DNA from: a candidate division TA06 bacterium ADurb.Bin131
Lineage (GTDB): Bacteria > Ratteibacteria > UBA8468 > B48-G9 > DTJG01
Length of the DNA stretch: 36,119 bases
Assembly (NCBI GenBank): GCA_002070645.1
Contig: MWDQ01000152.1
Span: 1-36,119, forward strand
Direction: 5' to 3'
Shown here: positions 1 through 36,119 of the stretch, in pieces
Layout of the letters: each line of letters begins with the position of its first letter
Numbering within the stretch: position 1 is the stretch's first letter
Program-made: the position numbers and the translations under genes
The notes under the pieces: model-generated
Databases searched by the model: none
What the model saw: only the letters and a program-made list of their open reading frames with translations
What the model was told of the DNA's origin: nothing

Positions 1-207
1 GTAGAATATCAAGGCATCAAGGAAACAGAAGTTTTGATTTCCAGAGGCATAAGGATTATTGAAACAGAAGATGTTGAATTGCAATATCTTGAAGCAGTTG
101 ACCTTGAGAATCTCGAAAGAGTTGAAAGCATCAAAAAAAACACAGGAATTCTTGGTGCGATAAAAGTTGGAAATGTCAGGCTAATTGATAACATAATATG
201 GGAGTAA
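1..207 (+). CDS. panC: pantoate--beta-alanine ligase, C-terminal fragment
   Basis: Frame 1 is open from the first base to the TAA at 205-207, giving the last 68 residues of a protein whose start lies outside the window. The sequence ...YLEAVDLENLE...GAIKVGNVRLIDNI matches the usual end of PanC (Y-x-x-x-V-D-x-x-x-L ... A-x-x-V-G-x-x-R-L-I-D-N). PanC joins pantoate and beta-alanine with ATP in the cytoplasm, the last step of pantothenate synthesis. The next gene, one base downstream, makes beta-alanine, which is strong context. The catalytic N-terminal half cannot be seen. Confidence 0.9.
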   Translation, partial: VEYQGIKETEVLISRGIRIIETEDVELQYLEAVDLENLERVESIKKNTGILGAIKVGNVRLIDNIIWE

Positions 208-208
208 A

Positions 209-568
209 ATGCTTTACCCTGTTTGCAGAGTTAAAATCAAAGGTGGAAGAGTAACAGAAAAAAACTTATATTATGATGGAAGTATAACAATTTCATCAGA
301 TATACTTGAATCTTCTGGTATACTGCCTGGAGACATGGTTGATGTTTTGAACCTGAATAATGGAGCAAGAATAACCACTTACGTGATAATTGAGGAGAAA
401 AAAAAAGGAGAAATATTTCTCAATGGTCCTGCAGCCAGGTTTTTTGAAATAGGAGATAAGGTTATTATTCTCGGTATATGTCTCGCAACACAAAAGGAAA
501 GAAAAAAGATAAAAATGAAGATCATTTCACTATCTGAAAAAAACAAGATAGTAAAGGTGGAGAACTAA
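209..568 (+). CDS. panD: aspartate 1-decarboxylase
   Basis: PanD decarboxylates L-aspartate to beta-alanine using a pyruvoyl group made by self-cleavage. The 119-aa product carries the cleavage site Gly24-Ser25 in YYDGSITIS, plus Lys9, Arg54, Thr57 and Tyr58 in NGARITTY at the positions known for the E. coli enzyme. The ATG follows the panC stop by one base, so the two are almost certainly co-translated. The C-terminal ~25 residues are very lysine-rich (RKKIKMKI... ) and resemble the tail seen in many bacterial PanD proteins. Identification is firm; the autocleavage itself is inferred from the motif. Confidence 0.95.
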   Translation: MLYPVCRVKIKGGRVTEKNLYYDGSITISSDILESSGILPGDMVDVLNLNNGARITTYVIIEEKKKGEIFLNGPAARFFEIGDKVIILGICLATQKERKKIKMKIISLSEKNKIVKVEN

Positions 569-569
569 T

Positions 570-1979
570 ATGTCGAGATTAAAACACAATATTAAAAAAT
601 ATAGCGCAAAACAAGCACTTACCGGCGTACTGAAAATTTTGCCTCATCTTTCAGACCAGAATATTATCCGTATTCTCACGATTGCAGAAAAAGCATCTGT
701 AAATCCTGCGTTTAAGGAAAGAGTACTTGTGATTGAGGAAAAAATACGGCAGAAACACCCAACAGTGGAGATTGTAAAACGACTTAACAGTCAACTTTCT
801 CCAAACTCTAAGAAAAAACTCATAACAAACCTGTTTTCAAATGCAATGTTTGAGGGCACAAGAAAAAGACAGGAGATTTTTGAGAAAGAAAAATGGAGAC
901 CACCGTTTTTCTTTGTATTGAGTCCTACGATGAGATGTAACCTTAAGTGTACGGGGTGTTATGCTGCACAGTATACCAAACAGGATGTTATAACCACAGA
1001 ACAGATTGATAAAATCTTTACAGAAGCAAAAGACCTCGGTATTTATTTTGTAACCATAAGCGGGGGAGAACCTTTTTATAGAGAAGATCTTCTTGATATA
1101 TGGAAAAAACATAATGATATGTTTTTCCTTGTTTATACAAATGGAACACTTATTGATGAAAAAATGGCAGAGAAACTTGCTGATTTAGGAAATGTTGCTC
1201 CTGCTATAAGTGTTGAGGGATTTAAGGAAGAAACTGATAAAAGAAGAGGTCCAGGAGTATATGAAAAAATTTCTAATGCGTGGAAATATCTTAAAGAAAA
1301 AGGAGTTCTCTTTGGATTTTCTGCCACGTGTACAAAATACAATGCAGAAATAATTTATAGTGATGAGTTTATTGATTTTATGATAGAGCAGGGCGCTCTT
1401 TTTGGCTGGTATTTTCAATACATACCGATTGGAAGGATGCCAGATACATCTCTTATGGCAAGTCCAGAACAAAGGGCATGGGCACGGGATAAACTCGAGC
1501 ATATAAGAAATACACGGCCGATTATACTTGCTGATTTCTGGAATGATGGACCTCTTGCTGGTGGCTGCATAGCAGGTGGAAGGGTTTATTTTCATATTAA
1601 TTCTCAGGGAGATATTGAACCCTGCGTGTTTACCCATTTTACAAAGAATAACATAAAGGATACAACAATTCGACAGGCACTTCAAAGTGATTTATTTAAG
1701 GCAATCCAAAAACGCCAGCCATACTCGAAAAATCTTATGTGTCCGTGTATGATTATTGACAATCCAACAGTTCTAAGAGAGATCGTTGCCGAGACAGGCG
1801 CCAGACCATCATACACTGGTGCGGAATCAATCATTACTGAAAGTGCACAATTTCTTGATGAGTATTCAAAGAAGATTCACGAGATATGGGACCCTGTCTG
1901 GAAGGAAAGATATAAAGAGGGTAGGGCATTAAGGGGAATTGACAAAGAAGTAGCATCTAAAATTTTAGAAGAAAAGTAA
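570..1979 (+). CDS. radical SAM protein with SPASM-like C-terminal cysteines
   Basis: A 469-aa member of the radical SAM superfamily. C123-x3-C127-x2-C130 in MRCNLKCTGCYA is the 4Fe-4S/SAM site, followed by the SGGEPF motif. Further cysteines near the C-terminus (GGCIAGG, IEPCVF, MCPC) suggest an auxiliary cluster of the SPASM/twitch type. The first ~110 residues are a helical extension without a recognised motif, and the last ~70 residues are charged and probably helical. The substrate is unknown; no short peptide precursor gene was found next to it. It starts one base after panD and shares the run with redox genes, which suggests an anaerobic redox or maturation role, but that is inference. 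Confidence 0.85.
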   Translation: MSRLKHNIKKYSAKQALTGVLKILPHLSDQNIIRILTIAEKASVNPAFKERVLVIEEKIRQKHPTVEIVKRLNSQLSPNSKKKLITNLFSNAMFEGTRKRQEIFEKEKWRPPFFFVLSPTMRCNLKCTGCYAAQYTKQDVITTEQIDKIFTEAKDLGIYFVTISGGEPFYREDLLDIWKKHNDMFFLVYTNGTLIDEKMAEKLADLGNVAPAISVEGFKEETDKRRGPGVYEKISNAWKYLKEKGVLFGFSATCTKYNAEIIYSDEFIDFMIEQGALFGWYFQYIPIGRMPDTSLMASPEQRAWARDKLEHIRNTRPIILADFWNDGPLAGGCIAGGRVYFHINSQGDIEPCVFTHFTKNNIKDTTIRQALQSDLFKAIQKRQPYSKNLMCPCMIIDNPTVLREIVAETGARPSYTGAESIITESAQFLDEYSKKIHEIWDPVWKERYKEGRALRGIDKEVASKILEEK

Positions 1980-2002
1980 TGTCCTATCTTAAAATAATCT
2001 GA

Positions 2003-2668
2003 ATGAAAACCTGTGGCAGAATTATAGAAAAAATCAATAGGACTCACCATTCAATAAGTATCAGAACCGAAAAAATGGATATCTCATTCGATGCAGGACA
2101 ATTTTTTAAGGTTTATTCTAATGATGAGTTCAGATGCTTATCTGCATCCTGTTCTCCAAGAAGAAATTACCTTGAGTTTACAAAAAAAATCACAGAGAGT
2201 AGATTCTCATCCTGGCTACAGTCACTGAAGATTGGAGACAAGATTACTATTGAAGGACCTTATGGAAGATTTGTAATGGTAGAAGACGAAAAGATACTTT
2301 TCATAGCAGGCGGCATAGGAATTACTCCGATATTCAGTATGATTGAGGATGCATTTTTAACATCCAGTAAAAAGGATTTTGTGTTATTTTACGGAAATAA
2401 ATCCAGCGAGGATATTGTTTTTTATAATGAATTGAACTCTTTTTCACAGTCGCTTAAATTAAAACTTTTCATTTTTACTGAAGACGCAAATCAACAATTC
2501 TATCATGGTGTTATAACCGCTGAAAGGATTTCTGCATTATTGCCTGATGCTGTTGAAAGAACCGCTTTTGTCTGTGGACCTACACATATGGTAGAATCAA
2601 TGTCTGAACAAATAAAAAAATACAATATCAGCAGAAATATAAAAACTGAAAAACTTATTGGTTATTAG
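2003..2668 (+). CDS. FAD/NAD(P)-binding oxidoreductase, ferredoxin reductase-like
   Basis: A 221-aa flavoprotein of the ferredoxin-NADP+ reductase superfamily. Residues ~1-95 form the FAD-binding barrel ([15 protein letters not shown]). Residues ~100-221 form the NAD(P)-binding half with [23 protein letters not shown] and CGPTHMV. There is no 2Fe-2S domain, so it needs a separate electron acceptor. The rubredoxin gene begins 8 bases downstream and the flavodiiron gene follows. An NAD(P)H:rubredoxin reductase role is therefore an attractive inference. The start is an ATG with only a weak ribosome-binding site, 23 bases after the radical SAM gene. Confidence 0.82.
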
Positions 2669-2676
2669 GAGGAAAT

Positions 2677-2835
2677 ATGAAATATGTATGCAAGGTATGT
2701 GGCTATGTGTATGACCCTGAAAAAGGCGATGATACTCAGGATATTCCTGCAGGGACTGAGTTTAATGCTCTCCCTGATTCATGGACATGCCCTGAATGTG
2801 GAGCAGGAAAAGACGAATTTGAGATTTTATCGTAA
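2677..2835 (+). CDS. rubredoxin
   Basis: A 52-aa protein. Cys5-x2-Cys8 ([11 protein letters not shown]) and Cys38-x2-Cys41 (CPECGAGK) bind one iron, and the aromatic core residues and DPEKGD loop are typical of rubredoxins. A strong AGGAGG-type ribosome-binding site at 2667-2672 fixes the ATG. It sits between a ferredoxin reductase-like flavoprotein and a flavodiiron protein, so it probably carries single electrons between them. Confidence 0.96.
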
Positions 2836-2849
2836 TAAGGGATTTTCAA

Positions 2850-4016
2850 ATGAAAATATCTGACGGAATTTTTTCTGTTGGCGCTATTGATTGGGACCTA
2901 AAAACATTTCATGGATATTCAACACCCTATGGAACAACCTATAACGCCTACCTCATAAAGGGCGAAAAAAACATATTGATTGATACTGTAAAACACTACT
3001 GTGCTGATGAATTTATCAGCAATATTTCAAAGGTTCTACCTGTTGATAGAATTGACTATGTGATATGTAATCACGCTGAAATGGATCATTCGGGTCTTAT
3101 TAACTACATCTTATCAAGGTCAAATGCAACGCTTATCTGTTCTTCAAAATGCAAGGATAATCTTCAGAAACATTTTCATAAGGACTACCAAAAAATAATC
3201 AATGTTGAACATGGACAAGAACTTAAGATTGGAAATAACACATTCAAATTTTTTCACACGCCAATGGTACACTGGCCAGAATCTATGGCAACATATCTAA
3301 TTGAAAGAAAAATTCTATTCCCAAATGATGCATTTGGCCAGCACATTGCTAATTCGAAATTATATGTTGATGAAATTGGACTGGAGATTGTTCTAAGAGA
3401 GGCGCAAAAATATTATGCAAACATTGTGAATCCTTATGGGAATGCTGTTCAAAAAGTACTTGAAGCACTTAATGATTTACCTGTTGAGATAATTGCGCCT
3501 TCACATGGGATGATATGGCGAAGAAAACAGGATATTGAGAAGATTATCCAGAAATATTCAATGTGGGCAGCAAACAAACCAGGAAATGAAATTATTATTG
3601 TTTATGAAACAATGTGGGGTTCAACAAAAAAAATGGCAGAGGAGTGTTTTTTGAAGGCAGTAGAAAAAAACTATCCTGTAAAAATGTTCAATCTCGAGGT
3701 AAAGGATATCTCAGATGTTGTAGCGGAAATGCCTGATGCTAAAATGATATTGTTTGGATCATCAATCCTGCACGGACAGATTCTACCCCGGATGGCTGGC
3801 CTGTTAACATACTTAACAGGACTGAGATTTACCAATAGAAAAGCATGGACATTTGGTTCATATGGCTGGTCAAAACCAGCATTTGAAAGATTTGAAACAA
3901 TGGTAAAAAGTGCTGGTTTTGAATTTCCAGGCAGTGGTTATTATGTCCAGTTTGTGCCTGATGAATCAACACTTAAACATCTTGTAGATATCTTCTCGGA
4001 GAAGATACTGGATTGA
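2850..4016 (+). CDS. flavodiiron protein (A-type, oxygen or nitric oxide reductase)
   Basis: A 388-aa cytoplasmic enzyme with a metallo-beta-lactamase-like diiron domain (~1-245) and a flavodoxin domain (~247-388). The iron ligands are visible: H75-x-E77-x-D79-H80 in NHAEMDHSG, H141 in VHWPESM, D160 in FPNDAFG and H219 in PSHGMIW. The FMN loop is ETMWGSTKKMA (~253-263). The family reduces O2 to water or NO to N2O with electrons from rubredoxin, and both the rubredoxin and a candidate reductase are directly upstream. It is the simple two-domain form, without fused rubredoxin or reductase. Whether O2 or NO is the real substrate cannot be read from the sequence. Confidence 0.95.
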   Translation: MKISDGIFSVGAIDWDLKTFHGYSTPYGTTYNAYLIKGEKNILIDTVKHYCADEFISNISKVLPVDRIDYVICNHAEMDHSGLINYILSRSNATLICSSKCKDNLQKHFHKDYQKIINVEHGQELKIGNNTFKFFHTPMVHWPESMATYLIERKILFPNDAFGQHIANSKLYVDEIGLEIVLREAQKYYANIVNPYGNAVQKVLEALNDLPVEIIAPSHGMIWRRKQDIEKIIQKYSMWAANKPGNEIIIVYETMWGSTKKMAEECFLKAVEKNYPVKMFNLEVKDISDVVAEMPDAKMILFGSSILHGQILPRMAGLLTYLTGLRFTNRKAWTFGSYGWSKPAFERFETMVKSAGFEFPGSGYYVQFVPDESTLKHLVDIFSEKILD

Positions 4017-5437
4017 AAAGAAAATTCCTTGTTATTGTACTGACCATAATTTTTGGATTTATACCTTGTTTCAGTTTTCCTTCTTTCAAAATCTGGATTC
4101 TCGGATGGATTGGTTTTGTACCTCTTTTATTTCTTTTCGATGAAAAACACACAACAAAAAATTTTATTATAGGGATTTTTGCTGGCTTTATTTTTCATAT
4201 ATTTCTGTTAAACTGGCTTTTTTCTGTTGCGGGTTTCTTTTATATACTGATTGCAATTTACCTATCCCTTTACTGGGCAGTTTTCTTTTGTTTAGTTTTT
4301 GCTTTTCCTGAAAAAACACGGATTATCCTCGGAGCATCTCTATGGTATTTTCTCGAAATTTTGATGCAGAATTTACTCACTGGTTTTCCATGGTTGCCTC
4401 TTTCTCTTTCACAATGGTCATGTCCTGCAACAGCGCGAATCGCTTCGGTATATGGTTCAGCAGGCCTATCTGGCCTTATTATGGGAACAAACATTGCCTT
4501 TTATAATGGAATAAAAAACAGAAGGGTTTTTCAATCTTTTGTGATTATTGCTGTGGTAATGTTTTCTTACCTTATTTCAATCCACACAGGTATTTCTAAT
4601 AATTCACCTACCACCATAAAAATTGCTTCTATTCAGGGAAACAGCGGATACTTTGGACAAAGTCCTGAAGAATCATTTGAAATATATAGAAATATGACTA
4701 ATTCCATTAAAGAAAAATGTAATCTTGTAATCTGGCCTGAGAGCAGTTATCCCTCAATACTTAATAAAAACCCAAATGTGGTTGATTACTTAACACAGAA
4801 ATCATATATTTTCCCAATCCTTGTTGGATCATTAAGTCAGGATAATGACACAGTTTATAATAGTGCCTATCTTTTCACCAGGGGAAGTGTTTTTAGATAT
4901 GATAAAAAGCATCTTGTGCCATTTGGTGAATATGTACCCGGAAAAAGATTCAGAACCATAGAAAATCTGTATACAAGATTTGCAGGATTTATGCCTGATA
5001 TATCTCCTGGCAATAAACCTGGAATATTCTCCATTGATTCTAAAAAATTTCTTGTACTCATCTGTTTTGAAAATATATTTCCATCAATCACCACTGCTTC
5101 AATAGATAATGATACGGGTTTTATTGTTGTAATTACAAATGATTCGTGGTATGGCAATTCATTCGGACCATTTCAGCACTTTGCTCATAATGTTCTTCGT
5201 GCGTGTGAAACAGGAAGGTGTGTTGTGCAGACAGCAGGAACAGGAATAACAGGAATTGTTTCTCCTTATGGAGATTGTAAAATTCTTGAGAAAAATAGGA
5301 AAAATTTATTTATTGATGGTATTATGATATCAGATATATCGCTATCTAATATGAAAACAGTATATATGTTTTTACAGGAAATAGGCATTGCAATAATTTT
5401 TATCTTACTTATCGGGGTTGTTATATGCAAAAACTAA
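4013..5437 (+). CDS. lnt: apolipoprotein N-acyltransferase
   Basis: Lnt adds the third acyl chain to the N-terminal cysteine of lipoproteins in the inner membrane. The 474-aa product has about six hydrophobic segments in residues 1-195, then a carbon-nitrogen hydrolase domain. The catalytic triad is E243 (VIWPESSYP), K298 (YDKKHLVPFGE) and C351 (LICFENIFP). A final membrane segment lies at ~450-470. The start is a TTG that overlaps the TGA stop of the flavodiiron gene (TTGA), which points to translational coupling. Presence of Lnt argues for a diderm envelope. Confidence 0.95.
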   Translation: MKRKFLVIVLTIIFGFIPCFSFPSFKIWILGWIGFVPLLFLFDEKHTTKNFIIGIFAGFIFHIFLLNWLFSVAGFFYILIAIYLSLYWAVFFCLVFAFPEKTRIILGASLWYFLEILMQNLLTGFPWLPLSLSQWSCPATARIASVYGSAGLSGLIMGTNIAFYNGIKNRRVFQSFVIIAVVMFSYLISIHTGISNNSPTTIKIASIQGNSGYFGQSPEESFEIYRNMTNSIKEKCNLVIWPESSYPSILNKNPNVVDYLTQKSYIFPILVGSLSQDNDTVYNSAYLFTRGSVFRYDKKHLVPFGEYVPGKRFRTIENLYTRFAGFMPDISPGNKPGIFSIDSKKFLVLICFENIFPSITTASIDNDTGFIVVITNDSWYGNSFGPFQHFAHNVLRACETGRCVVQTAGTGITGIVSPYGDCKILEKNRKNLFIDGIMISDISLSNMKTVYMFLQEIGIAIIFILLIGVVICKN

Positions 5438-6090
5438 AAAAACTTGAAGAAAGAATAGGATATAGATTCAAGGATTTTTCATTGCTCGAAACCGCAATGA
5501 CTCATTCTTCTTATGCACACGAAAGAAACATTCAATCATATGAGAGATTAGAGTTCCTGGGGGACGCAGTTCTTAATTTTACTGTTGCAGTAGAGATTTT
5601 CCGTAGCCATCCTGATAAGGATGAACATTTTCTTACAGATCTTAAGTCAGCATATGTAAATAGGAACTACCTGCATCGCCTTGGAAAAAAATTAGGGCTT
5701 GGAGAAATTCTCAGGCATTCTGGTCCAAAGAATATTCGACTTGACCAGGCAGTTGAGGCATTAATAGGGGCAATATATATTGATGGAGGATATCTATATG
5801 CAAAGAATTTTATTAAAAAATTCATATTAAGCAAAGAAATAAAACCTCTAAAAGATTATAAGGGATTGATAAAAACAGTATCAATGAAAATATTTAATAA
5901 GGACGTTGTATACAAGGTTGAAAAAGAATTTGGCCCTCCACATAAGAAAATGTTTCAAATTACTGCAAAAATTCCTGGTGAAAAAATTTCCGCAACCGCA
6001 ATAGGAAAAACAAAAAGAGAAGCAGAGATGAAAACATCAAAGATTCTCTTGAGAAAATTGCGATATCCCACACCAAACCCTCAAACATAG
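5425..6090 (+). CDS. rnc: ribonuclease III
   Basis: RNase III cuts double-stranded RNA, including rRNA precursors. The 221-aa protein has the nuclease domain at ~1-145 with the signature ERLEFLGDAVLN (E40, E43, D47), and a double-stranded RNA-binding domain at ~150-215 with the GKTKREAE motif. In the second metal-binding helix, LDQAVEALIGAIYIDGG, Glu111 is present. The residue three positions before it, normally Asp, is Gln108, with an Asp shifted one place upstream. The start overlaps the end of lnt by 13 bases. Family assignment is firm; full catalytic strength is less certain because of the substitution. Confidence 0.94.
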   Translation: MQKLKKLEERIGYRFKDFSLLETAMTHSSYAHERNIQSYERLEFLGDAVLNFTVAVEIFRSHPDKDEHFLTDLKSAYVNRNYLHRLGKKLGLGEILRHSGPKNIRLDQAVEALIGAIYIDGGYLYAKNFIKKFILSKEIKPLKDYKGLIKTVSMKIFNKDVVYKVEKEFGPPHKKMFQITAKIPGEKISATAIGKTKREAEMKTSKILLRKLRYPTPNPQT

Positions 6091-6126
6091 TTTTCTACTA
6101 ATTACCTGCATCAAAAAACAAATCTA

Positions 6127-7659
6127 CTAATTTTTTGAAATCTTGTATATGTAATATTGTTCAAAAACACCTAAAATATTCATACATACCCAGTAAAGTA
6201 ATAAACCTGATGAAAAACTATAAAAAAGCACAAGCATCATTAATGGCAGTAAAATATTCATAAACTTTTGAGATTGTTCAACAGCAGGCGTCATTCTTTG
6301 TTGTATAAAAGAGCTAACGAACATAAGTATAGGAAGCACATTAATAGGAACTGAACCAATCGTGGCAACAGTATCCGGTACTGATAGGTCATTAATCCAT
6401 AAAATAAACCTGCTGCCCCTCAAAAATATAGAACCACGCAAAGCAAGAAAAAACCCTACAAAAATTGGTAATTGAATCAACATAGGTAAACAACCACCAA
6501 AAGGATTTATCTTATATTCCTTATAAAGATTCATCATTTCTTTTTGCATCATCTGTGGATTATCCTTGTACTTCTTCTGGATATCCTGAAGGTATGGCCG
6601 TAATTTCTGCATCTGTTTCATTGACCTTAAACTGTTTCTCGTAAGCGGGAAAAATAGCACCTTTATCAAAATCGTAAGAACTATGATTGCCCATCCCCAG
6701 TTGGGAATAACCCTGTAGATTGCATTGAGTATTGCAAATATTATCCTTCCCATTGATACAAAAAAACCTGTGCCAAAAATTCTTATATCTTTAATCTCGT
6801 TCCTTGCAACAAAATAGTCAGAAGGTCCAACATAACAGGATAAAGGAAAACTTTTAATCTCCCCAGGAAGGATCTCAAAAGATGGAATTTTTAATCCCCA
6901 GGTTAATCTTGAAGCTCTATTTTCAACATTAAACTCAACAGGCATATCTGTTTTAAAGTAATACATTTGATACCTTGTCCTGACAGCGCAGACATTTCCT
7001 GAAACCTTTTCTTTCATCTGCCTTGCGGCATTAAATTTATATGGCTTCCCACCATTGGTAACAAGAAATTCAACTACGGAATCTTCTGCGTTATGACGAT
7101 TAAGTACAAGACAACCGAGATACAGGTTTATTGCCGGTACAACAAGTTTCTCCTTTGAAGTATTCTTTATCTGTAAATCAGCGGACAAGGTATATTTTGA
7201 GGGAAAAACCTCTATTTTTTTCTGGACATCTATGTTATTTCTATTGCTCCTTAAAATCAAAGATTTTTCTGATGGCTCAGAAATAAGCGAATACATACTT
7301 TGCCCGGTTTCTTCACCAATTTCATCAGCAAGCATGATACCGTTTTGGAAAAACGTAAACTCTTTTTCTCCTGGTCTTGTATATTGGGAGAGAGAAAAGG
7401 AAACAATCTTACCTCCGAGTAAATCAAGATATCCTGTATATAATTCATTTCCAAATTTAACCTGATTATTCGAAATAACATAATTGGTCTCAGATTGAAT
7501 AGGTTCAACAGATTTGCTCTGTACAGATTCTGAAGTTTCGATTTGAGTTGATTTTTCCTGTGTCTGTTGCGGTTTTCCTCTTTTCGATGTCATACTGAAA
7601 AAAACAATAACCAGAAGCGCAAGCACAAATGCAATCATAACCCTGGTTTCTTCTTTCAT
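6127..7659 (-). CDS. yidC: membrane protein insertase YidC
   Basis: YidC inserts and folds proteins in the inner membrane, alone or with Sec. The 510-aa product has an N-terminal membrane anchor (~8-24), a long periplasmic beta domain (~50-300), and the conserved insertase core with several membrane helices and the NPFGGCLPMLIQ motif. The large periplasmic domain is the form found in Gram-negative bacteria. It is the last gene of rpmH-rnpA-yidD-yidC and starts immediately after the yidD stop. Confidence 0.96.
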   Translation of the reverse strand: MKEETRVMIAFVLALLVIVFFSMTSKRGKPQQTQEKSTQIETSESVQSKSVEPIQSETNYVISNNQVKFGNELYTGYLDLLGGKIVSFSLSQYTRPGEKEFTFFQNGIMLADEIGEETGQSMYSLISEPSEKSLILRSNRNNIDVQKKIEVFPSKYTLSADLQIKNTSKEKLVVPAINLYLGCLVLNRHNAEDSVVEFLVTNGGKPYKFNAARQMKEKVSGNVCAVRTRYQMYYFKTDMPVEFNVENRASRLTWGLKIPSFEILPGEIKSFPLSCYVGPSDYFVARNEIKDIRIFGTGFFVSMGRIIFAILNAIYRVIPNWGWAIIVLTILIKVLFFPLTRNSLRSMKQMQKLRPYLQDIQKKYKDNPQMMQKEMMNLYKEYKINPFGGCLPMLIQLPIFVGFFLALRGSIFLRGSRFILWINDLSVPDTVATIGSVPINVLPILMFVSSFIQQRMTPAVEQSQKFMNILLPLMMLVLFYSFSSGLLLYWVCMNILGVFEQYYIYKISKN

Positions 7660-7908
7660 TTATTTGTCTCCCTGAGGTAGAGGATCATATCCGCCAGGAT
7701 TAAAAGGATGGCACCTCACTATTCTTTTAAGAAATAATATTGTCCCATTTAATAATCCCTGCTTTTCGAGGGCATCTATAAAATAATTCGAGCAACTCGG
7801 ATAAAACCTGCAGTTTCTACCAAAGATAGGTGACAGTACTACCTGATAGACATGGATGATAAAAATTACAGGTTTTATAAGAATATTCTTTTTTTTATTT
7901 CGTTCCAT
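7660..7908 (-). CDS. yidD: membrane protein insertion efficiency factor YidD
   Basis: An 82-aa small basic protein with the YidD signature: YQVVLSP, CRFYPSCSNYF, and the end HPFNPGGYDPLP. YidD is peripheral at the inner membrane and helps YidC-dependent insertion. The ATG lies inside the end of rnpA (34-base overlap), as is common in this cluster. The gene is directly upstream of yidC. Confidence 0.95.
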   Translation of the reverse strand: MERNKKKNILIKPVIFIIHVYQVVLSPIFGRNCRFYPSCSNYFIDALEKQGLLNGTILFLKRIVRCHPFNPGGYDPLPQGDK

Positions 7909-8168
7909 TCTCTTTCTATGTCCTCATCTGTAAGTTTTTTAAGATTGACTTTTATTTTAATAAAGAAATCTCCGCTTTTTAAATGTTTCCTTATAAACAA
8001 CCTGATTCTTCTCTTAACCTTGTTTCTTACAACAGAATTGCCACACCGTCTACTTACCTGAAAACCTATCTTTAGGGTTTTCTCGTCTGCTTTTTTATAG
8101 TACAAATCAAAATATTGACCCGTTATTTTATTACCCCTCTTTATAAGGTCAATAATCCTTTTTCTCAT
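7875..8168 (-). CDS. rnpA: ribonuclease P protein component
   Basis: A 97-aa basic protein that binds the RNase P RNA and helps mature tRNA 5' ends. The RNR motif is clear in SVVRNKVKRRIRL, preceded by the usual RRCGN segment, and the charged C-terminus is typical. Its ATG overlaps the TGA of rpmH (ATGA on the minus strand), and its end overlaps yidD. The order between rpmH and yidD is the standard one. Confidence 0.95.
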   Translation of the reverse strand: MRKRIIDLIKRGNKITGQYFDLYYKKADEKTLKIGFQVSRRCGNSVVRNKVKRRIRLFIRKHLKSGDFFIKIKVNLKKLTDEDIEREWNEIKKRIFL

Positions 8169-8299
8169 ATAGATATTAAGTGTCTGCCTTTTTTTCTCCT
8201 TCTCGAGAAAATTTTTTTACCTGAGTGGTTGCTCATTCTTTTTCTGAAACCATGGACCTTTTTCCTTCGAAGGTTGTTCGGTTTCAATGTAATAGACAT
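8165..8299 (-). CDS. rpmH: 50S ribosomal protein L34
   Basis: A 44-aa, highly basic protein. It reads MSITLKPNNLRRKKVHGF followed by RKRMS, then GKKIFSRRRKKGRH, matching the L34 pattern (QPSxxKRxRxHGFRxRM...GRxVLxxRRxKGR). A GGAGG ribosome-binding site lies at 8303-8307, just upstream of the ATG. It heads the rnpA-yidD-yidC cluster and overlaps rnpA by four bases. Confidence 0.94.
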   Translation of the reverse strand: MSITLKPNNLRRKKVHGFRKRMSNHSGKKIFSRRRKKGRHLISI

Positions 8300-8759
8300 A
8301 ATACCTCCAATTTATTGATAAATACTTCAAAAAATTTGCCGTCTGTTTCAAATCATTCGTCTTCCTGAAATTTTCATCTCCACATTACCTTGATTACCCT
8401 GTTTGCTTCTGATAAAACAGATCAGGGATTGGAGAATCCAGAAAAACACAGGAAATCACCAAACTTCAGATTTTTGAGTGTTTATTATAACATATTATCG
8501 ATATTCAATAAAAATTTGATGAGTACACGGATGTCCTATCTTAAATATGCCTACATCTTCCAAGAATCACCTGCGTGAAAGAGATATCTTCCTTTGCGTC
8601 GGATCTCTAAGACAAATTTTTCATCTGTTTTTTGACGATATCTAAATCATAAGGGCTTATCTCAAATGTCTATTGTAGAAGAAATCCAAAATAGATTGGG
8701 AAAATAGTTGAACAGGATAAAACCCAAGTTTTCCGGTATGTACTGTTGATGAATCTAAT
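8300..8759. other. 460-base region without a recognised gene between rpmH and the accessory locus
   Basis: This is where dnaA or an origin often lies relative to rpmH. No match to the DnaA box TTATCCACA was found on either strand. What is visible: the rpmH leader and its possible -10 box; a CTGTTT/AAACAG stem at about 8400-8420; an AGAGAT/ATCTCT pair around 8580-8612. Short plus-strand reading frames here (for example 8390-8578) show no family signature. A stretch at 8667-8760 can be read as protein-like only with a frameshift and is too short to call. Confidence 0.5.
8484..8489 (-). promoter_or_regulatory. putative -10 box of the rpmH operon
   Basis: The minus strand reads TATAAT here, about 185 bases upstream of rpmH, in an AT-rich patch. 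No good -35 element is seen at 17 bases, so this is a candidate only. Confidence 0.3.
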
Positions 8760-9869
8760 CTATGTTCTATAATTAGTAATTAATTCATTCCTGTTTGTGT
8801 AACCGAGACAAAGATTTTTTACGGGACACTGAAAACATCTTGGTTCATCGTGATTGAAACAATAATTTGTTCCTATGTACATTAGACCATCATCTAAGTC
8901 ACCAATTCCATAATTTGTGTTGAGTAATAGTATATTTGGGATTTGTTGAATCTCGACTTTTGATGGTCTTCGTTTCTTTACCTTTAAATATTCAACACAA
9001 ATCAGTTCGTAAGAATCAATAAAATCTTTTAAGTCCGAAAACCTGTCAGATTTTCGGCCTCTTATGTTTGTTACCCGAATATAATGCTTTCCGCTCTTTC
9101 CCTTACCTTCCTGAATAACATCCCAATTTTTATAGTCGGATAAATCAGCCCAATTAAGTAAAAATCCTGTTCTGAACAGAACACGTCCTGCATTGCTATC
9201 AAATGGTAATTCATAAGAAAGAGGTCCGAATGAACTATCATTCTTTTTTACCAGTTCAAAGGTGTGTATATACCATTTAGCAAAAAGATGTCCTGCTTTA
9301 TCTCCAATGGCCTTACCTAGACCATACCTTTTATTATCCTTTATCTGTTGACTCATAATCTCTGCTGAATCCCAATCTTCAATATAGGCAACAAGAGGTT
9401 CAGATGATTCTCTTCCATTTTTTTGTAGATCCTTTTCCAATAAAAAAGGAACACACAGGACAACTCCCCAACGATAAATAGCATAACCTAACACCTGGTT
9501 GGTTCTATCAGTGAATAGATTATATTTGCCTGGGTTTGATTTGTTTTCTCTTGCCCAGGTATCTGCCCTAATTTTCTTCACACCATCATGTTTCTCTAAA
9601 ATTTCATCAATAGATATACCTAATTCCTTAAAAAAATCTAATGGTTTATGAAATATTCGAATTTCTTTGCTGTATAAAGCGTTTATAACATCTTTAAAAA
9701 GTAATCTAACCCCCTCAAGATCTGGACCCTGGTCAAGCACTGCACTAACGAGTAAATAACGAGTAATTATTTCCCTTCTTGTCCATAAACCATCATTGTT
9801 ATCAAGTTCATTTCTCTTAATCTCTCCTTTGTTATCAAAATAATGTTCAAATGGAAATAAATCTTGCAA
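8760..9869 (-). CDS. HhH-GPD-like protein with C-terminal Fe-S cysteine loop
   Basis: At least 369 aa. Visible: an N-terminal helical segment (LLVSAVLDQGPDLEGVR, ~39-55) like the start of the endonuclease III fold; a helix-hairpin-helix-like LGKAIGDKAGHLF (~184-196); LPFDSNAGRVLFRTG (~221-235), where Asp224 sits like the catalytic Asp of HhH-GPD glycosylases; and C337-x7-C345-x2-C348-x5-C354, very near the C-x6-C-x2-C-x5-C cluster of endonuclease III. It may excise, recognise or modify a DNA base; no activity is proven. It follows the methyltransferase gene and probably shares its transcript. The first standard start is the TTG at 9869, but the frame stays open and protein-like upstream (see the site at 9954-9968), so the true protein may be ~29 residues longer. 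Confidence 0.7.
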   Translation of the reverse strand: MQDLFPFEHYFDNKGEIKRNELDNNDGLWTRREIITRYLLVSAVLDQGPDLEGVRLLFKDVINALYSKEIRIFHKPLDFFKELGISIDEILEKHDGVKKIRADTWARENKSNPGKYNLFTDRTNQVLGYAIYRWGVVLCVPFLLEKDLQKNGRESSEPLVAYIEDWDSAEIMSQQIKDNKRYGLGKAIGDKAGHLFAKWYIHTFELVKKNDSSFGPLSYELPFDSNAGRVLFRTGFLLNWADLSDYKNWDVIQEGKGKSGKHYIRVTNIRGRKSDRFSDLKDFIDSYELICVEYLKVKKRRPSKVEIQQIPNILLLNTNYGIGDLDDGLMYIGTNYCFNHDEPRCFQCPVKNLCLGYTNRNELITNYRT

Positions 9870-9934
9870 CGGAGGTAGAGAAGTATTTTTTCTCCCTATT
9901 TTTGAGATCTCAAGTAATAAGTCTTTGTTTCTTT

Positions 9935-10783
9935 TTATATTTTCTTCTGTGTTCGTTTTGTTTCCTCCGTATCGAATAGCGTCAATAATGTTTGGTTTTT
10001 AGAGTATTCGTTTATCTCTTTAATTCTATATATATTTTCATCTAACCTTTTTTGGGCAAATTCATAATATTCTTTTACAATTTCAAACCCAATATACTGC
10101 CTTTTCGTCATTTTACTAACAATTGCCACTTGTCCTGAACCCAAGAACGGGTCTAAAACAATATCTCCTTCTTCACTCGAATACATCAGTATCTTTTTAA
10201 TCAATTCTGCTGGTAATTTTGTAGGAGTTTTTTGGTCACCTGTCCAATATTCTCTTTTTATTATCCAGACATCCTCTTTATCTTTATAATGTAAACTGCC
10301 ACCATCTTTATCATCTTCTTCTTTCCCATATCTTGAATAAGGAAAAAATTTCCTCTTTTCATCATTTTTACAGATATAAAGGCAATGGTAGTGTGATGTG
10401 ACAAATTTCCTTTTTGTTACTACTCCAAATTGATACTTCCAAATAATATGATTTACTGTGGTAAAACCTAATTCATCAATTGCTATTAAAATATCTTTTA
10501 GATTATTCCAGCCAGAAAAAACATACATACTTCCAGAATCTTTGAGAACCCTATGTACCTCTTTCATCCATTTGAGTGTAAAATTATAATATTCCTCTTG
10601 GGGAATTTCATTATACCCTTCTATAACCCTTGACGCCGTCCTATGATAATTATTTCTTTTTGCCTTAAAATCTATAGCGAAGGGTGGGTCTGTAATAACG
10701 AGGTCTATTGTATTATGTGGGATATACTTCATTCCCTCGATACAATCTATATTATATATTTTATTGAATTCTATATTCTCCAT
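9935..10783 (-). CDS. DNA methyltransferase, beta class (N6-adenine or N4-cytosine)
   Basis: A 282-aa enzyme that would transfer a methyl group from SAM to an exocyclic amino group in DNA. The catalytic motif DPPF is at 32-35 and the SAM-binding motif DPFLGSG is at 211-217. This order, with the target-recognition region between them, defines the beta class. TPTKLPAELIKKIL before the SAM motif is also typical. No restriction endonuclease gene of a known type is adjacent; the partner is the HhH/Fe-S protein, whose frame overlaps its end. The start ATG has a GGAAGTG ribosome-binding site upstream. Base specificity (A or C) and target sequence cannot be read from the sequence. Confidence 0.9.
   Translation of the reverse strand: MENIEFNKIYNIDCIEGMKYIPHNTIDLVITDPPFAIDFKAKRNNYHRTASRVIEGYNEIPQEEYYNFTLKWMKEVHRVLKDSGSMYVFSGWNNLKDILIAIDELGFTTVNHIIWKYQFGVVTKRKFVTSHYHCLYICKNDEKRKFFPYSRYGKEEDDKDGGSLHYKDKEDVWIIKREYWTGDQKTPTKLPAELIKKILMYSSEEGDIVLDPFLGSGQVAIVSKMTKRQYIGFEIVKEYYEFAQKRLDENIYRIKEINEYSKNQTLLTLFDTEETKRTQKKI
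9954..9968 (-). promoter_or_regulatory. ribosome-binding site with possible non-standard ACG start
   Basis: On the minus strand GGAGG (9968-9964) is followed after seven bases by ACG (9956-9954), in frame with the HhH/Fe-S gene and inside the end of the methyltransferase gene. From here the frame reads TNTEENIKRNKDLLLEIS and onward with no ATG, GTG or TTG until 9869, where no ribosome-binding site is seen. Either ACG is a rare start, or an original ATG has mutated. Confidence 0.4.
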
Positions 10784-10804
10784 TTTTTCACTTCCGTATC
10801 ATAA

Positions 10805-10905
10805 GCGATGGCGTATAACGTTCTCGGTGTATGCGAAGTCCCGAACGAAGTGAGGGATTTGGGTGAGGGCTTTAGCCCGAACCGCGTACACCGTGTTATG
10901 CGATG
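10805..10905. repeat. GC-rich imperfect palindrome, integron attC-like
   Basis: The arms GCGTATAACG...CGGTGTATGCG (10811-10835) and CGCGTACACCGTGTTATGCG (10883-10902) pair over most of their length. AAC and GTT lie at the outer ends, as in the core sites of attC. Between them are two small hairpins: TCCC/GGGA (10839-10857) and GGGC-TTTA-GCCC (10867-10878). GCGATG occurs at both edges (10805-10810 and 10900-10905), each followed by a GCGTA-like word, so the element also looks flanked by an 11-of-12 direct repeat. It is far richer in GC than its surroundings and separates two gene pairs. An attC site, a mobile palindromic repeat or a terminator-like structure are all possible; no integron integrase is present. 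Confidence 0.55.
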
Positions 10906-10913
10906 TGCGTAGG

Positions 10914-11366
10914 TCATAGCGGGACTCCTCTTTTAATTGAATCATTAAGTTTACCCATCATGTATCCTATTCCTTTGCAATCACTTAATGGGCTAAGAAT
11001 TTCCTTTGATGAAAAAACTTCATTTGCCATTTCTACATAGTTTTTCCCACCTAAAATAACGATTCGGTCATAGTTGTCTAATCCCTTTTCCTTCACTTGG
11101 GCAAAAAGTTCCTTTGTAGTTATTGGGTTTGTCTTTGGGTCATTAAAACTTACATTGTAAGGGCCAGTAACTAACTCATCTGGGAATAGAAATCCATATT
11201 TTGCAGACAGGATACACCACGAGGATGGATAAAACCTCATGGCATATTCTCTACACTTTTTAGCAAATGGCCCAATATACACATATTCTGCTTTAGTGGA
11301 ACCAGCTTTCGGATTCTTATCCCATATCTTCCTATTGCCGCATGGAACCATACAAAGTGTTTTCAT
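10914..11366 (-). CDS. DUF6884-like protein
   Basis: A 150-aa cytoplasmic protein with the pattern remembered for DUF6884: an N-terminal beta strand ending MVPCGNRK, then YIGPFAKKCREYA, the motif ILSAKYGFLFPDE, a GPYNVSFND segment, ILGGKNYVEMA, and a C-terminal PLSDCKGIGYMMGKLN. Its biochemical role is not established to my knowledge; the CG-K and LSAKYG motifs resemble domains seen in nucleobase-related enzymes, which is a weak analogy. The ATG overlaps the stop of the upstream HhH-like gene (ATGA), so the two are translationally coupled. The attC-like palindrome lies directly downstream. Confidence 0.65.
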   Translation of the reverse strand: MKTLCMVPCGNRKIWDKNPKAGSTKAEYVYIGPFAKKCREYAMRFYPSSWCILSAKYGFLFPDELVTGPYNVSFNDPKTNPITTKELFAQVKEKGLDNYDRIVILGGKNYVEMANEVFSSKEILSPLSDCKGIGYMMGKLNDSIKRGVPL

Positions 11367-12271
11367 GTTTCCAACTCCACAACACTATTCTCTATTTTAA
11401 CCTTCCCTTTAGTACAAAATTCCCTCGCTTCACATCTATTAAAGAGTGAACAATATCCTGTTGTCTTATCTCGGTTTGTACAACCATACTTAGATAGGTG
11501 CCAAAGAGGCTCGTCCACGTCTAACGCCATCATTTCTCTATTCTTAATGCTAAGTCCTTTTACACTTTCAAACCAAGCTTCTCGTATATATTCAAACACT
11601 TTATCTAATCTACCTCTGAACTGCCCCCTAACAATTCCAGTAGCTAATGTAGCCCTTGCTATATGTATATCTACGGGAATAGGCACATTCTCTAAATTTT
11701 CTAATTGAGTGATACCTACGTTGTCTCGAAGCATTCTCAACCACAATGGACCTATTTTGGAACCACGAAGATATGGATAATCAGATACCTGTTTTCCACT
11801 ATAAATGTGCTTGTCCTCCCTTAGGCGGCTCAAAATGCTGGGTGAATTCCAATTGCAATCTTGAAGGAAGTTGCGTGGATCGCCTCCCCATTTTTTATAA
11901 AAAGTAACGCCAACCGTTCGCCAAATATTAGCATCTTTTTGAGGTTTCTTTGATAATTTATATTTTTGCATATCCTCACCAATTTTTGTGAAAGGAGTTT
12001 CATGTAATAATTTTGGGTCGAATAAATATCTCGTTTCTAGATCATCAAAAGTTTTTCTCGAGCTCTCCCATAATGATGGAGCATCCCTTTGATAATCAAT
12101 GGAAACCGTGAGTGTTATAAAGAATATATGCTCGAGAGAGCCTCTTATTACGCTATGGGGCGTTATGTCCTCTGGCATATCAGTTCTTCCGTGAATACCA
12201 TTAGTGGTGAAAGAATTATAGAGGAGTTCCGCAAGCTTCTTTCCTCTTTCATTGTCTATTACAATTGACAT
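11363..12271 (-). CDS. HhH/Fe-S glycosylase-like protein (second, distinct)
   Basis: A 302-aa protein not closely similar to the one at 8760. Visible: PYLRGSKIGPLWLRML (~166-181), a helix-hairpin-helix-like stretch with a lysine where bifunctional glycosylases have one; IPVDIHIARATLATG (~198-212), where Asp201 matches the VD-x-H catalytic motif of HhH-GPD enzymes; and C264-x9-C274-x5-C280-x5-C286, a probable 4Fe-4S loop with the last spacing as in endonuclease III. The N-terminal ~110 residues have no recognised motif. It heads the accessory operon and overlaps the DUF6884-like gene. A DNA base-recognising or -removing role is inferred from fold-level motifs only. Confidence 0.65.
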   Translation of the reverse strand: MSIVIDNERGKKLAELLYNSFTTNGIHGRTDMPEDITPHSVIRGSLEHIFFITLTVSIDYQRDAPSLWESSRKTFDDLETRYLFDPKLLHETPFTKIGEDMQKYKLSKKPQKDANIWRTVGVTFYKKWGGDPRNFLQDCNWNSPSILSRLREDKHIYSGKQVSDYPYLRGSKIGPLWLRMLRDNVGITQLENLENVPIPVDIHIARATLATGIVRGQFRGRLDKVFEYIREAWFESVKGLSIKNREMMALDVDEPLWHLSKYGCTNRDKTTGYCSLFNRCEAREFCTKGKVKIENSVVELET

Positions 12272-12328
12272 ATTTCACACACTCCTACGCATGTTACCTA
12301 ACAAGTTTTAACCGCACCCATTTTAAAC

Positions 12329-12357
12329 TTGCTTAAAAATCGACCTTTTTGTATAAT
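12329..12357 (+). promoter_or_regulatory. putative promoter of the broken recombinase
   Basis: TTGCTT (12329-12334), 17 bases, then TATAAT (12352-12357), 23 bases before the ATG at 12381. The -35 half is weak, the -10 is perfect. A stem CAAGTTT/AAACTTG (12302-12331) overlaps its upstream edge. Confidence 0.5.
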
Positions 12358-12380
12358 AATTGTGTAATCATAAATACACT

Positions 12381-13237
12381 ATGAACACACAATTTCGAAC
12401 AACCAGAATTGAGCGCGACCCAATGTATAACCTTGAACGCGAACTTAAGATTCGCGGTTTTTGCCGCAAAACAATCAAAGCCTATGTGTATTATAACATA
12501 AAATTCTTAAATTTTGCGAGAAAAAGTCCAAAAGAAATTGCCAATGAAGAAGTTAAAAGATATTTAGAGTATTTGGCTAACAAACAAGTTTCTAACGCTA
12601 CTTTGAATTTGGCCATCAATGCTTTGAAATTTTACTATACTTAAGTTCTTAAAAGAAAATTCTTTTTTGACATTAAACATCCCAAGAAAGAAAAACGCCT
12701 ACCGGTTGTTTTAACCAAAGATGAAATTAGGAGAATGCTTGAAGCGACAGCAAATCTAAAGCATAAATTACTAATGGAAATTATGTATGGTTCGGGATTA
12801 AGAGTTTCAGAAGTTATTAAATTAAAAATAAAGGATATTGATTTAGCAGAAGGAATTATCAGGGTCAATTTAGGCAAGGGTAAAAAGGATCGCCAAACTA
12901 TTCTTTCAAAAAGAGCCATTGAAGATTTGAAAACTTTTTTAGAAACAAGAGAAGATGACATCAACATTTATTTACCGGAGCTCAAAACAAAGGTCATTTA
13001 TCTACAAGATCAGCCCAGAAAATTGTTTTGCAAGCGGCAAAATTGGTTGGCATTAAAAAAGATATTTCTTGCCATAGATTAAGGCATAGTTTTGCCATCC
13101 ATTTGTTAGAGAAAAGAGTTGATATTAGATACCTTCAAAAATTATTAAGCCACAAAAGATTAGAAACAACCCAAATTTACACCCAAGTTTCCACTCAAAA
13201 ATTAAAGGAAATCGGTAGCCCTTTAGATGATTTATAA
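12381..13237 (+). pseudogene. Xer-like tyrosine recombinase, inactivated
   Basis: Three consecutive pieces in different frames make one ~285-aa tyrosine recombinase. Piece 1 (12381-12644) is the SAM-like N-terminal core-binding domain and ends at a TAA (12642-12644), where the frame continues with VLKRKFFFDIKHPKKEKRLP; CAA to TAA is the likely change. Piece 2 (to about 12980) carries the first catalytic block, MYGSGLRVSEVIKL with the catalytic Arg. A one-base loss near 12975-12985 moves the rest to another frame, which reads QNKGHLSTRSAQKIV and then CHRLRHSFAIHLL, LLSHKRLETTQIYTQVS (His, Arg, His and the Tyr nucleophile). The protein is like short Xer-type recombinases common in candidate-phyla genomes. 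Function is lost unless both lesions are bypassed. It is convergent with the restriction operon. Confidence 0.88.
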
Positions 13238-13302
13238 GAAAACGACTAAAAGATTTTTGAAAAAATTTGTTGGCGGGCGAGCCGATGATTTTTACTATAA
13301 TA

Positions 13303-13593
13303 TCAAATCAGCCCAATTTTCAAAAGAGTTTTCCTTGAAATCCTTGCTTGCTTTGGCAAAATAAATATCGGGCCGTGATAAGTTTTCCAACCGGAATTGT
13401 CATTTGGGTATGCCGCCATAAAATCAAAAGCCATTTGCTCGGCAATATCCTCAATGGTCGGTTTATAATTTGTGTCTTTCGCTAAAATGTTTTTTATTTC
13501 TTTGGCAATATCATGCTCGCCATTATAAGACGCGAGAGCTTTTTGCTCCTCGTCTAACTTTTTAAGATAATTTTTAACTTCGCTGTGTATCAT
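13303..13593 (-). CDS. unknown 96-aa protein at the end of the restriction operon, possibly truncated
   Basis: Starts 8 bases after hsdS. Residues ~1-80 look like real protein (helical, charged, with MAFDFMAAYPNDNSGWKTYHGP). The last ~17 residues, KQARISRKTLLKIGLI, look less natural. Around 13355-13365 another frame continues with FAKASKDFKENSFENWADL and stops at 13295. So the gene may carry a frameshift, or it may be the N-terminal stump of a longer protein; the SGW-x-TY-x-GP motif reminds me of the start of DUF7380/DUF4209-type proteins, a weak match. No function is assigned. Confidence 0.5.
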   Translation of the reverse strand: MIHSEVKNYLKKLDEEQKALASYNGEHDIAKEIKNILAKDTNYKPTIEDIAEQMAFDFMAAYPNDNSGWKTYHGPIFILPKQARISRKTLLKIGLI

Positions 13594-13601
13594 ATTATTT
13601 T

Positions 13602-15059
13602 TTACGCTAAAATCATTTGTTCTACTTCTTTTTGCGCCGAAATAACTATGCTTTCCGCCTCTTGTCGCAAGCGTTTCGCTTTTTCATAAATTGTTTTTAC
13701 GCCAGCAATAATTTTTTCCTGTTTGGCAACGCTCGGCAAAGGCACAATCAATTTTTTAACAATATCAGCATTTAATGCGGGTTGCGCTCCGCCCGCTGTC
13801 CATCGTAAAGATAAATCTTTTCCGATTTTTGTATTTAGAAAAACAGCGACATAATCAGGTATAATTTTTGTTTTATTAATTTCATTCTGTAAATGAAATC
13901 TAACAGAATTTTGACTTATATTTCCTTCAAAATTTTCGGGAACTACAGAAACCGTTCCGGGTCGCCCGATAATCGTAAAAACTAAATCGTCTTTTTTCAA
14001 CTGCGAACGCTTGAGCATTTTTTCGTGGACTTCTGGCTTGATAAATTTAACATCGTCAAGATTGATTCCCATTTCCGTAATATTCTGTACTCGCAAAAAT
14101 GGCACGCCGCCCTCTTCTAAATAATAATCGCCCGTAACTTTTGGCGTTGCTCCGCCAGACATCTCCGTTATCGCTTCGCCAAGCGTAAAATGCTTTTGTT
14201 TTTTGATCTGTTCCAATAAACTGCGTAGGAATGGTTTGTAAAATAAAGCGTCAATACGACCCTCAATTTCATCACTCCAGACCTGAAATACCCGCTCTGC
14301 CTTCCCCCGCGGCATATCTATACCAAGCTCGCCCAAAACAAAATCGTCAATGGACGACAAAATTTTCATGGCCTTCTCTTCCATTTTTTTTGCATTTTTT
14401 CTTGCGTCAAAAGCAAATTTCGCGATTTTTTTTTGTTCATTTTTCGGTAATTCTACAATCTTGATTTTGAAAAAGTCATCAAGGCGTAAATTTTTTATGC
14501 CTGTCGTTTGGTTTTGTAAAAATTCAGTATAACCAAGATGATAAATCGTTTGTAAAAAGGTAAAAACATATTCCGGAAAAAATGAATCACCCGCAATTCT
14601 TATTTTCTGTAAAAAGTTGCTAAATATGACGGGTTTATTAAACGGCAAGTCATCAACAAATGCAACTCGCCCGACAGGTTGTATAGGACTGCCACCTGAT
14701 TTTTCAATCAAAATATCACCTTTTTGCAAAGCAAGTTTTTCAATTTTGCTATTTTTAACATATCTTTGGGCAACATCGTCAAAATTAAGATTGTATTTAT
14801 TATCAAAGTTTGTATTTCTCAAAACATAACAAAGTTGATAATCGGGACTTGGTTCAAAAGTGTCAGGGTCTTCGCCCCAATCTCCGGCAAAAGAAAACTG
14901 CACAATATCGCTCAATAAATGCGCTTTTCGTTTTGTGCCATTAACAACAGCAACAAGTTTTTTGAAAATAGGGCGATAAAAAAACGGGTCAAGACGAGAT
15001 TCTATCTCATTGCTCCAGATAGTAAATATTTCTGCTGATTGTTGTGGATTTTTGCTCAT
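13602..15059 (-). CDS. hsdS: type I-like restriction specificity subunit
   Basis: A 485-aa protein with two target-recognition domains. Each half begins with a related block: FTIWSNEIESRLDPFFYRP (~12-30) and FQVWSDEIEGRIDALFYKP (~258-276). Each TRD ends in a long helix (~205-240 and ~455-485) of the kind that sets the spacing between the two half-sites. The second TRD includes EMSGGATPKV and LPLPSVAKQEKI, classic methylase_S signatures. It would guide the partner methyltransferase to a split DNA target. The ATG overlaps the stop of the upstream gene (ATGA), so synthesis is coupled. Confidence 0.92.
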   Translation of the reverse strand: MSKNPQQSAEIFTIWSNEIESRLDPFFYRPIFKKLVAVVNGTKRKAHLLSDIVQFSFAGDWGEDPDTFEPSPDYQLCYVLRNTNFDNKYNLNFDDVAQRYVKNSKIEKLALQKGDILIEKSGGSPIQPVGRVAFVDDLPFNKPVIFSNFLQKIRIAGDSFFPEYVFTFLQTIYHLGYTEFLQNQTTGIKNLRLDDFFKIKIVELPKNEQKKIAKFAFDARKNAKKMEEKAMKILSSIDDFVLGELGIDMPRGKAERVFQVWSDEIEGRIDALFYKPFLRSLLEQIKKQKHFTLGEAITEMSGGATPKVTGDYYLEEGGVPFLRVQNITEMGINLDDVKFIKPEVHEKMLKRSQLKKDDLVFTIIGRPGTVSVVPENFEGNISQNSVRFHLQNEINKTKIIPDYVAVFLNTKIGKDLSLRWTAGGAQPALNADIVKKLIVPLPSVAKQEKIIAGVKTIYEKAKRLRQEAESIVISAQKEVEQMILA

Positions 15060-16837
15060 AGGTTTTTTCTAAATTCCTTGTATTTTTTCAAAATAAGCGG
15101 ATCTAAATCATTTTGTTTATCTTTCTTGCCTGCTGCGTCATAGCCGATATGCTCGGCAATCGCCATAAAAATTTTGTATCGCCCCAGTTTTTCTTTTTCA
15201 CCTTTCTTGCGGACGAATACGAGCGATGATTTTACGCCCGCGCCAAAATGGGTAAAGGTAAATTGCGGCAAACTAACAATCGCATTGATTTGGCATCGCT
15301 CCATTAGAAAATCGCGGACATATTGCAAAGTGGAGTTAGACAAAATGCCGTCGGGTAAAACGATTGCCATTTGCCCAGTTCTGGGCTTTAAGAAATCAAT
15401 GCAACGCTCGATGAATAAAATCTCGGTTTTTTGATTATCGCGGGATTTTTTGCCGTTTTGTCCAAGCGCAAATTTTTCAAGATAAGGGTGTTCGCTTCGC
15501 TTCACATTCGCGCCAAATGGCGGATTGGTAACGATTATGTCAAACCTGTTTTTGGCAAAGCCGCGATTTTTCTCGGTCATTTTGCCGACATCTTCCAAAG
15601 CGTCAAAGCAGATAACATTCGTATGCCCGTCATCGTGGATTATCATATTCATTTTGGCGACGCGGGCGATTGAATCGTTTATCTCAATACCGAAAAGATT
15701 ATTTTGTGCGAAGTCGTGCCAAAAACGATATTTTTCCGCTTCCTCGTTTTCATTAAATTCTTCCGCCTGCTTTCTCACTTCATCAAGGGCGTGCAAAAGA
15801 AATCCGCCCGAACCGCAAGCGGGGTCAAGCACGAGATCGTCATTTTTTATGTCCATCATTTTGACGGCGAAGCTCACAATTTCGCGGGGAGTAAAGTATT
15901 GTCCGCTCTTGCCCTTGAAAAAGTCTTCCATAAACTGCTCAAACGCCACGCCTTTGGTATCAAGGTCAGTTTTATTGAGCGATATGCTCTGTAAGTGTCC
16001 GACGACGGTATAAAGTTCCTCGGGGTCAATTTTCAAACTTTCCTTAAACACCTCGGGGTCTTTTTCTTTCGCTTCAAGATAAATTTCGTTTATGCGCCGA
16101 TAAACGCTTTCGGCTTTTTCGTGCGTTTTGATTTGGAAGTCGTAATAATCACCAGTTTTTCGTCCGCGCTTTTCATCGCGGATTTTTACGAAAATGATTT
16201 TGCAAAGTTCGTCAAAAGCGACAGTTGGATTTCTTTTGCCGCCAGCCCAAAGCGTGTTATGTGATTTTTCAAGGGCGCGTTTCAATTCTGATTTATCAAG
16301 CACTTTCAAATCCCAGTCGGGATCGCCTTTCTTGTAGCGAAATTCCTCAATTTTTCCGTAGGAGATAGGAATATCGGTAATGGTCGCCTTTTCCGGCTCT
16401 TTGTCGTTCCATTCGGCGGTTTCCATTGCGCGGCGAGTATTGCCCGCAACGCAAATTGCAAGCGGGGCGTGAAGCACGCGAGCGTTGGCGATTGCCTGTT
16501 TGGTGGCTTGCTCAAATTCTGCATCGGAAATGCCGTCTTTTTTGCACTCAACAACGATATAAGGTTTTTTCTTTGCGTCATCTTCAAAAATAACAATGTC
16601 CGCGTAGCGTTTGGGTGTTCGGTCCGGCATTTCCGTTTCAAGTTCAATTCGTTCGACGGGATAGTGATATTTTTCAAGCAAATCAAAATAGTATTCAGCG
16701 CGGACTTTTTCTTCGGGGTCGTTTAGATTTTCTTTGTGTCCAGACGGCAGATATTCAATTTTTGCTCCGTCATTCAAAACGCGAAAATATCCTTTTCGCT
16801 CGCCGTCTTTCAAGATTTTATCAAAAGTATTCTCCAT
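15056..16837 (-). CDS. hsdM: N-6 DNA methyltransferase with N-terminal PD-(D/E)xK nuclease domain
   Basis: A 593-aa fusion. Residues ~40-170 resemble the HsdR N-terminal nuclease domain: Asp80 in RYADIVIF and E97-C-K99 in IVVECKK form a PD-(D/E)xK site. Residues ~200-590 are an HsdM-type methylase with SAM motif DPACGSGG (338-345) and catalytic NPPF (438-441). This joins cutting and methylation in one subunit that works with HsdS, as in BcgI-like type IIB/IIG enzymes. No ATP-dependent HsdR helicase gene lies in the window. Composition looks richer in GC and CpG than the flanking host genes, suggesting transfer. Whether it cuts, or the nuclease domain has a regulatory role, is not shown by sequence. 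Confidence 0.88.
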   Translation of the reverse strand: MENTFDKILKDGERKGYFRVLNDGAKIEYLPSGHKENLNDPEEKVRAEYYFDLLEKYHYPVERIELETEMPDRTPKRYADIVIFEDDAKKKPYIVVECKKDGISDAEFEQATKQAIANARVLHAPLAICVAGNTRRAMETAEWNDKEPEKATITDIPISYGKIEEFRYKKGDPDWDLKVLDKSELKRALEKSHNTLWAGGKRNPTVAFDELCKIIFVKIRDEKRGRKTGDYYDFQIKTHEKAESVYRRINEIYLEAKEKDPEVFKESLKIDPEELYTVVGHLQSISLNKTDLDTKGVAFEQFMEDFFKGKSGQYFTPREIVSFAVKMMDIKNDDLVLDPACGSGGFLLHALDEVRKQAEEFNENEEAEKYRFWHDFAQNNLFGIEINDSIARVAKMNMIIHDDGHTNVICFDALEDVGKMTEKNRGFAKNRFDIIVTNPPFGANVKRSEHPYLEKFALGQNGKKSRDNQKTEILFIERCIDFLKPRTGQMAIVLPDGILSNSTLQYVRDFLMERCQINAIVSLPQFTFTHFGAGVKSSLVFVRKKGEKEKLGRYKIFMAIAEHIGYDAAGKKDKQNDLDPLILKKYKEFRKNL

Positions 16838-16839
16838 AG

Positions 16840-18606
16840 TTATATTTTGTTAAACGCCTTTTTTATAATTCCAGTCATCAGCTTTCTTCTTTCTTGCAAA
16901 AAGTCGTCATATTCAAGCTGATAAAAATTTTCTGGAATAGCGTGTTGTGCTAACATTTCTTTAATTTCACTCTCGCCGAACCTTTTTTGCACCATTGCAA
17001 AATATTCGCTTGGTTTATCGTCGCTGATTTCAATATTATCTTCAAATTCCAAAAATGTCAGGTTGGCAATCTGGTTTATTTTTGCCTTGTCCTTGTTCTT
17101 ATCAAATCCGTATTTTGAAATAAGATAATTTTTCGGAAAGATATGATGTTTTTCTAAGCGCTTCTTTTTAATTTTCAGCGACGGATCATAAAGATCGCCG
17201 ACAAGTTTGCGAGAAAATAAAACTGGCGAGCCGAGCTTGTTCAGAGCGGCGTAAAATGCGTTGGCTTCTGGACTTCTTGCCGATGAGGTTTCCATTTGTC
17301 CAACAAGCGTAATGTCCCAAAAATCATTGGTTAAATTCTCGCTGATTATCTTTTCAAGCCCACTGATAAATCCGTCTGGATTAAATTCTTTGATTCTATT
17401 CAAATCTTTTTCAAAAGAGGTTTCTGGCGAAGAAGAATATCTACCCGTAAGAGAAGACATCACAAACCAACGCCCGATAATCCTTTGCAATTCATGATTT
17501 TGAGTGTTGAAGTTTTGTTTTCCAATAAGATAAAGAATGTAGCTATACAAAACGGCACTTTTTGACGATATGAGTTCTTCGTCTTTATATCCTCCACCGA
17601 TCAGAATTTTCAAAAAACTTTGCCAATTCGTATTGTCAAGAATAGTCGGCAAATTTAATTTTAGTTTGTCGAATTGTTGTGTTCGTAATTCTTCTGAAAA
17701 TTCTCCTGTTTCCATGTCGCGTCCACGAATAATGGAATATACATCTTTCATTTTCGCTCGGTGGAATGTTAAGCCAACTAAAACACGAAGCATATCGTCT
17801 GGGTCAGGCTTTATCAGGTAATTGAAAGATGAAAATCGAGTTTCTTTTTCCGGTATTTTTCTTGAGTCGATACAAAATTGCTCAATTTCCTTTCTTCCTT
17901 TTTCCCAATAGACAGAAAGCAAAGTCAAGATAAAGTCGGCTTGCGTCAAACTTACGCCTTGGCTGTTTATGCGGACAAAAATGTCCGAGACAATTTCTTC
18001 TTCCAAATTTGGAGCAATTTCAAGAGCTGTTAGGGGATATTTGTCGATATTTATAAGTGATTGAATATTTGCAGAAATTGTTTTTTCTTCCTCCTTTGAT
18101 ATTTCTCTTTTTTCTTTCAAGTTAGCAATAAAGGAGCTAATGATTGCAAAATCACCTTCACCAGACCAAAGAGAAGATATATCGGCAATATATTCGGGGT
18201 CGCGATCTGTGACGGCGTCGCCGACTTTAAAAATAGAATCCAACGGCTTAAATGCAATTTTTATATTCTTCTTTTCATAAGCAGGGGTTAAAACTTCTTT
18301 ATTTTTCATCACTGCAAAAAGAGCCGTCAATCTTTGTTGTCCGTCTATGATTAAAAATCTAGGAATTTTTCTTTTCTTTTCTTCAAAGCCGATATTTTTA
18401 TAATCGCTACGATTGGCATTTTCCCAAAAAACCAAATATCCGATTGGATAACCGCGATAAATTGAATCAAACAAATCGCGGACTTTAGAAATTTTCTTAT
18501 ACCAAACGAAAGGGCGTTGAATATTGGGTAAGGCAATATCGCCGATTTCAATATCGTCCACTAGTTTTGCAATCGTATAGTCTGTTGTTTTAAATACTTG
18601 TGCCAT
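16840..18606 (-). CDS. DUF262 domain protein with C-terminal HNH (DUF1524-like) nuclease
   Basis: A 588-aa protein of the GmrSD/SspE-like group. The DUF262 part shows LPNIQRPFVW (26-35) and IIDGQQRLTAL (86-96), a ParB-like nucleotide-binding and hydrolysing motif. VRINSQGVSLTQADF (~211-225) is a further family hallmark. The C-terminal part has KHHIFPKNYL (~486-495) and NQIANLTFLE (~511-520), an HNH nuclease core. Relatives cut modified phage DNA (type IV restriction) or are accessory parts of other defence systems. It lies 4 bases after the XRE regulator and 2 bases before the methylase fusion, in one operon, which is unusual for a stand-alone type IV enzyme. Confidence 0.88.
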   Translation of the reverse strand: MAQVFKTTDYTIAKLVDDIEIGDIALPNIQRPFVWYKKISKVRDLFDSIYRGYPIGYLVFWENANRSDYKNIGFEEKKRKIPRFLIIDGQQRLTALFAVMKNKEVLTPAYEKKNIKIAFKPLDSIFKVGDAVTDRDPEYIADISSLWSGEGDFAIISSFIANLKEKREISKEEEKTISANIQSLINIDKYPLTALEIAPNLEEEIVSDIFVRINSQGVSLTQADFILTLLSVYWEKGRKEIEQFCIDSRKIPEKETRFSSFNYLIKPDPDDMLRVLVGLTFHRAKMKDVYSIIRGRDMETGEFSEELRTQQFDKLKLNLPTILDNTNWQSFLKILIGGGYKDEELISSKSAVLYSYILYLIGKQNFNTQNHELQRIIGRWFVMSSLTGRYSSSPETSFEKDLNRIKEFNPDGFISGLEKIISENLTNDFWDITLVGQMETSSARSPEANAFYAALNKLGSPVLFSRKLVGDLYDPSLKIKKKRLEKHHIFPKNYLISKYGFDKNKDKAKINQIANLTFLEFEDNIEISDDKPSEYFAMVQKRFGESEIKEMLAQHAIPENFYQLEYDDFLQERRKLMTGIIKKAFNKI

Positions 18607-18610
18607 GTTT

Positions 18611-18820
18611 TTATTTCATTAAATCATCTATGCCAACGTCCAAAGCGTCCGCAATTTTTTTAACTGTTCCAATAGTTGGGTTTGGTGTCGCGCCTGCTTC
18701 TATTTTGGCAATAGTATGAAAAGCCAAATTCGCTTTTTTTGATAAGACATCTTGAGAAATACCGAGCTTGTTTCGGTATTTCTTTATATTCTTGCCGATT
18801 GTGGATTTTTCGTTTAACAT
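18611..18820 (-). CDS. XRE-family helix-turn-helix regulator
   Basis: A 69-aa protein that is essentially a single HTH_3 domain (~10-65): IGKNIKKYRNKLGISQDVLS, then AKIEAGATPNPTIGTVKKIA. It is the first gene of the restriction operon, and such controllers usually delay restriction until methylation is complete. Repeated ATAGTTAGT words and an ATAGT/ACTAT palindrome directly upstream are candidate binding sites. No clear ribosome-binding site precedes the ATG. Confidence 0.9.
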   Translation of the reverse strand: MLNEKSTIGKNIKKYRNKLGISQDVLSKKANLAFHTIAKIEAGATPNPTIGTVKKIADALDVGIDDLMK

Positions 18821-18826
18821 GTTCGT

Positions 18827-18900
18827 ATAGTTTTACTATGATAGTTAGTGAGGATATAAAACCTTTATCATCAATAGTTAGTATATGAAATTTTTATCAT
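18827..18900. promoter_or_regulatory. repeated operator-like sites upstream of the XRE gene
   Basis: ATAGT-TTT-ACTAT is a palindrome at 18827-18839. ATAGTTAGT occurs at 18841-18849 and 18874-18882, and TTTATCAT at 18864-18871 and 18893-18900, so two ~30-base units are arranged in tandem. This fits an autoregulated control region. No convincing -35/-10 pair could be assigned. Confidence 0.4.
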
Positions 18901-18963
18901 TTAGTCAAACGAAATTAGGGAGTCCCTTGTCGTTGCCCGCGCATGGGAGGACTGGGTCAATCA

Positions 18964-18984
18964 GCAAAATCCTCTGGATTTTGC
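18964..18984. repeat. perfect hairpin, 9-bp stem
   Basis: GCAAAATCC-TCT-GGATTTTGC. It lies in the non-coding stretch between the XRE gene and the tRNA and has no T-tract, so it is not a clear intrinsic terminator. Confidence 0.5.
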
Positions 18985-19024
18985 TTAAAGAAAGTTCTGA
19001 TATTGTCCAGCAGACACCACTTCC

Positions 19025-19041
19025 TTCCGCCTTCGGCGGAA
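19025..19041 (-). terminator. GC-rich hairpin just 3' of the tRNA gene
   Basis: TTCCGCC-TTC-GGCGGAA, a perfect 7-bp stem. Read on the minus strand it starts six bases after the tRNA 3' end and carries a GAA loop. It could stop transcription or mark processing, but no T-run follows, so the call is tentative; it may instead be a dispersed repeat. Confidence 0.35.
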
Positions 19042-19046
19042 TGGAG

Positions 19047-19119
19047 TGGAGCAGACCGGAGTTGAACCGGCGGCCTCCAGAGTGCGATTCTGGCGCTCTC
19101 CCATCTGAGCTACTGCCCC
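19047..19119 (-). tRNA. tRNA-Ala (anticodon CGC)
   Basis: A complete 73-base cloverleaf on the minus strand. The acceptor stem GGGGCAG/CTGCTCC contains the G3-U70 wobble pair that marks alanine tRNAs. The anticodon arm is CCAGA-ATCGCAC-TCTGG with anticodon CGC, reading GCG. The T arm is CCGG-TTCAACT-CCGG. The discriminator is A, and CCA is not encoded. Its 3' end faces the accessory region, the usual side for island integration, but no copy of the 3' end was found at the other boundary. Confidence 0.95.
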
Positions 19120-19129
19120 TTATGTAAAG

Positions 19130-19357
19130 TAATGTATTATCTCTAAAAAGTAATTCTTACCTGTACATTATAAGAAACCTTCTTTTTTCTTCTCCCTTTG
19201 TAAAAGGAGGGTTAGGGTGGATTTATTATTCCACTCTTTAAGAGGGGTGTCTCCCAGAGACAGGGTATTCTAAATCTCCCCTAAATTCCCCATCATCTTT
19301 ATTTTCTCCCCTAAAGGGAGAAGAAAATAAATCTAATGTATTACTATGTAAAAAGTT
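19130..19357. repeat. fold-back repeat element flanked by direct repeats
   Basis: The outer arms TTTTCTTCTCCCTTT (19185-19199) and AAAGGGAGAAGAAAA (19313-19327) are a perfect 15-bp inverted repeat. Inside, TTAGGGTGGATTT and AAATCTCCCCTAA form a second, imperfect pair. Outside, TAATGTATTA occurs at 19130-19139 and 19334-19343, each followed within 4-5 bases by TAAAAAGT. The layout resembles a miniature non-autonomous element or a dispersed intergenic repeat. With the mtlD promoter it accounts for the ~370 bases between the tRNA and mtlD. Confidence 0.6.
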
Positions 19358-19371
19358 TATCACAAAAAATC

Positions 19372-19401
19372 TTGCAGGACAAAGAAAATAAATGTTAAAA
19401 T
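19372..19401 (+). promoter_or_regulatory. putative promoter of mtlD
   Basis: TTGCAG (19372-19377), 18 bases, TAAAAT (19396-19401). The -10 matches five of six; the -35 is weak. The gene starts about 90 bases downstream. Confidence 0.3.
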
Positions 19402-19493
19402 ACCTACCATAATCAAATAAAAAAATGTGTTCATCTTACTTACAAGCATAAATCAAACAGAATTGGCATCCTGCAACAATAAAAAGGAAGATT

Positions 19494-20675
19494 ATGAAGA
19501 AGGTTATGCATTTTGGAGCAGGCAATATTGGAAGGGGATTTTTTGGACATCTCTATCATGAATCAGGTTATCATATTATATTTGTTGATATAGTTGACGA
19601 GGTTATAAAAATAATAAATGAAATGGCACAGTATCCCATCTGGATAGTTGGTGATAAAGTAGAAAAAATTGTTATTGATAATATCTCTGGTATATCACTG
19701 AAAGATGAAAAAAAGATTATAGACATAGGGGCAGACCTTGATTTGATAAGTTTTTCTGTTGGTGCAAATAATGTTAAGGGAATTACACCCATTCTTGCAA
19801 AAATCATAGAAAAGAAATTTTCATCAGAAAATTCTGGATTTCTTAATATAATAATTGGAGAAAACTTAAAAAATGCATCAAGCATTGTAGGACAATGGAT
19901 AAATCAACATCTTCAGGAAAATTTCAGTCATATAATGAAGGATAAGGTTGGATTGGTTGAAACTGTATTAAGTAGAATGGTTCCGATTGTTCCTGATGAA
20001 TTAAAAAAACAGTATCCGCTTCTGGTGCTTGTTGAGCCATATAAAACAATGCCTGTTGCAAAGAATATGTTTAAGGGAGCCCCACCCAATATAAATGGTT
20101 TTTTAATGGTTGATAATATTAAACCATATGAAGCAATGAAGCTTTATATACATAATTTTACCCACGCTGCTTTTGCTTATGCTGGACATAAAAAAAACTA
20201 TAAGTATATTTGGGAGGTAGTTAAAGATAAGAAAATAGAAAATCTTGTGAGAAATGCATACCTTGAAATTAAAAGTGCGATTCATAGAAATTATGGAATT
20301 GAAGATGAAGAAATTGAGGCATATTATAGAGATTTATTAGAAAGATTTTCCAATAAGGCGCTTGGCGATACTATCATAAGGGTTGCAAGAGAGCCAATAA
20401 GAAAACTTGGACCAGAAGAAAGAATAATCGGCGCCGCGAAATTGTGTCAAGAACAGGGAATAATTCCTGAGTACGTGTGTTTCTTTGCGGCATGTTGTCT
20501 TCACTACGATGAGCCAACTGATATTGAAAGTCAGAAACTTAAAACACTGGTTTCAACAGAAGGTATTGATAGTGTGCTGAAAAACATATCAGGGCTTGAC
20601 GAAAAAAATCCTATTTTTATCAGGATAAAAGAAAATTACATAAATTTTTGGAAAAAATGGGAAAAAGTGTTATAA
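19494..20675 (+). CDS. mtlD: mannitol-1-phosphate 5-dehydrogenase-like
   Basis: A 393-aa NAD-dependent polyol dehydrogenase. The nucleotide-binding loop FGAGNIGRGF is at ~7-16 and is the hallmark of MtlD. The C-terminal helical domain includes the conserved NFTHAAFAY stretch. MtlD interconverts mannitol 1-phosphate and fructose 6-phosphate. No PTS mannitol transporter gene is near, so a phosphorylated or free polyol substrate remains to be shown. An AAGGA ribosome-binding site precedes the ATG. The next gene is also a polyol/alcohol dehydrogenase, but is ~110 bases away with its own promoter. Confidence 0.85.
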   Translation: MKKVMHFGAGNIGRGFFGHLYHESGYHIIFVDIVDEVIKIINEMAQYPIWIVGDKVEKIVIDNISGISLKDEKKIIDIGADLDLISFSVGANNVKGITPILAKIIEKKFSSENSGFLNIIIGENLKNASSIVGQWINQHLQENFSHIMKDKVGLVETVLSRMVPIVPDELKKQYPLLVLVEPYKTMPVAKNMFKGAPPNINGFLMVDNIKPYEAMKLYIHNFTHAAFAYAGHKKNYKYIWEVVKDKKIENLVRNAYLEIKSAIHRNYGIEDEEIEAYYRDLLERFSNKALGDTIIRVAREPIRKLGPEERIIGAAKLCQEQGIIPEYVCFFAACCLHYDEPTDIESQKLKTLVSTEGIDSVLKNISGLDEKNPIFIRIKENYINFWKKWEKVL

Positions 20676-20681
20676 TGCGAT

Positions 20682-20730
20682 TTGTCTGTTGACAAAAAAA
20701 ATGACGAGAGATATTAAGATAAACAGACAA
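20682..20730 (+). promoter_or_regulatory. promoter framed by a 9-bp inverted repeat
   Basis: TTGACA (20689-20694), 17 bases, TATTAA (20712-20717). TTGTCTGTT (20682-20690) and AACAGACAA (20722-20730) are perfect inverted copies lying on either side, one overlapping the -35 and the other at the expected transcription start. This looks like a repressor-controlled promoter for the zinc dehydrogenase/2-oxo-acid dehydrogenase run. Confidence 0.55.
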
Positions 20731-20783
20731 TAAAAAATGGCACATAAAAGATTTCATGATATTAAACACTCAGGAGATTAAAA

Positions 20784-21821
20784 ATGCCAAAGGCAGCGCT
20801 ACTTGTAAATATAGAAGATTTGAAAATTGTTGACAGAGAAATTCCACAGATAGGTAAAAATGAAATTCTTCTTCGTGTTAAGGCATGCGCAATATGCGGA
20901 ACAGATATAAAAGTTTTTCATCATGGACATAAACATATCGTATTCCCGAGGGTTACTGGACACGAACTCAGCGGTGTTATCGAGAAGATTGGAGAAGATA
21001 TAAAAAAATATAAGGTAGGAGACAGGGTTACTGTTGCGCCTGCTATTCCCTGCGGTGAATGTTATTATTGCCGACGTGGATGGCAATCAATGTGCGATAA
21101 TCTTAAAACAATTGGTTATCAATTTGATGGTGGCTTTGCTGAATATATGGTGATACCAGAGGTTGCTATTAGAAATGGTTGCGTTAATATTATTCCAGAT
21201 GGGCTTAGTTTTGATGAAGCCGCACTTGCAGAACCCCTTGCCTGTGTTATTAATGGACAGCAATTAAGCAGGGTAGAGATGGGAGATACTGTTCTTATTG
21301 TTGGTGCAGGTCCTATTGGATGTTTACATGCGGAACTTGCAAAAAACATAGGTGCCTCAAAGGTTATTCTCGCAGATGTTGTCCAAAACCGTCTTGATAT
21401 GGCTTCTTTCACAGGGGCAATAAGGGTTAACTCAAAACAAACAGATCTTAAAAAATTTGTCGCTGACCTCACTGATGGAAGAATGGCTGATAGAGTAATC
21501 GTAGCAGTTGGTACCTCTGATGCTCAGGAACAATCCCTCGAACTGGTTGCAAAAAGGGGTTCCATTAATTTTTTTGGAGGTTTACCAAAAGAATCCCCGT
21601 TTTCTAAAATAAATACAAATACTCTTCATTATGGAGAAAGTTTTATAACTGGAACACATGGTTCAAGTCCACTCCATAATAAACTTGCACTTGATTTTCT
21701 TTCGGCAGGAAGATTTCAGATAGATAAATATATTAGTAAAAAAATACCTCTTGAACAGATTCTTGAAGGTCTAAGAGAGGTCGAGGAGAAAAAGGTTGTA
21801 AAAATTATAGTTAATCCATAA
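20784..21821 (+). CDS. zinc-dependent alcohol/polyol dehydrogenase (MDR family)
   Basis: A 345-aa medium-chain dehydrogenase. Catalytic zinc ligands are C38 (AICGTD) and H60-E61 (TGHELSG). The structural zinc loop is C90-x2-C93-x2-C96-x7-C104. The NAD(P) loop is VGAGPIGCLHAE. The family includes sorbitol, threonine and 2,3-butanediol dehydrogenases. Downstream E1/E2 genes resemble acetoin dehydrogenase components, so butanediol/acetoin is one option and a sugar alcohol another. AGGAGA precedes the ATG, and the gene is the first after the inverted-repeat promoter. Confidence 0.88.
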   Translation: MPKAALLVNIEDLKIVDREIPQIGKNEILLRVKACAICGTDIKVFHHGHKHIVFPRVTGHELSGVIEKIGEDIKKYKVGDRVTVAPAIPCGECYYCRRGWQSMCDNLKTIGYQFDGGFAEYMVIPEVAIRNGCVNIIPDGLSFDEAALAEPLACVINGQQLSRVEMGDTVLIVGAGPIGCLHAELAKNIGASKVILADVVQNRLDMASFTGAIRVNSKQTDLKKFVADLTDGRMADRVIVAVGTSDAQEQSLELVAKRGSINFFGGLPKESPFSKINTNTLHYGESFITGTHGSSPLHNKLALDFLSAGRFQIDKYISKKIPLEQILEGLREVEEKKVVKIIVNP

Positions 21822-21832
21822 AAGGAGCTGGA

Positions 21833-22795
21833 ATGTATAAGGTTTCAAAGGATGAAGCAATAAAATTACTCAAACAGATGATGGAGATAAGAAAATTTGA
21901 AGACAAGATTATGGAACTTCTGGCAAAGAATATTGCTGAGGGTGGTTCTCATCTATACGCGGGAATGGAAGCAACAGGGGTTGGAGCAATATCTGCTTTA
22001 AGGCCTGATGACTATATAACAAGCACTCATAGAGGTCATGGTCATGCAATTGCAAAGGATGGTGACCTAAAAGCATTAATGGCAGAAATACTCGGTAAAA
22101 AAACCGGTGTTTGCAAAGGAAAAGGCGGTTCACTTCATCTTGCGGATCTTTCGAAGGGTAATTTAGGCGCAAATGGAATTGTGGGAGGATCCCTTGGTAT
22201 AGCAACAGGAGCAGGTCTTTCCATAAAATTACAAAAACAGGACAGGGTTGTTGTGTGTTTTTTCGGCGATGGAGCAACCAATAATGGCATATTTTTTGAG
22301 TGCTTAAATATGGCATCCTTATGGAAACTACCTGTGATTTATCTCTGTGAAAACAATAAGTACGGAATGAGTGTTTCGGTTGAAAGAGCATCTTCTGTTG
22401 TTGACTTGACGAAAAAGGCACTCGCTTTTGATATGCCATCTGAAAGTGTAGATGGTCAGGATGTTATCGCAGTAAAGGAAATTGTTAGTAAATGGGTAAA
22501 CCATGCAAGAAAAGGTAAAGGACCGAGTTTTATTGTATCAAACACATATAGATATTACGGACATAGCAGAAGTGACCCACGTGTTTACAGAACAAAAGAA
22601 GAGGAAAAATTCTGGAAGGAAAGAGATCCTATAGTACTTTTTTCAAATAAAATGATGGAAGAAGGAATCTTAAAAGAAAACGAAATAAAAGAAATCGATA
22701 GAGAAACAGACAAAGAAATAGAAGAAGCAACTGAGTACGCAATTAATAGCCCGTTGCCAGACCCTGAAGATCTTTATACAGATCTTTATGTGTGA
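21833..22795 (+). CDS. 2-oxo-acid or acetoin dehydrogenase E1 alpha subunit
   Basis: A 320-aa thiamine-diphosphate enzyme subunit. STHRGHGHAIAKD (~64-76), CKGKGGSLHLAD (~94-105) and the cofactor motif GDG-x3-N (145-151) are all present. With E1 beta it decarboxylates pyruvate or cleaves acetoin and passes the acyl group to the lipoyl E2. AAAGGAG precedes the ATG, 11 bases after the dehydrogenase gene. PdhA and AcoA are too alike to separate here. Confidence 0.93.
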   Translation: MYKVSKDEAIKLLKQMMEIRKFEDKIMELLAKNIAEGGSHLYAGMEATGVGAISALRPDDYITSTHRGHGHAIAKDGDLKALMAEILGKKTGVCKGKGGSLHLADLSKGNLGANGIVGGSLGIATGAGLSIKLQKQDRVVVCFFGDGATNNGIFFECLNMASLWKLPVIYLCENNKYGMSVSVERASSVVDLTKKALAFDMPSESVDGQDVIAVKEIVSKWVNHARKGKGPSFIVSNTYRYYGHSRSDPRVYRTKEEEKFWKERDPIVLFSNKMMEEGILKENEIKEIDRETDKEIEEATEYAINSPLPDPEDLYTDLYV

Positions 22796-22806
22796 AAGGA
22801 GAAAAA

Positions 22807-23781
22807 GTGAAAGAAATTACATATCGTCAGGCTCTTAATGAAGCCCTTGACGAAGAAATGACAAGAGATAACAAGGTATTTATTTTTGGTGAAGATGTTG
22901 CAATTTATGGCGGTGCCTATGGTGTTACCACTGGTCTTCTTAAAAAATATGGAGAACAAAGAGTAATTGATACGCCTATATCTGAGAATGCCATCGTTGG
23001 AACTGCTCTGGGCGCTGCGCTAACAGGAATGAGACCAGTTGCAGAGATTATGTACATTGATTTTATTGGTCTTTGCATGGACCAGTTAAACAACCAGGTT
23101 GCAAAAATCAGATATATGTTTGGAGGAAAATGCAGGGTTCCTCTCACTCTACGGACAGAAGGTGGCGCAGGAAGAACTCTCGGGGCACACCATTCACAAA
23201 GTCTCGAAGCATGGCTGATGCATATCCCTGGGATTAAGGTTGTAATGCCCGCAACCCCGGCAGATGCCAAGGGACTGCTAAAAAGTTCAATTCGCGAAGA
23301 TAATCCAATTGTGTTTGTTGAACATAAAATGCTTTATAACACAAAAGGGCAGGTCCCTGATGATGAATATCTAACCCCAATAGGGACTGCTGACATAAAA
23401 AAGGAAGGTAAAGATGTTACTGTTATTACATACTCGAGAATGGTTCTATTTTCTCTTCAGGCAGCAGAGGCACTCGAGAAAGAAGGAATAAGTGCAGAGG
23501 TTATTGATTTAAGAACTCTCCTTCCGCTTGATAAGGAAACTATAAAAAAATCAATAATGAAAACAAATAGGGTTGTTATTGTTGAAGAAGATACAAAAAC
23601 CGCAGGAACAGGAGCAGAAATCGGAATGACAATTATTGAGAATTGTTTTGATTATCTGGATGCTCCTGTAAAAAGAATAGCGGGTGCTGATGTCCCAATG
23701 CCAAAAGCACCAAACCTCGAAAAGATTGCAATACCTTCACCGGAAAGTATTGCTGAAGGAATCAGGGAGATAATGAAATGA
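22807..23781 (+). CDS. 2-oxo-acid or acetoin dehydrogenase E1 beta subunit
   Basis: A 324-aa subunit. The GTG at 22807 is preferred over the GTG at 22792, because AAGGAG lies at 22796-22801 and the protein then begins MKEITYRQALNEALDEEM, as in other PdhB/AcoB. The transketolase pyrimidine domain shows FGEDVAIYGGAYG and DTPISENAIVG, and the C-terminal domain shows VIDLRTLLPLD. It completes the E1 heterotetramer with the preceding gene. No gene for E3 (dihydrolipoamide dehydrogenase) is in the window. Confidence 0.93.
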   Translation: MKEITYRQALNEALDEEMTRDNKVFIFGEDVAIYGGAYGVTTGLLKKYGEQRVIDTPISENAIVGTALGAALTGMRPVAEIMYIDFIGLCMDQLNNQVAKIRYMFGGKCRVPLTLRTEGGAGRTLGAHHSQSLEAWLMHIPGIKVVMPATPADAKGLLKSSIREDNPIVFVEHKMLYNTKGQVPDDEYLTPIGTADIKKEGKDVTVITYSRMVLFSLQAAEALEKEGISAEVIDLRTLLPLDKETIKKSIMKTNRVVIVEEDTKTAGTGAEIGMTIIENCFDYLDAPVKRIAGADVPMPKAPNLEKIAIPSPESIAEGIREIMK

Positions 23782-24950
23782 TAAGAGAAATTATTATGCC
23801 AAAACTTGGCGAAACAATGGAAGAGGGATATATAAACAAATGGCTAAAAAAAGAAGGTGAAAAAGTTAAGAAAGGCGAGGTCCTATTTGAGGTAATGAGC
23901 GATAAAACAAATTTTGAGGTAGAATCCCAGTATGATGGTTATCTGAGAAAAATCCTTTTCGAGGCATCAGAAAATCCTGTTCCAGTAACAACAGTAATCG
24001 GGTATATTTCTGATACAATGGACGAGGAAATTCCTCAGGATACAAAAAAAACCATTCCTGAACAAAAGGAAAACACTTCAGTAGAAACACATCAAACAAT
24101 AACATTACCCAGTGAAGAAAAACAAAGGATAAAAGCAAGCCCAGCAGCAAAAAGAATAGCCTCTGAACTCGGAATAGACATTACAAATATCAAGGGAACA
24201 GGAGAATCAGGAAGAATCGAAAAAAAGGATGTTGAAGAATATGCTTCTCAGTTAAAAACTGAATATCCTCTGGAATACGAAGCACAAGAAAAACTTTCAC
24301 CTGTAAGAAAGATTATTGCTGAGAGATTAAAACAGAGTAAACAAAACATACCTCATTACTATCTTTCTACAAAGATTTTAATGGACGGTATTGATTTTCT
24401 TAAGGAAATAGCCAGAAAAAAAGGCAAGAATTTTACATATACTGATTTCATAATCTACTACACAGGAAGGGTTATTCGAGATTTTCCTATTCTGAATGCA
24501 TCTTTTTTTAATGATGAAATTCACTATGTAAAATCAGTCGATATAGGGCTTGCGGTCAGTACAGTAGATGGGCTTGTTGTACCAGTAATAAGAGATGTTT
24601 GTACAAAAACATTACAGGAGATATCCATTGAAAGAATTAATCTTGCTGAAAAAGCAAGAAGTAATCAATTAAAAAAACAGGATACAGAAAACTGTAGATT
24701 TGTTATAAGTAATCTTGGAATGTTTGGTGTTATTCAGTTTCAAGCAATCATAAATCCCCCAGGAACAGCAATAATGGCAGTTGGTTCAATAGAAAAGGAG
24801 CCGATCGTAGTGAACAACAATATTGTAATCGGACACACTATGTGGATAACACTTTCACTTGACCACAGGGTTGTGGATGGTGCATATGGTGGGAAATTCC
24901 TACAGGAGATTAAACAGGTACTTGAAAACCCAGGAATCCTTGACATATGA
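23778..24950 (+). CDS. dihydrolipoamide acyltransferase (E2) of a 2-oxo-acid dehydrogenase complex
   Basis: A 390-aa protein: lipoyl domain at ~1-78 with the lipoylated Lys43 in MSDKTNFEV; a short linker; the peripheral-subunit-binding domain at ~118-155 ([15 protein letters not shown]); and the catalytic domain at ~165-390 with SLDHRVVDG, where H363 and D367 are catalytic. Only one lipoyl domain is present. The ATG overlaps the E1 beta stop (ATGA). It forms the core to which E1 and E3 bind. Confidence 0.94.
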
Positions 24951-25672
24951 TATCAAGAATGAAAGAAGATATTCAAACAGTATTCAGGAAAGATCCAGCA
25001 GCAAGAAATATAATCGAGGTTTTATTATGTTATCCTGGATTGCATGCTATATGGCTTCATAGGATATCTCATTATTTTTGGACACACGGTGCAAAAACAT
25101 TTGGAAGGTTTTTATCACAACTTACAAGATTTCTTACAGGAATTGAAATTCATCCTGGGGCAAAGATTGGAAGAAGGTTTTTTATTGACCATGGAATGGG
25201 AGTTGTAATTGGCGAGACTTCCGAAATTGGAAATGATGTGTTATTATATCAAGGGGTTGTTCTCGGTGGAACATCCCTCGAAAAGAAAAAAAGACATCCA
25301 ACAATAAAGGATAATGTTGTTATTGGAGCAGGAGCAATAGTGTTGGGCGCTATAGAGATAGGAGAAGGAGTAAAAATCGGTGCTGGATCCGTTGTAATAA
25401 AGGATGTGCCTGATGGTTCTACTGTTGTTGGCGTTCCAGGTAGAGTGGCAGGCAGTCATCCAATCAAAACAGTTGACCTTGACCATGGCCAACTTCCTGA
25501 TCCCCTCGCAAAGGCATTATCAATTATTATCGAAGAACAGGAAAAACTTGCAGAAAGAATTTCTGTTCTCGAAGGAATGGAAGGACTTAAAGCAAAGATT
25601 GATACCTATTTTGAAGAAAAGAAAAAAGAAGTAGCAAAAATATTCGAACCCCTCGAAAAGGGAGGCAAATGA
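24947..25672 (+). CDS. cysE: serine O-acetyltransferase
   Basis: A 241-aa left-handed beta-helix acyltransferase. The N-terminal helical part includes [17 protein letters not shown], a typical CysE stretch. Hexapeptide repeats follow ([28 protein letters not shown]), with the catalytic Asp-His in IDHG, and the end VVGVPGRV. It makes O-acetylserine for cysteine synthesis, here from acetyl-CoA that the neighbouring dehydrogenase might supply. The start overlaps the E2 stop; an alternative ATG is at 24959. The ~60-residue C-terminal extension is charged and longer than usual in short CysE forms. Confidence 0.93.
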
Positions 25673-27192
25673 AACCATTATTATCTTTAGTGATGTTATT
25701 CACGTTGGCTTTTTCAGTAACACTGTATGGAGCGACAATCACTCAGTACCATACTATTAAAAAAGGTGAAACTCTTTCCTCAATTGCAACAAAATACAAT
25801 GTAAATGTTGAGGATTTGAAAAACTGGAATAATATAAAATCAAGCAAGATTGTTCCTGGTCAACGCATTGTGGTGAAACAGTATCAAAGTAAAAACACAG
25901 ATCATAAAAATGTGAATCAGTCGTACTACATCGTAATGAAAGGAGATACACTATCTGAAATTAGCAAAAAAACAGATGTTCCTGTGGAAAAATTAAAGGA
26001 ATATAATAATATTTCAGGCAATTCCATTTATCCAGGTCAAAAAATAAGAATTGTTCCCCAGGAACAGAAAACTGCTGCAGTAAAAAAATCCGAGAGTAAA
26101 ACTGGCTCCATCACATCTGACACATACATAGTGAAAAAAGGAGATACACTTTCTCTAATCAGCAAGAAAACAGGTATCTCGGTTGATGAACTTAAGAAAA
26201 TCAATAATCTTAAAAATTCGAAACTATTGGTGGGTCAAAAAATTGCTTTAAGAAATAATGACATACCTGTAAGTGTTGAAACTCAACAGATTATTGCATC
26301 AACAGACAACAATCAGGAAAAGTTGGATGAAAACCAGGATAATGTATCTTCAAACAAGATTTATATAAACAGGTATCATACTATAAAGAAGGGAGAAACA
26401 CTAAGTAAGATTGCAAACAAGTATGGAACTACTGTTTCAAGTATTAAGCGACTCAATAATATGAAGTCAAACACAATACATCCAGGTAAAACAATTATTG
26501 TTGCAAAAATTGTAAAGGATGTCGCTCCACCTATTGTTAACCCTACACCAATTGTATCCGTTACGCCAAAAGTTTATTACAGGGTAAAATTCGGGGATAG
26601 CATTGAATCAATTGCCGCGAAATTTGGAATAAGTGTTTCTGCCTTAAAGGAATCGAATCTTCTATCTGATGGAAAAATAAAATTAGGACAGACTCTGGTT
26701 ATTCCAGAGGTTGCAAACAAAAGTGAAGAGACAAATCTTGAAACATCTATTTCTACACAAAATGATACCTACGATACCACAAAATTTCTTGCTCTCAAGG
26801 TTATAGAAAATGCAATGAATTTTATCAATACACCATATAGGTATGGAGGTTTATCACAAAATGGGATTGATTGCTCAGGACTTGTCAAGAAATCATATGA
26901 AGCAGTGGGAATATCTATTCCGAGAACATCAAGAGAACAGGCAAAAAAGGGTGAAATAATACCTATAAGTGCAATGAAACCAGGTGATGTAATCTTCTTT
27001 GGAAATAAAGGAGTAGTTAATCATGTTGGAATATATATAGGTGATAATAAGTTTGTTCATGCAAGCAGGGAATTTGGAAAGGTTGTTGTCGCTGATCTGA
27101 ACGATAAATACTATCAAAACCATCTTATATGTGCAAGAACTTTTATCAATGGTGATACTGTAGATATTGAATTAACAAACAAGGAAAACTGA
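25669..27192 (+). CDS. secreted LysM/NlpC-P60 peptidoglycan hydrolase
   Basis: A 507-aa envelope protein. A signal peptide covers ~1-21. Five LysM peptidoglycan-binding repeats begin at about residues 27, 87, 153, 236 and 304, separated by Ser/Lys/Gln-rich linkers. The NlpC/P60 domain (~375-495) has the catalytic C402 (GIDCSGLV), H452 (VNHVGIY) and H464 (FVHAS). It would cut stem peptides during growth or division. The ATG overlaps the cysE stop. Five LysM repeats is a large number for a Gram-negative type. Confidence 0.93.
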
Positions 27193-28202
27193 TGTTTTCA
27201 AATAAATCAGGTTGCAGGTGGGCATGCTATAATTGGAAACTCGGAAGAATCCTTTTTATGGAAAATAGTATTATAAGAATAACAATCCTTGTTGATAAAG
27301 GCACAGACATTGTTGAATTCGTTTATAAACCACTTGATATTGACTTTATGTGGAGAAGCCCATTTCCTCTTTATGATCAGGGTTTTCCAGAAACAATTCA
27401 TGGAAAGCCAGGAAAATTTATGGACTATTATCCAGGTGGGTGGCAGGAATGTTTTCCGAATGCAGGCGCCCCGTGTGAATATAAAGGAGCGGACTTAGGA
27501 CTTCATGGTGAGGTTGCAGTACTTCCCTGGGAATATCAGATAATAGAATCATCAAAGGATATCTTAAAAATAAAATTCTGGGTAAGAACAGTTAGAACTC
27601 CATTTTATCTCGAGAAGACATTAACCATAGAAGAGGGTTCGGCGTCCATGAAAATTGAGGAAACTGTGGTAAATGAAGCAGGAGAAAAAATGGATTTTCT
27701 CTGGGGCCATCATCCGGCATTTGGCGAACCCTTCCTGGATGAAAGTTGCAGAATAAATATTCAATGCGAAAATGTAGAAATCTGTCCTGGAGATGGAATC
27801 TCATTCACAAACCTGAAACAGGGAACAGGCAGATGGCCTGAAGTCGAGGGTATTGATGGTAAACCTGTTGATTTGAGTAAAGTTCCTCCACCAGATGCAA
27901 AGATATCTGATGTAATCTTTCTTTCAGGACTCAAAGAGGGCAAGTATGAAATAATAAATCAGAGATCTTCACTCGGATTCAGGTTTGAATTTCCACACAA
28001 AACATTCAAATACATATGGTACTGGAGAATTGCACGTGGAAGTTTTGGCTATCCATGGTACGGTAGAACATATAATCTTGCTCTCGAACCCTTCTCGGGT
28101 AAAGCAATACTTTCAGAAGCAGTTAAAAACAATTACCAACTTACACTTGATCCAGGCCAATCCATGAGCGTAGACCTTTTAGTAACCGCCTTCCGAGTTT
28201 AA
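27192..28202 (+). CDS. aldose 1-epimerase-like protein (galactose-mutarotase fold)
   Basis: A 336-aa protein of the aldose epimerase/DUF4432-type superfamily. The visible pieces are YYPGGWQECFPNAG, DLGLHGEV and WGHHPAFGEPF (candidate catalytic histidines), and LALEPFSG with a Glu near the C-terminus. It probably acts on the anomeric carbon of a sugar or binds a sugar; the substrate is unknown. No signal peptide is seen. The start codon shares a base with the previous stop (TGATG). The first ~20 residues, with an unusual cysteine pair, could be shortened if a later start is used. Confidence 0.8.
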   Translation: MFSNKSGCRWACYNWKLGRILFMENSIIRITILVDKGTDIVEFVYKPLDIDFMWRSPFPLYDQGFPETIHGKPGKFMDYYPGGWQECFPNAGAPCEYKGADLGLHGEVAVLPWEYQIIESSKDILKIKFWVRTVRTPFYLEKTLTIEEGSASMKIEETVVNEAGEKMDFLWGHHPAFGEPFLDESCRINIQCENVEICPGDGISFTNLKQGTGRWPEVEGIDGKPVDLSKVPPPDAKISDVIFLSGLKEGKYEIINQRSSLGFRFEFPHKTFKYIWYWRIARGSFGYPWYGRTYNLALEPFSGKAILSEAVKNNYQLTLDPGQSMSVDLLVTAFRV

Positions 28203-28203
28203 A

Positions 28204-29625
28204 ATGAAAGAGTTCCAGACCATTATTGGACTTGAAGTTCATGTTGAACTATTAACAAACTCCAAGATGTTCTGTTGTTGTTCCACAGAATTTGGTAAAC
28301 AACCAAATACTCAGGTGTGCCCTGTATGTCTGGGACTTCCAGGAACATTACCTGTTGCAAATGAAAAAGCGATAGAACTTGGAATCTGCGCATCAATTGC
28401 ACTTAATTGTCAAGTGAATGAAGAATGTATATTCGTTAGAAAATCATACTTTTATCCGGATTTGCCAAAAAATTTTCAAATATCACAGTATATGGACCCA
28501 ATCGGAATTAATGGATATCTTTGTATAAATAACAGAAATATAGGGATACATCGTGTTCACATGGAAGAAGATACAGGTAAGTTAGTACATAACGAACAAT
28601 CTGGTACTTGGTCAGGTATAGATTTTAATAGATCAGGAATTCCCCTTATGGAAATAGTGACAGAACCTGACATTACAAGTCCTGATGAAGCAGAGCGATT
28701 TCTTCAAGAACTTAAAAAACTTATTTCATATACTGGAGTGAGCGATTGTAATATGGAAGAGGGCTCATTAAGATGCGATGCAAATATTTCTGTTAAACTA
28801 AAAGAAGATGTAAAACTCGGAACAAAAGTCGAGGTAAAAAATATGAATTCTTTTCGTTCTGTAAGACGAGCACTGGCTTATGAACAGGAAAGAATCACAG
28901 ATTTACTTAAAAATGAAAAACCAATTATTCAGGAAACGCGCCTCTGGAACGAGACACTCCAGATAACTGAACCAATGAGAACAAAGGAGGAGGCCCATGA
29001 CTACAGGTATTTTCCAGAGCCAGACCTTCTGCCATTTAGAATAGATATAAATACAATAAACAGGATTAAATCAGAAATAGGTGAATTGCCACAGTTAAGA
29101 GAAAAGAGATTTCAAAATCAATATAATCTATCTGAATATGATTCATCTATACTCACATCTAAAAAAGCAATTGCTGATTATTTTGAACAAACCATCAAAC
29201 ACTATGCAAAGCCCAAACAGGTTGCAAACTGGATACAAACAGAGATTCTTGCTCTTCTTAAGGAAACCAGATGTACAATAGATAAATGTAAGATAGATCC
29301 CCGAGCACTGGCAAAAATCGTGGAAATGGTAGATAATAATATAATAAATGCAACTGTGGGAAAACAGATTATTCGCGATGTTTTTATAACCGGAAAGGAA
29401 CCCGAAGCCCTCGTTAAAGAAAGAAATCTTACTCAGATAAGTGATACAAAAGAAATAGAAGAGATCATTGAAAAAGTTTTGGCCGATAACGCACAGGCAG
29501 TAAACGACTATAAATCAGGAAGAACACAGGCACTCGGATTTCTTGTGGGTCAGGTTATGAGAAAATCCAGAGCCAAAGTGAATCCATCTATCGTAAAAGA
29601 AATATTACAAAAAAAACTCAATTAA
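28204..29625 (+). CDS. gatB: aspartyl/glutamyl-tRNA amidotransferase subunit B
   Basis: A 473-aa protein. The start FQTIIGLEVHVELLT, the CPVCLGLPG zinc-type motif, YFYPDLPKNFQISQY, and the C-terminal YqeY-like domain (GRTQALGFLVGQVMRKSRAK) are diagnostic. GatB binds and activates mischarged Glu-tRNA(Gln) or Asp-tRNA(Asn) within GatCAB. gatA and gatC are not in this window, so the genes are dispersed. The ATG follows the preceding stop by one base. Confidence 0.97.
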   Translation: MKEFQTIIGLEVHVELLTNSKMFCCCSTEFGKQPNTQVCPVCLGLPGTLPVANEKAIELGICASIALNCQVNEECIFVRKSYFYPDLPKNFQISQYMDPIGINGYLCINNRNIGIHRVHMEEDTGKLVHNEQSGTWSGIDFNRSGIPLMEIVTEPDITSPDEAERFLQELKKLISYTGVSDCNMEEGSLRCDANISVKLKEDVKLGTKVEVKNMNSFRSVRRALAYEQERITDLLKNEKPIIQETRLWNETLQITEPMRTKEEAHDYRYFPEPDLLPFRIDINTINRIKSEIGELPQLREKRFQNQYNLSEYDSSILTSKKAIADYFEQTIKHYAKPKQVANWIQTEILALLKETRCTIDKCKIDPRALAKIVEMVDNNIINATVGKQIIRDVFITGKEPEALVKERNLTQISDTKEIEEIIEKVLADNAQAVNDYKSGRTQALGFLVGQVMRKSRAKVNPSIVKEILQKKLN

Positions 29626-29650
29626 ATTTCGTAAATAGGAGAAACAAAAG

Positions 29651-30835
29651 ATGAAAAAGAAAATCGCAATCTGGGTCGCTGGATTTTTTGTCCTAAGTTT
29701 CCTTCTTGGTTTTAACCTCGAGGTATCCCAGGCAAGAAAAAATGAGGAAGAATTTTATCGTGAACTTGAGCGTTTCGTAACCGTTGTAAATATAGTTAAA
29801 AAAGAATATGTACAACCTGTTGATGATAAGAAACTTATTTATGGCGCATTAAAGGGAATGTTGTCTTCTCTTGATCCTTATAGCGCCTTTCTTGAACCAG
29901 AGGCATCGAAGGAACTGCAGATCGAGACATCAGGTGAATTTGAAGGTGTTGGAATGGAGATAACATTGAAGGATGGCGTCTTGACAGTTGTAAGTCCTAT
30001 ACAGGATACACCTGCGTGGAACGCAGGGGTTAAACCAGGAGATAGAATAATAGATATAGATGGAGAATCAACAAAAGGAATGAATACCTGGGAAGCAGCG
30101 CAAAAACTTAGAGGTAAGAAGGGAACACCTGTTGTTATCAGTGTTCTAAGGGAAAATTCTTCAAAAATTATCAAGATAACTCTTGTAAGGGATGTTATAA
30201 GAGTAAAATCAATTAAAAGTTCAATACTACCCGGAAATACTGGTTATGTAAGGATAACCAACTTTCAGGAAAGAACAAGCGAAGATTTAGAAGCAGTTAT
30301 AAAAGAATTAAACAACCAACATGTGCAGGCATTAATTCTTGATCTCAGAAATAATCCTGGTGGACTTTTGAGCTCAGCAGTAGAAGTAAGTCAGCTATTT
30401 TTACCTGAAAAAAAGGTTATTGTTTCAATCCAGGGAAGAAAACCAGAAGACAAAAAAACATATTATTCTCAAAAAGCGCCAATATGGAATAAACCAGTTG
30501 TTATTCTTGCGAATAATGGAAGTGCAAGTGCATCAGAAATTGTTATTGGTGCGCTCAGGGATAATCTCAAAACCTGCAAGGTTATTGGAACAAAAACATT
30601 TGGAAAAGGATCAGTACAAAATCTGATAAAACTTGACGATGACGGAACATCCATAAAATTAACAATTGCTTACTATTACACACCATCTGGCACAAGGATT
30701 GATGGAAAGGGTATTGAACCTGATATCAAGGTTGAAGCACCAGAGGAAATGGAAATAGGTTCCCTCGAAAAAGATATTCAGTTAAAGAAGGCAATAGAAG
30801 AAATATTAAATGAGATGCAAACAGCGGGTACATGA
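29651..30835 (+). CDS. ctpA: carboxy-terminal processing peptidase, S41 family
   Basis: A 394-aa periplasmic protease. A signal peptide or membrane anchor covers ~1-28. The PDZ domain (~95-180) includes SPIQDTPAWNAGVKPGD. The S41 catalytic domain has LRNNPGGLL, the catalytic Ser293 in NNGSASASEI, and Lys319 in FGKGSVQ. It trims C-terminal ends of exported proteins. The ribosome-binding site AGGAGA precedes the ATG. The next gene overlaps its end, as often seen with cell-wall partners. Confidence 0.95.
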   Translation: MKKKIAIWVAGFFVLSFLLGFNLEVSQARKNEEEFYRELERFVTVVNIVKKEYVQPVDDKKLIYGALKGMLSSLDPYSAFLEPEASKELQIETSGEFEGVGMEITLKDGVLTVVSPIQDTPAWNAGVKPGDRIIDIDGESTKGMNTWEAAQKLRGKKGTPVVISVLRENSSKIIKITLVRDVIRVKSIKSSILPGNTGYVRITNFQERTSEDLEAVIKELNNQHVQALILDLRNNPGGLLSSAVEVSQLFLPEKKVIVSIQGRKPEDKKTYYSQKAPIWNKPVVILANNGSASASEIVIGALRDNLKTCKVIGTKTFGKGSVQNLIKLDDDGTSIKLTIAYYYTPSGTRIDGKGIEPDIKVEAPEEMEIGSLEKDIQLKKAIEEILNEMQTAGT

Positions 30836-31692
30836 AAAAATTCATAAATAAACGCGGATCAGGGTTATTAATCCTTTTCCTGATTTTTCTGATACTTTTG
30901 ACATGTCTTTTTATTATTGAGCAAATTAAGAAAAAGCCATATCCTGAAAAAATAGTAACCGAGAAAAAAATAATTGCTCCAGAGAAAAAAGAAATTTCCT
31001 ATGAGGGTACATCCTCAAAAAAAGGGAAAATCGCTATTATATTGGATGATGTTGGTTGGAATCCAGATATTACAGTGCATATCAAAAGAATTCAGGTTCC
31101 ACTAACACTCGCAATCTTACCCGATAGCCCATTTGGCTTGAGAATAGCAAAAAATCTTTCAGGAAAACAAAATATTGAACTTCTTCTTCATATACCTCTT
31201 GAACCAGAAAGAACGGATTCTGATACATCAATATCAGGAAGCTTTTTAACAGTATCCATGGATGATGATGAAATCAAAAACAGGATTGACGAATACTTTG
31301 AAAAATTTGGTCCCTACATCGTAGGGATAAATAATCATATGGGATCAAAATTTACACAAAATCAGGAAAAAATGGATTTATTACTCAAAGAAATTAAAGA
31401 AAAAAAACTTATATACGTTGATAGTTTAACAACACAGAAATCCATTGGATATTCTGAGGCAAAAAAAATTGGAGTAAGAAGTATCAAAAGGGATATTTTT
31501 CTCGATAATTCTTCTGAACCCGAAGAAATTGTTCAAGGTTTACTCATGGCAGGCAAAATTGCAAAAAAGAAGGGTAGTGCAGTTGCTATTGGACATGCAA
31601 GAGCGAATACGCTTAAGGTCCTCGAGGAAAAACTTCCCGAGATGTTAAAAGAAGGATATAGTTTTGTATCTATCACACAAATAACAAGATAA
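30832..31692 (+). CDS. divergent polysaccharide deacetylase family protein
   Basis: A 286-aa protein with an N-terminal membrane anchor (~12-30) and a NodB-like domain from ~65: AIILDDVGWNPD holds the first Asp pair, LLLHIPLEP and INNHMGSKFT follow, and GHARANTL is near the end. This is the DUF610-type divergent deacetylase group, often found next to CtpA proteases and thought to act on the envelope; enzymatic activity is not established here. The start overlaps ctpA (ATGA). Confidence 0.88.
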   Translation: MKKFINKRGSGLLILFLIFLILLTCLFIIEQIKKKPYPEKIVTEKKIIAPEKKEISYEGTSSKKGKIAIILDDVGWNPDITVHIKRIQVPLTLAILPDSPFGLRIAKNLSGKQNIELLLHIPLEPERTDSDTSISGSFLTVSMDDDEIKNRIDEYFEKFGPYIVGINNHMGSKFTQNQEKMDLLLKEIKEKKLIYVDSLTTQKSIGYSEAKKIGVRSIKRDIFLDNSSEPEEIVQGLLMAGKIAKKKGSAVAIGHARANTLKVLEEKLPEMLKEGYSFVSITQITR

Positions 31693-32670
31693 ATGATTAT
31701 AGTAGGTATAGAAAGCTCCTGCGATGAAACATCTGTAGGCATCGTTAGCAATAAAAATATTGTTGCTAACATGATAGCAAGCCAGGATGAAATCCACGCT
31801 ACATTCGGAGGAGTTGTCCCTGAACTTGCAAGCCGTGCTCACATCGAAAGAATAACTCCTATGTTTAACCAGTGCCTTAAAGAAGCAAAAATCGATTTAT
31901 CGCAAATAGATGCATTCGGGGTAGTAAACAAACCAGGATTAAAAGGATCATTAATGATAGGAGTAGGATTTACAGAAGGTATAGGATATACTCTGAGAAA
32001 ACCTGTCTATAATATAAATCATCTGCACGCTCATATCGCAGCATGCTATACTGATATTAATATACAATTTCCTGCACTTGGCCTTGTAGTTTCAGGTGGA
32101 CACACAACTCTATTTTTAATCAAAAACTATACTGATTTTACAACACTCGGAGAAACACGGGATGATGCCTGCGGTGAAGTGTTTGATAAGGTGGGTAGAA
32201 TGATAAATCTTCCATTTCCTGGGGGAGGATATGTAGAAAAACTTGCAAGAAAGGGAAATGAGGCAAAGATTAGATTTCCTCGTGCATATATAAAAGATTC
32301 TCTCGATTTTAGTTTTAGCGGAATTAAAACCGCTGTTTATTATTATATCTCAAAACATGGTCTAAAAAACAAATCAGACATAGCGGCTGGTTTTCAAAAG
32401 GCAGTTGTTGATTCAATCATCAAAAAAATAGATGATGCTCTTAAGATGTACAGGGTGAAAAGTATACTTTTTGGTGGTGGAGTTATAAGAAATAATTATC
32501 TGAGGGAAAAAATCCAACAGTATTTATCGAAAAAAGGAATTCATGTTTCAATTCCAGAAGAAAAACTTTGTATGGATAATGGTGCAATGTCAGCGATCTT
32601 AACTGAATATATGATTCATGCAGGTCTCAAACCACAGCCATACATTATTGATGTCCAGCCAACAAAATAA
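31693..32670 (+). CDS. tsaD: tRNA N6-threonylcarbamoyladenosine transferase TsaD
   Basis: A 325-aa enzyme that joins threonylcarbamoyl-AMP to A37 of ANN-decoding tRNAs. GIESSCDETSVGI (~4-16), the metal-binding NHLHAHIAACY with two histidines, LVVSGGHTTLF, and FGGGVIRNNYLR are all present. The ATG follows directly on the previous stop. Length is normal for the family. Confidence 0.97.
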   Translation: MIIVGIESSCDETSVGIVSNKNIVANMIASQDEIHATFGGVVPELASRAHIERITPMFNQCLKEAKIDLSQIDAFGVVNKPGLKGSLMIGVGFTEGIGYTLRKPVYNINHLHAHIAACYTDINIQFPALGLVVSGGHTTLFLIKNYTDFTTLGETRDDACGEVFDKVGRMINLPFPGGGYVEKLARKGNEAKIRFPRAYIKDSLDFSFSGIKTAVYYYISKHGLKNKSDIAAGFQKAVVDSIIKKIDDALKMYRVKSILFGGGVIRNNYLREKIQQYLSKKGIHVSIPEEKLCMDNGAMSAILTEYMIHAGLKPQPYIIDVQPTK

Positions 32671-32745
32671 AAGTCCCAATTATAGTGGTGTGTTGCAAAA
32701 ACAAAATATCTATTCTTAATATTTTTCGTTTGATGACAAATCAGA

Positions 32746-33729
32746 TCAACGCTGTTTTTCTGTTTCGGGTTCAACTCGACTATCAAGATAAATATTTTTT
32801 GCATTAAGATGTTCAGAATATGTGGTTGAAAAATAATGTGAACCATCTCCCTTTGAAACAAAGAAAAGATATGGGGTTTTTGCAGGATAAACCGCTGCCT
32901 TTAGTGATTCCTTTCCAGGATTACAGATAGGTCCAGGGGGTAATCCCCTGTGAATGTATGTATTATATGGTGTTTTTATTTTAATATCGCTCATGGTAAG
33001 ATTTTTTTTGTTTCCTATAACATACTTAATTGTTGAACAACTCTGCAATGGCATCCCGCGCTTGAGACGATTATAAAAAATCCCTGCAATGATAGGCCTT
33101 TCAGAATTAAGTTCTGCTTCCTTTTCAACAATTGAAGCAATGATAACAATTTTTTTGAGTTCGTCTTTTTTTAGTTTTGATGAATCTGGGTTAATCTCCT
33201 GGAAAATTTCCCAGAATCTATCTATCATTTTCTTTGCCACTGCCTCTTTTGAAACTCGTATCGGAAAATTGTATGTATCAGGGAACAAATATCCCTCAAG
33301 ACCTTCCTTTTTAGAAAACTCATCAAACTCAGCACAACTACATATTTCCTCTTGCTCAAGGAGTTTTCCTATTTCATGGCAGGTTATTCCTTCGGGAAAA
33401 ACAAGTTTTATATATGCAATATCTCCTTTTCTTAGTTTTTCAATAACATCATATAGATAGGGCCTTCCCTTAAACTCGTATATACCCGCACGAAGTTTTC
33501 CATCTATGTGCTTTTTCCTTAAAACACGCAGAAACCAGCGGGTATTTTTAATAATACCTCTTTCTTCGAGTATAGAAGCAATCTCCTTTCCTGTAGCATT
33601 TTTAGGTATTTCAACAAGCATACCTACCGGTTGCATGTCTCCGTAAAGACTTTTACGAAACATCTCAAATCTGACCAAACCAAAAATAAAAACCGCACAT
33701 ATCGTTAATATGAGTATAAATTTTTTCAT
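32746..33729 (-). CDS. mltG: endolytic murein transglycosylase MltG
   Basis: A 327-aa inner-membrane lytic transglycosylase that ends glycan strands. A membrane anchor lies at ~4-20 and a LysM-like region at ~37-105. The catalytic domain has IASIVEKEAEL with the conserved Glu, GIFYNRLKRGMPLQS, and PYNTYIHRGLPPGPICNPG. It lies four bases after cinA in a minus-strand run. The 75 bases to tsaD on the other side hold no visible hairpin terminator. Confidence 0.96.
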   Translation of the reverse strand: MKKFILILTICAVFIFGLVRFEMFRKSLYGDMQPVGMLVEIPKNATGKEIASILEERGIIKNTRWFLRVLRKKHIDGKLRAGIYEFKGRPYLYDVIEKLRKGDIAYIKLVFPEGITCHEIGKLLEQEEICSCAEFDEFSKKEGLEGYLFPDTYNFPIRVSKEAVAKKMIDRFWEIFQEINPDSSKLKKDELKKIVIIASIVEKEAELNSERPIIAGIFYNRLKRGMPLQSCSTIKYVIGNKKNLTMSDIKIKTPYNTYIHRGLPPGPICNPGKESLKAAVYPAKTPYLFFVSKGDGSHYFSTTYSEHLNAKNIYLDSRVEPETEKQR

Positions 33730-33733
33730 AATA

Positions 33734-34984
33734 TTAAAAATCCTTGATTATTGCCCGGCGAAGAAAATCAATACCTGCAAGTGCAGATCGAAGTTTTATT
33801 ATTGACCTCTGACCTGTAAAGTGAAAAACTTTTGTCTGAATTTGCCTGTTTGAAAGAGCAACTGCCATGCATACAAGACCTACTGGTTTTTCAACACTGC
33901 CACCTTCTGGACCTGCAATACCAGTGATTGCAAGAGAAACATCTGCCTTACCATATTTTCTCGCACCTTTTGCCATTGCTATAGCAGTTTGTTCACTCAC
34001 AGCGCCATATTTTTTTAATGTGCTTCTTGAAACCCTTAAAATTCTTCTTTTCACCCTGTTTGAGTATGCAACGATTGAACCATTAAAACACTGAGAAACC
34101 CCAGGCAATTCAGTCATCAAATGTCCAGCAAGTCCACCTGTACATGATTCAGCAAAACAACATACAAGTTTTTTTTCTTTAAGAACGCTCGCAAGTCCTT
34201 CTGGGATAGAACAATCCCCGAGGAAAGAATCATTAAAAGTTTTCTTAAGAAAATTTTCAACCTGATTAAAAAGTTCTTTTTTAGAATACGGTACCTTTAA
34301 CCATAGTTCTACAAGATGTGGCTTTGCAAGAATAGTCCATTCTCCGCCAAAGGATTTTATTATATCTCTTATTTCATCTGTTTTTTCCTCAACCACTACC
34401 TCGGATTCTCCTGCAATGCCAAAAACCTTTCTTATAAATGAATGCCCAAGAAACGTTTTCTTAAGAATAGGTATAACACTGTTTTTTAACATCTCCTCAA
34501 ATTCCCAGGGTGGACCAGGAAGAAGAAAAATCAATTTATCATTGTGCTTCACCATCATTCCAGGTGCAGTACCGACACTATTAGAAATAAAATCTGCTCC
34601 TTCTATAATCATTGCCTGTTTTCTATTTTTTTCTGGAATACTTATCATTTTTCTTTCTCTGAATCTTTGCTGGATTTCTTCCCAGGCACAACTGGAAAAA
34701 ATAAGTTTTCTCTCCATATATATGGAGATTGCTTCTCTTGTAATATCATCAAAGGTTGGACCAAGTCCCCCGGATATCATCAATACACTGCTATTTTTAA
34801 GACAAAAATCAACTGCTCTAACTATTTCTTTGATATTATCAGGCACAATAATATTAAGACCTATATCAAAACCATTCAACCCACATACTCTACTTGCAAT
34901 GTGAACATTTGTATTAAGGACATTATAGAAAAGCTCGTTTCCCACGCAAATAAGAGATATGTAATTATCCTTGTTGTTTTTCAT
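33734..34984 (-). CDS. cinA: CinA family nicotinamide-nucleotide amidohydrolase
   Basis: A 416-aa two-domain protein. The N-terminal MoCF-like domain (~1-250) has CVGNELFYNVLNTN and SGGLGPTFDD. The C-terminal amidohydrolase domain (~255-416) has FAESCTGGLAGHLMTELPG and AITGIAGPEGG. The family deamidates NMN in NAD recycling and hydrolyses ADP-ribose. The first motif differs slightly from the common GDELLxGxxxDTN. It starts 20 bases after the phosphoesterase gene. Confidence 0.93.
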   Translation of the reverse strand: MKNNKDNYISLICVGNELFYNVLNTNVHIASRVCGLNGFDIGLNIIVPDNIKEIVRAVDFCLKNSSVLMISGGLGPTFDDITREAISIYMERKLIFSSCAWEEIQQRFRERKMISIPEKNRKQAMIIEGADFISNSVGTAPGMMVKHNDKLIFLLPGPPWEFEEMLKNSVIPILKKTFLGHSFIRKVFGIAGESEVVVEEKTDEIRDIIKSFGGEWTILAKPHLVELWLKVPYSKKELFNQVENFLKKTFNDSFLGDCSIPEGLASVLKEKKLVCCFAESCTGGLAGHLMTELPGVSQCFNGSIVAYSNRVKRRILRVSRSTLKKYGAVSEQTAIAMAKGARKYGKADVSLAITGIAGPEGGSVEKPVGLVCMAVALSNRQIQTKVFHFTGQRSIIKLRSALAGIDFLRRAIIKDF

Positions 34985-35004
34985 AATAACGATATAAAGG
35001 GGTT

Positions 35005-35556
35005 TTACCTGGATAAGGTTATCTTATTAACCAGTGAATTATCATTTAGATTATAAAGTTCAAGACATCTGTTATAGAGTAGTCCAATCCCAGGGAAATT
35101 CTTAGGGAGGGCACAACTTCCAGGGTTAAAAAATACAGTATTACCGATACTTTCTAAACCTGCTACATGGGTATGTCCTGATACAACCAAGTCAATAGAC
35201 CACTGTTTTGAAAGACAGATTAACTGTTCTTTATTAAACAGATGACCATGGGTTATAAAAATTCTCAGTCCATCGTAAAAAATAAATGCAAAAGGATTAC
35301 ACAAGGGGAAATTGCTTATTGTCTGGTCAACATCAGAATCGCAATTTCCCTTAGAACAGATTAAAGGAACTGCGATTGAATTAAGTTGGTTTGCAAGAGT
35401 ACCAGGATCATATCCTTCGGGTAATGGATTCCTCGGACCAAAGGAATATAAATCCCCTGCATGTATGATACAGGTGGTATCTGAATCAATGTATCCCTTG
35501 ATTTTATCCCATACTCCAACTGAACCATGTGTATCACTTATAATAATTATTTTCAT
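35005..35556 (-). CDS. YfcE-type metallophosphoesterase
   Basis: A 183-aa calcineurin-like phosphoesterase. The metal-binding motifs are visible in order: IISDTHGSV, HAGDLYSFG, SKGNCDSD, ITHGHLF and VSGHTHVAG. The start is placed at the ATG at 35556, because the protein then begins MKIIIISDTHG as in the family and a GGGAGC ribosome-binding site sits upstream; the frame remains open to an ATG at 35592 but this would overlap the preceding gene. It probably hydrolyses phosphodiesters; the natural substrate is unknown. Confidence 0.9.
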   Translation of the reverse strand: MKIIIISDTHGSVGVWDKIKGYIDSDTTCIIHAGDLYSFGPRNPLPEGYDPGTLANQLNSIAVPLICSKGNCDSDVDQTISNFPLCNPFAFIFYDGLRIFITHGHLFNKEQLICLSKQWSIDLVVSGHTHVAGLESIGNTVFFNPGSCALPKNFPGIGLLYNRCLELYNLNDNSLVNKITLSR

Positions 35557-35569
35557 TATCTCTGCTCCC

Positions 35570-36119
35570 TTATTTATTTTTTTCATTAACAATAACTGGC
35601 TTTAAAGGCAGGACAAACATAGCAAAATCAAACTTTAATATTTCATCATTATTTTTCTTCAAAAAGATACTTATATCTTTTTTCCCTGTTTTCTGTATTT
35701 TTGAAACCAGGGTATATTGTTCAGCAGATCCGGTAATTTTATATTCATCCAACCCACTGACGCTTAAATAAGATTCAAGCCCAGAAATCGAGTTATTATA
35801 TCTATCATTAACAACAAACCCAATCTGAAATTCCTGGTTTTCAATCACAACAGGGTCGTATTCAAGGATCTTAATACTTGTTGGATATGATGGAACAACT
35901 GAAAAAGTATTTGACCTACCCGTATGTCCAAGGCCATCACCCACAGTAATACTGGTCTCTGAAGTAGATTTCTCAAAAGATATTGTTTCCATCCATATAC
36001 CAGAAGATACATCCTCCTTTAAATAAGATGGAACGTTTGAATCTCCAATAAAGAATAAACCCTTTATCCTATTCCCATATTTATCAAGTGCCTTTACTGT
36101 TATTGAAACTGGCTTGCCT
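35570..36119 (-). CDS. C-terminal part of a secreted Ig-like repeat protein
   Basis: The frame is open from the window edge (codons begin at 36118) to the stop at 35570, giving ~182 residues of a longer protein. VSITVKALDKYGNRIKGL and FVVNDRYNNSISGLES are typical of bacterial Ig-like (invasin/filamin-type) beta-sandwich repeats, in which a strand leads to a D-x-Y/x-x-N-x-I-x-G turn. At least two such units can be seen. It is likely exported or surface-bound; the N-terminus and any anchor lie outside the window. Confidence 0.65.
   Translation of the reverse strand, partial: GKPVSITVKALDKYGNRIKGLFFIGDSNVPSYLKEDVSSGIWMETISFEKSTSETSITVGDGLGHTGRSNTFSVVPSYPTSIKILEYDPVVIENQEFQIGFVVNDRYNNSISGLESYLSVSGLDEYKITGSAEQYTLVSKIQKTGKKDISIFLKKNNDEILKFDFAMFVLPLKPVIVNEKNK

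Follow-up and report, generated by a model that had tools for sequence, protein, structure and literature searches.

The window analysed here comprises 36,119 nucleotides of candidate division TA06 bacterium ADurb.Bin131 (contig MWDQ01000152.1), and our check of its open reading frames bears out the four minus-strand genes of the initial annotation, with the coordinates listed in Table 1. The four genes make up two modules inside a horizontally acquired island. The first module, a methyltransferase and the helix-hairpin-helix (HhH) protein HhH2, is a conserved two-gene unit; the second pairs an AGOG/Qng1-like glycosylase, HhH1, with a YaaA-like protein encoded by the DUF6884 gene.

Table 1. 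Features of the two modules and of the surrounding island.
Feature	Position	Strand	Basis or remark
Island acquired by horizontal transfer, flanked by rpmH and tRNA-Ala	8320..19045	.	Takes the place of surE of relatives
HhH2, 398-aa Fe-S helix-hairpin-helix glycosylase-like protein, proposed restriction glycosylase	8760..9956	-	Homologues at 38 loci
HhH2 start candidates	ACG 9956 or TTG 9869	-	Alignment with homologue Met; ORF list
HhH2 four-cysteine cluster loop, C366-x7-C374-x2-C377-x5-C383	8808..8861	-	29-30/32 alignment rows
HhH2 Asp253 codon (PFDSN), candidate equivalent of Asp138 in endonuclease III	9198..9200	-	32/32 rows; weak alignment to MutY LDGN
HhH2 Lys220 codon (IGDKA), candidate equivalent of the Schiff-base lysine Lys120 in endonuclease III	9297..9299	-	32/32 rows
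Methyltransferase, DNA amino-methyltransferase of m6A type	9935..10783	-	Motif TDPPF; closest solved structure CcrM
GC-rich imperfect palindrome between the modules, attC-like arms GCATAACACGGTGTACGCG / CGCATACACCGAGAACGTTATACGC	10795..10910	-	Sequence inspection
DUF6884 gene, YaaA-like cantaloupe-fold family	10914..11366	-	PF21818; PADLOC PDC-M57A
HhH1, glycosylase resembling AGOG/Qng1, with a Cys motif at the C-terminus	11363..12271	-	Profile and fold matches
HhH1 Asp201 codon (PVDIH), candidate catalytic Asp	11669..11671	-	11/11; aligned with AGOG PVD and endonuclease III VDTH
HhH1 Lys172 codon, invariant	11756-11758	-	Alignment of HhH1 relatives
Disrupted tyrosine recombinase, Xer-like	12360..13237	+	No integron-integrase insert seen

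The ATGA overlap between HhH1 and the DUF6884 gene is present as annotated. The open reading frame listed for HhH2 starts at the TTG, and the frame stays open up to 9998; the upstream ACG, which is preceded by GGAGG, falls at the alignment position of the Met of a homologue. Starting at the ACG, HhH2 overlaps the end of the methyltransferase gene by 22 nt, and given this start the annotated end-to-start overlap holds as well. The use of ACG where the relatives have ATG may mean that the HhH2 of the window is poorly expressed. The initial annotation saw no standard restriction endonuclease, and none of the four genes encodes a nuclease; further upstream, however, the island carries GmrSD as well as an HsdM that has an HSDR_N domain.

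The palindrome between the modules raises the idea of an integron cassette array, which we did not adopt. It is the only attC-like element at the locus, has no repeat copies in the class, in plasmids or in viral contigs, and as a single strand does not fold better than shuffled sequences; the neighbouring recombinase is broken and Xer-like, and no IntI-type integrase was seen.

HhH2 has a distant endonuclease III/MutY-type (HhH-GPD) fold according to a confident AlphaFold2 model (pLDDT 94, pTM 0.92). The endonuclease III family ranks first in the Foldseek search with this model, with probability 0.99 (4uob), E > 0.001 and TM scores of 0.52-0.58 on target length. By sequence search alone both HhH proteins are marginal, and they become firm after profiles and models; HhH2 matches no family above the cut-off in PADLOC, Pfam or NCBIfam. 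The initial annotation had described in both proteins an HhH-like stretch, an Asp and a four-cysteine loop like that of endonuclease III. HhH2 does carry the PFDSN motif and the cysteine loop, and HhH1 has PVDIH and four C-terminal cysteines, but the spacing of the latter is unlike that of endonuclease III. The cluster loop of HhH2 matches the Fe-S region of MutY weakly, and two HhH2 homologues give weak matches to EndIII_4Fe-2S (PF10576) below the cut-off.

Lys220, Asp253, Gln76 and Asp79 are invariant in our 32-row alignment of the HhH2 family, and the cluster cysteines are almost so. The alignment motifs make Asp253 and Lys220 candidates for the catalytic Asp and the lyase Lys. The conservation of these two residues arises partly by construction, because the two patterns used to scan for HhH2 loci, one of which sufficed per locus, held Lys220 or Asp253; locus L060 matched the Lys pattern only, yet it carries the Asp. 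The sequence similarity between HhH2 and endonuclease III is very weak, and the assignment to Lys120 therefore rests on the motif and the helix position; profile comparison of HhH2 with small alignments of endonuclease III and AGOG was too weak for fixing the Lys alignment. HhH2 thus resembles endonuclease III and MutY in its fold, the candidate Lys and Asp, a Gln-x-x-Asp hairpin motif and the four-Cys C-terminal loop, and differs from them in ~190 more residues, negligible overall sequence similarity, an obligate methyltransferase neighbour and the lack of a damaged-base or mismatch context.

The methyltransferase of the window is a member of Pfam N6_N4_Mtase (E 7e-45), and a DNA amino-methyltransferase adjoins HhH2 at 37 of the 38 loci, which span many bacterial and archaeal phyla. 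At 33 of these it lies upstream on the same strand, mostly overlapping or abutting HhH2. No other neighbour family recurs among the 38 loci, whose surroundings consist of unrelated housekeeping genes, and no close HhH2 relatives were found in the phage and viral collections. On the HhH2 tree archaea are intermixed with many bacterial phyla, and the class of the partner switches at least 7 times, including three changes between the DPP and SPP types. The partners are m6A- and m4C-type methyltransferases, exchanged for each other, and none is of m5C type. In the class of the window, close relatives of the methyltransferase carry instead of HhH2 a different partner of ~220 aa with an FDG...PWDFK motif, a possible PD-(D/E)xK nuclease.

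The two genes decay asymmetrically. HhH2 is disrupted by a nonsense codon, an element insertion, a deletion or frameshifts at five loci (L031, L041, L058, L059 and L062) with an intact methyltransferase, although some of these disruptions may be assembly errors because most loci come from metagenome-assembled genomes. The reverse case, a broken methyltransferase beside an intact HhH2, was not seen among the HhH2 loci.

AGCT is the sole outlier of all 136 tetramers in the HhH2-positive contigs, with a median observed/expected ratio of 0.35 versus 0.86 (p 2.8e-8). In the Nitrospinaceae the only genome found to carry HhH2 has an AGCT ratio of 0.42, versus 0.70-1.17 in 14 relatives. AGCT is also depleted in HhH2-negative genomes of the class of the window (G001, G006, G010, G017, G022 and G023), and the depletion is absent at L038, L052 and L060 and in G008/G009, where the methyltransferase is paired with the other partner; AGCT is therefore a candidate site only. 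G187 avoids GGCC and GATC as well.

A glycosylase next to a methyltransferase could also serve methylation-linked repair. Mig.MthI of Methanothermobacter, a T/G mismatch glycosylase, is found alongside an m5C methylase and a separate endonuclease, and its role is the repair of deaminated m5C. HhH2 could likewise mend mismatches or lesions arising from the modified base and hence travel with the methyltransferase, and it shares with Mig.MthI the link of an HhH Fe-S glycosylase to a restriction-modification locus, besides having the endonuclease III/MutY-type fold. However, the HhH2 locus has neither an endonuclease nor an m5C methylase, and with no m5C partner the deamination product repaired by Mig does not arise. 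The exchange of m6A- for m4C-type partners, the decay typical of a restriction gene and the depletion of one palindrome would all be unexpected of a repair enzyme, and we consider this explanation quite unlikely. It seems very improbable that HhH2 lacks catalytic activity and serves an orphan methyltransferase by binding DNA or by regulation, as a controller or a specificity subunit would. The large insertions relative to endonuclease III (398 vs 211 aa) and the strongly conserved basic loop VIQ-GKGK-YIRVTNIRG would suit such a role, but the candidate residues for catalysis and for the cluster are all conserved, the HhH2 gene decays alone and the site depletion suggests an attack on DNA.

The second module is probably separate from the first. 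The DUF6884 protein matches PF21818 (E 1e-13; 51.8 bits vs a gathering score of 30), with the CxxxK and LSAxxG motifs present as CGNRK and LSAKYG. HhH1 scores 14.6 bits against AGOG PF09171, under the gathering score of 26.1; its profile reaches AGOG 1xqo at 2e-9, and its best fold match is the queuosine nucleotide glycosylase Qng1/DUF2419 (probability 1.0). It shares with both the fold, the profile match, the PVD Asp and a Lys-to-Asp spacing of ~30, and differs in its C-terminal Cys motif, which its haloarchaeal relatives lack, and in that full-length homology is not detectable. HhH1 relatives elsewhere have no methyltransferase, and in the phage and viral collections HhH1 homologues occur only in haloarchaeal viruses, without DUF6884.

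The initial annotation took all four genes as one system, and the DUF6884 protein and HhH1 could indeed process or repair abasic sites made by HhH2, for instance by protecting the host or completing the cleavage of invader DNA. The DUF6884 protein YfjM was recovered together with abasic-site DNA (PMC11701544), and in G018, where two contigs are joined by a 246/247-nt end overlap, the gene order is MTase-HhH2-AGOG-YaaA. The versions of the second module in G018, a canonical AGOG and YaaA, are strongly diverged, and the four genes recur at no other locus besides the window, giving 2 of ~39 HhH2 loci. HhH1, AGOG and DUF6884 are mostly found elsewhere without the first module, and DUF6884 lies beside an HhH protein at only three of 30 sampled loci. 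We rejected the single four-gene system on these neighbourhoods, and a joint function is unlikely. Another possibility, which we hold tentatively, is that HhH1 and the DUF6884 protein act on 7-deazaguanine or oxidised guanine in DNA, in defence against modified phage DNA or in oxidative repair. The matches to Qng1 and AGOG, the overlap of the AGOG and DUF6884 genes in G044 and the identity of dpdC of the 7-deazaguanine DNA modification island as a DUF6884 protein (PMC11888242) favour it, but the window has no preQ0 or dpd genes and DUF6884 rarely adjoins an HhH protein. In the reading that we prefer, the second module would be a distinct base-excision or AP-site-processing module of the same island.

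The methyltransferase and HhH2 are, in our judgement, likely to be a base-excision restriction-modification system, with AGCT as the most likely site. The methyltransferase would methylate a short host site, most likely AGCT, at the A by m6A-type partners and at the C by m4C-type partners. HhH2 would scan the DNA and, at an unmethylated site, flip out one base and excise it through Asp253, and the abasic site may be nicked through Lys220 by beta-elimination. Hits on both strands of the palindrome would either break the invading DNA across both strands or leave it with lesions that cannot be replicated. The data show the gene pairing, the fold, the conserved residues, the partner exchange, the asymmetric decay and the AGCT depletion, whereas we infer base excision, lyase activity, the site, protection by methylation and a role in defence. 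The glycosylase-based restriction system proposed initially is well supported for these two genes, with HhH1 and DUF6884 separable from it. The hypermodification proposed alongside it found no backing: genes for base synthesis or for transferases are missing from the neighbourhood, and no family of DNA hypermodification gave a significant structural match, the best hit of the viral fold search being an amino acid:DNA transferase with probability 0.28.

The proposed logic is that of the PabI family (R.PabI, R.CcoLI and R.HpyAXII), likewise a two-gene mobile unit of glycosylase and amino-methyltransferase. In PabI systems the recognition site is avoided in hosts and the restriction gene is often inactivated with the methylase kept (PMC10273834), as we see for the first module, although the AGCT avoidance is confounded in the class of the window. 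The HALFPIPE fold of PabI is unrelated to the HhH-GPD Fe-S fold of HhH2, which has no PabI-type match in Pfam. The PabI site is GTAC, in contrast to the candidate AGCT; PabI is found in Helicobacteraceae/Campylobacteraceae and a few archaea, whereas HhH2 occurs in many phyla of both domains and, unlike PabI systems, alternates between m6A and m4C methylases. The anti-phage glycosylases Brig1, Brig2 and Brig3 (PMC13160076) share base-excision defence with the proposed system, but they belong to the uracil-DNA-glycosylase superfamily, target modified phage bases and have no self-protecting methylase.

We lean, with some reserve, towards an undescribed and widespread restriction-modification class of bacteria and archaea. 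Its Fe-S glycosylase/lyase, which has the endonuclease III fold and no relationship to PabI, would remove a base from AGCT that lacks methylation and would work with interchangeable m6A and m4C partners. To our knowledge, almost every restriction enzyme acts by hydrolysis of phosphodiester bonds, and PabI with its HALFPIPE fold is the only known exception. HhH2 would be a second restriction glycosylase, with an unrelated fold that comes from universal DNA repair, and would offer a sequence-specific base-excision reagent. If this is true, immunity by base excision has more than one evolutionary origin and is widespread, and DNA repair and immunity are linked.

All four minus-strand genes claimed in the initial annotation are present, and so is the ATGA overlap between the DUF6884 gene and the gene of HhH1, a helix-hairpin-helix glycosylase-like protein. 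HhH2, the second such protein and the proposed restriction glycosylase, either starts at the ACG at 9956 or at the TTG at 9869, or has lost its start. This ACG is preceded by GGAGG and aligns with the Met of the nearest HhH2 homologue, and hence the overlap claimed for the methyltransferase and HhH2 genes would be 22 nt.

Coordinates of the four genes and of the loci with the alternative methyltransferase partner
Feature	Coordinates	Strand	Remark
Methyltransferase	9935-10783	minus	
HhH1	11363-12271	minus	
DUF6884 gene	10914-11366	minus	
HhH2	end at 8760	minus	reading frame open up to 9998
~220-aa FDG...PWDFK protein	L187:1465-3003		same methyltransferase, paired or fused
~220-aa FDG...PWDFK protein	L185:1501-2969		same methyltransferase, paired or fused
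~220-aa FDG...PWDFK protein	L182:1501-2991		same methyltransferase, paired or fused
~220-aa FDG...PWDFK protein	L183:820-2310		same methyltransferase, paired or fused

The methyltransferase and HhH2 (module 1) recur together. Among 386 genomes searched, HhH2 relatives were found in G014, G018, G025 and, outside that phylum, G187, each preceded by a methyltransferase. Scanning genome contigs gave 38 HhH2 loci spanning Acidobacteriota, Bacteroidota, Fibrobacterota, Chloroflexota, Planctomycetota, Nitrospirota, Pseudomonadota, Bacillota, DPANN, Thermoplasmatota, Nitrososphaerota, haloarchaea and others. A methyltransferase adjoins HhH2 in 37 of them (33 upstream on the same strand, one downstream, two divergent and one convergent); only the fragmentary L061, at the end of its contig, has none. 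Clustering gave no other recurring neighbour family at these loci, except for housekeeping genes and synteny among close relatives. These neighbourhoods do not support one system of all four genes; HhH1 and the DUF6884 gene are treated here as a separate glycosylase/AP-handling module (module 2).

The AlphaFold2 model of HhH2 (32 sequences, pLDDT 94.2, pTM 0.92) is closest in the PDB to endonuclease III-3 and endonuclease III (TM 0.52-0.58 by target length), followed by MutY; E-values of 0.09 and above are modest and fit a distant relative with large insertions. The motifs agree with this fold: LDQGPD is like SAQATD of endonuclease III, IGDKA is GRKTA-like, PFDSNxGR is VDTHxxR-like, and the cysteine motif is C-x7-C-x2-C-x5-C. 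All 32 rows have K220, D253, Q76 and D79, and 29-30 have the cysteines; this conservation is partly by construction because the scan used the patterns AIGDKA[GC]H or YE[LIV]PFDSN. Relatives from the profile search, and L060, where only one pattern matched, retain both K220 and D253.

The partner methyltransferases fall into five groups. Groups A and C are of the DPPF/Y (m6A) type, group A being nearest in structure to CcrM, and groups B, D and E are of the SPPY (m4C) type, group B being near TTHA0409 and PvuII. Along the HhH2 tree the group switches at least seven times and the DPP/SPP type three times, e.g. between L044 (SPPY) and its sisters L046 and L053 (DPPF). Close group A relatives in the window's class have a different ~220-aa partner in G008, G009, G028 and G033, fused in G032. 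This protein had no match in the family search; its FDG...PWDFK motif suggests a possible PD-(D/E)xK nuclease, and such proteins could be an unnamed restriction enzyme family. HhH2 thus takes the restriction enzyme's place beside the methyltransferase.

HhH2 is broken at several loci: L031 and L041 each have a single TGA codon in it, L058 a TnpB/IS607-like insertion, L059 a deletion and L062 frameshifts, and it is possibly frameshifted at its C terminus in L043 and L049, all with the methyltransferase open. Among the surveyed loci, no intact HhH2 lacked a methyltransferase. The decay is like that of the PabI systems (PMC10273834).

Palindromes were compared between HhH2 contigs and controls without presupposing a site. 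AGCT has a pooled observed/expected ratio of 0.44 in HhH2 contigs versus 0.82 in controls (z -11), and is the single outlier among all 136 tetramers with 20-kb controls. Its median is 0.35 in 34 HhH2 loci versus 0.86 in 23 controls, none below 0.73 (p 2.8e-8). The depletion is seen with methyltransferase groups A-D and over a GC range of 29-69%; it is not seen in L038, L052 and L060. G187, the only one of 46 Nitrospinaceae genomes with HhH2, has 0.42 versus 0.70-1.17 in 14 relatives. It is also low in GGCC and GATC, presumably due to other systems. AGCT is not low in G008 and G009, which have the methyltransferase with the ~220-aa partner, and several HhH2-negative genomes of the window's class (G001, G006, G010, G017, G022 and G023) strongly avoid it. 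We consider AGCT only a candidate for the recognition site of module 1.

The island that holds the four genes is ~10.7 kb long (8320-19045) and also carries a broken tyrosine recombinase, HsdS, HsdM with HSDR_N and a GmrSD protein. Five same-genus genomes have the order rpmH, surE, tRNA-Ala(CGC); in the window the island takes the place of surE between rpmH and tRNA-Ala, and surE was not found in this genome, a MAG-like assembly. The island is therefore a recent acquisition and cannot account for AGCT depletion in the genome that carries the window. A GC-rich attC-like palindrome (10795-10910), found nowhere else in the class, separates the two gene pairs. The HsdM-like methyltransferase (15056-16837) has HSDR_N_2 at its N terminus and is MADS2-related; HsdS is present and no HsdR was seen among the neighbouring genes.

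In module 2, the HhH1 profile matches AGOG (1xqo, 2e-9) and endonuclease III, and its model (pLDDT 93) is nearest to Qng1, a queuosine nucleotide glycosylase, with MutY and endonuclease III next. All 11 sequences compared have K172 and D201. DUF6884 is YaaA-related; its members include YfjM, among abasic-DNA interactors (PMC11701544), and dpdC of a 7-deazaguanine island (PMC11888242). AGOG-like and YaaA/DUF6884 pairs occur in G018 (directly after HhH2), G044 and a Halomicrobium plasmid (convergent). An HhH neighbour is present at only 3 of 30 sampled DUF6884 loci, and HhH1 relatives are mostly solitary. DUF6884 genes adjoin GIY-YIG nuclease-like or so-annotated proteins in L113, L114, L116 and L003; these proteins may be the second component of PDC-M57 in PADLOC. 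Longer, N-terminally extended AGOG-type proteins occur at L072:124-1296 (with DUF7664) and L068:1387-2616, and endonuclease V lies immediately beside an HhH1 relative at L095:5196-6784. The window's own genome has a second methyltransferase locus (contig C66, L096:5338-9853) encoding a 522-aa N6_N4_Mtase, a 144-aa gene, a 402-aa protein weakly similar to the HhH1 type (profile E 3e-12) and a 383-aa HSDR_N_2 + RAMA protein.

Module 1 is best read as a base-excision restriction-modification system whose glycosylase has an endonuclease III fold, which keeps the glycosylase-based restriction proposed initially for the methyltransferase and HhH2 but sets HhH1 and DUF6884 apart. The analysis shows the gene pairing, the fold, the exchange of partners, the decay and the site depletion; from these it is inferred that such a system would excise bases with lyase action, protect by methylation and serve in defence. 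Its logic is like that of PabI, but with its different fold it falls outside the PabI family.
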